Shown: positions 1 to 64,000 of the stretch, piece after piece
How the letters are laid out: the number at the start of each line of letters is the position of its first letter
Position numbering within the stretch: position 1 is the stretch's first letter
Assembly: GCA_947475525.1 (NCBI GenBank)
Contig: CANJMI010000008.1
Location: 124,001 to 188,000 of the forward strand
Reading direction: 5' to 3'
Source of the DNA: Polyangiaceae bacterium
GTDB taxonomy: Bacteria; Myxococcota_A; Polyangia; Polyangiales; Polyangiaceae
Length of the DNA stretch: 64,000 nt
The notes under the pieces: generated by a model
Told to the model about the DNA's origin: nothing
The model's input: the letters and a program-made list of their open reading frames with translations, nothing else
The model's database searches: none
Translations under genes and position numbers: made by a program

Positions 1-93
1 ACGAGAACCATCGGCCGAGCCGTGCCGCGTGCCAAAACCTCCACGGTCGTGAGTCTCACCCGCCGCGAAGCCACGAGCAAGTCCGGTCGCTAA
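1..93 (+). CDS. Possible C-terminal tail of an upstream gene (5' partial)
   Basis: Frame 1 is open from the first base to a TAA at 91-93, encoding about 30 residues rich in Thr, Arg and Ser and ending in Lys-Ser-Gly-Arg. It could be the end of a gene whose body lies outside the window. Nothing in it identifies a family, and a 30-codon open frame in GC-rich DNA can arise by chance. The following gene could begin at a GTG only two bases after this stop, which weakly supports a co-transcribed neighbour. Confidence 0.25.
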   Translation, partial: TRTIGRAVPRAKTSTVVSLTRREATSKSGR

Positions 94-169
94 AGTGGAA
101 CGGCCCAATGCCTTTGCCTCGCTGACGCCTCCATGCGTTGGTAGGCTGCCTTCGAGCAATGCGCGCGTC

Positions 170-1105
170 ATGAAAACGACTTCAAAGTGGCACCCTTCGA
201 CCCTCCCATCGCAGGCCGACGGGGCCCCAAGCCCAAGCTCGCTGCTCGCGCGGCATCGCATCACCGAGGAAGACCTCGAGTTGGTTCGAAAGCTTGGCGC
301 TGACCTCGTTCCGCAGCTCGGGAAGTTTATCGAGCAGTTTTACCTGTGGCTCGCAGACCAGCCTGAATACCGCGAATTTTTCTCGAATATCGACCGGGTG
401 CATGCGGTGCAGCGGGCGCAGGTTGGCTATTGGGAGCGTTTCTTCGGAGCCAACATCGACGATTCCTACCTGTTGGAGCGCTGGCAAGTCGGCATGCGGC
501 ACGCGGAAATTGGCCTCTCGCTAGGAACGTATTGCGCAAGCGTCGACGTCGCGCTCAGCATCTTCGCCGACGAGCTCGCGGATCCGAAGATTCTTGGTGA
601 CGCGCACCCGCGAGCGGTAAGGGCGATGACGAAGCTCCTCCACCTCGACATGGCGGTGGTCGTCGACGTCTACACCCGCGCCGAACTCGACAAGCGCGGA
701 CGACAGGCGCGCGCACTCAACGAGATGTCGACGCCAGTTACCGCGCTCGCAGATGAAATTTTGCTACTGCCGATCGTCGGCATCGTCGACTCGCAACGCG
801 CGCAAGACATCATGACCTCGGTCCTGTCCCGCGTGGCCGAAGTGCGAGCGCGAATGTTCATCATCGACATCAGCGGGGTGGCTGTCGTCGATACCGCGGT
901 CGCCAATTATTTGATCAAGGTCGCGCGCGCCACGCGCCTCATGGGCTGTCGTTGCATCCTTTCGGGACTGTCGCCGGCCGTCGCACAAACCGTCATCGAA
1001 CTCGGCATCGACGTCACGGGGCTCGAGACGCGGGCCACGCTCCGTGATGCGATCGAGGAGGGCTACCGCGCGGTCGGCATCGAGCTGCGGGCGACTGGAG
1101 GCTGA
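170..1105 (+). CDS. rsbR: Globin-coupled RsbR-type stressosome sensor (globin + STAS)
   Basis: Sensory scaffold subunit of a stressosome. The N-terminal half reads as a globin-sensor domain; an F-helix-like motif GMRHAEIGL supplies the candidate proximal heme His (about residue 111 from ATG 170). The C-terminal half is a STAS domain closely resembling Bacillus RsbRA. Both threonines phosphorylated by RsbT in Bacillus are kept, in VVDTAVAN (about T242) and AVAQTVIELG (about T274). The family forms megadalton RsbR/RsbS complexes that hold RsbT until a signal arrives; a globin N-terminus implies sensing O2, NO or redox through heme (inference). A GTG at 95 would add 25 residues; ATG 170 places the globin domain near the start, but neither has a clear ribosome site. 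rsbS follows after 2 bp. Confidence 0.85.
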   Translation: MKTTSKWHPSTLPSQADGAPSPSSLLARHRITEEDLELVRKLGADLVPQLGKFIEQFYLWLADQPEYREFFSNIDRVHAVQRAQVGYWERFFGANIDDSYLLERWQVGMRHAEIGLSLGTYCASVDVALSIFADELADPKILGDAHPRAVRAMTKLLHLDMAVVVDVYTRAELDKRGRQARALNEMSTPVTALADEILLLPIVGIVDSQRAQDIMTSVLSRVAEVRARMFIIDISGVAVVDTAVANYLIKVARATRLMGCRCILSGLSPAVAQTVIELGIDVTGLETRATLRDAIEEGYRAVGIELRATGG

Positions 1106-1107
1106 CC

Positions 1108-1494
1108 ATGCCCTCGATCGCCGACCAAGACGGTCTCGCGGCGAATGCGGTCATAAGCCGCGTCGGTCGCGTGCTCGTCGCGCGACTCGTCGGCGACTTG
1201 CACGGGCAACACCTCACTCGGTTTCAAGACGAGCTGCTCGGCGCCATTCGCCGCGGCCAAGCGCGCGGGGTGGTGATCGATCTGTCGGCGATTGACCTTC
1301 TCGATGACATCGAGTTCGCCGGCCTTCGCGCCACACTGCAAATGCTCGGGCTCCTCGGCGCCACCAGCGTCCTGTCGGGGCTAAAGCCTGCCCTCGCGGC
1401 GGCGTTGATCGCTTCGGGTGCCGAGGTCGACGACCTCACCACCGCACGCTCCGTTGAAGAGGGGATGAAGCTCACCGAGGCTCGAACCACATGA
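1108..1494 (+). CDS. rsbS: RsbS-like STAS-domain stressosome protein with altered phosphosites
   Basis: A stand-alone 128-residue STAS domain, the size and gene position of RsbS, the co-scaffold that sequesters RsbT. The core ([13 protein letters not shown], then [14 protein letters not shown]) aligns without gaps to Bacillus RsbS. The serine phosphorylated there (S59, in MIDSF) is an aspartate here (D67, in LLDDIEF), and the second site (T86) is alanine. This may mimic the phosphorylated state or mean the subunit is structural only. Its last codon overlaps the rsbT start as ATGA (1491-1494), indicating translational coupling. Confidence 0.85.
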
Positions 1495-1952
1495 ACGGGC
1501 AGTTCGATTCCCGTGCGCCCGCGGAGCTCGAGGCCCCCGCACTCCACGATTCCGTCCGCCCACTCTTCATACCCGTGCACAGCGAGAACGACCTCGCCGT
1601 CGTAGCCGCGTCGGTTGGCGCGTTTGCGAGCGAGCGGACACGCGACCCCGTGCACCTCGCGCGCATACGGATCGCCGCGCTCGAACTCGCGACCAATGTC
1701 GTCAAGTACGCGAAGCGCGGGCGGGTCGAGATAAGGGTTCTCGTGCAGGGTTCCCGAGAGGCAATCGAGCTCATCGTGAGCGACCGTGGCCCCGGCATCG
1801 CAGACGTCGCGCTCGCTCTGCAGGACCACTACAGCTCGGGGGGCACGCTTGGGCTCGGCCTCCCTGGCGTCAAGCGCATGATGGACGAGTTCGAGCTCCA
1901 CAGCAGCGCGGAGCTCGGCACGACGGTGCGCGTGCGAAAGTGGCTCCGGTGA
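1491..1952 (+). CDS. rsbT: RsbT-like serine/threonine kinase of the stressosome
   Basis: A 153-residue GHKL-fold kinase of the RsbT/RsbW class. The N-box is [10 protein letters not shown] (about residues 65-74), the first glycine motif DRGPGI (about 103-108) and the second [14 protein letters not shown] (about 121-134). In Bacillus, RsbT phosphorylates RsbR and RsbS, leaves the stressosome and activates a downstream partner by protein contact. No RsbU-type PP2C phosphatase is encoded here; the next gene, overlapping by a few bases, is a hybrid histidine kinase, which is therefore the likely partner (inference). A roughly 20-residue N-terminal tail precedes the fold. Confidence 0.88.
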
Positions 1953-4777
1953 CCGACCCGCGGAGCCCACTCGCTGAGCCCCTCGGCCGCCTGACCGTCT
2001 CCAACGAGGAGTCGCTCGTCTTCGCGCGGCGGCAGATTCAGCTCGTCATGGCGACGCTCGGGGCTGACGGTTTTCGCTCGACCGCGGGCGCGCTCGAGTT
2101 TTCTCGCCAAGCGTATGCTCTATGCGTTGGTCGTAAGCATAAGACGACCTTCGAACTCGAGTTCACGAGCGACGGCCCGACGTTGACGATCGCACGTGCC
2201 CCCTTGTCGACGGACCCGAATTCGCCAAGCCTTCCCGAACCGAGCCTCCCGGAGGCCGCCTGGCCGATACGTGTGGTGATCGAGGATGCCCGAACGGACG
2301 AACGCTCTCTCGCGGCAGCTCGCGCAATCGTCGCCCGACGCTCGGCTTCGCAACTCTTCGATGAGCTTGCGCAGCGCAACACGGAGCTCTCGCAACACAA
2401 AGCCTCCCTCGAACGCACGGTCGACGAGCGCACGGTCGAGCTGCGCCGTGCCAAAGATGTGGCTGAAGAGGCGACGCGCGCGAAGTCTCTCTTTCTCGCC
2501 AACATGAGCCACGAGATTCGCACGCCGATGAACGCGATAATCGGGCTCTCGCACCTCGCCCTCAAGACCGCGCTGACGACGCAACAGCGCGACTACGTCT
2601 CGAAAATATACAACGCAGGCACGGGCCTCCTTGGCGTCATCAACGACATCCTCGACTTCTCGAAAGTCGAGGCCGGCCATCTGGTTCTCGAAGAGACTCC
2701 GTTCCAACTCAGCGAGGTCCTCGAGCTCGTTCGCACCGTCGCAGAGACCGCCGCGGCGCGTAAATCGCTCGCGCTGTCCATCGACATCGATCCGAACATC
2801 CCAGCAACTTTGCTGGGCGATCCGCTACGCCTGGGTCAGATCGTTACGAACCTCGTGACCAACGCTATCAAGTTCACGGAGCGTGGAGCGGTGACCATGA
2901 CGTTGAAGCTCATCGAGCAACGCCGTGATCGTCTCAAGGTGTGCGGCGAAGTCTGCGACACGGGCATTGGATTGTCCGAGGAGCAGTGCCGCTTCGTCTT
3001 CGACGCGTTCACCCAAGCCGACGGCTCGACGAGCCGACGCTATGGGGGCACCGGACTCGGGCTTGCGATCTCGAAGCGCATCGTCGAGATGATGGGAGGT
3101 GAGCTCTCCGTCGAGTCGGAGCTCGGAGCCGGCAGCTCGTTCCGTTTCCACGTGTGGCTCGGGGTTTCGGAGGCGCTGCACCCGAGCACCCGGACGGTCC
3201 ACGACATTTTGGTTGGCTCTCGTGTCCTCATCGTCGATGACGTCGAGACCGCGCGGGACGTCCTGTCGGAGCAACTCAAGGCATGGGGAGCCATCCCCCA
3301 CGCTGTCGCGACAGGCGAAGAATTGCTGCACTGCCTGCGTAGCATGAGCTCGGTTGAAGGGCGCTGCGCACTGGTGTTCGTCGATTGGCGCCTGACCGGA
3401 ATGCCGGGCGAAGCGGTCGTTCGCGCGGTGGCGGCCCTCCCGAATGCTCCGCCCGTCATCGTCATCACCGCGTACGCGCGGGACGACATGCGTAAGGCCG
3501 CCGAGGCCGCCGGAGCCTCCGCGATTTTAAGCAAACCACTCAACCCTTCGCTCCTCCTCAATGTCGTCGTCGGCCTTCTCGCGCCAGCACCGCCGTCGAG
3601 CGCGATGCGTCAATCCCAGCCAGGCGTCGCCAGTAACGACGGCGACCTCGCCGGCATGCGCGTGCTCCTCGTCGAAGACAACGAGATCAACCAACAGGTC
3701 GCCCGCGAGCTCTTGAGCCATCTCGGAATCAATGTCGAGATGTGCTCGGATGGCGAGGAAGCAGTGGCTCGCCTCAGCCCGCCTGGAGCACGCGCCCAAT
3801 TCGACGTCGTGTTGATGGACCTGCAGATGCCACGGATGGACGGTTTCGAAGCAACACGACGCCTTCGTGCGCTCCCCGAGCTTGCGGACCTGCCGATCAT
3901 CGCGATGACGGCACACGCGATGGCGAACGACCGCGATCGTTGCTTTCAAGCTGGCATGAACGCGCACATCGCGAAACCGGTGGATCCCGACGCGCTCGCG
4001 CGAACGCTGCGGCGTTATAGGCCAGGTGCGAATGCGCACGGCCCCAACGGTGACCTTCCCGCACCACGGTCCGAAAATCCTCTGGCGGGCTTCGAGCAAG
4101 ACCGCGCACACGAGACCGCGCGCTCTTCCGAAAACACGCGCACCGAGGCACAGCCCATTCTCGACGTCACACGGGGACACCGGCACTGCGATGGTGATGC
4201 CGCGCTCTACCGCTCCGTGCTCAGGCGATTTATCTGGCGCTATGGAGACGTGGCCGTGACGCTCGCGGACTTGCTCGGAGCGTCGCGGATCGAGGAAGCA
4301 ACACGCCTAGCGCACGCCGTCAAAGGACTCGCGGGAACGGTGGGGGCGCGGCTCGTGGCGGAGGCAGCCGGCGAAATCGAGCAGGCCCTTCGCGAGGACG
4401 CGACGTGCAACCCCATCGAGCTCGACAAGCTCGCGGGAGCGATGAGCCTAACCGTGGCAGCCGCGGAAACGTTGGACCTGGTTGTGAGCGACGTGCCGCC
4501 GACCATGCACGCCGACATGCGAGGGGAGCCATCGTCGTTCACTCTCCCTGCGTCCGATACGGCGGCGAACCTGCCGCTGACCCCTTCGGAAGCGGGCTCG
4601 ATCGCCGAGCTTAAGCTCGCTCTCGAGGCCAGCGAAGCGCGCGCGACCGAACTCTTTGCAGAACTCACTCCGATTCTCTCGAGCCGCCTCGGAGCGAAGT
4701 TTCAAGCGATGGGAGAAGCTCTCGACGACTACGACTTCGACGCCGCTCTCGACCTGCTGATCCGAGACGGCGACTAA
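1940..4777 (+). CDS. Hybrid histidine kinase, HisKA-HATPase-REC-REC-Hpt, stressosome output candidate
   Basis: A soluble 945-residue phosphorelay kinase. Order: an N-terminal region of about 130 residues, a coiled coil (about 150-175), HisKA with H191 in NMSHEIRTP, HATPase (N-box near 310, GTGLGLAIS near 375), a first receiver starting VLIVDD (candidate D near 480), a second receiver VLLVEDN with D627 in VLMDLQMP, and an Hpt domain with H792 in LAHAVKG. No membrane segment is seen, so the signal is cytoplasmic. It overlaps rsbT; starts are GTG 1940 or GTG 1949, the latter giving a GTGA overlap. The first 60 residues vaguely resemble the opening helices of RsbT-like folds without the N-box. 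No DNA-binding partner regulator is adjacent. Confidence 0.92.
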
Positions 4778-4840
4778 GTCGGCAGCGTCAGCCGAAGAAC
4801 CGAAGAGCCGAACGCTCGGGCTGCGCAAAGCCGCTTGGGG

Positions 4841-4912
4841 AGGTGAGGACGGGATTCGAACCCGCGTGTGATGGTTTTGCAAACCATTGCCTAACCGCTT
4901 GGCTACCTCACC
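4841..4912 (-). tRNA. tRNA-Cys (GCA)
   Basis: The minus strand folds as a complete tRNA. The acceptor stem GGTGAGG pairs with CCTCACC, the anticodon arm is ATGGT-TTGCAAA-ACCAT with anticodon GCA, and the T-arm contains GGTTCGAATCC. The discriminator base is U, as expected for tRNA-Cys. The 3' CCA is not encoded (the next bases read CCC), so it must be added post-transcriptionally. It lies between two plus-strand genes and is transcribed the opposite way. Confidence 0.96.
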
Positions 4913-4988
4913 ACCGCCCGGACGAGCCGGGCGACGCAGTCTTAGCACGGTTGGAGCGCATGGGAAAAGCCAGTATAGAGTTCGGCGT

Positions 4989-5531
4989 ATGAACGACCTC
5001 GATAGCCGATGCCTCGACCGCTTCCCTGAATGGCTGCGAACGCTCGGTGACGACGCGACACTCCTCGCCTCGGTCATCGATGACCCGGCGGCTCCCGAGT
5101 CGGTGCGGCGCTACGCGGCAGGCGCGCTCAATTATCTATTCAAGTCGCTCGACCTCATTTCGGACGGCATCGAAGATCTCGGCTTTCTCGACGACGCCTT
5201 CGTTGTACGCGTCGCGGCGGCCCTCGCGCTCGGCGAGGCCCCCGAAGCGGGTGCGCAGACCGCGACGTTGAAGGCCCTCGCTGACGACGCGAAGCTCATC
5301 GAATCGATGCTCGACAGCGTCTATCCGCGCTTGGAAAGCTACGTGATGCGACTTCGCACCGGCACGGCTCGCGGGCGGACGGTCGACGAAATTCTAGCGG
5401 ACGAGGTGATTCGCCGTGACTTCCTCAACGAAGTCGCCGGTTGGGCCAGCAGCTACGAGACCCCGACGTTCACGCGGGATGAAAAAAACCTGGTGAAGCT
5501 AAAATCGTTCCTGACCACGCAGCTGCCCTGA
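4989..5531 (+). CDS. DUF1232 (YkvA-like) domain protein
   Basis: A 180-residue protein. Residues about 40-75 (ALNYLFKSLDLISDGIEDLG, then FLDDAFVV) match the DUF1232/YkvA pattern, in which a short helix with a D-x-I-x-D segment precedes a Gly-x-x-Asp-Asp turn. The family function is unknown; members are often membrane-associated, but this copy has no strong transmembrane segment. The remainder is helical and charged. It ends just before the convergent Ser/Thr kinase gene, so it appears to be monocistronic. Confidence 0.7.
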   Translation: MNDLDSRCLDRFPEWLRTLGDDATLLASVIDDPAAPESVRRYAAGALNYLFKSLDLISDGIEDLGFLDDAFVVRVAAALALGEAPEAGAQTATLKALADDAKLIESMLDSVYPRLESYVMRLRTGTARGRTVDEILADEVIRRDFLNEVAGWASSYETPTFTRDEKNLVKLKSFLTTQLP

Positions 5532-5542
5532 GCGAGCGGGGG

Positions 5543-7330
5543 TCACTCGAACGCGTCGCCGCGACCCTGGCTCGATGGGGCCCCGTCACCATCCGGGCTG
5601 TCGGGTGCGCCTTCGAGGTGCTCGACTGTGCTCGGGCGCGCTGGCTCCATGCCGAGCTCCGGCAAGAGCTCGCGGCACTCGGGTTTGTCACGAAGATGCG
5701 CGAGGAGCCGGTTGCTCGCGGCGGTAAAGTCCTTCTCAAACTTCAAGCCCTCGCGTGAACGCTCGCCGACCTGCGTTCGACCGCGGACCAAATCTTCTTC
5801 GAGCGCTTCGGCATAGCGGGAGAGCTGCCCACGCAACTGCTCTATCTGCCGCTGCAGGCCGCGAGCGACCTTCTCCTTCTCTTGCCGACGACCGGAGTAC
5901 CGCTCGTGCTGCTCGCGCTTTGCCTGAACGGTCGCCGCAGCGGCGCCAGCCTTTTCGAACACGATCGGATCGAACCTCGCCAAGCTCAAAGCCGCATCCG
6001 CTTCCGCGCGGGCGATGGTTGCCGTCCTCTCAAGAGCCACTTGCTCCTCTTCGATTCGTCGCTCGTCTTCAGCATGACCGCCGGCTTCACGGGCGGCACG
6101 AGAAGCCTCTTGGGCGAGGTCCTCGACCTTGCGGCCAATCTCGGCGCGCAGCGCACGGCCGCGGCGTTCGAGCGCATCGAGCTTCCGCGTCAGACTCGAC
6201 ACTTCACCTTCGAGTCGACTCGCTTTCGCCGACAAATCCCAGGTTTCTCGGAGCGCGAGCAAAACTTCCTGAGGCGTCTCGCGGCCGTAATAGGCACGCG
6301 ACACCATCCGCGTGAAGAGCCCCGCGCGGCTCGCCCACTCGGTCACCGGCATCGTTTGAGGGGGTGGCGGTGGCGAGGGCACGGAAGCCGCAGCGGCCGC
6401 GTCGGAGCCTTTAACTTCCCACGCGGTGGACGAGGGCAAGCTGCGCTGCAGCTTCTTCAAATCCTCCTGGAGATGATGGCCGTCGCGGTAGCGATCTTTC
6501 GGAGCCTTCGCGAGCAGCCGGAGCGCGATCGCCTCGCCGACCGGATTCACGTCCGGACGGAGATCACGCGGGCGGGCGGGCAGCGAGGTCTGCTGCATCT
6601 TGAGCAACGTCTCTCGGTCCGCCGAGCGAAACGGCAATTGTCCCGTCAGCATCTCGAAAAAAAGCACGCCGATGGCGTAGAGGTCCGACGAAGGTGATGC
6701 GTCTTCACCGCGCGACTGCTCGGGAGACATGTATTCGGGCGTACCGAAAATCGCACCCTTCGGCGCGAGCCGAGCATCGCGCTTGAGCGCGGCGAGTCCG
6801 AAATCGAGGATCTTGACGAAGTCCTTTCGGCCTCCGCGTTCGGTGAGAAGGATGTTGTCACTCTTCAAGTCACGATGAACAACGCCGAGATCGTGGGCAC
6901 GTGCGAGGGCTGCGCACATCTGCTCGATAACGTCGACGCTCCTGGCGATCGGCATCGGGCCGTTCGCGAGCTCGGCCGACAGCGGCGTGCCAACGAGGTA
7001 CTCCATCACCAGGTAAAGCTCGCCCTCGTCCGTCTCGCCGATATCGTGGATATCGATGATGTGCGCGTGGTCGACGCGGTTCGCGGCCTTCGCCTCGCGA
7101 AGCATCCAGGCGCGCAGATGCGTCTCGGCACGGAGGTCGGGACGGATCAACTTGATCGCGACGACGCGGTCGATGAGCACATGGCGGGCACGATAGACGA
7201 GCCCCATGCCTCCCTCGCCCAGTCGCGACTCGAGGCGATAGCGACCCGCGACGACCTTGCCGATCAGCGGGTCCTTCGTCACCTTCTTCTTGAGCGCGGA
7301 ACTACTTGGTCGGTCTGCGCGAATGGTCAT
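5543..7330 (-). CDS. Ser/Thr protein kinase with long coiled-coil C-terminus
   Basis: Hanks-type kinase of 595 residues. The N-terminal kinase domain (about 25-300) is intact: glycine loop LGEGGMG (37-43), VAIK Lys K60, catalytic loop HRDLKSDN (152-159), DFG 176-178, and GTPEYMSPEQ. After a Pro-rich linker comes a second part (about 330-560) of long Glu/Arg/Ala-rich heptads, read as coiled coil, with no transmembrane segment. This is therefore a cytoplasmic kinase with an oligomerisation or docking tail, a common myxobacterial design. ATG 7330 gives a short basic N-terminus. The stop lies 12 bp from the convergent DUF1232 gene, and the neighbouring sensor kinase lies 64 bp upstream on the same strand. 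Confidence 0.92.
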   Translation of the reverse strand: MTIRADRPSSSALKKKVTKDPLIGKVVAGRYRLESRLGEGGMGLVYRARHVLIDRVVAIKLIRPDLRAETHLRAWMLREAKAANRVDHAHIIDIHDIGETDEGELYLVMEYLVGTPLSAELANGPMPIARSVDVIEQMCAALARAHDLGVVHRDLKSDNILLTERGGRKDFVKILDFGLAALKRDARLAPKGAIFGTPEYMSPEQSRGEDASPSSDLYAIGVLFFEMLTGQLPFRSADRETLLKMQQTSLPARPRDLRPDVNPVGEAIALRLLAKAPKDRYRDGHHLQEDLKKLQRSLPSSTAWEVKGSDAAAAASVPSPPPPPQTMPVTEWASRAGLFTRMVSRAYYGRETPQEVLLALRETWDLSAKASRLEGEVSSLTRKLDALERRGRALRAEIGRKVEDLAQEASRAAREAGGHAEDERRIEEEQVALERTATIARAEADAALSLARFDPIVFEKAGAAAATVQAKREQHERYSGRRQEKEKVARGLQRQIEQLRGQLSRYAEALEEDLVRGRTQVGERSREGLKFEKDFTAASNRLLAHLRDKPECRELLPELGMEPARPSTVEHLEGAPDSPDGDGAPSSQGRGDAFE

Positions 7331-7394
7331 CGGGAGGAAACCGATGCTAGCAGGGCTCTTGGCGCCTCAGAACGCCAATGTTCACGCAACGCGT

Positions 7395-9671
7395 CTATGA
7401 CTTGACCGGGATCGTACTCGATTCGGCTCGCAGCCGCCCTCGCGCCGGTGCGCGACCACCTACAACCGGTAGACGACAGACGAAACACGCGCCGCCGATG
7501 CCGACTCCCGCGCGATCGAGCAGCAGGGAACCCCCATGCCGCGCGACGATCTCACGAGAGATCGACAGCCCGAGGCCCGTCCCACGGCCGCTCGATTTGG
7601 TGGTGAAAAACGGCTCAAAGACGCGCTCGTCGAGGCCAGGTGCCACGCCTGGACCATCGTCGGCCACGACCACGAGCACGTCGTCACCGCGATGTTCCGT
7701 TCGAATGACGATGCGGCCACGAACTGGAGGAGTGGCGTCGCGCGGACCGGCGCCCTCGATGGCGTCGATCGCGTTACCGAGAAGGTTCATGAAGACTTGG
7801 TTTATCTCGCCACTCACACACGTAACGGGAGGGAGCTCACCGAACGCAAACTCGAGCGCGATGCTCGTCTCGCGCAGCCGATGGCCGAGGAGCATGCGCG
7901 TCTCTTGCAATCCGACGTGAAGGTCGATCGGCGTGGGCTCTGTCGCCGCACGAGCGAATCCCATCAAATTCGCGACGATTGCGACACAGCGGGACGTCGC
8001 GCTCGCGACCACTTTTGCGACGCCTTCGAGGTCGGCGAGCGCACCCGCGACGTCGAGTTCGGTGCGCAAGTCAGCCAACCGAAGTCGCTGAGCCTCGGGC
8101 AGCAGACTCTCTGCCGCCCGGTACGCGTCGAGCATGGCGCTTAGCTCCCCGCGCAGGCGCTCGATGGATGAAATGCTGCCGGCGACGGCGTTCAGAGGAT
8201 TGTGCATCTCGTGCGCGACCCCGGCGACGAGCTGCCCGAGCAACGCCATGCGTTCGCCGTGAACGAGAGCCGCTTGCGCCTGTTTCAACTCGTCGAGCGC
8301 CCCGCGAAGCTCCACGGTACGGCGCAACACGTTTTCCTCGAGACCGTTTCTCTCGCGTTCGAGCGACACGATCGTTTGCGCGAGCGCACATCGCATGTCC
8401 TCGATGCTCTGCCCGAGGGCGTGCACCTCGGTCGGGCCCGTGATCATCGGGAGCTGCTCGTCGAGATGTCCGCGCGCAACCTGATTCGCCACGAGCGCGA
8501 TGCGCCGCAGCGGGTCGGAGAGCTCGCGCGCGGCACGAACGAACAGGCCGCCTACCGCAACAACCAACACCACAAACGACGCGGAGAGCGCCGCGATCGC
8601 GTTGAAGTCTTCAGTCGGGTTCGGAACAATTCCAAGGTTGCGGTACATGCCGACAGACGCGAAAAACGAAAGCGTGAGGGCGAAAAGCACGGGCTTGCCG
8701 AACTCGCTCAGCATGCGACGACGCAAGCTGATGCGTACGGAGTCTCCCGGCGCGTGCGTCCAAGTGGACAACGTCACGATCGCGGGCCGCATGGTGTCCT
8801 CGTGCCACCCACGTTGGTAGAACGAAACGCCCCACGCGAACAGCAACCCGAAGGCGCTTGGGATGACGACGTCAGCCCAACCAGGCCCGGGTCGAGAATG
8901 AATCGACGCGATGCCGAGCGCGATGCAAACGACCCAAAGAATGAGGTTTAATGTACCGAGATCGCGCGCGACGCGATGTGCCCGTTCGAGACCGGCCACG
9001 AGCACCGAGCGCTCGCCGGCAGGACCAAGAGCAAGTGCCGTGAGGACCGGCCGCGCAAGCGCCCTCACCGCGAACGTGAACACCACGGTCCCCGAGGCCG
9101 CGAGCACCGGAACGGTCTGCCACCAGGCACGAAACACGACCTCGCTTGCCGTCCTCAAAAACGCGACACTGAAGAGCAGCATCACGTGGCCACCCGCGAT
9201 GCCGACGACGGCCGCGTTCTCTGCAAGCTCGTACCCCAACGATGCCGCCATTCGCGATGGCGAGGGGCTCGGCTCTCGAGCGATGGCGACGCGATTGTAA
9301 ACCGCACGGCGAAAACCGAACGCCATGATCCCGAAGCCGCACGTCGCAACGAGCACGCGCTCGTCACGCCACGGAGCGAGCGGCATCACGCCGAGCAGCC
9401 AAAATGGAATTCTTAAAGCCGCCGCGAAGTCCGCACCCCAGCCAAGTTGGCCGAGCAAGCGCGGAGCCATCAGTCCCGAAAGCACGAGTCCCGCGAGGAA
9501 CACCAGAAGCGGGTACGGGCTCTCGAATGCGCGAGGAACGACCGCCGAGCTGAAAAGCAAAACGCTGAGGAGCTCCCATGCGCTAGCGAGGAGCTCCGCG
9601 CGCACGATGCCGGTAGCGGCGCGCCAGTGTCGAAGGAGAATCGTCATCGGCCCGGTGGGTTCTGATAACAT
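7395..9671 (-). CDS. Polytopic membrane sensor histidine kinase
   Basis: A 758-residue membrane kinase. The first about 380 residues hold many hydrophobic helices (probably seven or eight), not a single periplasmic sensor loop. A HAMP-like linker (about 370-420) and a coiled coil (about 420-475) follow. HisKA has H487 in GVAHEMHNPLNA, and HATPase shows NQVFMNLLGNAID, DDGPGV and GTGLGLSIS. The EMHNP variant is typical of NtrB-like kinases that act with sigma-54 activators. No response regulator is adjacent, so it is an orphan. ATG 9671 is used; ATG 9647 is an alternative, and neither shows a clear ribosome site. Confidence 0.9.
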   Translation of the reverse strand: MLSEPTGPMTILLRHWRAATGIVRAELLASAWELLSVLLFSSAVVPRAFESPYPLLVFLAGLVLSGLMAPRLLGQLGWGADFAAALRIPFWLLGVMPLAPWRDERVLVATCGFGIMAFGFRRAVYNRVAIAREPSPSPSRMAASLGYELAENAAVVGIAGGHVMLLFSVAFLRTASEVVFRAWWQTVPVLAASGTVVFTFAVRALARPVLTALALGPAGERSVLVAGLERAHRVARDLGTLNLILWVVCIALGIASIHSRPGPGWADVVIPSAFGLLFAWGVSFYQRGWHEDTMRPAIVTLSTWTHAPGDSVRISLRRRMLSEFGKPVLFALTLSFFASVGMYRNLGIVPNPTEDFNAIAALSASFVVLVVAVGGLFVRAARELSDPLRRIALVANQVARGHLDEQLPMITGPTEVHALGQSIEDMRCALAQTIVSLERERNGLEENVLRRTVELRGALDELKQAQAALVHGERMALLGQLVAGVAHEMHNPLNAVAGSISSIERLRGELSAMLDAYRAAESLLPEAQRLRLADLRTELDVAGALADLEGVAKVVASATSRCVAIVANLMGFARAATEPTPIDLHVGLQETRMLLGHRLRETSIALEFAFGELPPVTCVSGEINQVFMNLLGNAIDAIEGAGPRDATPPVRGRIVIRTEHRGDDVLVVVADDGPGVAPGLDERVFEPFFTTKSSGRGTGLGLSISREIVARHGGSLLLDRAGVGIGGACFVCRLPVVGGRAPARGRLRAESSTIPVKS

Positions 9672-9830
9672 TTTGGCGTAGCGCCCGTGATCCTACACTG
9701 TGGTTTCGGAGCGTCGATCGCGCTGGTCGCGAAGAACCGGTTTCTCGGTTGCGTGCGCGACCGAGGCCGCGGCGCCCGAAAACGGCCCGGCAACGTGGGT
9801 GATCGTGACGCGCTGAGGTAGGCTTTAGCG

Positions 9831-10826
9831 ATGCTCGGTCGCACTGCCGCAGTTGTCACGTTATCGCTCGCGCTTCCTTGGGTCATCGCCTGCTCCTCGC
9901 GGGACTCGCCCGATCACATTCCAGGCGGCGCCTCGGCCGGCAGCAGCGTCAGCAGCTCGGGCGCGAACACCACGGCGGCCACGACAGGCGGCGGCGGTGA
10001 CGGCAGCGGACCTGTCCCGAACGAAGCCGACCTGCCCGTCCCCTACGGCACGTGCCCGGTGTTCATCAACGGCAAGAACTCAGTGACCATCGCGGGCCTC
10101 CCAACCCGCGGCGTCGAGCTCCGCTACACCACTGCATCGCAGGCGAAGAATGGACCACTCGTCATCATTTGGCACGGCGAAGACGAGACGCCAAAAGGTG
10201 CACTCGAAGAGCTACTAGGCAGCAAATACGTTGCGAAAGTCCTCAATGACGGAGGCGTCGTGGCGGTACCGGAGCGCGACCCGTCGACGAAAGGCGCGGT
10301 CTGGTTTTCGAGCCAGGGCGACTACGCGATCGATGACGATTTCGTTGTGCAAGACCAGCTCGTCGCTTGCACGCGACAACAATTCGGCATCGACACACGC
10401 CACATCCACGTGATCGGGTACCAACGAGGTGGGTTTCAAGCGACCCATGCGGCGCTCGTTCGTTCGGGCTACGTTGCGAGTGTCGTCGTGCACTCGGGCG
10501 GCGTCGCGGGAATGCCGGTGGAGCAGCGGGCTGGGCTCTCCTATCCGCTGATGATCCTCCACGGAGGAGAGACGCTCGACGTCGCCTCCGAAAACTATGG
10601 GGCCACCAGTGTCGCGCTCGCAAAGCTCTCGGCCCAAGGCGCCGCGCCGTTCACTGCCGAGCATTTTACCGTGATCTGCGACCACGGGAGTGGTCCGGCG
10701 ATCGCCACCGATGCGCTACCCGCCACGTACACCTTCCTCATGGACCACCCGTTCGGCGTCGCTGGCTCACCCTACGCACAAGGACTCCCGAGCGAGTTTC
10801 CGCCGTACTGCTCGATTCAGCAGTGA
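9831..10826 (+). CDS. Esterase-like lipoprotein (PHB depolymerase/LpqC type), nucleophile Ser replaced
   Basis: A 331-residue predicted lipoprotein with a signal peptide ending in a lipobox (VIAC, Cys about 22) and then a Ser/Thr/Gly-rich linker. The body resembles alpha/beta hydrolases of the LpqC/PHB-depolymerase group: LVIIWHG for the oxyanion strand, then HIHVIGYQRGGFQA where a G-x-S-x-G elbow is expected, and a late His in ICDHGSG. The elbow residue is Gln (codon CAA), so hydrolysis by the usual Ser mechanism is unlikely. It may be a binding protein or use another residue. Convergent with the small minus-strand gene that follows. Confidence 0.72.
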   Translation: MLGRTAAVVTLSLALPWVIACSSRDSPDHIPGGASAGSSVSSSGANTTAATTGGGGDGSGPVPNEADLPVPYGTCPVFINGKNSVTIAGLPTRGVELRYTTASQAKNGPLVIIWHGEDETPKGALEELLGSKYVAKVLNDGGVVAVPERDPSTKGAVWFSSQGDYAIDDDFVVQDQLVACTRQQFGIDTRHIHVIGYQRGGFQATHAALVRSGYVASVVVHSGGVAGMPVEQRAGLSYPLMILHGGETLDVASENYGATSVALAKLSAQGAAPFTAEHFTVICDHGSGPAIATDALPATYTFLMDHPFGVAGSPYAQGLPSEFPPYCSIQQ

Positions 10827-10851
10827 GGCTCGTGCGCGGAGAGCGTAAGCA

Positions 10852-11214
10852 TCAACGCTCGGAACGGCGCGTACCAATCGAGAGGGCGGAGCGCTCCATC
10901 TCGTCGGCCGTTTTCAAAATCGCGACGCCACTCGCAACGGTGACACCAGACCGGTGGAGTTCGAGCACATTGCCGAGAAGGTCTTCGCTGCGGACCGGTC
11001 CGCTCGCGCGGCGACGAGCCTCATCCGAAATCGAAACCGTGACGGACGTGTCGTCGGAAGCCACGTCGCTTACGAAACCATCGTCCGAGTTCACGTCTTC
11101 CATGCCTGAGCGCACGATGGCCGCCGAGGCTTTCGAGAGCCGCTCGAGGCCGTCGCGGAGCGCGTACGCCCCGGACTCACGGAGGCCGTTAAAATTACCG
11201 TGAACAGAACTCAT
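10852..11214 (-). CDS. Small flagellar rod/hook-like protein
   Basis: A 120-residue protein. The N-terminus (NFNGLRESGAYALRDGLERL) looks like the amphipathic opening helix of flagellar rod and hook proteins. The C-terminus (SGVTVASGVAILKTADEME) matches the pattern of small proteins related to FlgC/FlgG, in which a late alpha-helix carries A-x-L-K-T-x-D-E-M. The middle is Asp/Ser-rich and probably disordered. It lacks the usual ANNIAN motif. The two flagellins begin about 2 kb away on the same strand, which supports a flagellar link but does not prove it. Family assignment is from pattern memory only. Confidence 0.5.
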   Translation of the reverse strand: MSSVHGNFNGLRESGAYALRDGLERLSKASAAIVRSGMEDVNSDDGFVSDVASDDTSVTVSISDEARRRASGPVRSEDLLGNVLELHRSGVTVASGVAILKTADEMERSALSIGTRRSER

Positions 11215-11282
11215 CCGAGCCGGATGAACGGCCGCAAAAGTGAAACCTTGAGGCTAAATTCGCCGCGCCGCGCGATGAGGCT

Positions 11283-12110
11283 TCAATCTGCGCGGCGAAC
11301 CTGGGCGCCGACAGGTCGAAGGAGAAACTCCTCGATTCGGAGAGCCGACTCGCGCGGAAAGGAGGTCGTCACGTCGTGAGCATCACCGTCGAGCCAAGCG
11401 AGCTCCGCGCCCGCGATGCCGCGCGCAAGCATGCGGCTGTTGTCGGGTGGGATGATGTGGTCAGTTCGGCAGCAGAGCACCAACGCGGGCGCACCAATAC
11501 GCGCAAGCTCACTCGAGACGTCGTGCATTCGCACGGCGAGAGCCTGAAACGCGAGCGTACGAAGTGGCACCGGGTAGCGCTCCAGAATCGAACACCACTC
11601 CTCGATGATCTCAGGGTGCTCTGCCGCATACGACTTGCCGAGCACGAGGCCGACTTCCGTCATCATCGCCTCCTTCGCCGAGCCGAGGCGCGCACCGAGC
11701 ATCTTCACGAATGCCCCGATCGAGGGCGGCGGAGCCTTGCGCCCGCCCGCGGTCGTGCCGACGAGCACCAGTCGATCCAGTCGCGCGCCGTGATCGACCG
11801 CGAAACGCAAGGCTGCCATGCCACCGAGCGACGAGCCGAGTACGTGCGCCCTCGAGATGTTGGCCGCGTCCATCACCCCCGCAACGTCGTCCGCCATGTC
11901 CGACACGGTGAACGGATAGCGAACCGCATCGGAGCGACCGAGACCGCGATTGTCGAGTAAAAGCAGGTAGAACCGACTCTCGAGCTCGCTTAGCACACTC
12001 CCCCAGTGGAGCGTGTGTCGCGCAAAACCACGGAGCATGACCAGGGTCGGACCCTCGGGGTTCCCGCGCAATTCGTAGTAGAGGCGTCGACCCCCGACGT
12101 TGGCGAACAT
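11283..12110 (-). CDS. Alpha/beta hydrolase
   Basis: A 275-residue single-domain alpha/beta hydrolase. The nucleophile elbow is GSSLGGMAA, the acid residue lies in LCCRTDHIIPP, and the catalytic His in DGDAHDVTT. The cap region (VKMLGARLGSAKEAM) is short and helical, and substrate specificity cannot be read from it. The ATG at 12110 is preferred because the fold begins directly after it (MFANVGGRRLYYE). An in-frame ATG at 12188 would add 26 basic, hydrophobic residues without a clear function. It follows a methyltransferase on the same strand and may be co-transcribed. Confidence 0.85.
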   Translation of the reverse strand: MFANVGGRRLYYELRGNPEGPTLVMLRGFARHTLHWGSVLSELESRFYLLLLDNRGLGRSDAVRYPFTVSDMADDVAGVMDAANISRAHVLGSSLGGMAALRFAVDHGARLDRLVLVGTTAGGRKAPPPSIGAFVKMLGARLGSAKEAMMTEVGLVLGKSYAAEHPEIIEEWCSILERYPVPLRTLAFQALAVRMHDVSSELARIGAPALVLCCRTDHIIPPDNSRMLARGIAGAELAWLDGDAHDVTTSFPRESALRIEEFLLRPVGAQVRRAD

Positions 12111-12221
12111 CGCGCGAAGGTTAGTCCGAGTCGCGGCCAACGTCAGCCGCAACCATCGGCACAAACCGGACAGCCCCATGCGTCGCACCGAGAAAGACGA
12201 CCAATGCGCTCGGGTCGGGGT

Positions 12222-13031
12222 CTACTTCACGCCGACGATGTAGACGAGCCAACCGAGCTGGTTTCCCTCTTTCTCGGTCAAGCGGTAGTCGGTTTCATCG
12301 ACCGGGTCCCACCAAACCTGCGTGTCCTTGAAACCCGCCTCGAGGAGGCACTCGCGCACCTCGGGTATCGTCCACAGGCGCCAGTCGTACGTGAACGCCT
12401 TTTTCCACTCGGAGCCGTCGCGGAACTTGAAGTGGATGTGGCAGAGGATCTCGTTTGTGATCGGGTTGTAGCTCTCGTGCTCCCAAACGTAGGTGAAACC
12501 GGTGCGGCAACGTCGCGGCTCGACAATTGGAACAATCGCATCCGTGCCACCGAACAGGTCGCAGTAAAATAGCCCGTCGCGGTTCAAGCTCTCGTAGGCG
12601 CTCTTAAAGTAGGCGATCAGTTGCGCGCGCTGCTTGAAGATCAAGTAACTGAAGTTGAAGGCACCAACGACGTCCACCTTCGGCGCGACGACATCGAGGA
12701 CGTTTGCGAGCACGAGTGTGACGCGGTCACGGACGTGTTGCGGCTCAGGCGCGAGGACATGCTCACGCCCCCAGGCCAGGACCTCGTGGCTGAAGTCGAC
12801 GCCGATGGCCGTGCGTGAACGATGACCCTTCACCCACGCCGTCGCCAGGTGAGCCGTGGCACAAAAGTCTTCCTTGAAGGAGGCGGCGGCGCGCCCGCGG
12901 GTGCGTTTGAACACGCGCTGAACGAAGCGTATCTCGGGCTCCGGATCTTGGACGGCGATTTGGTAGAGGGTGTGGCGATCGGCTCGGGTCGCGAGCGGTC
13001 CGAGCTTCGCTATGCGCGGCTTCTTGGTCAT
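12222..13031 (-). CDS. Class I SAM-dependent methyltransferase
   Basis: A 269-residue methyltransferase. A segment with FKEDFCATAHLATAWV, then AIGVDFSHEVLAWG, corresponds to motif I and the acidic end of strand 2. VVGAFNFSYLIF is the motif IV region, and the C-terminal part has WWDPVDETDYRLTEKEG. Homologues are annotated only as class I methyltransferases, and the substrate is unknown. ATG 13031 (MTKKPRIAKL) is chosen; an ATG at 13094 would add 21 residues reaching close to the flagellin terminator. The hydrolase gene lies about 110 bp downstream on the same strand. Confidence 0.82.
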   Translation of the reverse strand: MTKKPRIAKLGPLATRADRHTLYQIAVQDPEPEIRFVQRVFKRTRGRAAASFKEDFCATAHLATAWVKGHRSRTAIGVDFSHEVLAWGREHVLAPEPQHVRDRVTLVLANVLDVVAPKVDVVGAFNFSYLIFKQRAQLIAYFKSAYESLNRDGLFYCDLFGGTDAIVPIVEPRRCRTGFTYVWEHESYNPITNEILCHIHFKFRDGSEWKKAFTYDWRLWTIPEVRECLLEAGFKDTQVWWDPVDETDYRLTEKEGNQLGWLVYIVGVK

Positions 13032-13100
13032 CGGCGGTCGGACGCTATCTGGATCGACGCGCGAGGGGAACGGCACCAACCGCGCATGGCGCACAAAATG

Positions 13101-13144
13101 AAAAAGGCGCCTCGAACCCTGTCGCTAGAGGGGTCCGAGGCGCC
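13101..13144 (-). terminator. Rho-independent terminator downstream of flagellin gene 1
   Basis: On the minus strand a perfect 9-bp stem (GGCGCCTCG with CGAGGCGCC; arms at 13106-13114 and 13136-13144) encloses a 21-base loop and is followed directly by five T residues (13101-13105). It sits about 200 bp past the flagellin stop at 13341 and before the methyltransferase start. It therefore most likely ends the flagellin transcript. Confidence 0.75.
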
Positions 13145-13340
13145 GAGCTGGTCGTCGTCGGAGCTTCGTCGTGGGCCCATCCCAATCACGACAAAGCTTC
13201 GAAGGCGACGCACCACGTCTGGTGCTGTGCAATCACTCAAACAAGAGAGAGAACGGAATCCAAACAAACGTAACGCGTAGCACTAAGAGGGAACTCGAAA
13301 CTCAACCATGAAGAAGCCGTGTTTCCCCGGAATTCCGGGG

Positions 13341-14174
13341 TCAGCGACCGAGGAGCTGCAACGCGAGCTGCGGCGCCTGATTCGCTTGAGACAGGACGGA
13401 AGCGCCTGCCTGGAGAAGCACCTGGGAGCGCGCCATCTGCGAGGTCTCTTCCGCGACGTCGACGTCACGGATCGCGCTGTTCGCGGCCTCGAGGTTCGTG
13501 CGTATCGCTTGGGAATTCGTGATCGCAACTTGCAGGCGATTGACGACCGCGCCGAATTGCGCCCGAGAGTTCAACACCGAAGTTATCGCTCCATCGAGGG
13601 AGTCGATGGCGCTCGATGCGTTCGTAGCGCTCGAGCCGCCGACGCTCACGCCGCTCAGCCCGAGAGAGGAGACCGAGATGCCCCCGAAGCCCAAGGAGAT
13701 CGTGTCGTTCGAAGTCGTGTTGATGCCGACCTGGAAAGCGATCGAAAGCGCGCTTCCGCCGAGCAAGGTCGTGCCGTTGAAGTTGGTCGAGTTCGCGAGG
13801 CGATCGATCTCGTCCTTCAACTGCTGAAATTCGGTGTCGATGTAGCCTCGGTCGGTCGAGGAGAGATCGCCGTTGGCGGCCTGCACGCTCAGCTCTCGCA
13901 TGCGGATGACGACGTCGCTTATCTGACCGAGTCCGCCCTCGGCCGTGTTCGCCATACCCACCGCGTTGCGGGTATTGCGCTCGGCGACGGAGAAACTTCG
14001 GATCTGGGAGCGAAGGTTTTCGCTCACGGCGAGGCCCGCGGCATCGTCGGCGGCAGCGTTGATTCGAAACCCGCTCGAGAGCCGGGTGTAGCTCGTCTGG
14101 AGCCTCATCTGCACCGCGCCGAGAGAGCGCTGCGCCTGCAACGAGGCGATGTTCGTATTGATAATTAAAGGCAT
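13341..14174 (-). CDS. fliC: Flagellin 1
   Basis: A 277-residue flagellin consisting only of the conserved D0/D1 domains. The N-terminal part reads MPLIINTNIASLQAQ, then RLSSGFRINAAADDAAGLAVSE. The C-terminal part reads AANSAIRDVDVAEETSQMAR, ending QAPQLALQLLGR. The centre is a short Ser/Gly/Thr-rich stretch, so the surface-exposed D2/D3 domains are absent. It is exported by the flagellar type III apparatus and forms the filament. No other filament assembly gene (fliS, fliD, hooks) is adjacent. A GGGAG element 12 bases before the ATG is a plausible ribosome site. A paralogue of the same length lies about 700 bp upstream. Confidence 0.97.
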   Translation of the reverse strand: MPLIINTNIASLQAQRSLGAVQMRLQTSYTRLSSGFRINAAADDAAGLAVSENLRSQIRSFSVAERNTRNAVGMANTAEGGLGQISDVVIRMRELSVQAANGDLSSTDRGYIDTEFQQLKDEIDRLANSTNFNGTTLLGGSALSIAFQVGINTTSNDTISLGFGGISVSSLGLSGVSVGGSSATNASSAIDSLDGAITSVLNSRAQFGAVVNRLQVAITNSQAIRTNLEAANSAIRDVDVAEETSQMARSQVLLQAGASVLSQANQAPQLALQLLGR

Positions 14175-14877
14175 GGCGTGAGTCGGCTCCCGTTCTTAGT
14201 TGGAGATTTGCGACGTGACATTGTGTGTAGTCTTCCGTTCTGGCCGCGGGTTACGCAGCGGGGTGTAATGTCCGAGTCCAAGGCAGCGGTTCGCAGCTGC
14301 CGGGAGCAGCTCAGGGGACCGCCACCATCGATGGCGGCCCCCCCCTCCCCACCGAGCGAATCCTCAGTTCGGGTTTCTCCTCGGTCGCGGCGAGATTCGC
14401 TGCGACCGAGGTGCCCCCCGGCCTCCTGCGAGCTCATTGACGGGCTCGCTTTCGCCGAGGGCGAGGTACGACGTGAAGGCCTGGCGGCTTTTCGCGTCGT
14501 GCCTCGGGATCCGAAGTGATCGGACCGTTAGGAGTCGGCCGTGAAGAATCACGGCTCTCTCCCCTGTCCGGTTTTCGCTTGCTCGCTGCGCCATCCCTAA
14601 CGAGCGAGCACGTGTCTTCCGGACTCCCGAGCATCGTGCCGCGGCTACATCCCTGTTCGCCGCGACCCTTGCTTGGGCTTTGTCTTCACCTGCGGCCGAC
14701 GGGGTTGCCGTCGTTCGGCTACCGAGCCTCGAGTGGTCGTCGAGGGGGCCTTGCAGGTCGGTACGGTTCCACCATCTGCACCCTGCACGCGCTTCAAAAG
14801 AAGCGGGGTGCTACGCGCCGTCACCCTAGAGCGGCGCGTAGCGACCCGCGGGGGGAGTGGTGGGAAACTTAGGCGGC
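14175..14877. other. Long spacer between the two flagellin genes
   Basis: About 700 bp without a convincing gene; the short open frames are Arg/Ser-rich and look like composition artefacts. It contains the terminator-like hairpin of flagellin 2 at its left-transcribed end (14810-14842), a run of seven to eight C residues near 14339 beside a small CCGCCA/TGGCGG hairpin, and presumably the promoter of flagellin 1 near 14200-14300. I could not find good sigma-28 or sigma-54 elements there. Confidence 0.6.
14810..14842 (-). terminator. Hairpin downstream of flagellin gene 2, probable terminator
   Basis: A perfect 11-bp stem (GCTACGCGCCG with CGGCGCGTAGC, arms 14810-14820 and 14832-14842) with an 11-base loop begins 35 bp after the flagellin 2 stop. 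A second small hairpin, GCTTC-AAAA-GAAGC at 14791-14804, follows in the direction of transcription. There is no clean U-tract, so this may be a stability or Rho-assisted element. Confidence 0.55.
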
Positions 14878-15711
14878 TCAGCGCTGGATGAGCTGCATCG
14901 CGAGCTGCGGGGCCTGGTTCGCTTGCGACAAGACGGAAGCGCCCGCTTGGAGCAGCACCTGGGAGCGCGCAAGCTGCGAGGTCTCCTCCGCCACGTCGAC
15001 GTCGCGGATCGCGCTATTCGCGGCCGAGAGGTTCGTGCGGATGACCTGCGTATTGGTGACGGCCATCTGCAGTCGGTTGGTCGCAGCGCCGAAGCGCGCG
15101 CGGACGGTGGAGACGTTTTGCAGCGCCGCGTCGAGTGCGTCGATAGCGAGCACCGCGCTCGACGCGGCCGAACCCTCGACTCCGATGCCACTCAGGCCGA
15201 GCGAAGAGACGGATACACCTCCGAACGCGAGGCTGATCACGTCGTTCGACGTCGTGCCGATGCCGACCTGAAAGTCGATCGAGGTCGCGCTGCCGCCAAG
15301 AAGATTCGCACCGTTGAACTCGGTGGAGTTGGCGAGGCGATCGATCTCGTCCTTCAGCGACTGAAATTCGGTGTCCAGGTAGCCGCGGTCGGTCGACGTA
15401 AGGTCACCGTTGGCGCTCTGCACAGCCAACTCGCGCATGCGAATGACGATGCTGCTGACCTGAGCGAGTCCACCTTCCGCAACATTCGCCATGCTGATGG
15501 CGTTGTTGGTGTTCCGCTCTGCAACAGTAAAGCTGCGAATTTTCGCGCGTAGGCCCTCGCTGATGCCGAGTCCTGCTGCGTCATCGGCCGCGCTGTTGAT
15601 GCGGTAACCGCTGGAAAGCCGGAGAAAGGATTTTTGGACGGATTGCTGGCTGACTTCGAGAGCGTTCTGCGCACGCAGAGACGCGACGTTTGTATTGACG
15701 ATGAGTGACAT
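14878..15711 (-). CDS. fliC: Flagellin 2
   Basis: A second 277-residue flagellin. It shares the D0/D1 layout of flagellin 1: MSLIVNTNVASLRAQNALE and RLSSGYRINSAADDAAGLGI at the N-terminus, and AANSAIRDVDVAEETSQLAR at the C-terminus. The short centre is diverged (SSVVRARFGA-like segments). Identical length and near-identical ends indicate tandem duplication. A strong ribosome site, AGAGGGAG, lies about 10 bases before the ATG and is contained in a small hairpin. The gene is divergent from a two-component pair, so the 174-bp spacer 15712-15885 should hold both promoters. Confidence 0.97.
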   Translation of the reverse strand: MSLIVNTNVASLRAQNALEVSQQSVQKSFLRLSSGYRINSAADDAAGLGISEGLRAKIRSFTVAERNTNNAISMANVAEGGLAQVSSIVIRMRELAVQSANGDLTSTDRGYLDTEFQSLKDEIDRLANSTEFNGANLLGGSATSIDFQVGIGTTSNDVISLAFGGVSVSSLGLSGIGVEGSAASSAVLAIDALDAALQNVSTVRARFGAATNRLQMAVTNTQVIRTNLSAANSAIRDVDVAEETSQLARSQVLLQAGASVLSQANQAPQLAMQLIQR

Positions 15712-15719
15712 AATTTTTC

Positions 15720-15736
15720 AACTCCCTCTTAGAGTT
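15720..15736 (-). promoter_or_regulatory. Leader hairpin that contains the flagellin 2 ribosome-binding site
   Basis: On the transcript, AACTC pairs with GAGTT and leaves TAAGAGG in the loop, so the Shine-Dalgarno AGAGGGAG is partly in the loop and partly in the stem. The ATG at 15711 follows within ten bases. Such an arrangement could modulate flagellin translation, but the five-pair stem is weak and no trans-acting factor is known here. Confidence 0.35.
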
Positions 15737-15885
15737 GTGAGCAGCCCTGCTGTCATCATGACGGCGGTGGCGGGTTTGAGCTGCTCTCAGTTAAGGGGAA
15801 CGTCCGGTTACGCGGGTCCTTGAGAAAGTTTCTTCAATTCCTCGCGCCGACGTAATTTCAAGCACTTGCGGACGCATGAACGCCG

Positions 15886-16851
15886 ATGGGGGCAACTGGT
15901 GCTACCCTCGTGCCTATGCTGCCCGGCTTGGTTGCAGGCTCGGAGGACCACAACCGCGGCTTTCGCCGCATGCTCTATCTGTTGGTCTGGCTCGTCATCG
16001 TGCCAACCGCGCTCCTTTTGGCGTTATCGATCGTCACCCTGGTTTGGTGGGGCGCAAAAATTCGGATGCTCTTTGGCATCCTCGTTGTGACGTTCATCGG
16101 CTGCGTCGTGACCGGCGGCGTCCTCTTGATCGTGTTCGTCCGCCGCGAAGCGAGCTTGTCGCAGCTGCAGCTCGACTTCGTCTCGAAGGTCAGCCACGAG
16201 CTGCGCACGCCGCTCACGTCGATTCGAATGTTCGCCGAAATGCTTCAGCAGAGTCAGGACCCCAGCCAAACGGCCACCTGCCTCGCAGTGCTTCAGAAGG
16301 AGACCATTCGCCTCAGCGACCGAATCGAACGCCTTCTCGACTGGGGTCGCATGGAAGCGGGACGCCGCGTGTACGACATGCGCAGCGACACCCCCCGCGA
16401 GATCGTGGCAGCGGCCGTCTCCGCGTTCGAGACTTCGCAACTCGGGCGCCCGCAGGCGCTTCAAATCGATGTTCCCGACGGGCTCCCCGAAGTCACCGCA
16501 GACCGCGATGCGCTCGTCGATGCGCTCGTCAACCTGCTGACCAACGCCGTGAAGTACACGCGCGACGAGAAGCGCATTCGGCTGTTCTGCCGGTCGGAGG
16601 GCACCTTGATCCGATTCGGCGTCGAAGACAACGGCATCGGAATTCCGAAACGCGAGCACTCACGAATCTTCCAGAAGTTCTACCGGATCGACGACCGGCT
16701 CTCGCGCGAGGTCGAAGGCTCGGGTCTTGGACTCGCCATCGTTCGCCACGTAGCCGCAGGGCACCGCGGTCGCGTGGAACTAGAGAGCGCTCCAGGCAAA
16801 GGGTCGACCTTCTCTCTCGTGCTGCCCAACACGCCGACCGTGGCCCGATGA
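15886..16851 (+). CDS. Membrane sensor histidine kinase of a two-component pair
   Basis: A 321-residue kinase. Two transmembrane helices (about 29-52 and 62-85) are separated by only a few residues, so there is almost no periplasmic sensor. HisKA follows directly with H104 in SKVSHELRTPLTSIR. HATPase shows LLTNAVKYT, VEDNGIGIP and GSGLGLAIVRHV. It is a compact intramembrane-sensing architecture, with the membrane or a partner protein as signal source. Its stop overlaps the response regulator start as ATGA. ATG 15886 is used; ATG 15916 is possible. Confidence 0.93.
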   Translation: MGATGATLVPMLPGLVAGSEDHNRGFRRMLYLLVWLVIVPTALLLALSIVTLVWWGAKIRMLFGILVVTFIGCVVTGGVLLIVFVRREASLSQLQLDFVSKVSHELRTPLTSIRMFAEMLQQSQDPSQTATCLAVLQKETIRLSDRIERLLDWGRMEAGRRVYDMRSDTPREIVAAAVSAFETSQLGRPQALQIDVPDGLPEVTADRDALVDALVNLLTNAVKYTRDEKRIRLFCRSEGTLIRFGVEDNGIGIPKREHSRIFQKFYRIDDRLSREVEGSGLGLAIVRHVAAGHRGRVELESAPGKGSTFSLVLPNTPTVAR

Positions 16852-17534
16852 GCACCCCAGCTCAAGAGCCCGCCCGCATCCTCGTCGTCGAGGACGACCC
16901 CTCCATCCAGCTCGGCCTGCGCATGGCCCTCGCGAACGAAGGCTACGCGGTCACGACCGCGGACGACGGGGCCGTCGCCCTCGAGCGCATCAAAGAGACA
17001 CCGTGGGACCTTGTGATTCTCGACATCATGTTGCCGCGCCTGAACGGCTACGAGCTCCTCACCGAGCTCAAGGTGCTCGGCATCAGTGTGCCCGTCATGG
17101 TGCTCTCGGCCCGCAGCGCCGATTGGGACAAGGTCACCGGCCTCGATCTCGGAGCTGAGGACTACCTGAGCAAACCGTTCAGCGTGCCCGAACTCATGGC
17201 CCGCGTGCGTGCCGTGCTCAGACGACGGCGATCCACGCCGATGGCGACGTTCGGCGAGATCGAGATCGACCCGCAACGCCGCGAGGTGCGCCGCAACGGG
17301 GAGGCGATCGACCTCACGGCGACCGAATTCAACATTCTCTGGGCGCTCGCCCGGGTTCGAGGAGAGCCGCTCTCGCGAGAGCGCATTTTCCAGGCCGTGT
17401 GGGGCCCACAGCACCACGGCACCTACCGCACGATTGATAATTTCGTCGCGCAGCTACGTAGCAAGCTCGAGCGGGATCCCGCAGCTCCGCAGCACCTCGT
17501 GACCGTGCGCGGCATCGGCTATCGCCTCGAGTAG
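16848..17534 (+). CDS. OmpR/PhoB-family response regulator
   Basis: A 228-residue transcription factor. The receiver (about 10-120) has the acidic pair in VVEDDPS, phospho-acceptor D59 in LVILDIMLP, and the switch Lys in YLSKPFS. It is followed by a winged-helix domain (about 130-225) ending VRGIGYRLE. It overlaps the preceding kinase by 4 bp, so kinase and regulator are translationally coupled and form a cognate pair. The target genes are not apparent; the divergent flagellin 2 promoter is the nearest possible target (inference only). Confidence 0.95.
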   Translation: MSTPAQEPARILVVEDDPSIQLGLRMALANEGYAVTTADDGAVALERIKETPWDLVILDIMLPRLNGYELLTELKVLGISVPVMVLSARSADWDKVTGLDLGAEDYLSKPFSVPELMARVRAVLRRRRSTPMATFGEIEIDPQRREVRRNGEAIDLTATEFNILWALARVRGEPLSRERIFQAVWGPQHHGTYRTIDNFVAQLRSKLERDPAAPQHLVTVRGIGYRLE

Positions 17535-17601
17535 GACTGCGCGGGGGAGGAGCCAAGCAGCGGTCACGTGCCACGCGGCGTTCGGGCCCCTCGTCACCAA
17601 C

Positions 17602-18264
17602 TCACGGAGCGCGGTAGCTGCCGACGAGCGCCAAGAGCTTCGCCTTCGTTTCGGCCGCAGCGTCGCCGTTCTTCTGGGCGAACATCGCGACGAGGTAGTC
17701 AGCCGGCGTGCACACGATCAACGTCGCGAGCGACGCCGATTCTCCGGGACTCCCCGTGCCATGAGTCGAGGCGCTGTAAAGAGCCCGGCGGCCTTCGAGT
17801 TCGAGCTTCTCTACGGACTTCATGCGACGGAACTTCAGACGCTCGGGGTCGGTATCCGTCTCCGCCGCTTTCAGCTTCAGCCACTCGCGTTCGAGCACCG
17901 CCTCGCATCCTTCACCGGCGAGCGAAAATTCATTCAGCATCAATCGCGACTCGTCCGAAAACTTCCAGACCCGTGCCCTTTTTACCTCGGGGGGCAGCTC
18001 GGACGGCGCGGTCGCGAGGTCAGCGCCGGCGGGGAGCTTCAGCGTCGCGCCGCTGAGGAGGACCACGGTGCTGCTGGTGGCGGCGAGCGCCACCTTGGGG
18101 GATTCGGGCGCTGAAACGGAGCTGCCACGCGGCGCAGAGAATGCCGCGGTATTCGGCGGCGCGTCCTTCGGCGTGTGCTCATCCGGGGCGCGCTCGGAAC
18201 GCACCGGAGTGTTGCAACCGAGGAGAACGCTAGCCAAAACGAGCACCATCCGCATGGCGCGCAT
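17602..18264 (-). CDS. Hypothetical lipoprotein
   Basis: A 220-residue protein with a short signal peptide and lipobox VLLGC (Cys about 17), then an Ala/Pro/Ser-rich linker to about residue 80. A compact domain follows that reads like a small alpha/beta sensor (ARVWKFSDESRLMLNEF, then ALYSASTHGTGSP and TLIVCTPADYLVAMFA). Two cysteines (in EGCEAV and VCTPA) could form a disulfide. No family is recognised. It is convergent with the response regulator gene and about 40 bp downstream of the LOG gene on the same strand. Confidence 0.75.
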   Translation of the reverse strand: MRAMRMVLVLASVLLGCNTPVRSERAPDEHTPKDAPPNTAAFSAPRGSSVSAPESPKVALAATSSTVVLLSGATLKLPAGADLATAPSELPPEVKRARVWKFSDESRLMLNEFSLAGEGCEAVLEREWLKLKAAETDTDPERLKFRRMKSVEKLELEGRRALYSASTHGTGSPGESASLATLIVCTPADYLVAMFAQKNGDAAAETKAKLLALVGSYRAP

Positions 18265-18303
18265 CCTTCACCACGACGTCCGCGCTGTCCACGGCCGAGA
18301 CGC

Positions 18304-18903
18304 TCAGCGAGCAACGCGCGCGAGGTCGTCGAAGCTCGGTAGCGCGCACGTCGCGAGGAGGTCGAGCAACTCGCTCGGTTCGCTCGCCTGCTGCAAGAGC
18401 CCCCGGTGAGCGGGCCGAATGAAGGCCTCGTCCGCCGCGTTCGTGAGGAACCCAAGCAGCGAATCGTAGAACCCGTGAGCGTTCAAAAGGCCTACGGGTT
18501 TTACGTGGTAACCGAGCTGGGTCCACGTGGTCGCCTCGAAAATTTCCTCGAGCGTTCCCCAGCCGCCAGGCAATGCGACGAACGCGTCCGAGAGTTCGGC
18601 CATGCGGGACTTGCGCTCGTGCATCGTCCGCACGACCTCGAGTTCCGTCACGCCGCGATGCCCAAGCTCGAGCTCGAAGAGTTTCGAAGGGATGACACCG
18701 TAGACCTTGGCCCCGGCCGCGAGCGCCGCATCCGCGACCGCCCCCATCAAGCCGACGTGCCCACCCCCGAAGACGACGTCGATGCCGCGCGCCGCGAGAA
18801 CACGACCCATCTCCCGAGCGCATTCGAGCCAGCGGTCCGCAACCTGGTTGCTCGAGCCGCAGTACACGCAAACTCGTTGAAACTTCCTTGGGGCGACGCT
18901 CAT
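18304..18903 (-). CDS. LOG family protein (nucleotide 5'-monophosphate phosphoribohydrolase-like)
   Basis: A 199-residue Rossmann-fold protein with both LOG signatures: GGGHVGLMG (about 47-55) and PGGWGTLEE (about 112-120), together with the family's opening VCVYCGSS. LOG enzymes cleave the N-glycosidic bond of nucleoside monophosphates such as AMP or cytokinin riboside monophosphates; in bacteria the physiological substrate is often unknown. It starts 4 bp from the stop of the outer-membrane-like gene and is probably co-transcribed with it. Confidence 0.9.
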   Translation of the reverse strand: MSVAPRKFQRVCVYCGSSNQVADRWLECAREMGRVLAARGIDVVFGGGHVGLMGAVADAALAAGAKVYGVIPSKLFELELGHRGVTELEVVRTMHERKSRMAELSDAFVALPGGWGTLEEIFEATTWTQLGYHVKPVGLLNAHGFYDSLLGFLTNAADEAFIRPAHRGLLQQASEPSELLDLLATCALPSFDDLARVAR

Positions 18904-18906
18904 GCG

Positions 18907-20394
18907 TTAGAAGAAATACCGCATGTCGAACTGCGCCGCGAACACGAACGCCCGCGGGTCGGTCGCGGCGTGTTGCATCGATCGGACGAGGTCTTGCAGG
19001 AAGCTCACGCCTGCCAGCCAGCCGAGCATCAGGTCGCGGCGACCGGTGTAGTAGAGCCCCCAGTTCATGCGGTGGCTCAACGCGCTGACTTTGGTCGCAT
19101 CGGTGAGCCCGAGAGTCGCGTTCGTGTCGTAGGAGCTCTTATTGAGCTCGACGCGGTACTCGTAGGTCAGGCCAACCGGCAAGAGTGGGTAGAAGTTCAA
19201 GGACGGAGAGATACCGGCGTAAAAACTCGTCTCGCTCGAGCCGAGTTTGGTCGTCGCGCCGCCGCCGAGTGGAAGCGTGACGTCGGTGGATGCGCTCTCG
19301 ACACCGACCGCGAGTTGGCCGCCGGCGTAACGACCGAGCGCTTGGGCATACGCGAGAGCGGCGCCACCACCGAACCGCTTGCGCGACGCCGTGATGTCAG
19401 TCCCGACATCGGGCGTGGGGAGACATTCGAAATTCGCCTGAATCAGGCAGTCCGCTAACGCCGCAGGGTCCTGCGTTGCCGCTTTAATCTGATTGCTGAT
19501 GTCGATGAGCAAGCCGAGCGGCATCGCGCGAATGCCAGCCTGGAAAGTCCCGAAGCCACGCAATGCAAGCTGGCTGCCCGTTGCGTCACTCCGAAAGATG
19601 CGAAGTTTCGCGTTCGGGCGCACGTCGAATCCTCCGGAGCCGCCCCACGTGAAGAGCGTCTGGCCGTTCGTGCCGACCTCGGCGAGGTAATCGGCGTCAA
19701 CGCCAAACGAGAGGTACTCCGAGGCCCGCAGGTCCGCCCCGTAGTTGAGCTTGACGAAGGTGATGTCGCGATCGAACGTGATGGTGTCGGTCGTGCCTGT
19801 GGTCGTAGGCACGCGCGCCGTAACGCCAGGCTGATGGTAGAATTCGACGCTCGAACCTACGTAAAAGCTCGCCGCGACGAACGCGTTCTCGAAAAGGCGT
19901 GGATACAGAAACGTGTGGCCGAGCAGCGTGCGGTCGCCGGCGAATTCACTCTCGCCGTGCACCATTCCCGGGGAGGGGCCGGCTGCGCCCGGTGCCTCCG
20001 CTTCGTCGTCAGAGGTGTCGCCCTCGGCAGCGGGCTCGGGGTTTTCCGCAAGCGTTGGCTGCGCGTCGGGGGCCGTCGGCGAGGGCGGCGCATCGACCGA
20101 GATGACGGGCTTGGGCGGTGCGGTCTCGAGGGCAGGAGCGCCAGCGGCCGAGAGAGCCCACTGAACGCATCGCCCAGCGGCATCCGAAAGCACGCATGGG
20201 TTCGCTTGGGCCACAGGCACCGCAAGGACTGGAGGCGACGAGGGCAGCGGCGCAACGGGCGCGGCGGATGCCGGTGGAGGCGCGGCGGACGCCGGTGGAG
20301 GCGCGGCCGACGAAGGTACTTGCGCGGACGCGGGGAGCGCCCAGCACGTGATGCTGAAGAAGCCGAGCAACGCTGGATTCAATTCAAGTTTCAT
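18907..20394 (-). CDS. Secreted outer-membrane beta-barrel-like protein with Pro/Ala-rich linker
   Basis: A 495-residue protein from ATG 20394. A signal peptide ends at LPASAQ, followed by repeated APPPASA units and an acidic, Pro/Ala-rich linker (to about 160). The C-terminal half alternates polar and hydrophobic residues with many aromatic residues and ends in MRYFF, a terminal Phe typical of outer-membrane barrels. A Cys-containing segment (ADCLIQANFECLPTP) may form a disulfide. No named family is recognised. An upstream in-frame ATG at 20436 would lengthen the signal peptide unnaturally. Confidence 0.78.
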   Translation of the reverse strand: MKLELNPALLGFFSITCWALPASAQVPSSAAPPPASAAPPPASAAPVAPLPSSPPVLAVPVAQANPCVLSDAAGRCVQWALSAAGAPALETAPPKPVISVDAPPSPTAPDAQPTLAENPEPAAEGDTSDDEAEAPGAAGPSPGMVHGESEFAGDRTLLGHTFLYPRLFENAFVAASFYVGSSVEFYHQPGVTARVPTTTGTTDTITFDRDITFVKLNYGADLRASEYLSFGVDADYLAEVGTNGQTLFTWGGSGGFDVRPNAKLRIFRSDATGSQLALRGFGTFQAGIRAMPLGLLIDISNQIKAATQDPAALADCLIQANFECLPTPDVGTDITASRKRFGGGAALAYAQALGRYAGGQLAVGVESASTDVTLPLGGGATTKLGSSETSFYAGISPSLNFYPLLPVGLTYEYRVELNKSSYDTNATLGLTDATKVSALSHRMNWGLYYTGRRDLMLGWLAGVSFLQDLVRSMQHAATDPRAFVFAAQFDMRYFF

Positions 20395-20496
20395 CGGGCT
20401 GCGCTCCCTCAGCGTCGCTGCGTACACCATCCGCACGCTGTCCGGCGAAGATGGCCTCGCACTTCGAGAAAACGCTGCCTGAGCCCCGCCTGACGT

Positions 20497-22662
20497 TCAC
20501 GGCTTCGCCACGAGGGTCACGTCGTTCAGCGCGCGGCACGTGATTCCGTAGGGCTTTCCGTCGCTGAGCCAGCGCGGCGAATCGGTCAGCTTTGCTCGAA
20601 CGCCTACACGAAGAAACAGCGATTTTTCACACGACACGACGAGCGGTTGTTCAACTTTGCCGAGCGCGTTGGCGAAAAAGAAGACCTCAGCGCTCGGATC
20701 GCCCGCAAAGTGAACGACGAGCAACCCCTGTTTGGCGGTCAGCGTCGCGGGATCGATCCCTGGCGCGGACGCGCTCATGGCAGCGGATGCGCTTGTCGCA
20801 GGCGATTCGGTCGAAGGCGCGGACGCGCTCGCAGCCGCGGTGCTACTCGGGCTCGGAACGGAAGTCGTCGAAGGCGCGGCGGGCACAGTGTCGCTCGCCG
20901 CTGGCGCATCGAGGTCACTGACCTCGGGAGGACGGGGAAGCTGCTGTTGGCGCGTCATCCACCATGCACCAACACCGAAAACGAGCCCCGCCGTACCGAG
21001 CGCGAGCGCGAACGCTTTGGCAACCGACAGCGGCTTCGCTGCCACTTCTTTCGCGGTGCTGAGAGCCGGCCGCGCCTCGCTAGCCGGCCGCTCCTCGAGC
21101 GACTGCCGCGCCTCGCTAGCCTGCGGCGCCTCGAACGGCGGCCCGCCGGAAATCGCGGATTCGGCAACCGCGGCGGCCGCGCGAACCGACGACGGGCCGG
21201 GCAGCTCGGCGGCTCGAACCGAGTCCAGACTCGGCGGTGGCTCGTCGCTCGTGCGGGACGGTTGAGTCGACGCGACGCGGGCATCGGATTCGGGAGCTTT
21301 GAGGTCGTCCAGCAGGGCCGAATCCAGCGCGGAGGCGAGCTCGTCGGTAGACGCCTTTCCCCAAGAAAGCTCTTCGTCAATCGGCATCGCCGGGCGCGAC
21401 GGGCGCAATTCAGGCGCGATAGACGGCAGTCGAGGACGCGAAGCCGTCTGAGGGGGCGTCGAACCCAACCTTGGGCGTGGGGGCGCCAGGACGGGTGCCC
21501 CTGCGCTTGAGACTGGAGGCGAAGGATCCGTGGAGTCGGCAGCCGCGCCTGAGGAGGAACCGAGCTTCGCGCGGGCAGGAGGCAGTCGGCTCCCGAGCGG
21601 CGAACCTGCGCGCACCGGAGAAGCCGTCACGCTCGCAGGCAGTGGCGTGCCGAGACGCGGCGTGGCAACTGCCCCGGGCGGCGTGGCAACTGCCCCGGGC
21701 AGCGTGGCTACTGCCCCGGGCAGCGCAGCACGCGGGGTGAGGACAGGCTTCGGCGCCGGAGCGGCAGGAGGTTGAGTCACAGCCGCCGAGGAGGCGCTCA
21801 CCGAAGGCGAAGAGGCCGGTAGCGGAGCGCGCGCCGTGCCGAGCATCGTCGTGCCCTTGCGAAGGACGAGAAGCGCCGCAGCGAGCTCCTTTTTGCCAGC
21901 GTCGAGGCTGGCCGCCGCGAAGGCCTGCTCGAGTTCCGTGACGTTCAGCGTACGTTTGCCGAGCGCCGGTTCAACGGCCTTAAGCAAAATGCCGCGAAGC
22001 GCGGCCGGCACGCGGTCATCGAGCTCCGCGGCCGAAGGTGACAGCGGCGGGGCATCACCGGTGAGCAGCGCCCAAACGATCGCGCCGAGCGAATACAAGT
22101 CACCGCGCGGGGTCGGCTTTCCAGCGCGCCGCCGCTCCGGAGCATCGTAGCCGGCCGAACCTCGTAGCCCGGGCGAGTCGGCTACTGCAGCGAGGCCGAG
22201 GCCATCGAGAGATACCGAGCCATCCCAGCCGAGCCAAACCCACTCCGGCGACAGAAATCCGTGACAAATCGTTATGAGTTCATCATCGACCGAAGCGTAG
22301 TTCGTGGCGGCAAGCGCGCTCGCGAGTTCTTTTGCGACATGCCAAATCGCGGCGGTGGCGAGGGGACGCCCGGACTGTTGCTGCCGCACGAAGAGCTGCT
22401 CCAACGTCGCGCCGTCGCGCTCGGGAACCGCGAAGCCGAGATCCTCTCCGGCGGCGAAAGCTTCGGCCGGACCAATGGCCGGATGGCCAAGCGCGACGCA
22501 AATGCCGACCTCTTTGACCGCGCGCTCGATGGCCTCCGGAGCCACGGGGCCAATGACCCGCACCAAACACGACTCCACTCCCGGAGCATGCGCCAAGTAC
22601 GCCGGCAGCGCGCCCGGAAGGGACCGAATGACCTCGTAGCGCCCGATTCGTTGCGTCAACAT
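20497..22662 (-). CDS. Membrane-anchored pseudokinase (degenerate Ser/Thr kinase)
   Basis: A 721-residue protein whose first about 260 residues follow the order of a Hanks kinase (RYEVI opening, GSAGYDAPERR for the APE region, DLYSLGAIVWALLTG). Every catalytic motif is lost: the glycine loop is SLPGALPAYL, the ATP Lys is R35, the HRD loop is CHGFLSPEWVWL (133-144) and DFG is replaced by DGLG (153-156). A long Ala/Pro/Ser linker (about 270-545) includes a 21-bp repeat. One transmembrane helix lies at about 548-570, and a periplasmic domain of about 90 residues has two cysteines (VVSCEKS, GITCRA). It probably binds partners without phosphorylating them. Confidence 0.85.
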   Translation of the reverse strand: MLTQRIGRYEVIRSLPGALPAYLAHAPGVESCLVRVIGPVAPEAIERAVKEVGICVALGHPAIGPAEAFAAGEDLGFAVPERDGATLEQLFVRQQQSGRPLATAAIWHVAKELASALAATNYASVDDELITICHGFLSPEWVWLGWDGSVSLDGLGLAAVADSPGLRGSAGYDAPERRRAGKPTPRGDLYSLGAIVWALLTGDAPPLSPSAAELDDRVPAALRGILLKAVEPALGKRTLNVTELEQAFAAASLDAGKKELAAALLVLRKGTTMLGTARAPLPASSPSVSASSAAVTQPPAAPAPKPVLTPRAALPGAVATLPGAVATPPGAVATPRLGTPLPASVTASPVRAGSPLGSRLPPARAKLGSSSGAAADSTDPSPPVSSAGAPVLAPPRPRLGSTPPQTASRPRLPSIAPELRPSRPAMPIDEELSWGKASTDELASALDSALLDDLKAPESDARVASTQPSRTSDEPPPSLDSVRAAELPGPSSVRAAAAVAESAISGGPPFEAPQASEARQSLEERPASEARPALSTAKEVAAKPLSVAKAFALALGTAGLVFGVGAWWMTRQQQLPRPPEVSDLDAPAASDTVPAAPSTTSVPSPSSTAAASASAPSTESPATSASAAMSASAPGIDPATLTAKQGLLVVHFAGDPSAEVFFFANALGKVEQPLVVSCEKSLFLRVGVRAKLTDSPRWLSDGKPYGITCRALNDVTLVAKP
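21661..21723 (-). repeat. Three 21-bp tandem repeats in the pseudokinase linker
   Basis: Three consecutive units (CGTGGCAACTGCCCCGGGC plus two bases, with two or three substitutions between copies) at 21661-21681, 21682-21702 and 21703-21723. In frame they encode repeats of the type PGAVATP in the disordered linker, so changes in copy number would only alter linker length. Confidence 0.9.
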
Positions 22663-22717
22663 CCGCCGCCCGCGAGGGTCGCACAGTCACACCACAATCG
22701 CCACGACAACCGATGAC

Positions 22718-23083
22718 TCAGTAACGAACAGCCCCAGGCTCGACCATCGACGGCGGTAGCGGCCCGGCTTCGGCGCTCGGCGGAGGAGGCGGCGGCTTCA
22801 GCTCGACACCTTCATTCTCGACCGCGGCGAAGGGGGCCGCGATGACCGGCGGCGGAAGGAAAGGACGCGGCGCCGTCAGGCCTGCCGCGACGGCGGACAA
22901 CTCTGGATACGTCACCGCAAGCTGGGCCACGTAAGCGCGTCGATGGGCCTCGCTCGGTGGTTCGCACCCGACCCCGCCCTGCCGCAGCGCGTCGCTCATT
23001 TGATAAAACCACGCCGAGAGCGAGGCGTAAGCCTCAATCAACTCCCGCACGGTGTCGTCCCCCACGATGACCGTTTTTGCCAC
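22718..23083 (-). CDS. Hypothetical protein with helical N-terminus and Pro-rich tail
   Basis: A 121-residue protein. Residues 1-65 are helical (TVRELIEAYASLSAWFYQMS, with two Cys/Gly turns), and the tail is Pro-rich (LKPPPPPPSAEAG). No signal peptide and no known family are seen. It lies between the pseudokinase gene (same strand, about 55 bp further on) and the divergent endonuclease/phosphatase-fold gene. Coding potential is supported by its length, clean ATG and sensible composition rather than by homology. Confidence 0.6.
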   Translation of the reverse strand: MAKTVIVGDDTVRELIEAYASLSAWFYQMSDALRQGGVGCEPPSEAHRRAYVAQLAVTYPELSAVAAGLTAPRPFLPPPVIAAPFAAVENEGVELKPPPPPPSAEAGPLPPSMVEPGAVRY

Positions 23084-23107
23084 GGCGCGATGCTACCATG
23101 GACACCC

Positions 23108-24067
23108 ATGCGGTCGCTCCGGCTGATGACCTACAACGTGCGCTACTTCGGGCACGGCACGGGCGGCCTCGTCTCGACACGGACCGACCTGCGGAGCATC
23201 GCAGACGCCATCGCCGCGATGACCCCACTCTGCGACGTCATCGCACTCCAGGAAATCGAGGACCATTCGCTGCGCTCGGCGCTGGTGACGTGGCACCCGA
23301 CCAAGGTCAAACAACAGCTCACTGAGTGGATGACCGACCTCGCGCGCGCTCTCGAACGTCGCGGCATCGCCGAGGCCTACGACGCGCACTATTTCCCCGC
23401 GCACCGCTACGCTCTCACGAAGACGACCCACCTCTACACGACTGGCCTGGCCGTGCTCGTCGGACCACGCCTCGAAGTCGTATCCGACACTCAGGGCCGC
23501 ATCGAAGACATCACCCATCGACGCGGCGCAAAATCGCTCAAACAGACGCGAATTTGCGCACATTTGACCCTCCGCTTGCGTGACGGGCACCGCGTCACCA
23601 AAGGTGAGAACGCGACCGGTGACCTCGACGTCTTCAACACCCACCTGAGCCTCCCCGGTCCGTTTTACCGCGAGTTCTGGTCCGGTGCGCAACGCCTAGG
23701 CTTCGGTCCGAACCAACTGCAGGAAGCGCAGCGGTTGGCGCGCGCCATCGAACGACGTCGACGCTCCCCGCGAGTGGTGTTGATGGGCGACTTCAACTCG
23801 CTGCCGGGCTCCCAGGTCGATCGCTTGCTTCAGACCGAACTCGGGCTCGTCGATGCCCTCGCGACCAGCAACGACTTCGACGAGACGCAACGGGCCGCAT
23901 GGCCCACGGCGGGCTTTTTCGGCATGCGCATGGCGATCGATCGCATCTACGCATCGCCCGGTATCGTGTGGGCGGACTTCGATGGCAGCGCGCCTTTCGA
24001 GAGTCACTCGCCGTTCCACGGACTCAGCGACCACGTCCCGATCGTCGGCCGCCTGCACCTCGCATGA
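23108..24067 (+). CDS. Endonuclease/exonuclease/phosphatase-fold protein
   Basis: A 319-residue member of the EEP superfamily, metal-dependent phosphodiesterases. Motifs in order are LMTYNVRYFG (Asn), IALQEIED (metal-binding Glu), FNTHLS, MGDFNSLPG (Asp/Asn), and LSDHVPIVG (catalytic Asp-His). Substrate could be nucleic acid, phosphoinositide or sphingomyelin; the sequence does not decide. The start is set at ATG 23108 because the first conserved strand begins at once; ATG 23090 and longer forms overlap the divergent gene. Convergent with the TPR lipoprotein. Confidence 0.88.
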   Translation: MRSLRLMTYNVRYFGHGTGGLVSTRTDLRSIADAIAAMTPLCDVIALQEIEDHSLRSALVTWHPTKVKQQLTEWMTDLARALERRGIAEAYDAHYFPAHRYALTKTTHLYTTGLAVLVGPRLEVVSDTQGRIEDITHRRGAKSLKQTRICAHLTLRLRDGHRVTKGENATGDLDVFNTHLSLPGPFYREFWSGAQRLGFGPNQLQEAQRLARAIERRRRSPRVVLMGDFNSLPGSQVDRLLQTELGLVDALATSNDFDETQRAAWPTAGFFGMRMAIDRIYASPGIVWADFDGSAPFESHSPFHGLSDHVPIVGRLHLA

Positions 24068-24085
24068 ACGGCGAAACCGCACCCA

Positions 24086-25486
24086 TCACGGCTTCGGCTC
24101 GGGCAAGCCCGTCGCGATCTTCGCCGCGAGCTCGGGCTTTCCACATGCGCGATACGCCGCAATCCGCTGCACGCGCAACGCCGTCGTCGCGTAGGGGAAC
24201 GTGCCGGCGTCGTCGGCAAGCTTGCACGCGCCTTTCGCGTCACCGGAGGCCACGAGCGCCTCGAGGTAGAGCTCGTAGGACTCCGCCGTCTTGCGGTTGT
24301 CGATGTTGATTTTGGCCGCTTCGGTTGCTTTTTTTGGATCTTTTGTCGCGTGAAGATGGAACTCGGCCGCGTGGTCGGAGAACGCGAGCGGGTACTTCGC
24401 CATCAGCTCGTCGTAGCCTTTGCTCGCGCGGGCGAGGTGCTCGCTTCCGCTCCCCGGTGCGAGCGCGTCGTTGATCAGGAACAACGCGGACGAGACCTCG
24501 GGGTCATCCGACGTCGGGAGGACCTTCTCGACCAATGGTTTACCGCGGGCAGGCGGAAGGAGCTCGCTCAGGTGAATGGTCGCGCGGGCGAATATCGGCA
24601 AACGCTCGACGGCGATACCGTAGAGCGCGCGGGCACGGTCGGGATCACCGGCGCGATCCCACATCTCGGCGCGGTTGAAATAAAGCCAGGATATCGCGAA
24701 CGGCGATACGTCGCGGTAGGTCGCTTCCGCCGCGAGAAAATCCGCCTCGGACGCGGCGGTTTTGCCCATGTGGCCGAGGCAAACGGCGTGCAGGGCGAGG
24801 GTGGACAAATTCGGAAAACGCTTCACTTCGGCAGCAAAAACCGGCTCCGCGTCATCGTAGCGACCGAGCGCCATCGCGACCACGGCACGCTTCGGCGCCA
24901 CGTCGAAGTCCTCTGCGCCGAACTTCGCAGCCGTATCGAGGTCGGCGAGCGCGCCTTTGAAATCATGAATCGCCCCACGTACGGAGCTGCGCAGGAGAAA
25001 GGCCTTCGCGTCTTTTGGATTCAACTTCGTGGCTTGCTCGGCAAGCTCGATCGCACGTCCGAGCGCGCTCATCTGACCGAAGTAGGTCACCTTGTCGAGG
25101 TATGCAGACACCGCGCTCGTCAGGAACATGAGCTTGTCCGGCTCGGCTTTCACCAGCCGCTCGAGCTGCTCGACTTGCGCGCTGAAGTTCTCGAGAGCGA
25201 TGCTAGGCGAGGTCGTCGCGTCGGGCTGCTTAATCCCGTTCGGAAGCGCGGCAAGAGCGGCCGACGAGGCCGAGGGGTGCGTCGAGTGCCCCGGTTGCGC
25301 GGACGAATCGAGCGCGGCAGCCGACGTCGAGGCCTGCGGCGTACGCTCACTCGCAGACGGCGCCTTCGATGCGCTTTCACAGCCACAAACGAGCACCGCC
25401 AGCCCAACCGCGAAGGTCAAGCTGGCGGAGCCGCAGGTCAACCGACGGAAGGCCCGAAGGCCGAACGGCTGACCTGCTTGGTTCAC
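24086..25486 (-). CDS. TPR-repeat lipoprotein
   Basis: A 466-residue protein with a signal sequence and lipobox LVCGC (Cys about 36), an Ala/Ser-rich linker, then helix-turn-helix repeats with the TPR spacing (AIELAEQATKLNPKDAKAF and ALADLDTAAKFGAEDFDV are the clearest, and FPNLSTLALHAVC-like units follow). Such proteins are protein-interaction scaffolds, here anchored in the periplasm. It ends convergently with the EEP gene and starts 4 bp from the stop of the DUF4331-like pair, so the three minus-strand genes may be one transcript. Confidence 0.82.
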   Translation of the reverse strand: MNQAGQPFGLRAFRRLTCGSASLTFAVGLAVLVCGCESASKAPSASERTPQASTSAAALDSSAQPGHSTHPSASSAALAALPNGIKQPDATTSPSIALENFSAQVEQLERLVKAEPDKLMFLTSAVSAYLDKVTYFGQMSALGRAIELAEQATKLNPKDAKAFLLRSSVRGAIHDFKGALADLDTAAKFGAEDFDVAPKRAVVAMALGRYDDAEPVFAAEVKRFPNLSTLALHAVCLGHMGKTAASEADFLAAEATYRDVSPFAISWLYFNRAEMWDRAGDPDRARALYGIAVERLPIFARATIHLSELLPPARGKPLVEKVLPTSDDPEVSSALFLINDALAPGSGSEHLARASKGYDELMAKYPLAFSDHAAEFHLHATKDPKKATEAAKINIDNRKTAESYELYLEALVASGDAKGACKLADDAGTFPYATTALRVQRIAAYRACGKPELAAKIATGLPEPKP

Positions 25487-25490
25487 AGGT

Positions 25491-26279
25491 TCACTTCTTC
25501 GCGGCGAAGTAAGGGAAGCCCGCTTCGTAGGCGGTCTTGGTCGCCGGATCGACCGGGATGGTGTCGCCGAACAGGAACGGATTCATGGGGAGCTTGCTGA
25601 AATCGAACGCGCCCGCCAGGATCGAGTAGCTCTCGTCGATGACGTCATCCGTCGGGATGCGGCCGCCGCAGAGGTCGTTGGTGACCATGAGAGCGTTGGC
25701 TTCCACCGCGAGGTAGAGACCGCAGCCGCCCTTGGCAGTCAGCTTGACCCAGAGGCGGTCATTCGCGAGCACGCCGGCGAGGAAATCGTACGCGCCGGAA
25801 GTCTGCTTGCCGCCCGCGGCGATTTGGTTGCCGCAACCCGCCATGGAGGCCATGGCGTTATCCGGCTTGTCGAGCGCGTCGAGCACCGCGAGCGAACCCG
25901 CGATGTCCGCCGTGTACTTGGCAGCCCAGCCGTCGGCCACGCCGTCAGCGTTGTAGGCGTCTTCAGCTGCGTCGCGCATGGCCTTGTTGAAGGTCTTGCT
26001 TCCGACGGTGTTGATCGCCGGTCGACCCATGCGGTCGATCTGCAGGCCGAGCTTCGGCGCTGCGGGGTACTCCGGCCCCATGCCACCGGCGCCGCCTGCG
26101 GCGGAGGTCGTGGTGGAACCACCGGCGCCGCCCGCGCCGCCTGCGGCGGACGTCGTGGTCGTCGTGATCGTCGTGGTCGTGGTCGATGCCGTTTCCGTGG
26201 TGTCATCACCGCCGCAAGCGGCGATCAGGGCACCTACAGAGAGAACGGCGACTGCACTAAGTTTCATTTTTGTATTCAT
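25491..26279 (-). CDS. DUF4331-like lipoprotein, C-terminal half
   Basis: A 262-residue lipoprotein (lipobox LIAAC, Cys about 22) with a Thr/Ala/Gly-rich linker to about residue 75. The rest resembles the second half of DUF4331 proteins: LQIDRMGRPAINTV, then GGRIPTDDVIDES and a closing FPYFA, which correspond to the family's R-x-G-x-P-x-N, G-R-x-x-D-D-V-x-D and F-P-Y-L elements. Three Cys residues (SMAGCG, GGCG, DLCGG) may be paired. It is 12 bp downstream of the gene holding the first half. Confidence 0.72.
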   Translation of the reverse strand: MNTKMKLSAVAVLSVGALIAACGGDDTTETASTTTTTITTTTTSAAGGAGGAGGSTTTSAAGGAGGMGPEYPAAPKLGLQIDRMGRPAINTVGSKTFNKAMRDAAEDAYNADGVADGWAAKYTADIAGSLAVLDALDKPDNAMASMAGCGNQIAAGGKQTSGAYDFLAGVLANDRLWVKLTAKGGCGLYLAVEANALMVTNDLCGGRIPTDDVIDESYSILAGAFDFSKLPMNPFLFGDTIPVDPATKTAYEAGFPYFAAKK

Positions 26280-26291
26280 GGTCGTCTCCGT

Positions 26292-26984
26292 TCACTGGCC
26301 AATTTTGTTGGTGCTGCCCCAAACGGCGACATATGCGCCGGTTCCGGCGAAACCCGGGTCGACTTCGGCGACCAGAACCAACTGGTTCAGCGTCGCGAAG
26401 TTGTTCACGGCACCCATCGTGAGCTGGCCCTGCAGCGCGGTCACGGTCCCGGCGTTGAGCTTCGGGCAGCCCGATGCGTAGGCCGTCAAACCAGCCGCGG
26501 CGTCCTGCACGGTTTTGATCGCCGTGTTCAAGCCGGCGAGGAAGAAGAAGAACGGATCCTGATGCAGGCCCGCGTGGACCTTGAGCTTGCCGCTCTCGCT
26601 GGTCATCGCCGTCGAAGGATCACCCTTGACGTAGTCGACGACCTGGCCGTCCCCTCCAACAACCCAGCACTCCGCCGACGTCGCGGTCGCGACCTTGCAG
26701 GTCACCATGCCGTGCTTGCCCTTGGCCGGAGCCTCGAGCGGCGCCTCGTGGCCGTCGATGTGGAACGTGTAGAGGGCCGCATCGCTCAGCGCTGCCGGGG
26801 CCATAAGGCCACCGACCGACATCGCGACGACGAGCTTGCCGTCTTTCGTCCAAGTGAAGACATCGTTGATGTCGGTGCTCGCATCCGTCTTTACGGCCGG
26901 ACCGTCCGTGTGATCGGCCGCGACGGCCGTGCTAGCAACTAGTGCCAGCGACGCGGCGCCAGCCAATTTCATCCAATTACGCAT
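26292..26984 (-). CDS. DUF4331-like secreted protein, N-terminal half
   Basis: A 230-residue protein with a signal peptide ending at VAADHTDGP. The mature start (ADHTDGPAVKTDASTDINDVF) matches the opening of DUF4331, and AGLHQDPFFFFLAGL matches its D-P-F-F-F motif. The family is exported, but its function is unknown. It ends where the central part of a full-length member would continue, and the next gene supplies the expected C-terminal part, so the pair looks like a split gene. Possible partner contact is inferred from gene order. Confidence 0.7.
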   Translation of the reverse strand: MRNWMKLAGAASLALVASTAVAADHTDGPAVKTDASTDINDVFTWTKDGKLVVAMSVGGLMAPAALSDAALYTFHIDGHEAPLEAPAKGKHGMVTCKVATATSAECWVVGGDGQVVDYVKGDPSTAMTSESGKLKVHAGLHQDPFFFFLAGLNTAIKTVQDAAAGLTAYASGCPKLNAGTVTALQGQLTMGAVNNFATLNQLVLVAEVDPGFAGTGAYVAVWGSTNKIGQ

Positions 26985-27163
26985 ACTGAGTCTCCTTAGC
27001 GTGAGGCCGGAAGATGTTCCCCCCCGGCTAACATGTCGAAAAAAGTGGCTTAAGATAGCACGCTCGAGGCGCAGGTCCAGAGGTTCGCGCGTTAATTCCC
27101 AGAAGCGGCTGAATTACGGTCGCCCATCGACCGCTGCGGCGAGAGGCGGTAAAGAACGGCGCC

Positions 27164-28351
27164 ATGTTCGAGCAAGCCCGCGCGCATTACTCCGCCGTCC
27201 TCGACGAAATCCGCGGCGCCGGCCTCTTCAAGAGGGAGCGGGTTATCACGAGTCCGCAAGGCGCCACGATAAGCACGCAGGGTCGCGAAGTCCTGAATTT
27301 CTGCGCGAACAACTACCTCGGCCTCTCATCGCACCCGGCGGTAATCGACGGGGCCCGACGCGCGCTTGAAACCCACGGCTTTGGCATGTCGAGCGTGCGG
27401 TTCATCTGCGGCACCCAAGACCTCCACAAGGAACTCGAGGCGACCATTAGCCGGTACTTCGGGACCGACGACACAATTCTCTACAGCTCGTGCTTCGACG
27501 CGAACGGCGGGCTCTTCGAAACACTCCTCGGCGAGGAAGACGCCATCCTCAGTGACGCGTTGAACCACGCGTCGATTATCGACGGGATTCGCCTGTGCAA
27601 GGCTGAACGCCACCGCTACCCGAACGGGGACATGGCCGCCCTCGAAGCCGCGCTGCAGGCCACCCAGGGCAAGCGCGTCCGCATGATCGCAACCGACGGC
27701 GTATTCTCGATGGACGGCACGCTCGCGAACCTCGGGGCCGTGTGTGATCTCGCGGAAAAATACAGCGCGCTCGTGATGGTCGACGACTCGCACGCAACGG
27801 GCTTCGTTGGGCCGACGGGCCGCGGCAGCGCCGACCATTGCGGTGTCCTCGGGCGCGTGGACATCATCACCTCGACCCTCGGCAAAGCCCTCGGCGGCGG
27901 CAGCGGCGGCTTCACGAGCGGACGGCGCGAGCTCGTCGAGGTTCTCCGCCAGCGCTCGCGGCCCTACCTCTTTAGCAACACCTTGCCGCCACCCATCGTC
28001 GGTGCCTCCCTTGCGGTCTTCGAGCTCCTCGACAAAGACGACGGCCCTCGCAAGCGCGTGATGGCGAACGCCGCGCAATTCCGCGACGGCGTGACGCGCG
28101 CGGGTTTCACCATCACCGAGGGGATCCACCCGATTGTTCCTGTGATGATCGGCGATGCCCGCCAAGCGACCGAGCTTGCGGACCGCTTGCTCACCAAGGG
28201 AATTTACGTCATCGGATTCTCATTCCCGGTCGTGCCCCGCGGCGCCGCACGGGTGCGCGTCCAGCTGAGCGCGGCCCACACCGAAAGCGACGTGACTCGG
28301 GCGATCGTGGCCTTCACCGAAGCCGGACGCGAGCTCGCTCTCATCACCTGA
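27164..28351 (+). CDS. kbl: Glycine C-acetyltransferase (2-amino-3-ketobutyrate CoA ligase)
   Basis: A 395-residue PLP enzyme of the alpha-oxoamine synthase family. It converts 2-amino-3-ketobutyrate and CoA to glycine and acetyl-CoA, the second step of threonine breakdown. Motifs are [37 protein letters not shown] (PLP-contacting Asp and His), and the Schiff-base Lys in [10 protein letters not shown]. Length is normal for Kbl, and the [10 protein letters not shown] segment is typical. Threonine dehydrogenase is not adjacent. The short 8-amino-7-oxononanoate synthase is a less likely alternative. Confidence 0.93.
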
Positions 28352-28376
28352 CCGGCCGTAGCCGCGAATGCGAAAC

Positions 28377-29954
28377 TCAGGGGTTTAGCGGCGGCGTCGA
28401 CTCCGCAACGGACGGGCGACTCTTCATGCAAGCGTCGAGTACCGGCTCGAGTGCGCTGGCCCCTTGTGGCAACTTCGGAGCGCCCATGACGTTCACCCCG
28501 AGGCGATCGAGCCCGAGGCCGCCGCGCGGATCCCAACTCCACCAGACGTAAGTCGCTCGGCCCTTGATGTTCTCGAAAGGAACGCCGGCACCGATCCCGC
28601 CGTTCCACGCGCGGGAGTCGTGGCTGTTGTCGCGGTTGTCACCGAGAACCCACACCTCCCCCGGAACGACGCGGTAAGGACCTTGAAGCATCCCGCAAAC
28701 GTGCGCGCGACACTGCTGGCCGCCCGCACATTCGAGGTCCTGATCGCAAGCTTTGTCCTCTTGCTTCTCGTTGAACATCGTCAAGTACGAGGCGTCGCCG
28801 TTGTGTTCGACGTAGAGGTGCCCGCGGAGGCCGAGCGAGACCTCCAGCTTCCCGACGTAACAGTGAGGCAGCAGCATCCCGTTTATCAGTGGACGGCCCT
28901 CGAGCACTTCGAGCGTATCGCCCGGTACGGCGATCGTACGCTTGATGAAGTCCTGCGTTTTGTTCTCTGGAAACTTGAAGACCATCACGTCGCCGCGCTT
29001 CGGCGGTAGCCGCGAAAAGAGACGCGAATCGCTGCGAGGCAGCAACGGGCCGTAAGCCAGTTTCGCGACAAATATATGGTCGCCGATCATCAAGGTCGGG
29101 ATCATCGAGCCGGTCGGGATCTTGAACGCTTCGATCACAAAGAAGCGCAAAATGAGGGCGACGGCCACGGCGAAACCGATGGACTCGGTGTACTCGCGCA
29201 GCTCGCTCTTGCGCCAACGGTCGAGGTGTTTGACGACCCGATCGTGGGCATCTTCATGTGCCGCGAGGAACGCCTCCTCATCGAAGTGCAACGCGACCAT
29301 CGACACCTCGAGCTCGGCGAGCGAGGTCTCGACTCGGGCACGATCGGCGGCCGCAAGTCCGCGCTTTTCGCCGCGTACTTGCTGAAGAATGCGCCGAGCC
29401 TCGTCGAGCAACTGGGTGGCTTGCTCGAAGCGACCCCGCACGCGCGGCGGCAAGTCACGACGGCCAACCATGCCCGTCTCAGCGGCGAGCGGGAGCAAGT
29501 AGCGGATGCGCCAAACGAGCATCGCGAACACCGTGAAGAGCAGGATCGTCGCGGGCACCTGTTGCTCAGCGACAAACCCGCGAATCACCCCGACGTCGAG
29601 CTCATTCCGGTCCGGCTCGAGGAGCTTCAGCGTGACGGCCGCAAGCCCCACCGGCAACGCAAACATCCACACGGCGAAGAACACGAAGCGCAAGAAGCGC
29701 GACGGACTCGGCGACGCCCGCCGCGGAATCACGCGCGGCTTGCCCGGCACGGAGGCATCGGTGGACGCCCCTTCACCTGCGCCGGCTTCGCCATCACGCG
29801 GGGTCGGACGCACGCCGGGCATTGGGGTCTGGCTCGCGTGCTCCGCGGCTTCCGCCGTGCCCTCGTCGCCGTCGTCCCTATCGTTCGGGTGGTCGTCTTC
29901 GGGATCGCTCGCCAAGGTGGCGAGGGCTTTAGCTTTGGCTCTCCCGTGCTGCAA
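28377..29954 (-). CDS. lepB: Signal peptidase I (extended)
   Basis: A 525-residue type I signal peptidase; ordinary enzymes are 200-330 residues. The catalytic Ser is in PTGSMIPTL (about S284), the general-base Lys in FIKRTIAVPGD (about K337), and boxes D and E read VLGDNRDNSHDSR. About 280 residues precede the Ser: an acidic, disordered N-terminus, two hydrophobic helices (about 85-110 and 130-150), a charged helical segment, and a third helix (about 258-278) next to the catalytic site. It cleaves signal peptides at the membrane. It starts 4 bp from the stop of the hypothetical lipoprotein gene. Confidence 0.93.
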   Translation of the reverse strand: MQHGRAKAKALATLASDPEDDHPNDRDDGDEGTAEAAEHASQTPMPGVRPTPRDGEAGAGEGASTDASVPGKPRVIPRRASPSPSRFLRFVFFAVWMFALPVGLAAVTLKLLEPDRNELDVGVIRGFVAEQQVPATILLFTVFAMLVWRIRYLLPLAAETGMVGRRDLPPRVRGRFEQATQLLDEARRILQQVRGEKRGLAAADRARVETSLAELEVSMVALHFDEEAFLAAHEDAHDRVVKHLDRWRKSELREYTESIGFAVAVALILRFFVIEAFKIPTGSMIPTLMIGDHIFVAKLAYGPLLPRSDSRLFSRLPPKRGDVMVFKFPENKTQDFIKRTIAVPGDTLEVLEGRPLINGMLLPHCYVGKLEVSLGLRGHLYVEHNGDASYLTMFNEKQEDKACDQDLECAGGQQCRAHVCGMLQGPYRVVPGEVWVLGDNRDNSHDSRAWNGGIGAGVPFENIKGRATYVWWSWDPRGGLGLDRLGVNVMGAPKLPQGASALEPVLDACMKSRPSVAESTPPLNP

Positions 29955-29958
29955 GGCT

Positions 29959-31062
29959 TCAGCGGACGACTTCGACGGCGTAGCTCACGAGGGCCGCGCG
30001 ATCATCGCCCGTCACGGTGACCGGAGTCGTTCGCCCCGCGGTCTCCGAGTGATCGAAGACGACGTAATATCCACCCGGAGTCACGGGAAATTCTCGGCGC
30101 CAGTTCGCGGAAACTATTGGCATTCCAGGCGCAGAGCTCGCGCCTCCGCCGGGCGAAGCGATGCTGTCTTCAGCTGCCGGCGGAAACGGCGACGGGCCGG
30201 TTTGCGCGTAACGCTCGTATTGTGACTCCCAAAGCTCGCCCGCTGCGCGCGGCACGACGAACACATCGACCCCCGATGCGCCTTCCACCGCGGCGGTGAC
30301 GACGAGGGCGCGGCTTCCCGGCGGCACCTCGAACGGACCGGCATAATCGCGCTGGCCCGTGTGGAGCTCGGTGCGATCGTTGGCGAGTACGAGCGAGCGC
30401 GCACTGGATTGATCGAACGGTGCCGCTGGCCGCTTGCCCTTCTCGAGGACGCCAAGTGAAAACGCGACCGCGCCGTCGGCATCACGCACGACGGTGAAGC
30501 CCCGTGCAAGCTCGCCTTGCATGACGCGGCGGCCGATAGGCTCGACGACCGCATGGACATCTTGACCGAGCAGCGAGAGCCCCGCCGCCGCCACCCCGCC
30601 GTCGCTCTTCTCGAGCAGCAGCGGCTTGAACGAGTTCGATGGCGTTCGAACCTGTCGGAAGTAGACGTACATCGACGAACCTTCGACGAAAAAATCGTGG
30701 TCGTACTCGATCGAAGCGGCAGCCTCGAAGCCCACTCGCCCCGTCAGGTTCGTCCAGGCGTAGCCATGCCCGATGAACTGAACGAAAAGATTCTCGTTGC
30801 CGAGCTCGGTCACGGCGCAGCCCGTGGGAAAAAAACGACCGATGCTGGGATCGCCGTCCCCCATTCGCAGCGGCACGCTGGTGGCCCGCAGTTCCTCGCA
30901 AATGCGGCTCGTCGCGAACGAGAAGATCGCACGCCGCAGGGAGCGATTTCCCGAGTCGTTCAGCACGCCCGGCAGCAGCGTCACGGCGCGCTGACCGCAC
31001 GCAGCGCCGAGTGACACCGCGGCGAAAGCAACGCACACGAGACGACCGAGAGCGCGCCGCAT
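29959..31062 (-). CDS. Hypothetical lipoprotein
   Basis: A 367-residue protein from ATG 31062, with a signal peptide and lipobox LGAAC (Cys about 22). The body is beta-rich and contains YDHDFFVEGSSMYVYFRQV, a Gly-rich VPPGSRALVVTAAV, and a late GGYYVVFDHSETAG. No family is recognised. An in-frame ATG at 31227 would add 55 residues of Arg/Ser-rich sequence that overlap the spacer before gpsA and would bury the lipobox, so it is rejected. Probably co-transcribed with the signal peptidase gene. Confidence 0.75.
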   Translation of the reverse strand: MRRALGRLVCVAFAAVSLGAACGQRAVTLLPGVLNDSGNRSLRRAIFSFATSRICEELRATSVPLRMGDGDPSIGRFFPTGCAVTELGNENLFVQFIGHGYAWTNLTGRVGFEAAASIEYDHDFFVEGSSMYVYFRQVRTPSNSFKPLLLEKSDGGVAAAGLSLLGQDVHAVVEPIGRRVMQGELARGFTVVRDADGAVAFSLGVLEKGKRPAAPFDQSSARSLVLANDRTELHTGQRDYAGPFEVPPGSRALVVTAAVEGASGVDVFVVPRAAGELWESQYERYAQTGPSPFPPAAEDSIASPGGGASSAPGMPIVSANWRREFPVTPGGYYVVFDHSETAGRTTPVTVTGDDRAALVSYAVEVVR

Positions 31063-31241
31063 CGAATTCACGATGCGAGACGTACTCCGATAGGTACCGA
31101 CGAAGCAACCCCACCGAAAACTGCGAGCCTGAAGGCTCGTGGATCGCGGCATTCGAATCGCTGGGCAACTCACGGCAAGGGCCTCGGAATATCCATCGTT
31201 TCGATGCACTCGGTGCACTCGGTGCACTAGCGTAGCGCTTC

Positions 31242-32240
31242 ATGGAGACGACGGTCCTCGGAGCAGGTGCATTCGGAACGGCGCTGGCGATTCAACTCGC
31301 GCGGCAAGGCCACTCGACGAAACTCTGGGCACGCCGGCCCGAGTGGGTCGCCGAACTCGAAGCCGCGCGCGAGAACGTGCGCTACCTGCCGGGCGTCGCG
31401 TTTCCTGGGGCGTTGCGCGTGGAGAGTTCACTCAGCCGCGCGCTCGAGGGGGCCGAGCTCGTCGTCCTCGCGATTCCATCACAGGGCACGCGCGACGTCG
31501 TCACCGAGGCCAAGGCTCTCCTCACGACGCCCGTCATTTGTTGCGCCAGCAAGGGCATCGAAAAAGGAACGACGATGCTCCTCAGTGAAGTCATGCAGGA
31601 CGTGCTCGGCGAGGGCGCGGCCACGCGGCTGACCTACCTTTCCGGCCCAAGCTTCGCGAAGGAGCTCGCCGAGTGTGTACCAACGGCCGTCACGGTCGCA
31701 GGAGTCGGGTTGGCGAGCACAGCGCTCGTGCAGCGTGCATTCTCGAGCACGACCTTGCGCGTTTACGCCACCGAAGACGTCGTCGGAGTCGAAGTCGGCG
31801 GAGCGCTGAAGAACGTCATCGCGATCGCGGCGGGCATCGTCGATGGACTTGGCTTCGGACTGAATTGCCGCGCCGCGCTGATCACCCGCGGGCTGGCGGA
31901 GATCGGGCGACTCGCTGCCAAGAAAGGTGGAAGCCCGCTGACCCTCGCAGGACTCGCCGGAGTCGGCGACTTGGTGCTGACATGCACCGGCAACCTCTCG
32001 CGCAATCGCACCGTCGGCTTCGAGCTCGGCAAAGGCCGTACGCTGCCCGAAATTTTAGAGAGCCTCGGGCATGTCGCGGAAGGCGTCGAGACGACCAAGA
32101 GCGCATTCGAACTCGGCCAGAAACTCGGCGTCGAGCTGCCGATCACCGAGGAAGTTTATCGCGTTCTTTACGAAAATAAACCCGCCCGTCAGGCCGTGAT
32201 CGACCTGATGGGGAGGCCCTTGAAACACGAGCAGGCCTGA
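31242..32240 (+). CDS. gpsA: Glycerol-3-phosphate dehydrogenase [NAD(P)+]
   Basis: A 332-residue enzyme that reduces dihydroxyacetone phosphate to sn-glycerol-3-phosphate for phospholipid synthesis. The Rossmann motif is VLGAGAFGTALA (about 5-16). The catalytic Lys is in GGALKNVIAIAAG, with CASKGIEKGT and SGPSFAKE as further family blocks. Length matches E. coli GpsA. It is divergent from the lipoprotein gene, and a 9-bp unit (TGCACTCGG) is repeated about three times just upstream, between about 31205 and 31230. Confidence 0.96.
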   Translation: METTVLGAGAFGTALAIQLARQGHSTKLWARRPEWVAELEAARENVRYLPGVAFPGALRVESSLSRALEGAELVVLAIPSQGTRDVVTEAKALLTTPVICCASKGIEKGTTMLLSEVMQDVLGEGAATRLTYLSGPSFAKELAECVPTAVTVAGVGLASTALVQRAFSSTTLRVYATEDVVGVEVGGALKNVIAIAAGIVDGLGFGLNCRAALITRGLAEIGRLAAKKGGSPLTLAGLAGVGDLVLTCTGNLSRNRTVGFELGKGRTLPEILESLGHVAEGVETTKSAFELGQKLGVELPITEEVYRVLYENKPARQAVIDLMGRPLKHEQA

Positions 32241-32303
32241 GTCACCGCCAGGTTCTCGCCAAGGTCACACTCAGCGAATGTGATCGAGTAAGCTTCAACC
32301 ATC

Positions 32304-33479
32304 ATGGTGACCGGAGCGCATCGTATCCTCACCGCCGCGGCGGCAGTTTCGCTGACTCTCGCGAGCGCGAGCGCACTCGCCCAAGCGCCAGGCTATCCCC
32401 CTCCACCGATGGGCGGGATGCCGAGCTACCCGCCCGGTTACGTACCGCCGCAACCCGGCTACCCCTACGGTGGGACGCCTGCCCCCGCCCCCGGCTACCC
32501 GGCACCGGGCGGCTATGGCGCCCCCGGCTACCCGGCACCGGGCGGCTATGGCGCGCCCGCCGCGGCTCTCCCGACGTCAACCACACTCGAGCTAGGCTAC
32601 CTCTACGGAACCGCGGCGACGTGGGGCGTGGGTACGGGGCTATGGATCGACGCGGAAGCCAAGCTCTGCGAGCCGTCGTGTGATCCCGGTTTGGTCGTCA
32701 TAGCGCCACTCGTGCTCGGCGCCGCGGCACCGATCGGCGTGTTCTTGACTGACCGTTTCGCGTACCCGCACGGCATGCCCGCAGGTCTCCCCTCATCGAT
32801 CGCGACCGGCATGTGGATCGGCGCCGGCGAAGCACTCGGCGTGGCGGGTTACCAGCACGTGACAGCGGACGCCGCGAACCAGTGGGGCTTCCGCGGCCTC
32901 GCACGCGCGACCTTCATCGGCTCGACAGCGGGCGGCCTCGCGGGGGTCGGCCTCCATTACCTTTTGAAGCCTGCACCCGAGACGAACCTGCTGCTGCTCT
33001 CGAGCACGTTTTGGGGAACCTCAATCGGTGGGTTCTTCGGAGGCGGCGCGTCGGCATCGGGTGCGCCATGGGGCCAGACGAACGACGCTTTATGGCTCGG
33101 CGGTGGGCTCGGCTACAACATCGGCCTCGGTGGTGCGCTCGCCGCGTCGGTGTTCTGGACGCCGTCGTGGCATCAGCTCAGCTGGATGTGGGCCGGCTTC
33201 GGCATCGGCACGGTGGCCTCATTGCCCGTCTATATTTTTTACGCAGCAAGCGAAGATCAGGACCCGCGCCACGGTCTCATCTTCCAAGGTGTCGCCGGCG
33301 CGGTGGGTCTCGGACTCGGCGCAATTTTGGGGCATTCACGCAGCAGCGTCGCCTCGCTCGCCGACACCGAACGTGCGTTCGCTAAAGCGGACCAGCGCCA
33401 CCCCGTCGCGCTCACGGGAGCGAGCTTGATGCCGCTCCCGAACGGGATCGGCGTTCAGGCGACCGGTGTGCTTTGGTGA
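32304..33479 (+). CDS. Repeat-bearing envelope protein, possible outer-membrane protein
   Basis: A 391-residue protein with a signal peptide (SASALAQ) and a Pro/Gly/Tyr-rich region (about 30-90) that includes PGYPAPGGYGA repeats. The rest is Gly/Ala-rich with long hydrophobic stretches (VIAPLVLGAAAPIGVF, STAGGLAGVGLHYLL, SIGGFFGGGAS) alternating with Trp/Tyr. Two nearby cysteines (LCEPSC) lie after the repeats. It could be a multi-pass membrane protein or an outer-membrane barrel; no family is recognised. It starts 63 bp after gpsA, and the sigma-54 activator follows 24 bp later. Confidence 0.68.
   Translation: MVTGAHRILTAAAAVSLTLASASALAQAPGYPPPPMGGMPSYPPGYVPPQPGYPYGGTPAPAPGYPAPGGYGAPGYPAPGGYGAPAAALPTSTTLELGYLYGTAATWGVGTGLWIDAEAKLCEPSCDPGLVVIAPLVLGAAAPIGVFLTDRFAYPHGMPAGLPSSIATGMWIGAGEALGVAGYQHVTADAANQWGFRGLARATFIGSTAGGLAGVGLHYLLKPAPETNLLLLSSTFWGTSIGGFFGGGASASGAPWGQTNDALWLGGGLGYNIGLGGALAASVFWTPSWHQLSWMWAGFGIGTVASLPVYIFYAASEDQDPRHGLIFQGVAGAVGLGLGAILGHSRSSVASLADTERAFAKADQRHPVALTGASLMPLPNGIGVQATGVLW
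32490..32555 (+). repeat. Two 33-bp tandem repeats coding for PGYPAPGGYGA units
   Basis: Units 32490-32522 and 32523-32555 are near identical and in frame (33 bp equals 11 codons). They extend the Pro/Gly/Tyr-rich stretch of the envelope protein, with further degenerate copies before them. Confidence 0.85.
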
Positions 33480-33503
33480 CAAGGTGTTAAGGTCACGCCC
33501 TCG

Positions 33504-35375
33504 ATGCCCACGCTGAAGCACTTCCGCGACCAAGGCGCTCCGCGCGTCTACAGCGTGCACAAGCCGGTGACCACCATCGGCAAAGCTGCGGGAAGCGATG
33601 TCGCGCTCGACGGAAGCGACATCGAGTTGCATCACGCGCAAATCACCTTCGATGGTCGCGATTTCGTGATCGAAGAGACCTCAAAAGTCGGGCTCCTCGC
33701 GATCAACGGCAAGAAAAAGCGACGTTCGCGCCTCGTCCACGGCGACCGCCTTCACTTCGGTTCGAGCGAGCTCGGCTTCTCGATGTACGCCGAAGGCATC
33801 AAGAAAGCAGTCGAGTCCGAGGCCAACGAGACCCTAAACACAAGCCTCGGGTCGAACGAAGTCGCGGGGATCCGCAAGCTCTTCGGCTTCAGCGAAAAGC
33901 TCCTCCAGATCCGTGACGTCGATCGGCTCCTCAGCACGATGCTCGACGACGTCATCGAGCTCACGCACGCGCGCAATGGTTTCATCCTGTTGCTCGAGTC
34001 CTTCCTCGACCAGAGCGGAACAACGCCCACGGAACGGCGCTGGGTCGTCCGCGCGGCAAGCAACGTCGACCGCACGACGGTGGCGGACGCCGAAGGGAGA
34101 ATCTCCGACAGCATCGTGCAGCAGGTGCTGCAATCCGGACGCGCCATCATCGTATCGGATGCCGTGAGCGACACCGTCTTCGGCAAGAGCCAGAGCGTTC
34201 TCGCGATGCAACTCTCGAGCGTGATGTGCGCCCCGCTCGCCGCGCAAGGCGAGGTCATCGGAGTGCTCTACGTCGGCAACGACAAGGTGAAAGAGCTGTT
34301 CAAGCGGCCCCAGCTCGACGTCCTGAGTATCTTCGCTTCGCAAGCTTCGTTGATCCTGCAAAACGCGATGCTGCTTGCCGCCCTGCGCGAAGATAAAGCA
34401 AAGCTCGAGTCGGAGCTGCGTGACAAACGCTTCGGCGAGATCATCGGCAGCTGCGCTTCGATGCGCGAGGTATTCCGCAAGCTCGAGAAGGTCGCCTCAA
34501 CGGACATCGGCGTCCTGATCACCGGGGAGACGGGCACCGGCAAAGAGCTCATCGCCGGCGAGATCCATCGGCGCAGCCCGCGCGTCGGCGGACCGTTCGT
34601 GACCATCAATTGTGGGGCTATCCCTGAGAACCTGATCGAGAGCGAGCTTTTCGGTCACGTGAAAGGCGCCTTCACCGGAGCCATCGCGGATCGCCAAGGA
34701 AAGTTTCATGCGGCCGACAAAGGCACGCTCTTCTTGGACGAGATCGGCGAGCTGCCGCTGAACCTCCAGGTCAAGCTGCTGCGCGCGCTCCAAGAGCGAA
34801 TCGTCATGCGCGTCGGCTCGGGGAAACCCGACAAAGTGGACATCCGCGTCGTGGCAGCAACGAACCGTGACCTCGAGCATATGGTGCGCATCGGCACCTT
34901 CCGCGAGGACCTCTATTACCGACTGAACGTCGTGAACCTGTGGCTTCCGCCGCTGCGCGAGCGCGGAGACGATGTCCTCATCATCGCCAAAACGCTGCTC
35001 TCGAAGTACGCCGAAGAGCTGCGGAGCGACGTGCGCGGCTTTAGTCCGTCGGGCATCGCCGCCATCAAAAAGTACGCGTGGCCCGGCAACATTCGCCAGC
35101 TACAGAACCGAATCAAGAAAGCGCTCGTCCTCTGCGACAACCGGTTGCTCGGGCCCGAGGACCTCGATTTCGGGCCCAGCACCGAGATTGCGACATTGCC
35201 GCTCGAGAAGGCAAAGGAAGAATTTCAACGCCGCTACGTGATGGACGTCCTCGAGCGAAACAACGGCAATCGGGCGCAGACTGCTCGTGACCTCGGCGTC
35301 GATCCGCGCACGATCTTCCGCTACCTCGAGCGAGAGCCGAACGCGACGCCGGGTAGTCGCACTCGCGACGAGTGA
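33504..35375 (+). CDS. Sigma-54-dependent activator with FHA and GAF domains
   Basis: A 623-residue enhancer-binding protein. The N-terminal FHA domain (about 20-95) reads a phospho-Thr, and a GAF domain (about 135-300) may bind a small ligand. The AAA+ core has Walker A GETGTGKELI, the sigma-54-contacting GAFTGA loop and Walker B TLFLDEIGE. The C-terminal Fis-like helix-turn-helix lies in NGNRAQTARDLGVDPRTIFRYL. FHA in place of a receiver links it to Ser/Thr kinases instead of histidine kinases, a typical myxobacterial arrangement. Its partner kinase is unknown; an intact Ser/Thr kinase lies near 6 kb. Confidence 0.94.
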   Translation: MPTLKHFRDQGAPRVYSVHKPVTTIGKAAGSDVALDGSDIELHHAQITFDGRDFVIEETSKVGLLAINGKKKRRSRLVHGDRLHFGSSELGFSMYAEGIKKAVESEANETLNTSLGSNEVAGIRKLFGFSEKLLQIRDVDRLLSTMLDDVIELTHARNGFILLLESFLDQSGTTPTERRWVVRAASNVDRTTVADAEGRISDSIVQQVLQSGRAIIVSDAVSDTVFGKSQSVLAMQLSSVMCAPLAAQGEVIGVLYVGNDKVKELFKRPQLDVLSIFASQASLILQNAMLLAALREDKAKLESELRDKRFGEIIGSCASMREVFRKLEKVASTDIGVLITGETGTGKELIAGEIHRRSPRVGGPFVTINCGAIPENLIESELFGHVKGAFTGAIADRQGKFHAADKGTLFLDEIGELPLNLQVKLLRALQERIVMRVGSGKPDKVDIRVVAATNRDLEHMVRIGTFREDLYYRLNVVNLWLPPLRERGDDVLIIAKTLLSKYAEELRSDVRGFSPSGIAAIKKYAWPGNIRQLQNRIKKALVLCDNRLLGPEDLDFGPSTEIATLPLEKAKEEFQRRYVMDVLERNNGNRAQTARDLGVDPRTIFRYLEREPNATPGSRTRDE

Positions 35376-35387
35376 CGCCCTCTCACG

Positions 35388-35633
35388 TCAGCGTGCAACG
35401 AACAGGAATTGCCGCTCGGGCGCGCCCCAGACGGTCGTCACTCGGACGTTACCGAGGTTCGGAAGTCGGCGGCTGAGAGCACCGACTCCTTCCTTGTCGA
35501 TCCAGCTGCGGCCGAGCGAGTTGGCGCAGCGGACCGCGCCGCGAGCGTCCGCGATCAGCGCCGGCGCCGGGATGGCCGCGAGCGTGGCATTCAATAAGGC
35601 TTCCATAGCTCGGTCGTTTGCCGTGTCGATCAT
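35388..35633 (-). CDS. Small PAS-like protein
   Basis: An 81-residue protein whose ALLNATLAAIPAPALIADARG segment has the helix-strand pattern that opens a PAS domain, followed by short strand-like pieces (VRVTTVWGAPERQFLFV). A full PAS domain needs about 100 residues, so this is partial or a miniature. It is convergent with the sigma-54 activator gene, 12 bp apart. The start (ATG 35633) has no strong ribosome site. Confidence 0.42.
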   Translation of the reverse strand: MIDTANDRAMEALLNATLAAIPAPALIADARGAVRCANSLGRSWIDKEGVGALSRRLPNLGNVRVTTVWGAPERQFLFVAR

Positions 35634-35739
35634 CGGGCGATAAAAGCACGCCTCGCCAATCCTTCAAATCACAATCATTTCGATAGGTTAAGACACGCGC
35701 GAGCTGCGCACAGGGGGCGCAATCGGCGCACGTGGGACG

Positions 35740-36156
35740 CTACCGTTTGAGGTCGTCGGCGATGCGATCGAGCACACCGTTGACGAACACGCTCGAGCCT
35801 TCGGCCCCGTAACGCTTCGCAAGCTCAACGGCTTCATCGATAACCACGGCCCTCGGTACGTCTCTACAATCGCGAAGCTCGAACACCCCCAGTCGGAGGA
35901 TGTTCCGATCGACCCGCGCCATGCGCTCGAGGCGCCAATGCCGACTCGCGCCTTTGATCAGACCGTCGACGAGATCACGCGCCCCCGCCGCTCCGCGAAT
36001 AAGCACGTCGGCGTACTCGCGTCCTTCGACATCACCGGGCAGCTCGCGCCAGTAGTCTTTGATCGCCCTCTCGACATCGTCACGCGATGGGCTGCCCCCG
36101 TCGAGTGCGTAGAGCGCCTGAAGTGCCGCCTCGCGTCCGCTCGTTCGTGCTCCCAT
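35740..36156 (-). CDS. nusB: Transcription antitermination factor NusB
   Basis: A 138-residue helical protein. It starts MGARTSGREAALQALYALD, the family's conserved opening (R-x-x-A-x-Q-x-L-Y), and ends with the typical DEAVELAKRYG and FVNGVLDRIADDL. NusB with NusE binds boxA RNA and prevents termination in rRNA operons. An ATG at 36306 would fuse an Arg/Pro-rich stretch overlapping ribH, so ATG 36156 is correct. It is the last gene of the riboflavin operon, 4 bp after ribH, a pairing seen in many bacteria. Confidence 0.95.
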   Translation of the reverse strand: MGARTSGREAALQALYALDGGSPSRDDVERAIKDYWRELPGDVEGREYADVLIRGAAGARDLVDGLIKGASRHWRLERMARVDRNILRLGVFELRDCRDVPRAVVIDEAVELAKRYGAEGSSVFVNGVLDRIADDLKR

Positions 36157-36160
36157 CGGA

Positions 36161-36640
36161 TCAGCCGAGCTCGCGCTGGAGCGAAACCATTTCGATGGCG
36201 GCGATGGCGGCCTCGGCCCCCTTGTTGCCGGCCTTCGTTCCCGCACGCTCCACGGCTTGTTCGATGGTGTCTGTCGTGAGAACGCCGAAGGACACCGGCA
36301 AGCCACTCTCGAGGCTCAAATGGCCGAGCCCCTTGGTCACCTCGCCCACGATGCACTCGAAGTGAGCCGTCGCGCCGCGGATCACCGCACCGAGAGCAAT
36401 CACCGCATCGACTTTGCCGCTCTTGAGGACATGCTTCACCGCGAGCGGAATTTCCCACGCGCCCGGGACCCTCACGAGCGTGATGGCCTCACGCGCGGCG
36501 CCGTGCCGAACGAGCGCATCGACCGCCCCCTCGACGAGGCGCCCAACGATAAAATCATTGAAGCGGCTGGCGACAATGGTGAAGCGCGCCCCGCTCGGGA
36601 CGATGAGCTTGCCTTCGATTACCTTCAGAGAATCCAACAT
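36161..36640 (-). CDS. ribH: 6,7-dimethyl-8-ribityllumazine synthase
   Basis: A 159-residue lumazine synthase, the penultimate step of riboflavin synthesis; it condenses the ribityl-pyrimidine with dihydroxybutanone phosphate. Conserved elements are [41 protein letters not shown], and [13 protein letters not shown]. Start ATG 36640 has an AAGGA ribosome site 9 bases upstream; a TTG at 36649 would be too close to it. It is followed by nusB after 4 bp and preceded by ribBA after 5 bp, so it belongs to one transcript. Confidence 0.96.
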
Positions 36641-36645
36641 GGAGC

Positions 36646-37830
36646 TCAATCCTTCTCGTGTGGCTGGAGCGCGACATGCTCCACGATTTCGATTCCGTAA
36701 CCCGTGAGGCCAGCGATCTTTCGTTGGCTACTCGTCATCAGGCGGAGCTTTTTGGCTCCGAGGTCGGCGAGCATCTGCGCTCCGAGACCGAATTTGCGCA
36801 ACGTGGAGCGCGCGCGCTCGGATGACGACGACGCGCTCTCAGCAGGCGGCGGAATCGCTCCGCGCGGATGCTGGATGACGTGCTCGAGTTCCTCGGAGAG
36901 CATACGCTGCGACTCGAGGTACAGAAGCGCGCCGCGCCCCTCACGCTCGATGCGCTCGATGGCGTCGCGGAGGGTCGCTCCGCCGTCGATTGAAGTCGAA
37001 GCGAAGATATCGGCCACCGAGGAACCCGTGTGCACGCGACAGAGGAGCGGCTCCGCATCGATGCGGCCCTTCACCAAGGCGAGCGCTTGGCGTTTGTCGA
37101 CGAGCGACTCATAGACGACCGCCTGCCACTCGGTGCCCGTCTGATCGAGCACGATGGTTCGCTCGGTGACGCGACGTACCAAGGTCTCGGTCTGTAGCCG
37201 GTAGTGGATGAGATCGGCGATGGAGAGAATGCGGAGGCCATGCTCTCGGCCAAACTCTTCGAGGTCCGGCATGCGCGCCATCGTGCCGTCGTCCTTCATG
37301 ATCTCGCAGATCACTCCCGCCGCGCGCAGGCCCGCGAGGCGTGCAAGATCGACCGAACCTTCGGTCTGGCCCGTCCGCACGAGCACCCCACCCGGTCGCG
37401 CCCGCAGTGGAAAAACATGACCCGGCGTGACGACGTCCGTCGGCCGCGCGTCGCGCTGGATGGCCACGTGAATCGTATGCGCACGATCGGCCGCACTGAT
37501 GCCCGTCGTGACGCCCGCCGCCGCCTCGATGCTGACGGTGAACGCGGTGCCAAGCGGTGGGCCCCCTCGACCGGGAGCCTTCATCATGGGCAAGTCGAGC
37601 CGCTCGACCTGGTCTTCTTCGAGCGTCAGGCAAATAAGTCCGCGTCCGTGCTTTGCCATGAAGTTTACCGCCTCGGGGGTAACCTTCTCCGCGGCGAAAG
37701 TAAGGTCGCCTTCGTTCTCGCGATCCTCGTCGTCGACGAGGATGATCATCCGACCTTCGCGGATGTCCACGAGCGCCGCGTTGACGCGTTCGAGAACGGC
37801 GAGGTCGAGGGGGCGGCCCGACTGAATCAT
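36646..37830 (-). CDS. ribBA: RibB with degenerate GTP cyclohydrolase II domain (RibBA/RibBX-like)
   Basis: A 394-residue fusion. Residues 1-210 are 3,4-dihydroxy-2-butanone-4-phosphate synthase: [12 protein letters not shown] (metal Glu), AADRAHTI, and [16 protein letters not shown]. Residues 215-394 have the outline of GTP cyclohydrolase II ([34 protein letters not shown]), but the three zinc Cys of the canonical C-x-T-x-D-x-F-x-S-x-R-C-D-C stretch are replaced ([15 protein letters not shown]). The second domain is probably not catalytic, as in RibBX proteins. In the first domain GQTEG stands where many enzymes have GHTEA. Start overlaps ribE by 4 bp. Confidence 0.88.
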
Positions 37831-38477
37831 GACGTAAAACCTGCTTCCTTGAGCTTAGAGAGGAGCGAGTCATCGCTCGTACGAGCATCGACTTGGAGCT
37901 GCCGCGCAACGTAGCGCGCGAGAACATCAACCTCGAGGTTGACCCGGGTGCCGGCCTTCCAGCCACCGAGGACCGTCACGGCGAGCGTATGGGGCACGAG
38001 CATCAGCTCGAACGTATCCCCGGCCACGCGATTGACGGTGAGGCTACAGCCATCGACGGTCACCGAACCTTTGGGGGCGATAAAGCGCGCAAGGTCACTC
38101 GGCGCATCCACCACGACACACCAGGCGCCACCCACTATTTCGACCGACGCCACCGTACCGACGCCGTCGACGTGACCGAGCACGATGTGCCCGCCCATGC
38201 GATCGCCGAGTCGCAGCGAGCGTTCGATATTGACACGGCTGCCGGCACCGAGAAGGCCGAGTGTCGTCAAGGCCAGCGTCTCCGAAGAGACGTCGGCGTC
38301 GAAGCCCCCATCGCGCACGGCGGTCACCGTGAGGCAGACGCCACTGACCGCGATCGATGCACCGACCTCGAGCTCGCTCGGCTCGATCGCGAGTTCCCGC
38401 AGCGCAAGCAGCGCCATCGGACCCTTGGGCGTCACCGAAGCGATGCGCGCCGTTGTCTCGACGAGACCAGTAAACAT
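37827..38477 (-). CDS. ribE: Riboflavin synthase alpha subunit
   Basis: A 216-residue trimeric enzyme that converts two lumazines to riboflavin. Two lumazine-binding repeats are seen: MFTGLVETTARIASV with SIAVSGVCLTVTAV, and MGGHIVLGHVDGVGTV with GSVTVDGCSLTVNRV. The repeated V-x-G-x-(C/S)-L-T-V signature is the family hallmark. It ends with a 4-bp overlap into ribBA, indicating coupled translation. The pilZ gene stops 3 bp upstream, so expression depends on the upstream operon. The symbol follows the ribE usage for riboflavin synthase. Confidence 0.95.
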   Translation of the reverse strand: MFTGLVETTARIASVTPKGPMALLALRELAIEPSELEVGASIAVSGVCLTVTAVRDGGFDADVSSETLALTTLGLLGAGSRVNIERSLRLGDRMGGHIVLGHVDGVGTVASVEIVGGAWCVVVDAPSDLARFIAPKGSVTVDGCSLTVNRVAGDTFELMLVPHTLAVTVLGGWKAGTRVNLEVDVLARYVARQLQVDARTSDDSLLSKLKEAGFTS

Positions 38478-38480
38478 CGT

Positions 38481-38813
38481 TCAGTCCTCGTCGTCGGGCG
38501 CGCCAACGTCGGCCACGTGAGGCGCGGTCAGCAAGCGCTCGAGGACGGCTTTCGAATAGCTCGGAAGCTCGGTGAAGACCACCCCCATGCCCGGGGGATC
38601 GTCGACGAGGCGCACGACCCGGCCAACGCCTTCAATCACCTCGACATCATCCATCAACACGGTGAACTTCAGATTCACCTTCGTCCCGATTTTGAGCGGT
38701 GTCCGAGAACGAATGAAGACGCCGGAGCGCGAGATGTTCGAGACGTACTCGCTGACGAACGCGTCGAACGACTCGAACTCCTTGTTGATGGTGACGCGCT
38801 CGTCCTTCCTCAT
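38481..38813 (-). CDS. PilZ-domain protein
   Basis: A 110-residue stand-alone PilZ protein. The c-di-GMP-binding motifs are present: an Arg-rich opening (MRKDER) and NISRSGVFIRS, matching the (D/N)-x-S-x-x-G pattern, followed by the beta-barrel segment IGTKVNLKFTV and a closing GMGVVFTEL. Proteins of this type mediate c-di-GMP control, often of motility or the cell surface. It is encoded between rng and ribE in one transcript with spacing below 45 bp, an unusual partner for either. The C-terminus is an acidic tail. Confidence 0.88.
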   Translation of the reverse strand: MRKDERVTINKEFESFDAFVSEYVSNISRSGVFIRSRTPLKIGTKVNLKFTVLMDDVEVIEGVGRVVRLVDDPPGMGVVFTELPSYSKAVLERLLTAPHVADVGAPDDED

Positions 38814-38855
38814 GCTGACATCCCGATCGCAACTCCAAGAACGCTCGGCGCGCCC

Positions 38856-41402
38856 TCAGCCGCCGTGCAGGTCGAATTGCTCCATATGGTATTCCTTCCG
38901 CGGGACGAGGTCGATCCGCCGCATGAACATGCGCTCGGCTTCTTTCACGGCCTCCTGTTCCTCGGTCTTCATCAGGTCGACGATGGCGGGGTGAGCGTTC
39001 ACAATCACCTTGTAGCCCTTGAGGTTGCCCTGCTCCCGACGAATCTGACGCAAGATTTCGTAGGCAATCGTCGCCTTCGACATCAGCTGCCCCGTGCCGT
39101 CGCAGTAGAAGCACGGCTCGTGGAGCAGGCGACCCAAGCTCTCGCGAGTGCGCTTGCGCGTCATCTCAAGCAGGCCCAAGTCGGAGATCCGGTTCAGGGT
39201 GGTCTTCGCTTTGTCCTTCGCGAGAAGGTCCTCGAGACGGCGGCGCACCTTTTCGCGGTTTTGCAGCCGATCCATGTCGATGAGATCGAGAATGATGAGC
39301 CCACCGATGTTGCGGAACCGCAGCTGGTAGGCGATCTCCTCGACGGCCTCGAGGTTGGTCGCGAGGATCGTGTCCTCGAGGTCTTTGTTGCCCTTGCCGA
39401 CAAACCGCCCCGTATTGACATCGATCGCGGTCAGCGCCTCGGCCTGATCGATGATCAGGTGGCCGCCGGACGCCAGGGGGACCTTGCGTGAAAGCGCGCG
39501 GCTGATCTCGTCTTCGATGCCGTAAGCGTCGAAGACAGGCTCACGACCTTCGTAGAGTTCGATGTCGTTGACCCGCTCGGGCATGAACATCTCGACGAAG
39601 CGACGCAGGCGCCCATATTGCTCGCGGTTGTCGATGATGACTTTTGAGACGTCATCGGTGAAGAGGTCACGCGCCGTCTTCAAGACGAGATCGAGCTCCT
39701 CGTAGATTTCCGTCGGTGCCTTCGTAGCGGCGTCGCGCGCCTTGATGATCTCGTCCCAGAGGCGAACGAGATAGCCGATGTCGTTCTTCAAGCCCTTTTT
39801 TGTCAGGCTCTCGGCGACGGTGCGGACCACGAGGCCACCCGTCGGCGGCTTCACGGACTCGATCACCTCACGCAGTCGAGCGCGCTCTTTCTCGTTGCCG
39901 ATGCGCTTCGAGATGCCGATGTGCTCAACGGTAGGCAGGAACACGACGTAGCGACCCGCGAGAGACACGTGACTCGAGACGCGGGCGCCTTTGGTGCCGA
40001 TCGGCTCCTTGGTCACCTGCACGATCACATGTTGCCCTTCGCGAACGACCTCGCGGATAGGCGTGCTCTTGGAGATACGCGACTTCTCGAGAACGCTCGG
40101 CTTGCCCGAACGGCCGTCGCGGGTGCGCTTCTTGTCGTTGCGGTCGTTGCGGTCGTTGCGGCCGCGGCGGTCGTCGCGCCGTGCGGCGGGAGCTTCCGCG
40201 CGGGCCGAATTGGCCACCGGTGCCGCCGTGGTCGCGGTGGTCGCAGTGGTCGCACTGCGACGCGTTCGCACGCTACGTCCGGCGCGACCGGCAGTGGCCT
40301 CGCGTTGAATGCGGACGGGCTCAGCCTCTAAGGCGACGGGCGGCGCCGCGAGCGCGGGGCCCTCGTCCATCGCATCCTCGACGTCGCCGGCGAAGGGAGC
40401 CGAGACGCGGGCCGTAGGCGGTTCCAAATCATCCGCCGCGACGACGGAAGTTTCCGGTTCGTCGTCGCCTTCCGCGACGCCGACGTAATCACGTGGGGCC
40501 GCCTCTTCGTCCGAATCTTCGTCCGAATCTTCGTCCGAATCTTCGTCCGAATCCTCGTCCGAATCCTCGTCCGAATCTTCGTCCGAATCTTCGTCCGAAT
40601 CTTCGTCCGAATCTTCGTCCGAATCCTCGTCCGAATCTTCGTCCGAATCTTCGTCCGAATCCTCGTCCGAATCCTCGTCCGCATCTTCGTCCGCATCGTC
40701 GAGCTCGACGGATGCGCCGCGGTCGAAGCCGCCTGGCGCAAGAGCGTGGAGCACGTCGGAACCGTCATCGTCCGCGGCAGTCTGCGGCGAGAGCGTCAGC
40801 GGTGCGGAATCATCGTCCGCGAGGTCGGCCCGATCCGCCGAATCAGTCAGAGCCGCAGAATCAGTCAGAGCCGCCGAAACACCGGCATCGCCGTCGGCAG
40901 GCCCCTCTTCAGCACCTGCCCCGAGCGGGGCTTCGCCGTTCGTTTGCCAATCCTCGCTGCCGCCTTCGCGACCGCCGCGACGGCGACGACGACGACGACG
41001 ACCGCGACGTTGGCCTCCTTCCGGATCGCCGGAGGCCCCTTCGGCTACGGCAGCGGTGCCCTCGGCGGAGGCCGTGTCCACCCCTTCTTCAGGGACGCTC
41101 TCGCTCGTGTCGTCCTTGCCGCCGCCGGCAGACGCGTCACGCGCGTGCGCCAGGTATTGTTCGAAATCATCCGGACGGATGAGATCTTCGACGTGGAGGA
41201 ACGCGGCGCGCTCCTGGCCAATGTCGATGAAGGCCGCCTGCATTCCGGGGAGCACACGGCTCACTTTCCCGAGGTAGACGTTCCCAAGGGTGCTGCGGTG
41301 GGCCAGGCGCTCGATGTGGAGCTCGGCGATGATTCCGTCTTCAATGAGGGCGACTCGCACTTCGCGAATGTCGACGTTGATGACGAGCAGATTTCCGCTC
41401 AT
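38856..41402 (-). CDS. rng: Ribonuclease E/G with long acidic insertion in the S1 domain
   Basis: An 848-residue RNase E/G family endoribonuclease that acts on 5'-monophosphorylated single-stranded RNA and matures rRNA and tRNA. The S1 domain starts [26 protein letters not shown]. It is interrupted from about residue 90 to about 435 by a low-complexity segment and resumes at [22 protein letters not shown]. Catalytic Asp residues lie in TAIDVNTG (about 660) and LIDMD (about 706), with a zinc-link CFYCDGTG (about 765). There is no C-terminal degradosome scaffold, so it resembles RNase G. ATG 41402 is clear; a pilZ gene follows after 42 bp. Confidence 0.95.
40507..40686 (-). repeat. 12-bp tandem repeat array coding (SDED)n in RNase E/G
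   Basis: About 15 consecutive 12-bp units (plus-strand TCGTCCGAATCT/C), 14 with the Ser-type spelling followed by Ala-type variants. They encode a run of Ser-Asp-Glu-Asp repeats (about residues 239-298). Units differ only at the last base, showing recent slippage or duplication. Copy number is likely to vary between strains. Confidence 0.95.
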
Positions 41403-41757
41403 TTTGCTCAGTTTTCAGCTCGCGCACGGCGAGCGATGGGGCGCGCACCGGCGAGGCTTGCCTCGGGGCGGGCGTTGAAGTCTTCGGCGTAGGGTCGCCT
41501 CTGTCGAGGTGAGCCCTGGTCCTCCCTAACACTTGCCCCAACCGGGACGAGCGGCGCACACCACCAGCGGAGAGCGCAGGAAAGAGACGCAAACCCCAAT
41601 GGGCGCGTCAGCCGAGCGTAGGTCTAGCACGTCTTTCGAGCGGTGTAGCCAGAAAGAAAGCCCCTCACAAACGAAGAACCCGCCGCGTTTCCACGGCGGG
41701 TTCTTCTCGATGTGCAGGTCAACACCCGCTGGCGCGGCTAACCGCGGCCGGTATCGT
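41403..41757. other. Spacer between rng and the Cys-rich lipoprotein
   Basis: 355 bp between two minus-strand genes. It carries the terminator at 41674-41705 and, closer to rng, the presumed rng promoter. The plus and minus short open frames here are Arg-rich and not convincing. No RNA element is recognised. Confidence 0.6.
41674..41705 (-). terminator. Rho-independent terminator after the Cys-rich lipoprotein gene
   Basis: A perfect 12-bp stem (AAGAACCCGCCG with CGGCGGGTTCTT, arms 41674-41685 and 41694-41705) with an 8-base loop lies about 50 bp past the lipoprotein stop. On the minus strand it is followed by TTCTTCGTTTG, a U-rich tail. Confidence 0.82.
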
Positions 41758-42546
41758 TCACATGCACTCGGTGCCGCACTTGTTGGCGAAGCAGGAGTCC
41801 GCCGTCTCATCCTTCGTGCCGGCGTCGCACTTGGCCTTGTCCTGCTCGAGCAGGCAATCCTTGCAGTTCGTGTCGGCGTTGCAGGCCTTGAACTCGGCGC
41901 AGCAGTTCATGCCGAGGCATTCCGCGCACGCCTGGTTGCTCGAAGCGAAGCCGCTGTCGCAGATCGCCGTGCCGCCGCCGCCACCGGTGCCGCAGTTGTT
42001 CGGGCAGTCGCCGTACATGCAGGTAAACAGCGCATCCCAGTCGGTGTAGCCCTGCGCGCTCTTCGCGACGCAGCTCATGGTCAGCGTGGCGTCGGGCATG
42101 CCGGTCATTGAATCGACGCCGAAGCAATCGTAGAAGGCGTCGGTCTCGGCGCCGTCGTCGATCATCATGTTCTTGTTCGCGTCCGCCGTGGTGATGCAGG
42201 CCACGCGGCAGTCGTCGAAGGTCGCGCAGTCCGAACCCTGGCCGCAGTTGCCCTGCTCCGTCGCACAGGTCGACTGAGCGGCACACTGGAGGCACGACGA
42301 GCATTCCGCGCTGCCCGAATCGCCCATGGTGCCGTCATCACAACCCGAGCCGCCCGTGGACGTGCTGGTGGTCGCCGTGGTCGTCGAGGTCGGACCCACG
42401 CCGACCGTCGTGGTGGTCGACGTGACGGTAGCGCCGCCGACGTCGCCGCCGACACCGCTGCTACCGGTGGTCTTCGTCTTGACCGAACAGGCCGCCGCCG
42501 TCATGCCCACAAATGCCAAACCAACGAGCAACTTTGAAGTTTTCAT
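41758..42546 (-). CDS. Cysteine-rich secreted lipoprotein
   Basis: A 262-residue lipoprotein (lipobox TAAAC, Cys about 20). A Thr/Val/Gly-rich linker (to about 70) is followed by about 20 cysteines in repeated short motifs (ECSSCLQCAAQSTC, CATFDDCRVAC, CAECLGMNCC). This layout is common in myxobacterial outer-surface proteins, where many disulfides make a small rigid domain. Two aligned Cys-clusters suggest an internal duplication. No enzyme motif is seen. A GGAGG ribosome site precedes the ATG, and a strong terminator follows the gene, so it is monocistronic. Confidence 0.82.
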   Translation of the reverse strand: MKTSKLLVGLAFVGMTAAACSVKTKTTGSSGVGGDVGGATVTSTTTTVGVGPTSTTTATTSTSTGGSGCDDGTMGDSGSAECSSCLQCAAQSTCATEQGNCGQGSDCATFDDCRVACITTADANKNMMIDDGAETDAFYDCFGVDSMTGMPDATLTMSCVAKSAQGYTDWDALFTCMYGDCPNNCGTGGGGGTAICDSGFASSNQACAECLGMNCCAEFKACNADTNCKDCLLEQDKAKCDAGTKDETADSCFANKCGTECM

Positions 42547-42895
42547 AATCTATTGCCTCCAGGACGTCGCGGCGCTGCGCGACGGTTCCAATACGAAATA
42601 CAGGGATTTGAGAGAGAGGAGCGTTCGAGCCCTCGCTGCCCCGTGGGATTCTCTCCGAAAAGGGAGAGTTCCGCGGAGGGGCGGCCCGGCGTAGGCCGGA
42701 CGGAGCGAGAGTACCTGCTCGGCCCCGAAAAGGTTGCGAGCTCGGCCTAGCTACACCACCTTCCGGTGGCTTTCAAGAACGCTGTGCGACTTTAGCAGCC
42801 GAAAGCGTACATGGCCCGACAAATTGGTGCTTCCGTTCGAAAATCAAGCAGGGTTTTGCGCCGGCGACCAAGCGGCAGCGGCAGCGGGCAAGCCC
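42547..42895. other. Spacer between the Cys-rich lipoprotein and pccB
   Basis: 349 bp with no supported gene. It contains the promoter region of the lipoprotein, including GGAGGCAATAGATT before the start at 42546, and GC-rich inverted repeats near 42630-42710 (CTCTCC-GAAAAG-GGAGAG, GGCCCGGCGTAGGCCGG) that may be leader hairpins or the end of the pccB transcript. No known RNA family is recognised. Confidence 0.5.
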
Positions 42896-44452
42896 TCAAA
42901 GTGGAATGTTGCCGTGCTTGCGCCGGGGGTTTTCATCGCGTTTGTCTTTCAACATTTCGAGCGCGCTCGCGAGCCGCTTGCGCAAACTGCGCGGCGCAAT
43001 CACTTCGTCGATGAAGCCGAGCTCGGCCGCCTTGTACGGGCTTGCGAATTTTTCGCGGTAGTCGTCGACAAACGCAGCCTTCGCGGCGACCGGATCCGCC
43101 GCCGCCTGGATCTCGCGGCGGTACATGATGTTGACCGCGCCGTCCGGGCCCATCACCGCAATTTCGGCTGTGGGGAACGCCAGGTTGTAGTCGGCGCGGA
43201 TGTGCTTCGAGGCCATGACATCGTATGCGCCGCCATACGCTTTGCGGGTGATCACGGTGACCTTCGGTACCGTGGCCTCGGCGTACGCGTAAAGGAGCTT
43301 CGCGCCGTGGGTGATGATGCCGCCGTACTCTTGGTCGGTGCCCGGGAGGAAGCCGGGCACGTCGACGAAGGTTACGATCGGGATGTTGAAGCAGTCGCAG
43401 AAACGCACGAATCGTGCGGCCTTCACGCTTGCCCCGATGTCGAGACAACCGGCGAGCACCATCGGCTGGTTCGCGACGACGCCGACGCTGCGTCCGGCAA
43501 TCCGCGCGAAGCCGACGACGATGTTCTGAGCGTACCGTTCGTGAAGCTCGAAGAGCTCCCCGCCGTCGACGACCGCGCGCACGACCTTCTTGATATCGTA
43601 CGGTTTGGTGGACGCGGTAGGGACCATCGTGTCGAGCTCGGGAACGTCGCGGTCGACGGGCTCGGTGCACGGGTGCCGAGGCGGTTCCTCGGCGTTGTTC
43701 GAAGGCAAGTACGAAAGGACTTTCCGAATCTTCGCTATCGCCGCCTGGTCATCGGGCGCCGTGAGGTGGCAGACGCCGCTCTTCGATGCATGAGTCGATG
43801 CGCCGCCGAGTTGCTCCTTCGTCACATCTTCGCCCGTCACGGTCTTGGTGACCTCCGGCCCCGTGATGAACATGTAGCTGGTCTTCTCGACCATCACGAC
43901 GACGTCGGTGATGGAGGGAGAGTACACAGCGCCACCCGCACACGGCCCCATGATCCCGCTCACCTGCGGGACGACGCCACTCGCGAGCATGTTGCGTAGG
44001 AAGATATCGGCGTACCCGCCAAGCGCCGCGACACCTTCTTGAATGCGGGCGCCGCCTGAGTCATTGAGGCCGATGATGGGGGCGCCGACCTTCATCGCCA
44101 AGTCCATCACTTTGCAGATTTTCTGGGCATGCGCGGCCCCGAGCGAACCGCCGACGACGGTGAAATCCTGCGCGAAGACGAAGACCTTGCGACCGTCGAC
44201 GGTGCCGAAGCCTGTGACGACGCCGTCGCCAAGCCACGTCTGCTTGTCCATGCCGAAGTCGGTTGCGCGGTGAGTCACAAAGCGGTCGAGCTCGACGAAG
44301 CTTGCGGCATCGAGCAGCAGGTCGATGCGCTCGCGGGCCGTCAGCTTGCCGGCTTCATGCTGCTTCTCGATACGCTCGATGCCGCCACCGTGAAGAGCCT
44401 CCGCCTCGAGGGCGTGGAGTCGAGCGAGCTTCTGGTCGTGGGTCTCGTCCAT
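42896..44452 (-). CDS. pccB: Acyl-CoA carboxylase carboxyltransferase subunit (propionyl-CoA carboxylase beta)
   Basis: A 518-residue biotin-dependent carboxyltransferase that transfers CO2 from carboxybiotin to propionyl-CoA (or acetyl-CoA). Two crotonase-like halves are visible: [41 protein letters not shown] and [11 protein letters not shown] in the first; [35 protein letters not shown] and [14 protein letters not shown] in the second. Length and motifs match PccB/AccD5. The biotin carboxylase (alpha) subunit is not encoded here. It is 36 bp downstream of kamA in the same direction. Confidence 0.93.
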
Positions 44453-44488
44453 CGTGGCCGGTTGGATACCACGGCGGAGGCTCCGCGT

Positions 44489-45604
44489 TCACGTGGGAAG
44501 GTGCGGCCAACCCGGGGGATCGACGTAATCGACCTCGACGCCACGGTGGGTACGGAGCGTCGTGCGGCCTGGCCCTCGAGCAACGACCCACTCCGGGCCG
44601 ACCGGCACCTTGCCTAAACCGCCGGCCGTATCGACGATGAGCTTCGGCAGCGCGAGTCCGCTCACGCGGCCCTGAAGACGCTCCATCAGCTGAATGCCGT
44701 GGTCGAACGGCGTGCGCAGGTGAGACGTGCCGCGGGCGGGGTCCATCATCAAGAGGTAGTAAGGCCGGACACGCCATCGCACGAGCCCGCGGAACAAAGA
44801 CTCGAGGGTCGCTTCGTCGTCGTTCACTCCGGCGAGCAGCACCGACTGGTTCATCACAGGAAAACCAGCATCCACGAGCATTGCACACGCGCGGGCCGAC
44901 TCGGGCGTCAGCTCTTTGGGATGGTTGAAGTGCGTCATCACCCAAATCGGATGGTGCGCTCGCAGCGCGTCGACGAGCTCCCGATCGATGCGTTGCGGCA
45001 GGCACACGGGCACCCGCGTCGCGAGGCGAATCACCTCCACGTGAGGGATCGCGCGCACCCTCTCCACGAGCGCGGCGAGACGAGGCGTCGCCAAGGTTAG
45101 CGGGTCCCCGCCGCTCAAGATGACGTCGCGGATCGCAGGGCGCGCCGCAATCGCCGCAATCGCCGCGTCGAGCGCTTCAGGCTTTAGGGGGCCTTCGCCG
45201 CCGCCGACGATCCGCGAGCGCGTGCAAAAACGGCAGTAAATTGCGCAGTGATCGGTGGTCACGAGAAGCGCACGATCGGGATAACGCTGCACGAGTCCCG
45301 GCACGAGTTCGTGTGCAACCTCGCCGAGGGGATCGACCATGTCGCCCTCCACTTCGTGGGCTTCTTCGATGCGCGGAACGACTTGACGCCGAATCGGACA
45401 GGTCGCGTCCTTGACGTCGCAGAGACCGAGGTAGTGCGGCGTGATCTGAAGCGGCAAGCCCGCAGCCTCGGCGCGGCGGGCGCCAGCGAGTTCTTCGGGA
45501 GTCAGTTCGAGGATGCGCTCGAGCTCACCCACCGTGCGTACGGCGCGCCGGAGCTGATCGCGCCAGTCATCCTGGCGGCCGCCGCGTAACGGAATCAGAG
45601 TCAT
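44489..45604 (-). CDS. kamA: KamA-family radical SAM aminomutase
   Basis: A 371-residue radical SAM and PLP enzyme. The cluster motif is CAIYCRFC (C120, C124, C127), SAM contacts follow at GGDPLTLAT, and the PLP Lys is K332 in AGGLGKVPV, as in lysine 2,3-aminomutase. It is shorter than classical KamA (about 416 residues) and lacks its C-terminal zinc-binding tail, so substrate may be free L-lysine or another amine. The EpmB alternative (EF-P lysyl modification) is less likely because EpmB lacks this Lys motif. Overlaps the PPIase stop by 4 bp. Confidence 0.85.
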   Translation of the reverse strand: MTLIPLRGGRQDDWRDQLRRAVRTVGELERILELTPEELAGARRAEAAGLPLQITPHYLGLCDVKDATCPIRRQVVPRIEEAHEVEGDMVDPLGEVAHELVPGLVQRYPDRALLVTTDHCAIYCRFCTRSRIVGGGEGPLKPEALDAAIAAIAARPAIRDVILSGGDPLTLATPRLAALVERVRAIPHVEVIRLATRVPVCLPQRIDRELVDALRAHHPIWVMTHFNHPKELTPESARACAMLVDAGFPVMNQSVLLAGVNDDEATLESLFRGLVRWRVRPYYLLMMDPARGTSHLRTPFDHGIQLMERLQGRVSGLALPKLIVDTAGGLGKVPVGPEWVVARGPGRTTLRTHRGVEVDYVDPPGWPHLPT

Positions 45605-46620
45605 GGACGAGCCGCGCCTGCGGCCGAAACCGAAGGAGACGGAGTCACCGCATCGGCATTCTCATCCGGTTCCACGCGAGGCAGCACGACGGACACCAAC
45701 GCCGCATCGTCGACGCGCACCGGGAATCGCTTGCGCATATCGGCCTCGAGGCTCGCTTCACGCTCGCGGGCATTCTCTTGAAGGATGGCGGCGCGTATCC
45801 CGCGTTCCGCTTCTGCCAACGTCCGCACGTGGCCCTTCGACATGCCGGTCAACCGCACGACGTAAAACCGATCGCCTGCACGAACAGCCTTCGCGTAGAC
45901 GTCGCCGACCTTCTCGAGCGTAAAGGCGGCCTGTGCCACCTCATCCGGTACGCCCGCGTTCTTCGCACGTGCATCCTCGCCGTTGCCGACGAGCCCGAGG
46001 TCCCCCGCCAGATCGGCCGGGGCATGGGCCTCGCGAACTTTCGGGGCATCGAGCGACTTCTCGAAGTAGAGATCTCCCCATTTTTGCGGGGAATCGAGTT
46101 TTTGCGCCTTCGCGACGACGTCGTCAGCCTGAGCGGCGTCCGCCAAGACAATCGCCGCGATGCGACGGCGCTGTGGCTCCTCGAACTCTTTTTTGTGGGC
46201 CTCGTAATAGGCGGCGATCTCCGCGGGTAGGACGTCGGCCGGAGCGCGGGCGCCTGCGCGTGCTTTCGCCAGCATCGCCTCGCGCAAGATTTGGCGCGTC
46301 GCGAGCTGAACGCTCGGCTCCTTGTCGAGACCGCGGCTCTTCGCCTCCTCCGCCAGCAGCTCGAGGTCGATCATCTTCTGGAGGAGCTCTTTGCGCCTCT
46401 CGGGCGTCTGATACCGCAGCCGATCGATGTCATCGAGCCGCTCGAGCGCTGCCGCGAAGTCGCCGACGGTGATCGTCTTGGCGCCAACGCGCGCGAGCAC
46501 AGCGGCAGCCTGCTGGCGCGTGAGGCCGGCGGGCGGCTTCTTGCCGTCTTGAAGGGGCTTCTCGTCGCAGCCGACGGCGAGGAGCATGGAAGCGAGCACC
46601 AGAGCGGAACGCAACCTCAT
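45601..46620 (-). CDS. Parvulin-like peptidyl-prolyl isomerase lipoprotein
   Basis: A 339-residue lipoprotein (lipobox LAVGC, Cys about 18). An N-terminal helical domain resembling SurA/PrsA chaperones (VGAKTITVGDFAAALERLD, RKELLQKMIDLELLAEEA) precedes a parvulin domain (EPQRRRIAAIVLADAAQADDVV, ADLAGDLGLV, YAKAVRAGDRFYVVRL). A tail with VSVVLPRVEPDENAD follows. It is probably a periplasmic chaperone for outer-membrane or secreted proteins. The in-frame sequence upstream of 46620 is Arg/Gly-rich and antiparallel to pyrH, so it is not part of the gene. It ends with an ATGA overlap into kamA. Confidence 0.85.
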   Translation of the reverse strand: MRLRSALVLASMLLAVGCDEKPLQDGKKPPAGLTRQQAAAVLARVGAKTITVGDFAAALERLDDIDRLRYQTPERRKELLQKMIDLELLAEEAKSRGLDKEPSVQLATRQILREAMLAKARAGARAPADVLPAEIAAYYEAHKKEFEEPQRRRIAAIVLADAAQADDVVAKAQKLDSPQKWGDLYFEKSLDAPKVREAHAPADLAGDLGLVGNGEDARAKNAGVPDEVAQAAFTLEKVGDVYAKAVRAGDRFYVVRLTGMSKGHVRTLAEAERGIRAAILQENAREREASLEADMRKRFPVRVDDAALVSVVLPRVEPDENADAVTPSPSVSAAGAARP

Positions 46621-46701
46621 CGCCGCAGGGGATAGCACCATCGGCGAGCGGGCTCTACAGCGGAGCCGCGAAGCCGAGCACCCAAGCGACCGTTGCGCGC
46701 G

Positions 46702-47502
46702 ATGCACGACGAGAGTAGGTGCGCCACCGTGACGCAACCTGTCGAGACCACAACCCCTCCCCCCGCCGACGCCAACCTCACCTATTCGCGCGTCGTCGTG
46801 AAGCTGAGCGGCGAAGCGCTGTGCGGCGAAAAAGGGGGCTTCGGCATCAACCCCGAGACGCTGCATGAACTCGCGGCCGAGCTCGCGAGCGTCCACCGAA
46901 TGGGCGTAGAGCTCGCGATCGTCGTCGGGGGCGGTAACATTTTCCGCGGCCTGAAGGGTGCGAGCGCCGGCATGGACCGGTCTCAAAGCGACTACATGGG
47001 CATGCTCGCCACGGTGATAAACAGCCTCGCGCTGCAAGATGCCCTCGAGCGAGCGGGCTGTCCGACGCGCGTCATGACCGCGATTGAGATTCGACAGCTC
47101 GCGGAGCCGTACATTCGCCGCCGCGCGATGCGCCACCTCGAGACGGGCAACATCGTGATTTTTGCGGCGGGCACGGGCAACCCATTCTTCTCGACGGACA
47201 CCGCGGCCGCGCTCCGCGCAATGGAAATCCAGGCGCAAGCGCTGTTTAAGGCAACGAAAGTCGAAGGCATCTACGACCGCGATCCGATGCACCACGAAGA
47301 CGCCCACATGTTCACGAACATGTCTTACGACCGTTTCCTCTCCGACCGAATTGGCGTCATGGACCAAACCGCCGTCGCCTTGTGCCGGGAAAACAAGCTG
47401 CCAATCCGCGTCTTCAAGATGAGCGAAGGCAACATCCGCAAGGTGTGCGTCGGGGAAGCGATAGGCACGCTGGTAGGGGACGAGCCGAGCACGCGGTCCT
47501 GA
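46702..47502 (+). CDS. pyrH: UMP kinase
   Basis: A 266-residue amino-acid-kinase-fold enzyme that converts UMP to UDP. Signatures are VVVKLSGEALCG, IVVGGGNIFRG, SDYMGMLATVINSLALQ, IFAAGTGNPFFSTDTAAALRA, and the C-terminal NIRKVCVGEAIGTLV. Three starts are possible: TTG 46693, ATG 46702, and GTG 46729, the last with an AGGT ribosome site. The conserved core begins at SRVVVKLSG, so all starts yield a full enzyme. It is followed by rpoZ after 78 bp in the same direction and is divergent from the PPIase gene. Confidence 0.95.
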   Translation: MHDESRCATVTQPVETTTPPPADANLTYSRVVVKLSGEALCGEKGGFGINPETLHELAAELASVHRMGVELAIVVGGGNIFRGLKGASAGMDRSQSDYMGMLATVINSLALQDALERAGCPTRVMTAIEIRQLAEPYIRRRAMRHLETGNIVIFAAGTGNPFFSTDTAAALRAMEIQAQALFKATKVEGIYDRDPMHHEDAHMFTNMSYDRFLSDRIGVMDQTAVALCRENKLPIRVFKMSEGNIRKVCVGEAIGTLVGDEPSTRS

Positions 47503-47580
47503 CGAAAGAAAACCGGGGGAGTAGCTGGCGACGCGGTCTAACCTTGCGCTCCCCCCCCATTCGACTAGAGTCCGCCCCCC

Positions 47581-47826
47581 ATGGCACGTGTCACCGTTGA
47601 AGATTGTCTCGCGCACGAAGAGAACCGTTTCGCACTCGTCGTGATGGCCGCTCGCCGCGCCCGCTCGCTGATGAAGAGCGCTCGACCCCTCGTGAACTGC
47701 CGCAACAAACCGCTCGTGACCGCCCTGCGCGAAATCGCCTCGGGCCGCGTCCATTTCGACCGCAAGAGCAGCGAAGTCGTCGAAGAGTGGATCGACCAGC
47801 AGCGCGGCACCGCCCGCGGCCTATGA
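47581..47826 (+). CDS. rpoZ: RNA polymerase omega subunit
   Basis: An 81-residue protein with the omega pattern: [24 protein letters not shown] and [13 protein letters not shown]. Omega supports assembly of the beta-prime subunit and, in many bacteria, contributes to ppGpp binding. It follows pyrH and ends 1 bp before a methyltransferase, suggesting pyrH-rpoZ-methyltransferase transcription. The preceding 78-bp spacer has a G-run and C-run that could pair (GGGGGAG with CTCCCCCC). Confidence 0.95.
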
Positions 47827-47827
47827 A

Positions 47828-48685
47828 ATGCGGCACCCGGGCCCCAGGCCCGCTCGAGCCTTAGCCAGCCGGACCACATCGGACCCCCTGGCTGAAGGCA
47901 CGGAGTCGCACTACCAAGACGCGCGCCACTACACGGCCAATTACCAAAAGCGCGTCGAGGACATCGACTACTACCTGAGCGTCGCGGAGTCGCACGGGGG
48001 CCGAGTGCTCGAATACGGTTGCGGCAACGGTCGCATCGCGCTCCCGCTCGCGCATGCAGGCTTCGATGTCGCCGGAGTGGACCTCTCGGCAACGATGCTG
48101 CGCGATTTTCGGGCAAGGCTGAAAAAAACGCCGGCCGCTGTCGCTGAACGCGTGACGCTGAAGCGGGGCGACATGCGGCGGGTCAAGCTCGACCGTCGCT
48201 TCGACCTCGTGCTCTGTACGTTCAACACGTTTCTTCATCTCTACACGTGGCAGGACGTCGAGCGTTTTCTCACGCGCGTTCGGGAGCACCTCGCGCCGCG
48301 CGGGCGGTTCATCGTCGATCTTTCGATCCCGATGCCTGAAGAGCTCGCTCGCGATCCGAAACGCCTTTTTCGGGCGCCGCGTTTCCGCCACGTCACGACC
48401 GGGGAGATGGTCCGCTACGGCGAGCGCTTCGCGTACGATCCGCTGACACAGGTCGAGATGGTGGACATGGTGTTCGAGCCGGTTGACCGCCCACGTGCAA
48501 AGTGGGTCACGCCACTTGCCCATCGGCAGTTCTATCCCCAAGAGCTCGAGGCGCTCTTTCATTACAACGGACTCGAGGTCGTGAAACGCCACGCCGATTT
48601 CAAACCGAAGGCGCCGACGCGAGACGCCGAGACGTTGATCTACCACTGCCGCGCGCGACGAAGCACGAGCCGCAGCGCCAAGTAG
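47828..48685 (+). CDS. Class I SAM-dependent methyltransferase
   Basis: A 285-residue methyltransferase. Motif I is VLEYGCGNGRIALPLA (about 60-75), the acidic residue of strand 2 is in VDLSATML, and the GDMRR, LVLCTFNTFLHL and GRFIVDLS blocks complete the fold. The C-terminal part has PLTQVEMVDMVFE and PQELEALF, as in small-molecule or tRNA methyltransferases; the substrate is not evident. It follows rpoZ with 1 bp spacing. ATG 47828 is used; a basic Arg/Pro segment precedes the fold. Confidence 0.85.
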   Translation: MRHPGPRPARALASRTTSDPLAEGTESHYQDARHYTANYQKRVEDIDYYLSVAESHGGRVLEYGCGNGRIALPLAHAGFDVAGVDLSATMLRDFRARLKKTPAAVAERVTLKRGDMRRVKLDRRFDLVLCTFNTFLHLYTWQDVERFLTRVREHLAPRGRFIVDLSIPMPEELARDPKRLFRAPRFRHVTTGEMVRYGERFAYDPLTQVEMVDMVFEPVDRPRAKWVTPLAHRQFYPQELEALFHYNGLEVVKRHADFKPKAPTRDAETLIYHCRARRSTSRSAK

Positions 48686-48739
48686 CCGCTCGCTCGATGA
48701 GGCGTCAGCCGCCGCGGCAGCAAGCCGTGAGCCTTACGC

Positions 48740-49477
48740 TCAGACGCCGATTCGCAGGCGGTTCGCGAAATTCTGCTCGAGCTTTGCGGCCAAAACTTTC
48801 GCCGCCGCAGCTTCGATGTCGTACTCGACCCGCTTGAACTCGAAGCGCCTCGCAACGGTATCGAATGCGACGAAGCTCGCGCGGTTGTCGTAGTCGCGCG
48901 GTTGCCCGACCGAGCCAACGCTGATGATGTACTTCTTGCCGGCCTCGAGGGTGAAGTCCTCGGCGGGCAGCTCCTCGACGGAGTGCCGAGTGAGCGCAAA
49001 CACCTTGCAGAGGTGCGAGTGACCAATCAGCGTCAATTGGGCCATGCGGTCGTAGATGGCCAAACACTCGCGCGCTTGCTCGGGCGCGAAGATGTAGTCG
49101 AACTCTTCGAGTCGCACGGGCGAGCCGTGGCAAAGGTCGACATCCGCGTCCTCGAGACGGTGGCTGTACGGCAGCAACGTCAACCACTCCGTGTTCGCGG
49201 CCGTCAGCAGATCGGCGTGCACGTCGAGCGCGTGGCGAGCCGCCTCATAGTAATATGAGTAATCCATGCGGCCTGCGACCGCGGCGTCGTGGTTGCCGAG
49301 GATCGTGTTGCGGGCGACCTCGCGAACAATGTTAACGCATTCGTTTGGCGAGCCACCGTAGCCGACGACGTCACCGAGGCAGTGGTACTCGTCGATCGAC
49401 TCGGACTTGAAGGCCTCGAGGACCGCGCTCAAGGCCTCGTAGTTTGCGTGGACATCGCTAAAAATTCCGAGTCGCAT
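48740..49477 (-). CDS. Metallophosphoesterase family protein
   Basis: A 245-residue calcineurin-like phosphoesterase. All five metal-binding blocks are present: FSDVHANYEAL, CLGDVVGYG, LGNHD, LCHGSP and LIGHSHL. The short helical cap and the VGSVGQPRD segment are typical of YfcE-like phosphodiesterases. Substrate cannot be read from sequence; candidates include cyclic nucleotides or phosphoproteins. It is divergent from the thiolase and convergent with the methyltransferase. Confidence 0.9.
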   Translation of the reverse strand: MRLGIFSDVHANYEALSAVLEAFKSESIDEYHCLGDVVGYGGSPNECVNIVREVARNTILGNHDAAVAGRMDYSYYYEAARHALDVHADLLTAANTEWLTLLPYSHRLEDADVDLCHGSPVRLEEFDYIFAPEQARECLAIYDRMAQLTLIGHSHLCKVFALTRHSVEELPAEDFTLEAGKKYIISVGSVGQPRDYDNRASFVAFDTVARRFEFKRVEYDIEAAAAKVLAAKLEQNFANRLRIGV

Positions 49478-49593
49478 CTTGTTGGTGAACGTCTCCCTCG
49501 CCTGACCCGCCTGACGCTATCACGAGCGAGCGATGCGCCTCTATGAAGTTTGCAAGACCGTCCGCCGCCCCGTGGCGCTGCTAGACTGCCGCC

Positions 49594-50817
49594 ATGGCCA
49601 AGGCCGAACGCGAAGCCCTCCGCACCGTTTACCTCGTCGACGCAGTACGAAGCCCGATTGGCCGGTATGGCGGGGCGCTCGCCGCCGTGCGCCCCGACGA
49701 CCTCGCAGCCCATGTGATCCGCGCGCTCATGGAACGGCAGCCCGCCGCCAAGCCTGCGCTCGATCAGGTCGTGTTCGGTGCCGCGAACCAAGCCGGCGAG
49801 GACAACCGAAACGTGGCGCGAATGGCGAGCTTGCTCGCGGGACTCGCGTACGACGTACCGGGCGTGACCGTGAATCGGCTGTGCGGTTCCGGCCTCGAGG
49901 CCATCGCGGACGCCGCGCGCATGATCGCGGTCGGCGAAGTGGAGTGCGCCATCGCGGGTGGAGTGGAGAGCATGAGCCGCGCGCCTTACGTCATGACCAA
50001 GCCGCGCGAGGCCTTCTCGCGAACCCCGCCGGAGCTCTTCGACACGTCGCTCGGCTGGCGCTTCACCAACCCGAAGCTGGCCGAACGATTCGACCTCATT
50101 TCAATGGGCGAGACGGCGGAAAACGTAGCAAAAAAGCACGGTATTTCGCGCGGAGAGCAAGACGCCTTCGCCGTCGAATCCCATCGCCGTGCCGCAGCTG
50201 CGAGTGAGCGCGGGGCGTTCGCGGACGAGCTCGTGTCGCTCGCTATCCCTCAGAAGCGGGGCGCGCCAGTGCTCGTCGACCGCGACGAATGCGTTCGCAG
50301 CGACGCCTCCGTCGAGAAGCTCGCCGCGCTAAAGCCGGTGTTCCGTTCGGACGGGTCGGTGACGGCGGGCAACTCCTCGCCGCTGAACGATGGCGCCGCC
50401 GCGGTGCTGTTGATGTCAGCGGACGCGCTCGAACGTGCGGGCCTGCAAGCGATGGCGCGAGTCGTTGCCTCGGCGACAGCGGGGGTCGAGCCCAACTACA
50501 TGGGAGAGGGACCAATCCCGGCCGTGCGCAAGCTGCTCGCGCGGACGTCGCTGAGGGTGCCGAACATCGATGCGTTCGAGCTCAACGAAGCCTTCGCGGC
50601 GCAGGCGCTGGCATGCATCCGAACGCTGGAGCTCGACCCGTCCCGCGTCAACGCAAGCGGCGGGGCGATCGCCCTCGGACACCCGATCGGCTGCTCGGGC
50701 GCGCGGATCGTGGCAACCCTCGTGCACGGAATGAGGCGCGAAGGCTCACGGTTGGGCGTGGCGTCGCTGTGCGTCGGAGTCGGCCAGGGCATCGCGATGC
50801 TGCTCGAACACGCCTGA
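49594..50817 (+). CDS. Acetyl-CoA acyltransferase (thiolase)
   Basis: A 407-residue thiolase. The acyl-accepting Cys is in NRLCGSGLEA, the general-base His in GGAIALGHPIGCSG, and the second Cys in LCVGVGQG. GVESMSRAPYVM and LNEAFAAQAL are family blocks. It may be a degradative thiolase (fatty acid or aromatic catabolism, PcaF-like) or biosynthetic; sequence alone does not settle this. No paired hydratase/dehydrogenase is adjacent. It ends 5 bp from the convergent CHAD gene. Confidence 0.92.
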   Translation: MAKAEREALRTVYLVDAVRSPIGRYGGALAAVRPDDLAAHVIRALMERQPAAKPALDQVVFGAANQAGEDNRNVARMASLLAGLAYDVPGVTVNRLCGSGLEAIADAARMIAVGEVECAIAGGVESMSRAPYVMTKPREAFSRTPPELFDTSLGWRFTNPKLAERFDLISMGETAENVAKKHGISRGEQDAFAVESHRRAAAASERGAFADELVSLAIPQKRGAPVLVDRDECVRSDASVEKLAALKPVFRSDGSVTAGNSSPLNDGAAAVLLMSADALERAGLQAMARVVASATAGVEPNYMGEGPIPAVRKLLARTSLRVPNIDAFELNEAFAAQALACIRTLELDPSRVNASGGAIALGHPIGCSGARIVATLVHGMRREGSRLGVASLCVGVGQGIAMLLEHA

Positions 50818-50822
50818 GCCGA

Positions 50823-51722
50823 TCACCGCACGAGCGCGTCCGGCATCACCACGCTCGCGAGCTCCACGGCGAGCCGTTCGAGAAGGCCGCCGGCAAGGCG
50901 CCGACGCACACCAAACAACGCGGAGTCGAGGAGCGCACGCGTCGGTGCGTCGAGGTCGCCTGCGCCGGCAACGGTCGCCCGCGCGACGTCGACATCGTGG
51001 ATGAGCCCGAGCTCCTTCTGGAAGCCGGCCGCGATGCGAGCCACTTCGAGATGCGGAGCCGCCGCGGCCAACACGCGTTCACCCTCGTCGCCACCCTTGC
51101 CGCCACCCATGCCGGCCGCGAGCATGTCGGCCGTGTACCGCAGCCGCTTGAATCGAATGCGCAGACGGTGAAATACTGCCACGTCGGAGAGGACCAGCGA
51201 CGGCAACAGTGCCCCGATGCCCGCGCGCTCCTCACGCAGGAGCCGCTGGCCAAACTCGTGGGCTTCGAACTCGCGTTTTGGAGGCGCCTTCGCCAGCGCG
51301 AGCACGTCATCGAGAATGGAATAGAGGCGCGAGTTGGCGAGCATCTGGAGCCCGACGTTCCGCAGCTCGACGAGCACGGTTGCACGACGCGCGAGCCAGG
51401 CGTCCGCCGCGGCGCGTTCCACCACGGCGAGCTCCAGCAGCTCGAGCGTCTCTACCAACACCTCTTCGTCGCGAAGCGCGTTGGTCGCTTGCGCCACGGC
51501 GCGCAGCTCACCTGCAAGACGCTCGACCGTCGAACGTCGGTAGAGCCACACGCACGCACGAAGGAACGTCCGCATGCGCCGAATACCGACGCGCAGATCG
51601 TGCACGGCTTCCTCGTCTTCGGGCGCCAATTCGAGCCGCCACAGCGCACCTTGGACGGCCTCTGCGTCTCTCCGAAGCGCCAATGAAACCACATCGCTCG
51701 CTCGCGGCGTATCGACTGTCAC
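50823..51722 (-). CDS. CHAD-domain protein
   Basis: A 299-residue helical CHAD protein. The conserved basic helix VHDLRVGIRRMRTFL (His, Asp, several Arg) matches the CHAD signature, and a second basic segment, FHRLRIRFKRLRYTADML, fits the paired repeat. CHAD proteins bind inorganic polyphosphate and localise to polyphosphate granules. A GTG start at 51722 overlaps the RNase J stop as GTGA, so translation is coupled. There is no triphosphatase (CYTH) domain. Confidence 0.88.
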   Translation of the reverse strand: MTVDTPRASDVVSLALRRDAEAVQGALWRLELAPEDEEAVHDLRVGIRRMRTFLRACVWLYRRSTVERLAGELRAVAQATNALRDEEVLVETLELLELAVVERAAADAWLARRATVLVELRNVGLQMLANSRLYSILDDVLALAKAPPKREFEAHEFGQRLLREERAGIGALLPSLVLSDVAVFHRLRIRFKRLRYTADMLAAGMGGGKGGDEGERVLAAAAPHLEVARIAAGFQKELGLIHDVDVARATVAGAGDLDAPTRALLDSALFGVRRRLAGGLLERLAVELASVVMPDALVR

Positions 51723-53443
51723 GCAAGCCCCCCGTCGTTGTGGACGACCTGCACATCGACCACCGGTCGCTGCCCAGTCGCGTCGAGAATGCGATGACGC
51801 GCGGCACGCCGCACGACCTCACCGAGGTCGGCGACGTTGCGTCCCGAGCGGTCGGCGAGAACGCCGCGCGCCGCCCCGCTTGCGGCAGCGATCGTCCGAG
51901 GCGGGTCGACTACCCCATTGACGACGACGTGAACGGTAGGCCCCCTCGACTCGTCTCCCTGGGCGACCACAATCACCACGATCCCCGCGCGTCCGAGTTC
52001 GCGACGCTGGCGCAAGACATCGGGCTCGACCACGCGCCCGCCCGCGATCGAGACTCGACCACTTATGACCGCGTCGAGGCGCGCCAGCCGCTCCTTGCCG
52101 ACCTCGATTCGATCACCGTTGAGCATCACCATCGTGTCCTCGACGCCGAGCGATCGAGCGAGCGCTTCGTGGCGCAGAAGATGCTGGAGTGTCCCGTGGA
52201 CTGGCACGAACGACGCAGGCCGAACGAGCTCGATCAACCGCTGCTGATCGTCGCGATTCGCATGGCCGCTGACATGGATTTCGGGGTCCGTCGCGCGCGT
52301 CACAAGCTCGACCCCGCGCTTCACGAGAGCGTCCTGCATCGCGAACACCGCGCGCTCGGCGCCCGGGATCACGCGGCTCGACATCACGACGAGATCGCCC
52401 GCTCCGAGGCGCAAATCAGAATGCTGATCCCCGGCGAGCCGCGCGAGTGCGCCGCGGGGTTCGGCCTGCGTTCCGGTCGCGATGTAAAGCACCCGGCGCG
52501 CCGGCAACGTGGCCGCGATCTCGGGTGCTACCACGAGGTCACTTGGCCAATCGAGCCAGCCAAGCCGCCGCCCGACATCCGCGTGGCGCCGCACGCTGCG
52601 GCCGAGCAGGCAGAGATGCCGTCCGACGCGGCGGCTTATCGCGGCGAGCGCACCGAGGCGATGCACGTTTGACGCGAACACCGCCACGACCACGCGCCCC
52701 TTCGCGGCGCCGATAATGGGCTCGAGCGCAAGCGAAACACCGAGCTCACCGCCAGCGTGACCGGCCTGGAATACGTTCGTGCTGTCGGACAACAGCAAGC
52801 GCACTCCGTCATCGCCGGCCCGAGCGAGGCGCGCCTCGTCGGTCGGTTGCCCATCGAGCGGCTCCGCCTCGAGCTTGAAGTCGCCGCTATGGATGATGGT
52901 GCCCGCGTGCGTGCCTACGATCAACGCCGTCGCGTCGACGATCGAATGGGTCACCCGAACGGGCTCCACGTCGAACCCACCGAGGCAAACCCGCTCGCCT
53001 GGCTTGATGGGTTGCAGGCGGTAGGCCGATGCGTCGACACCGACGTCGGCAAGCCGGTCCCGCGACAACTCGAGCGCATACGGCGGCCCGACGATCGACA
53101 GCGGAGGCGCGCCGCGCCGCCCGAGCGCCTCGATCAAATACGGGATCGCGCCGATGTGGTCCTCATGCCCGTGCGTGACCACAAGAGCCCGCAACGGCAC
53201 GGCGTCATCGAGAACGGCGTCGAAGCGCGGATGGATGAGGTCGACCCCGTCGTCCTGGGACGGAAAGGTCACGCCGCAATCGATCAGCAGCCGCTCTCGC
53301 TCACCACCCGTCACCTGCTCGAGCGCAAGGCAGTTCATACCGATCTCGCCGAGACCGCCAAGCGGCGAGAGAACAAGTGAGGAATTCACGTTGGGTCCAT
53401 CTTGCAGCGGGGGAGCGTCCGTGCGGAGCGTCCCGGCAATCAC
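51719..53443 (-). CDS. rnj: Ribonuclease J
   Basis: A 574-residue metallo-beta-lactamase/beta-CASP ribonuclease with endo- and 5'-exonuclease activity on RNA. Zinc motif THGHEDHIGAIPYL is followed by THSIVDA, HSGDFKLE and LLLSDSTN. The beta-CASP part has FASNVHR, TGTQAEPRGALAR and HVSGHANRDD. A C-terminal domain (about 430-560) is present. The interval after LLLSDSTN is slightly altered from the Bacillus form. Together with rng, both major RNA-decay enzyme types occur in this window. It is divergent from nrdJ across a 659-bp spacer. Confidence 0.93.
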   Translation of the reverse strand: MIAGTLRTDAPPLQDGPNVNSSLVLSPLGGLGEIGMNCLALEQVTGGERERLLIDCGVTFPSQDDGVDLIHPRFDAVLDDAVPLRALVVTHGHEDHIGAIPYLIEALGRRGAPPLSIVGPPYALELSRDRLADVGVDASAYRLQPIKPGERVCLGGFDVEPVRVTHSIVDATALIVGTHAGTIIHSGDFKLEAEPLDGQPTDEARLARAGDDGVRLLLSDSTNVFQAGHAGGELGVSLALEPIIGAAKGRVVVAVFASNVHRLGALAAISRRVGRHLCLLGRSVRRHADVGRRLGWLDWPSDLVVAPEIAATLPARRVLYIATGTQAEPRGALARLAGDQHSDLRLGAGDLVVMSSRVIPGAERAVFAMQDALVKRGVELVTRATDPEIHVSGHANRDDQQRLIELVRPASFVPVHGTLQHLLRHEALARSLGVEDTMVMLNGDRIEVGKERLARLDAVISGRVSIAGGRVVEPDVLRQRRELGRAGIVVIVVAQGDESRGPTVHVVVNGVVDPPRTIAAASGAARGVLADRSGRNVADLGEVVRRAARHRILDATGQRPVVDVQVVHNDGGLA

Positions 53444-54102
53444 CGCCTTAACGTCGATGCAAGGATCGGCGTCAAGGGCCTCGCGCGGTAGCCGTCGCCC
53501 ATCCTCGATCGAAGGCTTTCATGGGGAGAAACTGTTGCAAATCTGCGCGTATGTATCGGGAAAGGTGTGTTCAGCGGACTGGGCGTTCAGCGCTGGGGTA
53601 CCCCAGTAAAATTCTCTCGTTTCTTTTCGATTACTTGGCCCAGCGCGAGACTTTTTCGTTTGCTGGACCGCTAAACATTGGGGTAGTACTGCGGGCTCCT
53701 CGAAGCCCTTGGCGGCCTCATCACGACGCTCGTTTCGCACGCACATTCGCTCGATTTTTAGAGCTGCCAGGGCCCTAAGCCCGGGCTCTCGTACTGGGAT
53801 CTGGCGGGGACCCAACCCCGCACTCGGATCGCCGTCGCACCGGCTCGGTTTTTTGGTTTGATTCGACGGCGGCACCTCGATAGGTAGCCGCCGCCTGCTA
53901 CGACGAAAGACGTGGTGGGGCTCTGAGAGAGGAACGCCAGGCTTCGCAAGAACCGCTTGACACCCGGGGGGGTGCAAGGCGCGGGAGAGTTGTATCTGGC
54001 CTCGGCGCCACGTGAGCCGGCGGCACGGGTACTCCACAGGTTATACACAGGGCGCACCGCCAGTCGCCAGTTCGTCAATTTAGCTACAGAGGTTCAGGGG
54101 TC
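53444..54102. other. Long divergent spacer between rnj and nrdJ
   Basis: 659 bp without a supported gene. The part 53540-53700 is noticeably AT-richer than its surroundings and has several T-runs. Near 53833-53854 a small GCCG/CGGC hairpin is followed by TCGG and six T, which could attenuate a plus-strand leader. Near 54030-54049 are DnaA-box-like sequences. A conserved cobalamin-riboswitch core could not be identified. Confidence 0.6.
54030..54049 (+). promoter_or_regulatory. Pair of DnaA-box-like sequences upstream of nrdJ
   Basis: TTATACACA (54041-54049) matches the DnaA-box consensus TTWTNCACA exactly. TACTCCACA (54030-54038) matches TTATCCACA at seven of nine positions. They are direct repeats 11 bp apart, about one helix turn, and end 53 bp before the nrdJ start. 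DnaA is known to regulate the E. coli nrdAB promoter. The spacer is otherwise not an origin. Confidence 0.45.
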
Positions 54103-57100
54103 ATGTCGCAATCGGAATTCGCGGGAGAGGTTGAATTGGTCGCCAAAGCAATGGGGGGCAGCGAGCGCCGCGGAGCGGAGAGCTCACGGCAAGACGACGC
54201 GGCCACCAAGAATCCCACGTCGAAACGACGCGGTCCTCGGACTCGTGGTCTGAAGTTTGACCGCGTCATCGGCACGCCCGGCGTCGATCCGCTCGACGAA
54301 GTTCGGATGGAGAAACGCACGAGCGTCATCTACAACACCGACGGCTCGGTGGTGTTCAAGCTCGAAGGCGCCGAGATCCCCGCCGAGTGGTCCCAGCTCG
54401 CGACCGACATCGTCGTGTCGAAGTACTTCCGAAAGGCTGGGCTCTTCGGCGACAAGAACCAAGGCGAGACGAGCGTCCGCCAGGTCGTGTACCGCATCGC
54501 GCACACGATCCGCGAAGCTGGCGAGCGATTCGGCGGCTACTTCCTTTCCACCGAAGACGCGAACAACTTCGAGGCCGAGCTCAGCTACTTCCTGATCAAC
54601 CAATACGCGGCGTTCAACTCGCCTGTTTGGTTCAATTGCGGCCTCTGGCACGAGTACGAGATCAAAGGCACGGGCGGGAACCATGCGTGGAACCCCGCGT
54701 CGCAGCCCGGCAGCGACAACGAAATCTACGCGGTCGACCACGCCTACGAGCGCCCACAATGCTCGGCGTGCTTCATTCAGTCGGTCGACGACGACCTGAT
54801 GTCGATCTACGAGCTCATCCAGCACGAGGCTCGGCTGTTCAAGTACGGCTCCGGCACGGGTACCAACTTCAGCTCGATCCGCGGCAAGCAGGAGAAGCTG
54901 TCAGGCGGCGGCACATCGAGCGGACTGATGAGCTTCCTCGAGGTCCTCGACCGTGCGGCGGGCGCGACCAAGAGCGGTGGCACCACGCGGCGCGCCGCGA
55001 AGATGGTCTGCCTCGACATGGACCACCCGGAGATCGTCGACTTCATCCAGTGGAAGGTTCGCGAAGAGAAGAAGGCTCGCTCGCTCATCGCGGCCGGATA
55101 CTCCGCCGACTTCAACGGCGAGGCGTATCACACGGTCAGCGGCCAGAATTCGAACAACTCGATCCGCGTCAGCGACGAGTTCATGCAGGCCGCCACGCTC
55201 TCAAGCGGCGGGGCAACGTCGCCCGCTCCCACCGGCTCCTCCGAGCCGTCCGACGTTTGGCACACGCGCGCCCGCACAACGGGTGAGGTGATCGGCACCT
55301 ACAGCGCCTCGTCGCTCTGGCGCATGTTCTCCGAGGCCGCATGGGAATGCGCCGACCCGGGCATTCAGTACGATTCGACGATCAACAAGTGGCACACGTG
55401 CCCGAACACCGATCGCATCCGCGCGAGCAACCCGTGCTCGGAGTACATGTTCCTCGACAACAGCGCGTGCAACTTGGCGAGCTTGAACCTCACCAAGTTC
55501 TTGCGCGCCGACAACTCGTTCGACGTCGACCTCTACCGCCACGCGACGCGCGTGTTTTTCACGGCGATGGACATCTTGGTCGACCTGTCGAGCTACCCTA
55601 CCGCGCGAATCGCGAAGAACTCGCACGACTACCGCCCGCTTGGTCTCGGCTACGCCAACCTCGGCACCGCGCTCATGCGGCTCGGCATGTCGTACGACTC
55701 CGACGACGGGCGCGCATTCGCGGCGTCCGTCACGTCGATCATGTGCGGTCAGGCGTACAAGACCTCCGCTGAAATCGCGGGGAGCAAGGGAACCTTCAAC
55801 GGCTACGCCAAGAACGAGGAACCCATGCTCCGCGTGATGACGCAGCACCGCGAGGCCGCCATCGCGATCGATCGCGATCATTGCCCCGAGTACCTCTGGC
55901 GTGCCGCGGTCGAAGACTGGGATCAGGCGCTCGAGCTCGGCCGCGAACACGGCTACCGGAACGCGCAGGCCACCGTGCTCGCGCCGACCGGTACCATCGG
56001 CCTCTTGATGGACTGCGACACGACGGGCGTCGAGCCGGATTTCGCACTCGTGAAATTCAAGAAGCTCGCCGGCGGCGGCTACTTCAAGATCGTCAACCAG
56101 TCGGTTCCGGATGCGCTCCGCACCCTCGGCTACCGCCCCCACGAAGTGCAGGAGATCGTTGCCTTCATCTCCGGCACCAACACGCTCCTCGCCGCACCTC
56201 ACGCCAATCGCGCCAAGCTGCTGAGCCTCGGCATGACGAAGGAGGAGCTCGACAAAGTCGAGAAGGCCCTTCCGAGCGTATTTGACCTCGGCTCGGCGTT
56301 CGCCCCGTGGGTCGTCGGCGAAGAAGCCTACAGACGGCTCGGCATCACTGCCGCTACCGGGAACGCGCTGCTCGAAGGTCTCGGCTTCACGCCCGCGGAG
56401 GTCCGCGAGGCGGGTGACGTGATCGTCGGTCGCATGACGATCGAAGGAGCGCCGTACCTCAAGACCGAGCACCTTGCGGTGTTCGACTGCGCAAACCGCT
56501 GCGGCCGCACTGGCACGCGCTTTCTCCAGCCGATGGCGCACATCAAGATGATGGCCGCCACGCAGCCGTTCCTCTCGGGCGCCATCTCAAAGACCGTCAA
56601 CCTTCCCAACGAAGCGACGGTCGAAGATGTCGCGCGCATGTACGAGGAAGGCTGGCGACTCGGCCTCAAGGCCGTCGCGATCTACCGTGACGGGTGCAAG
56701 GCTTCGCAGCCCTTGTCGACCAAAGGAGAAGACGATCAGGAGGCGGACAAGAAGGTTGCCGCGAAGAAAGAAGCTCCGTTGGCAGCACACTCCGCTGCGG
56801 CCGAAACCGCAGCCCGGCAAGCCGAAGTCGTGCATCCGACCGGAGTCCGCGTTCGCCTACCGAGCAAGCGCACGGGCTTCACGCAAGAGGCGAAAGTCGG
56901 CGGACACAAGATCTTCCTCCGCACCGGTGAGTACATCGACGGAACGCTCGGCGAGATCTTCGTCGACATGCACAAGGAAGGTGCCGCGTTCCGCTCGCTG
57001 ATGAACTGCTTCTCGATGTCGGTCTCGATCGGCCTGCAATATGGCGTGCCGCTCCACACCTACGTCGACCAGTTCACCTTCACCCGCTTCGAGCCGCAGG

Positions 57101-57453
57101 GCATGGTGCAGGGCCACGACAACGTGAAGATGGCGACGTCGATCGTCGACTACATCTTCCGCGTACTCGGCGTGGAGTACCTACAACGCTACGACCTCGC
57201 TCACGTGCAGCCTGAACCGGCGATTGCCGATCCTGGCGAGACGGCGGCCAACGAGCCCCCCTCACTGCGCGTCGATTCGGCGAAGGCCACTCCGACTGCG
57301 CACGGCCGCAGCGGCGCCGTCAGCGGGATCGACGCACAACTCGAAGAGATGATGGGCGACGCCCCCGTCTGCGATGGTTGCGGTCACATCACGGTGCGCA
57401 ATGGGGCTTGTTACAAGTGCCTCAACTGCGGAAATAGCCTCGGCTGCTCCTGA
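54103..57453 (+). CDS. nrdJ: Vitamin B12-dependent ribonucleoside-diphosphate reductase (class II)
   Basis: A 1116-residue adenosylcobalamin-dependent reductase making deoxyribonucleotides independently of oxygen. Elements are SPVWFNCG, a redox Cys in [19 protein letters not shown], the radical Cys C445 in [44 protein letters not shown], and the late [14 protein letters not shown] linker (about 870-920) precedes a C-terminal TSCPD-type domain, and four to six cysteines at the end ([16 protein letters not shown]) form a zinc ribbon. A 60-residue N-terminal tail is disordered. A GGGG ribosome site lies 8 bases before the ATG. Confidence 0.95.
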
Positions 57454-57471
57454 ACGCTGACGCTAGCATCG

Positions 57472-57582
57472 TTTTTTTGGCTCTTCGCCTGACGGCTCAT
57501 CGCGGCGCTTTTTGGCTCTTCGCCTGACGGCTCATCGCGCCTTCGCCTGATGGCTCTTCGCCTGACGGCTCATCGCGGCGCT
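57472..57582. repeat. Imperfect direct repeats downstream of nrdJ
   Basis: The unit TTTTTGGCTCTTCGCCTGACGGCTCATCGCGGCGCT (positions counted, not exact at edges) appears at about 57474-57509, 57509-57539 (shortened) and 57551-57582, with a partial copy CTTCGCCTGATGG at 57541-57553. Copies are nearly identical over 28 or more bases. The array is non-coding, between the stops of two convergent genes. Confidence 0.85.
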
Positions 57583-57599
57583 ACCTCAGCGCCGCGATG
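57571..57599. terminator. Bidirectional terminator-like hairpin between nrdJ and alr
   Basis: A perfect 12-bp stem, CATCGCGGCGCT with AGCGCCGCGATG (arms 57571-57582, 57588-57599), encloses a 5-base loop ACCTC. The left arm is the end of the last direct-repeat copy. It lies between converging genes and could stop both transcripts; no U-tract follows on either strand. Confidence 0.6.
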
Positions 57600-57614
57600 G
57601 ACCCGGGGTTTCGC

Positions 57615-59003
57615 TCAGGGATGCCGGTAGAATCGGGGCACCCGACGGGACACGCTGGTCAACGTTTCCCATGGAATCGTGCCCGAGAGTTCGGCGACCT
57701 CTTGGACCGCGATCGCGTCCGTTCCAAAGCGACCGCGTTGCTCGCCTACGATGACGACTTCGTCGCGGATCGCCACCTGCGGGTGGTCGGTCACATCGAC
57801 CATCGTCAGGTCCATCGAGACGTTGCCGGCGATAGGAGCGCGCTTGCCGCCAATCAGTACGAATCCTCGGTTGGAGAGCGCACGGCTGAAGCCATCCGCA
57901 TAACCGATCGGAATGGTCGCGATCCGGCTCTCGCGCGCGGCCGTCCACGTGTGTCCGTAGCCAAGCGATTCGCCCGCCGACACGCTGCGCAAAGCCACGA
58001 CCTCGCTCAACACACTCATCACGGGCTTGAGCTTTGGATAGCGCGGGTCGCGAACCGTCGGCTCGTCGCTCGGCGGCGCCACAACCGCGGCACACGGCGG
58101 AACGCCGAACAACGCGAGCCCCGGGCGCACAACTTCGAAGTGGGTCGATGGCCAGCGCAACATCGCCGCGCTGTTCGCCGCGTGCCTGAGAGACACGTCG
58201 AGACCCGCTTGCGAGACCATTCCAAGGGCGGACTCGAAGCGACCGAGTTGCTCGACCGTTGCGACGTCGGACTCGGCGTCAGCGCATGCGAAATGCGTCA
58301 TCCAACCCGTCACGCGGAGCTCGCTGCGTTGGCCCAGCACGGAGAGCACGCCCGCGAGCTCGGGAGCGCGCACACCAAGGCGCCCCATGCCGGTATCGAT
58401 CTTTACGTGAACATCCAGCTGCCCTTCGACAGCGCCGGTCGAGACCATGTAACGCTGAGCTCCGGCAAGCGCTTCGACCTGTTCGGCGTCGAAGACGACA
58501 GGCGTCAGCCGATGCTCGATCAAGGCCTCGAGGCCATCACGTCGACGACCGTGCGAGCCGCTCATGATCAAGATTGGCCCACGAAAACCCGCGTTACGCA
58601 GCTCGATTCCCTCTTCGAGCAATGCGACGCACACGCCGTCGACCCCCGTCTGTTCGAGCGTCGTCGCGACGATTGACCCACCGTGCCCGTAGGCGTCGGC
58701 CTTGAGAACTGCCCAAATTTTCGCCGGTGGTCGCGCGCCTTGGTTCGCGCTTGCGACGAGGCATGCGCGCAATTCGTGAAGATTGTGCCTCAGGTGGGCG
58801 AGATTGATCTCCGCCCGTGTGACGCGTGCCGCTTCGGATGGTGCTGCGCGTTTCGGTCGCACGACGCGAGCGCCTTCGTGGCCTGGATCGGATGGAGCCG
58901 CCTGCCATGCCCCGTCCGCCGACGAGGAGGCGGAGGGCGCCGGGGCGACGGGTTGGGATTCAGAGGCGTCAGGGGGCAAAAGGGGGAGCATGCCGGGGTC
59001 CAT
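57615..59003 (-). CDS. alr: Alanine racemase
   Basis: A 462-residue PLP enzyme that provides D-alanine for peptidoglycan. The PLP Lys is K101 in AVLKADAYGHG, the opposing catalytic Tyr is in SLGYGHTW, and DVHVKIDTGMGRLG and GYADGFSRALSNRG are standard blocks. A non-conserved N-terminal extension of about 60 residues, rich in Pro, Ala and Ser, precedes the barrel; ordinary enzymes start near RAEINLAHLRHN. It has no signal peptide. It is convergent with nrdJ and 41 bp downstream of a small lipoprotein gene. Confidence 0.95.
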   Translation of the reverse strand: MDPGMLPLLPPDASESQPVAPAPSASSSADGAWQAAPSDPGHEGARVVRPKRAAPSEAARVTRAEINLAHLRHNLHELRACLVASANQGARPPAKIWAVLKADAYGHGGSIVATTLEQTGVDGVCVALLEEGIELRNAGFRGPILIMSGSHGRRRDGLEALIEHRLTPVVFDAEQVEALAGAQRYMVSTGAVEGQLDVHVKIDTGMGRLGVRAPELAGVLSVLGQRSELRVTGWMTHFACADAESDVATVEQLGRFESALGMVSQAGLDVSLRHAANSAAMLRWPSTHFEVVRPGLALFGVPPCAAVVAPPSDEPTVRDPRYPKLKPVMSVLSEVVALRSVSAGESLGYGHTWTAARESRIATIPIGYADGFSRALSNRGFVLIGGKRAPIAGNVSMDLTMVDVTDHPQVAIRDEVVIVGEQRGRFGTDAIAVQEVAELSGTIPWETLTSVSRRVPRFYRHP

Positions 59004-59044
59004 GGCTACTCAAAATGATCGGGACGGGGCAACATGACAGCGTC

Positions 59045-59314
59045 TCAATTCCGCCCGAGCGCGTCGAGGCGCTGCGAAGCATGAACGATGCGGTCGCGCG
59101 TTTGCCCGTAGGTGTAGTGCGCCGTCCATTCGCGCCAGCAGTCGCGCCGAACTTCCGTCCGCATCTCCGGCTGGAGGTCGAGGGCCATACAGTGCTCGAA
59201 GCGCACGTCGCCTTCGTAAACCGCCTGAATGTTGGCACCGCATGACGTGGTGAGAGGCAGCGCGACGAGCGAAAACCAAGCAGCTGGATGGTGGCCCCTC
59301 GTGGCGAATTTCAT
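59045..59314 (-). CDS. Small lipoprotein
   Basis: An 89-residue protein from ATG 59314 with GAGGG upstream as ribosome site. The signal peptide ends in lipobox LTTSC (Cys about 25). The short mature part (ANIQAVYEGDVRFEHCMALD, then RRDCWREWTAHYTYGQTRDRI) has two Cys that could pair. A longer form from ATG 59419 would overlap the divergent helicase and bury the signal peptide. No family is recognised. It lies upstream of alr in the same direction, which suggests co-expression with cell-envelope synthesis. Confidence 0.72.
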   Translation of the reverse strand: MKFATRGHHPAAWFSLVALPLTTSCGANIQAVYEGDVRFEHCMALDLQPEMRTEVRRDCWREWTAHYTYGQTRDRIVHASQRLDALGRN

Positions 59315-59364
59315 GCTAGACCCTCGTGATTCCGAAAGCCTAGCACTCCAGCGGATGAGTAGAC

Positions 59365-61569
59365 GTGAATCGCGCACCTGACGAAAACCGAGGACGGATG
59401 CATGAGGATGCCGAGGCAATCCTCAGCGACGAGCAGGCGCTCTGCGATCGCGTGATCGCGCACCTCGTGGCGCGTCCACCATCGAAGCCACCCCCGCGCA
59501 TCGCCGACGACATCGCGCTGATCACCCTGCGTGACCAAGTTTCGGTTTCGCGACTCGAGGACATCCCCGCGCTTATCGCACAGATGGAGCAAGTGGCTGC
59601 CATTGCGAGCCAGCGAGGCCAGGGCACGGACGAGCCCGTGGATCCGAAGAGCCCCTACTTCGGGCACCTGCGTCTCGCAGAAGAAGCACGCGGCGAGCGG
59701 GACGTGCTGATCGGCAAGACGACCTACGTCGAACCGAAAGCAGGCGTGCGCATCGTCGACTGGCGCCACGCGCCGGTCAGCCAGCTCTACTACCGTTACG
59801 AAGAAGGCGCGGCATACGAAGAGCAGTTCGGCGATCGCGAGGTCGTCGGCAGAGTCCTCACGCGCCGGACCGTCACGATCATCGATTCGGAACTCCAACG
59901 CATCTCTTCGCCGCAAGGCACCTTCGTCAAGCGGACCGATGGCCGATGGCGCGAACTTCAGGCACACCACACGTCGCTCGCCGGCGGACAAGGCACAGCC
60001 GTTCGCCCCGACCACATGCGCGGCGTCCTCGGTGCGGCTAGCAACAGCGGAAACCAACGCGAGGACCGCCACCTACCCGAGATCGCTGCGCTGCTCGATC
60101 CCAAACAGTTCGAAGTGATCTCGAAGCCCGACAGCGGCGTCGTCGTCGTACAAGGCGGCGCTGGCAGCGGCAAGACGACCATTGGCGTGCACCGAATGGC
60201 GTACCTCGCGTACCAGTCACGGACCCGCTTCGCCGCCGAGCGCATGCTGGTCATCGTCGGCACGCCCGCCCTGCGCGACTACATCGCACAACTGCTCGAA
60301 GCCCTCGATCTGGCCCAAGTGAAAGTGGCGACCTACGAGTTCTGGGCCACCGAGCTCCGTAAGAAAAACTTCGACTGGATCGACCTGCCTTTTGACGACG
60401 GAACCCCGGTCGAAGTCTCGCGGATGAAGACCGATCCCGCGCTCTTACCGCTGTTCGAACGCCGCGCCCGCGGCTACGTTCGTGACGGCCGCACGACGGC
60501 CCAAGACGCGCTCGGACTCTGGGCCGAGGTCCTGACGGATCGCGAGTCCCTGCGGCGTGCGCTGCTGTCAGTTCCCAATCCTCGGTTGAACGAAGACCAG
60601 CTCGACCGAGCCTGGCGCCACTGCAGTGAACGCTGCCCGGCGGTCGCCGAGTGGAGCCGGGATGACGGGGCACTCAATGCCGAAGGCGAGGCGTTCGAAG
60701 GCGCGGATGGCGTGGCGGAACAAGACGACGACCGCGCGATGCTCGACATCGAGGACGACGCCCTCTTGCTGCGAGCCTACCAGCTCGTGTGTGGCCCGCT
60801 GTCGACCGCGCCGCGCGGCCAGCCGCGACGCAAGATGGTGCGTTACGAACACCTTTTCGTAGACGAAGCCCAAGATCTCGCGGCGATCGATTTTTGCGTA
60901 CTCGCGGACGTGGTGAGCGAGCAGAAGAGCATCACACTCGCGGGCGACACGGCGCAGCGCCTGCACCTCGACACGGGCTTCCGCTCGTGGACCGAGGTGC
61001 TCACGTCGCTCAAGCTCGAGCACACCTCGGTCGAGCCCCTGAAGATCGCCTACCGCTGCACCCGCGAAGTCTTGCAAGTGGCGCGTGAAGTGCTCGGCCC
61101 GCTCGTCGATCCCGAAGAGCCCATCGCCCCGCGCACCGGCGCCCCTGTCGAATTCCACCCCTTTCCGTCGCAGGGTGCCGCAGCGGCGTTCCTCGGCGAC
61201 GTGCTTCGCCCGCTATTTGCGCGAGAACCGCGCGCGACCGTGGCGGTGCTTGCGCGCTATCCCGAACAAGCCGACGCGTACTACGACGCCTTGCGGTTGG
61301 CCGAGGTGCCACACCTGCGGCGCGTGAAGAACTTCGATTTCGCCTTTAAATCGGGGGTCGAAGTCACCGAGATCCGCCAGGTGAAAGGCCTTGAATACGA
61401 CTACGTCATCCTCGTCGACGCCAACGCCTCGACCTACCCCGCCGAAGACGACGCGCGCTATCAGCTCCACATTGGCGCAACGCGAGCAGCCCACCAACTC
61501 TGGATCCTGACGAGCGGCCCCCCCTCGCCGCTCCTGCCGCGACGCTTGCTGGACGCCGAAGACGACTGA
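59365..61569 (+). CDS. HelD-type superfamily 1 ATPase
   Basis: A 734-residue UvrD/HelD-family motor. The HelD-specific opening is present: SPYFGHLRLAEE followed by RIVDWRHAPVSQLYYRYE. Motif Ia/Walker A is GGAGSGKTTIGVHRM (about 262-276), Walker B is LFVDEAQDLAAID (about 497-509), with AGDTAQRLH and VKGLEYDYVILVDAN later. HelD proteins bind RNA polymerase and recycle stalled complexes; the family was first called helicase IV. ATG 59365 is used; divergence from the small lipoprotein leaves a 50-bp spacer. Confidence 0.9.
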   Translation: MNRAPDENRGRMHEDAEAILSDEQALCDRVIAHLVARPPSKPPPRIADDIALITLRDQVSVSRLEDIPALIAQMEQVAAIASQRGQGTDEPVDPKSPYFGHLRLAEEARGERDVLIGKTTYVEPKAGVRIVDWRHAPVSQLYYRYEEGAAYEEQFGDREVVGRVLTRRTVTIIDSELQRISSPQGTFVKRTDGRWRELQAHHTSLAGGQGTAVRPDHMRGVLGAASNSGNQREDRHLPEIAALLDPKQFEVISKPDSGVVVVQGGAGSGKTTIGVHRMAYLAYQSRTRFAAERMLVIVGTPALRDYIAQLLEALDLAQVKVATYEFWATELRKKNFDWIDLPFDDGTPVEVSRMKTDPALLPLFERRARGYVRDGRTTAQDALGLWAEVLTDRESLRRALLSVPNPRLNEDQLDRAWRHCSERCPAVAEWSRDDGALNAEGEAFEGADGVAEQDDDRAMLDIEDDALLLRAYQLVCGPLSTAPRGQPRRKMVRYEHLFVDEAQDLAAIDFCVLADVVSEQKSITLAGDTAQRLHLDTGFRSWTEVLTSLKLEHTSVEPLKIAYRCTREVLQVAREVLGPLVDPEEPIAPRTGAPVEFHPFPSQGAAAAFLGDVLRPLFAREPRATVAVLARYPEQADAYYDALRLAEVPHLRRVKNFDFAFKSGVEVTEIRQVKGLEYDYVILVDANASTYPAEDDARYQLHIGATRAAHQLWILTSGPPSPLLPRRLLDAEDD

Positions 61570-61663
61570 CCCGTGCTCGCTCTGCCATCGAACTGGAGGC
61601 GTCGTCGGTGAGGCGCTTGCACGTGGCTTCACCTTCCACGCGAACCGGTGCAAGAATGCGTGC

Positions 61664-62386
61664 GTGCGCCGCTCTATTTTGCTCGCTACGTCCTTTTGCC
61701 TGAGCGTTTACGCGCTAGAATCTCTCGCGCTCGCTCAGACCGCCGCGCCGCCCCCGGCGCCAATCGTGCCCTCGGCGGTGCCTGCGCCGCTGCCATCTCC
61801 GGTGCCTGCGCCGCTGCCATCTCCGGTGCCTGCGCCGCTGCCCTCTCCGGTGCCTGCGCCGCTGTCTGCGCCGTTGCCGGTTCCGATCTTCGGACCGGGA
61901 GCCCCACCGACCGCGGGGCTGCCCTACATCCCCACATCAAGCCCATCGGGGCCGGACTGGCGCCTCCGCGGCGGCATCGCGGCGGCCGGAGCTGGAGTTG
62001 TTTCGCTCGTGGTGATGGGCGTCGCGTTCGGGCAAGGCAGCGCTGACCAGGACGACGCGGGCTTTGCGGCCTACCGCGCCGGATTGCAACCGGAGCAACA
62101 CGCCTGCGACGTGGCTGCAGCCGGCATGGAGGTGACGAATGTTCCGGGCGCGTCGAGCGCGAGTGCCGTAACGGCGTTGTGCAGCAGCGCAAGTGCCTGG
62201 CACACGGCCGGCGTCGCGACCGCCTTCGTCGGCGGCATTCTCGTCGGCGGCGGCTCCGCGCTGATCCTGACGAGTCGCACCGTGTGGCCCAAACTAACAG
62301 GGAAAAAGGCGCCTTTCGCCTCGCATATCGAGTTCATACCCGTCGCAGGACCGACCACCGGCCTCATGGTCCGCGGGGCGTTCTAG
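61664..62386 (+). CDS. Pro/Ala repeat membrane protein
   Basis: A 240-residue protein from a GTG start. A signal peptide (SLALAQ) is followed by a Pro/Ala/Val repeat region (about 25-75) of VPAPLPSP units. Two hydrophobic helices are predicted (about 105-125, GIAAAGAGVVSLVVMGVAF; and about 185-205, GVATAFVGGILVGGGSALIL), with a Cys-containing loop between (ACDVAAAG, ALCSS). The layout resembles PEGA-lacking envelope proteins of myxobacteria; function is unknown. Its stop shares CTAG with the convergent Lol permease stop. Confidence 0.72.
   Translation: MRRSILLATSFCLSVYALESLALAQTAAPPPAPIVPSAVPAPLPSPVPAPLPSPVPAPLPSPVPAPLSAPLPVPIFGPGAPPTAGLPYIPTSSPSGPDWRLRGGIAAAGAGVVSLVVMGVAFGQGSADQDDAGFAAYRAGLQPEQHACDVAAAGMEVTNVPGASSASAVTALCSSASAWHTAGVATAFVGGILVGGGSALILTSRTVWPKLTGKKAPFASHIEFIPVAGPTTGLMVRGAF
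61778..61873 (+). repeat. Four 24-bp tandem repeats coding for VPAPLPSP
   Basis: Units at 61778-61801, 61802-61825, 61826-61849 and 61850-61873 (GTGCCTGCGCCGCTGCC plus seven bases); the last diverges. Each is eight codons in frame. Confidence 0.9.
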
Positions 62387-64000
62387 CGATTGCGGAAGCC
62401 GTCGGCAGGCCGAAGCGAAGCTGCGTACCAGCTCGGGATGATCGTCGCGAGCAAGCATATCAAGATCGCGATGCCCCCGGTGACGAGGAACTCCTGCGGT
62501 CTGACCAGCACGGGTAGCCGCGAGATAAAGTACACCTTGGGATCGAGCGGAAAGCCGTAAGCGAGCAGCCCCTTGCAGACCACGAGGCCGACGAGCAGCC
62601 CGAGCACCGTGCCGGAGATTCCGATGATGGCGCCTTGGTAGAGAAAGACGCGCAGGATGGCGAAGTCGGTCGCACCCATCGCCTTCAGCACGCTGATCTC
62701 TTTCTGCTTGTCGAGCACGACCATAATCAGGGTCGCGATGACCGTGAAGGCCGCGACGAAAATGATGATCGTGAGGACGGCGCTCATGCCCCATTGCTGG
62801 ATCGTGAGCGCGGTGAAAAGCCCGTGGTTGAGCTCTTCCCAGTCCATCGTGTGATAGAGGCCGTCTGGCAACATTCCGCCGATTTTGGCGGAAATCGCGC
62901 CCGCGCGCTCGATGTCATCGACCTTCATCTCGACGCCCGTGACGGTGTCGCCGTGATCGTAGAACTCCTGCGCCTCGTAGAGGTCCGTGTAGACGAGCTT
63001 GGAGTCGTACTGGTCGAAGCCAGCCTCAAACACCGCGATCACGCGGAAGCGCTTGGCGACGGGTTTCTTGATTTCTCCGTCGGAGAAACTGAAGCCAATC
63101 GTCGGCGAGGTGATGGTGATGCAGCCGCCGAGCTTCCACGTCGTCGAGCCGGTGGTTGCGTCATCCTGTGCAAGACCGAGGTTGCGAGCCAACGTCGCGC
63201 CGACGACGGCACCGGGCATCGCGGCGATCGCGCGAGCATTTTCGCAAGGGTCAGGGTCGAGCTCCGCCGGAATCACGTCTTCATCGGGGAGCGGAGCGAG
63301 CCCGCCGTCCGGACGAGGTGTGCGCGCCGGCCTTGGTTCGGGCCTGGCATCCGCCAGCGCACCCGGAACGGGCAGACGCCCTGCGCCGAGGTGGCCGAAC
63401 TCGTCGGGTAGCGCGCTCGGCGGGGCCGATGGAGCAGGCGACGCCGAGTGCGCATCATCCGGGGAAAAAGGTGACGCGGGGTCGTCATCGAAGAATGTCC
63501 GATACGAGTCTTTAGCGGCCGCAGGTCGGGCCTTCGAAGCCCTCAGGTTCTCGAGCGAACCCGCGACGATGTACTCGGGGAGGTCGAGCACGGGCTTCAG
63601 ACGGTCGAACCGCCCAGCCCACTCGTCACCGCCGGCCGGATGCACGCCGAGGCTCAAATTGGGGTCGACCCCTTTGACGAGGACGCCCGTCGCCGTGGAG
63701 CCACGGTGGGTTATCATCATCGGATTGATGCTAAACGGCGCGACACCAACGACGCCTTCGACGTCGGCGACCTTCTCCATAATTCCGCGGTATTCACGGA
63801 AGTTCGTCGAATATTTCAGGACGAGAACGTGCGCGTTCACGCCGAGGACCTTCGAGCGAAACTGCCGGTGAAAGCCGCCGGTGACGCTCATGATCGTCGC
63901 CAGCGCGGCGACCCCCAAAACCACACCCAGAATTGCGAACGCGGTACTGACGGAGATCGTTCCGCGCTTCTTCGAGCCCATGTAGCGGAGGGCGAGCTGC
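62383..64000 (-). CDS. LolC/LolE-family lipoprotein-releasing permease (5' end beyond window)
   Basis: An ABC-transporter permease of the lipoprotein-sorting LolCDE type, at least 538 residues. The frame is open to the window edge and reads QLALRY before MGSKKRGTISVSTAFAILGVVLGVAAL, as in LolC/E, where a start lies about 20 residues further upstream. Thus the ATG at 63981 is probably internal. The periplasmic domain contains a Pro/Ala-rich insertion of about 120 residues (DEFGHLGAGRLPVPG, then a Cys in DPDPCENA). Three C-terminal helices follow (SAVLTIIIFVAAFTVIATLI and two later ones). The ATPase LolD is not in the window. Confidence 0.9.
   Translation of the reverse strand, partial: QLALRYMGSKKRGTISVSTAFAILGVVLGVAALATIMSVTGGFHRQFRSKVLGVNAHVLVLKYSTNFREYRGIMEKVADVEGVVGVAPFSINPMMITHRGSTATGVLVKGVDPNLSLGVHPAGGDEWAGRFDRLKPVLDLPEYIVAGSLENLRASKARPAAAKDSYRTFFDDDPASPFSPDDAHSASPAPSAPPSALPDEFGHLGAGRLPVPGALADARPEPRPARTPRPDGGLAPLPDEDVIPAELDPDPCENARAIAAMPGAVVGATLARNLGLAQDDATTGSTTWKLGGCITITSPTIGFSFSDGEIKKPVAKRFRVIAVFEAGFDQYDSKLVYTDLYEAQEFYDHGDTVTGVEMKVDDIERAGAISAKIGGMLPDGLYHTMDWEELNHGLFTALTIQQWGMSAVLTIIIFVAAFTVIATLIMVVLDKQKEISVLKAMGATDFAILRVFLYQGAIIGISGTVLGLLVGLVVCKGLLAYGFPLDPKVYFISRLPVLVRPQEFLVTGGIAILICLLATIIPSWYAASLRPADGFRNR

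Follow-up and report, generated by a model that had tools for sequence, protein, structure and literature searches.

A probable membrane scaffold at the degraded end of a myxobacterial pseudokinase family

Introduction

What does a kinase-like membrane protein do once its catalytic residues have been replaced, and in which order were they lost? The window, a stretch of 64,000 nucleotides of a Polyangiaceae genome, carries one such gene, which the earlier note described as a pseudokinase that had lost every motif at once and had been selected as a non-catalytic scaffold. The reading favored here, with a probability of about 0.74, is that of a non-catalytic and probably nucleotide-independent membrane scaffold, from a family of bitopic pseudokinases of the inner membrane in which it has degraded furthest. 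Pseudokinases of bacteria have been described as largely unexplored (PMC12599244). A literature search, made at the level of titles and abstract openings and with subscription papers mostly outside its scope, retrieved no earlier description of the family.

The gene and its parts, all on the (−) strand, are as follows.

20497..22662 (−): pseudokinase gene, 721 amino acids, ATG start at 22662; orthologous sequence in 5/5 genus genomes
21847..22662 (−): cytoplasmic pseudokinase domain, residues 1–272 (AlphaFold2 and VIA-align)
22585..22623 (−): glycine loop, degraded and shortened, residues 14–26 (alignments)
22558..22560 (−): beta3 Lys position, here Arg35; invariant Arg in the four aligned genus members
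22240..22263 (−): catalytic loop HGFLSPEW in place of HRDxxPxN, residues 134–141 (alignments)
22195..22203 (−): DFG position, here Gly-Leu-Gly, residues 154–156 (alignments)
21049..21846 (−): linker rich in Pro, Ala, and Ser, residues 273–538, presumably disordered (sequence and model confidence)
21283..21432 (−): conserved island of the linker, residues 411–460, with the acidic amphipathic stretch SWGKASTDELASALDSALLDDL (identity and dN/dS against G004; similar motif in G003)
20968..21024 (−): single transmembrane helix, residues 547–565 (best window of a hydropathy scan)
20500..20757 (−): PEGA-like beta domain, putatively periplasmic, residues 636–721, with Cys678 and Cys709 (AlphaFold2; invariant Cys)

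Results and Discussion

A Kinase Fold with Replaced Motifs

The AlphaFold2 model of residues 1–285, built from a 20-row alignment, predicts a bilobal kinase fold (pLDDT 90.8, pTM 0.88). By VIA-align it superposes on MAP2K6 (3vn9; Z 23.8, rmsd 3.1, 254 residues aligned) and on PknI of M. tuberculosis (5m07; Z 23.6, rmsd 3.1, 234 aligned), in agreement with the earlier note's statement that the kinase outline is kept. The match to the Pfam Pkinase family (PF00069) is weak, with 17 bits for the whole protein and 19.5 bits for the domain alone, and does not reach the cut-off of 31.7. A profile search of the kinase domain places CASK chains far down among 2622 matched sequences. MviN, EssB, and SelO are not among the best 50 structural matches listed for the model, an absence that is uninformative.

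The alignments confirm that the glycine loop, the ATP-binding Lys, HRD, and DFG are all replaced. The three catalytic residues of an active Ser/Thr kinase have become Arg35 (beta3 Lys), Phe136 (HRD Asp), and Gly154 (DFG Asp); HRD reads H134-G135-F136, the Asn at HRD+5 is Trp141, and DFG reads G154-L155-G156. The glycine loop is about two residues and the activation loop about six residues shorter than in relatives. To judge from sequence and model, the protein meets the general definition of a pseudokinase, namely a kinase fold in which at least one of the three catalytic residues is missing. Several hallmarks are still present: the His of HRD (134), the helix-C Glu51, APE at 174–176, the F-helix Asp188, and Arg237. 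Glu51 is Glu in three of four genus members and Asp in G002. The CHGFLSP of the catalytic loop is invariant across the same four, and the loop varies freely in the remaining members of the clade described below. Asp153, one residue before the DFG position, is Glu in two of the four and is not conserved across the wider clade. Phosphotransfer by the window protein appears very unlikely on these motifs, and Mg-ATP binding unlikely. The motifs by themselves leave room for nucleotide binding, because STRAD, with a similar triad, binds ATP.

Beyond the kinase fold, model confidence is below 50 from residue 273 to the end of the modeled segment. The positive-inside rule suggests that the transmembrane helix is oriented with the N-terminus inside and the C-terminus outside, which would place the C-terminal domain in the periplasm. 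This domain is predicted with a pLDDT of 94.3 for residues 643–721, and all 15 C-terminal domains in the alignment share Cys678 and Cys709. The transmembrane helix and Cys-containing domain noticed earlier are both recovered. Pfam PEGA (PF08308) matches 8 of these 15 family members (best E 2.6e-5) and does not match the window copy at E 1. Searches of the PDB with the periplasmic domain gave nothing significant by Foldseek (best E 0.043) or by profile search (best E 0.64), and the best VIA hits, CBM20-like domains at Z 7.5, are within the range of unrelated models. A relation to the PpkA/RtkS-type pair of T6SS was considered and rejected, the periplasmic-domain match (9k1u_B, row 46, Z 6.6) being too weak.

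Conservation and Selection

Orthologous sequence, whole or partial, occurs in each of the genus's five genomes, the window's own included. The copy of G004 is complete, that of G003 lies in two pieces at contig ends, that of G002 runs off its contig before the C-terminal domain, and G001 has the C-terminal domain only, at a contig edge. Against G004, the counting method gives dN/dS of 0.23 overall, 0.22 for the pseudokinase domain, 0.10 for the linker island (residues 411–460), and 0.07 for the periplasmic domain, values that are rough because dS is 1.2–2.1 and thus near saturation. Within the kinase domain, third codon positions have changed at 0.56, versus 0.26 and 0.20 for first and second positions. 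The linker island is 74% identical to that of G004, versus 38%–49% for the adjoining linker, and its motif SWGKAS-x-ELASALDSAL-x-DDL is kept in G004, with a similar stretch in G003. Substitution patterns of this kind indicate that the gene is in use and under purifying selection. The long intact frame reported before thus stands, with 721 residues open from the ATG, conserved, and with dN/dS of about 0.22.

Distribution of the Family

The family was sampled in 60 genomes of the GTDB family to which the window belongs (48 genera, drawn evenly) by a search with a seven-row profile, followed by a reading of the motifs. Members occur in 19 of the 60 genomes and 15 of the 48 genera (G000, G003, G004, G007, G017, G018, G019, G021, G022, G026, G027, G035, G041, G042, G044, G048, G050, G058, and G059). 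Three further member genomes (G068, G075, and G091) belong to a second family of the same order and were found among 96 genomes searched. The single window sequence found no relative in the genome contigs, and a four-row alignment retrieved 40 loci, three of them the genus orthologs (L069, L070, and L071) and the other 37 at no more than 31% identity. A class-wide search of 116 genomes at E 1e-70 matched only the window genome and G047; the G047 hit is a DFG-bearing kinase and not a member. As far as sampled, the family appears confined to one order of myxobacteria. The search for similar pseudokinases in related genomes, which the earlier note had proposed, thus yields a clade of 26 rows.

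The C-terminal two-Cys domain lies in the same gene region in 19 of the 23 family rows of the first tree, in a few only in part; in G003 it is on a second contig, and L142 and L167 read it in another frame. The four rows without it (L066, L146, L154, and L169) are cut by a contig end. In G018 (L113/L142) and G091 (L167) the kinase and C-terminal domains are in different frames, by assembly error or true frameshift.

Order of Motif Losses

Maximum-likelihood trees were built without the columns of the glycine loop, VAIK, HRD, DFG, and activation loop. On a tree of 43 rows, the 23 family rows form one clade (support 100/98). A second tree, of 61 rows, adds 18 further matches of the profile search whose motifs had not been looked at beforehand, and here the family clade comprises 26 rows (support 99/99). 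The three added rows with a clear C-terminal domain (L309, L314, and L320) all lack the DFG Asp and all fall inside the clade; the remaining 15 lie outside it with the DFG Asp in place, among them L317, which has HGG for HRD.

The DFG Asp is absent from all 26 clade rows and present in all 35 others, which amounts to a single change on both trees. The other motifs have changed more often: on the 43-row tree the fewest changes are four for the HRD Asp, four for the HRD+5 Asn, two for the beta3 Lys, one for the HRD Arg, and two for the helix-C Glu. On the 61-row tree the HRD Asp changes six times, one of these being L317. A single loss of the HRD Asp, imposed on the 43-row tree by forcing all 18 rows without this Asp into one clade, is rejected (p-AU 0.008, for a group that was named after the tree had been seen). 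How often HRD was lost can be given only approximately, because the branching order at the base of the clade is not resolved. Every one of the 61 rows keeps the F-helix Asp, and Arg237 is missing from a single, truncated row (60 of 61).

Within the clade, 6 of 26 rows still have the HRD Asp and 16 the beta3 Lys. The CASK-type combination, Lys and HRD Asp present and DFG Asp absent, is found in 6 of the 26, the window copy not being one of them. At the HRD site the genus of the window has HGF, and HRN, HRT, HRA, HRG, HGH, or HRD occur elsewhere; many relatives keep the Lys and a glycine loop of the GxGxxxxV type. The lineage of the window and its closest kin (G027, G044, and G048) show full motif loss, as does, separately, one branch within the second family (G068 and G091). 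By its motifs, the lineage of the window is the most degraded of the family.

These sequence-based trees make the loss of the metal-binding DFG Asp the founding change, with the HRD Asp and the beta3 Lys lost later and separately. The claim that every motif was lost at once is therefore wrong, since the trees count one loss for the DFG Asp, several for the HRD Asp, and two for the beta3 Lys, and the beta3 Lys survives in relatives of the same layout, some of which have the whole HRD and only the change to GFG.

One tentative scenario, against which the odds still lie, joins these observations. Its first step would be a single loss of the DFG Asp, which left a CASK-like protein with Lys, HRD, and GFG; this form survives in several genera and may retain Mg-free ATP binding or even phosphotransfer. 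From there, repeated separate decay would have produced HRN, HRT, or HRA forms and, in the lineage of the window, a protein serving purely as a scaffold, its pocket occluded. Through all of this the periplasmic two-Cys domain and the linker motif would have served one unchanged receptor-like role, perhaps together with a GYF_2/transmembrane/periplasmic partner (see following).

The Kinome of the Genome

Lists of Pkinase matches in Pfam at E 0.001 hold 107 entries for this genome, the window protein not among them; profile-based kinome counts therefore miss such members. Of the 107 kinase regions, 96 have all three catalytic residues; the other 11 are each short of at least one, 4 of them of the whole triad, which is thus absent from 5 of 108 kinase-like proteins when the window protein is counted in. 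For M. xanthus, 99 such kinases are reported, of which 11 are pseudokinases (PMC6791715). A pseudokinase is thus not a rarity here, given 11 of 107 regions short of at least one catalytic residue and 11 of 99 in M. xanthus. A second degraded kinase of the genome, unrelated in appearance, is found at G000:C14:10258-11076 (L126, L300); it has VVHR, HGR, and no clear DFG, in an open frame of 794 residues.

What sets the present family apart is the series of graded intermediates, from GFG-only to fully degraded, within one conserved membrane-anchored layout. Because of these, natural proteins can serve to test directly in which order the residues went and at what stage nucleotide binding ceased. 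If the staged scenario above is true, the clade amounts to a natural experiment on the death of a bacterial kinase.

Comparison with Known Pseudokinases

Membrane pseudokinases with all motifs lost are already known, and it is the living intermediates that are unusual. EssB/YukC and MviN provide precedents for noncatalytic membrane pseudokinases, as described in PMC12599244, from which the comparisons with bacterial proteins in this section are drawn. MviN/ActPs3 resembles the window protein in the degradation of the three motifs, a deletion in the activation loop (here about six residues), and a transmembrane helix (PMC12599244). Bulky aromatic residues occupy the pocket of MviN (F724 and W789), which does not bind ATP (PMC12599244); F136 and W141 would be their counterparts here, matched by alignment position only. 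In contrast, ActPs3 occurs chiefly in actinobacteria and carries VALT, Lsidhpsr, and Y-- where LVRV, HGFLSPEW, and GLG stand here, and no PEGA-like Cys domain is described for MviN/ActPs3 in that text (PMC12599244).

EssB/YukC is likewise a membrane pseudokinase with the three motifs and the glycine and activation loops degraded, and it works as a recruiter and scaffold (PMC12599244). EssB belongs to the T7SSb of Firmicutes and has the motifs LDMR, Ytfvlapd, and TRG (PMC12599244), versus LVRV, HGFLSPEW, and GLG in the window protein. In a non-exhaustive comparison of the neighbors of the pseudokinase, no secretion genes were recognized. The GLW pseudokinases, mainly of Proteobacteria, share the transmembrane helix C-terminal to the kinase fold and the complete loss of functional motifs (PMC12599244). 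However, their defining features are a GLW where HRD would stand and poly-Leu with Leu/Trp at the beta3 Lys (PMC12599244), versus HGF and Arg35 in the window copy, whose GLG sits at the DFG position. By the features tested, the family belongs neither to ActPs3 nor to GLW.

Among eukaryotic proteins, CASK has the beta3 Lys, HRD, and GFG (PMC2639636); clade members G018, G019, G026, G050, and G075 have Lys, HRD, and GFG or GYG. VRK3, with HGN and GFG and no ATP binding (PMC2639636), resembles the later stage of the clade. CASK and VRK3 differ in architecture, and their likeness to the clade is limited to three motifs; the CASK-type clade members also have a partly degraded glycine loop, unlike CASK. 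STRAD is a eukaryotic protein without the architecture of the window protein, and its glycine loop is less degraded. It is experimentally inactive, with a triad (VTVR, HRS, and GLR) like that of the window protein, yet it binds ATP (PMC2639636).

Scaffold, Switch, Enzyme, or Relic

The conserved fold, the linker motif, the transmembrane helix, and the two-Cys periplasmic domain point, by analogy with EssB/YukC, to a membrane scaffold or adaptor. Such a protein would not phosphorylate, and Mg-ATP would probably stay unbound, given Phe and Trp at the positions of the catalytic Asp and Asn and the short glycine loop. The periplasmic domain would anchor the protein or sense at the envelope, and the kinase fold and linker motif may dock a cytoplasmic partner. 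Three features count against this reading: Glu51 is kept, Arg at beta3 is a conservative change, and Asp153 could be a displaced acid. A rival reading is a STRAD-like switch, in which ATP, perhaps without metal, would be bound unhydrolyzed and a partner would read the change of conformation. STRAD itself combines a change of beta3 K to R with a GLR-type loss of DFG and binds ATP (PMC2639636), Glu51 is present in three of four genus members, and many relatives have the Lys and the GxGxxxxV loop. Such a switch is nonetheless rather unlikely in the lineage of the window, which has a shortened glycine loop and Phe136 and Trp141 for the active-site Asp and Asn; MviN, with aromatics in its pocket, is without ATP binding (PMC12599244).

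Catalysis kept or gained, as an atypical kinase or by AMPylation or glutamylation as in SelO and SidJ, is very improbable. Other kinase folds without motifs did gain new chemistry (PMC12599244), and an invariant CHGFLSP in four genus members would fit an active site; yet neither HRD nor DFG has an acidic residue left in its place, residue 153 (Asp or Glu) is not conserved in the wider clade, and the catalytic loop is free to vary elsewhere in it. That the gene is a decaying pseudogene is scarcely credible. The low-identity linkers and the possible frameshifts in L142/L113 and L167, maybe assembly errors, are what could be said for it, against orthologous sequence in 5 of 5 genus genomes, open frames, a dN/dS of about 0.2 with a periplasmic domain even more constrained, and a transmembrane helix and C-terminal domain that are present wherever the frame is neither cut nor shifted. 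For the scaffold proposed in the earlier note, then, a noncatalytic role is the best inference, because the membrane-anchored pseudokinase is intact, conserved, and under purifying selection; the word scaffold itself is borrowed by analogy.

Gene Neighborhood and Candidate Partners

Two neighbors on the same strand flank the pseudokinase.

22718..23083 (−): small conserved ORF, about 121 amino acids, GTG start; upstream, 55 bp before the pseudokinase ATG; no Pfam match
18907..20436 (−): downstream gene for a probable outer-membrane beta-barrel protein, judged from its sequence; no Pfam or NCBIfam match

The small ORF adjoins the pseudokinase in the window, G004, G048, G027, G044, and G058, and the gene for the probable outer-membrane protein does so in the window, G001, G003, and G004. 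On the opposite strand, an endonuclease/exonuclease/phosphatase ORF whose start at 22943 overlaps the small ORF probably has its true start near 23100. In G004 this endonuclease/exonuclease/phosphatase gene is a 50-residue match (L063:6486-6635) between a TPR gene and the pseudokinase, and it is intact in G003. The kbl gene is directly beside the pseudokinase in G048 and G044 and lies at 27164–28351 in the window, a neighborhood that supports the orthology of the CHG-type members.

A candidate partner has a GYF_2 domain, a linker, a putative transmembrane helix, and a conserved, presumably periplasmic part, and is encoded next door to the pseudokinase in G017, G058, G048, and G027 (L195:4419-8027, L197:5002-7170, L201:4072-7035, and L207:11885-14758 in relatives). 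In the genus of the window it is encoded elsewhere, at G000:C26:21670-23703 in the same genome and with only the N-terminal part in G004. Scores of at least 330 bits for this protein are reached in 14 of 60 genomes, and the pseudokinase is present in 12 of these 14 versus 7 of the 46 others. The co-occurrence is a lead and not a test, since the cut was chosen after the scores had been seen and the genomes are related.

Directly after the pseudokinase, six relatives encode a repetitive protein very rich in Cys and Gly (L199:6924-8207, L203:6889-8229, L204:5906-7492, L205:9872-11158, L206:9129-11030, and L209:3624-4985). CEGKCDGKC repeats are found in the two copies that were read (L199 and L205), and the one copy scanned (L199) has no Pfam match. 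No sigma-70-like promoter was found in 17500–27200, and terminator-like sites there are near the number expected by chance. Two tandem flagellin genes lie near the locus (13341–14174 and 14878–15711, both (−)), and a flagellin gene is at the same place in G001 and G003.
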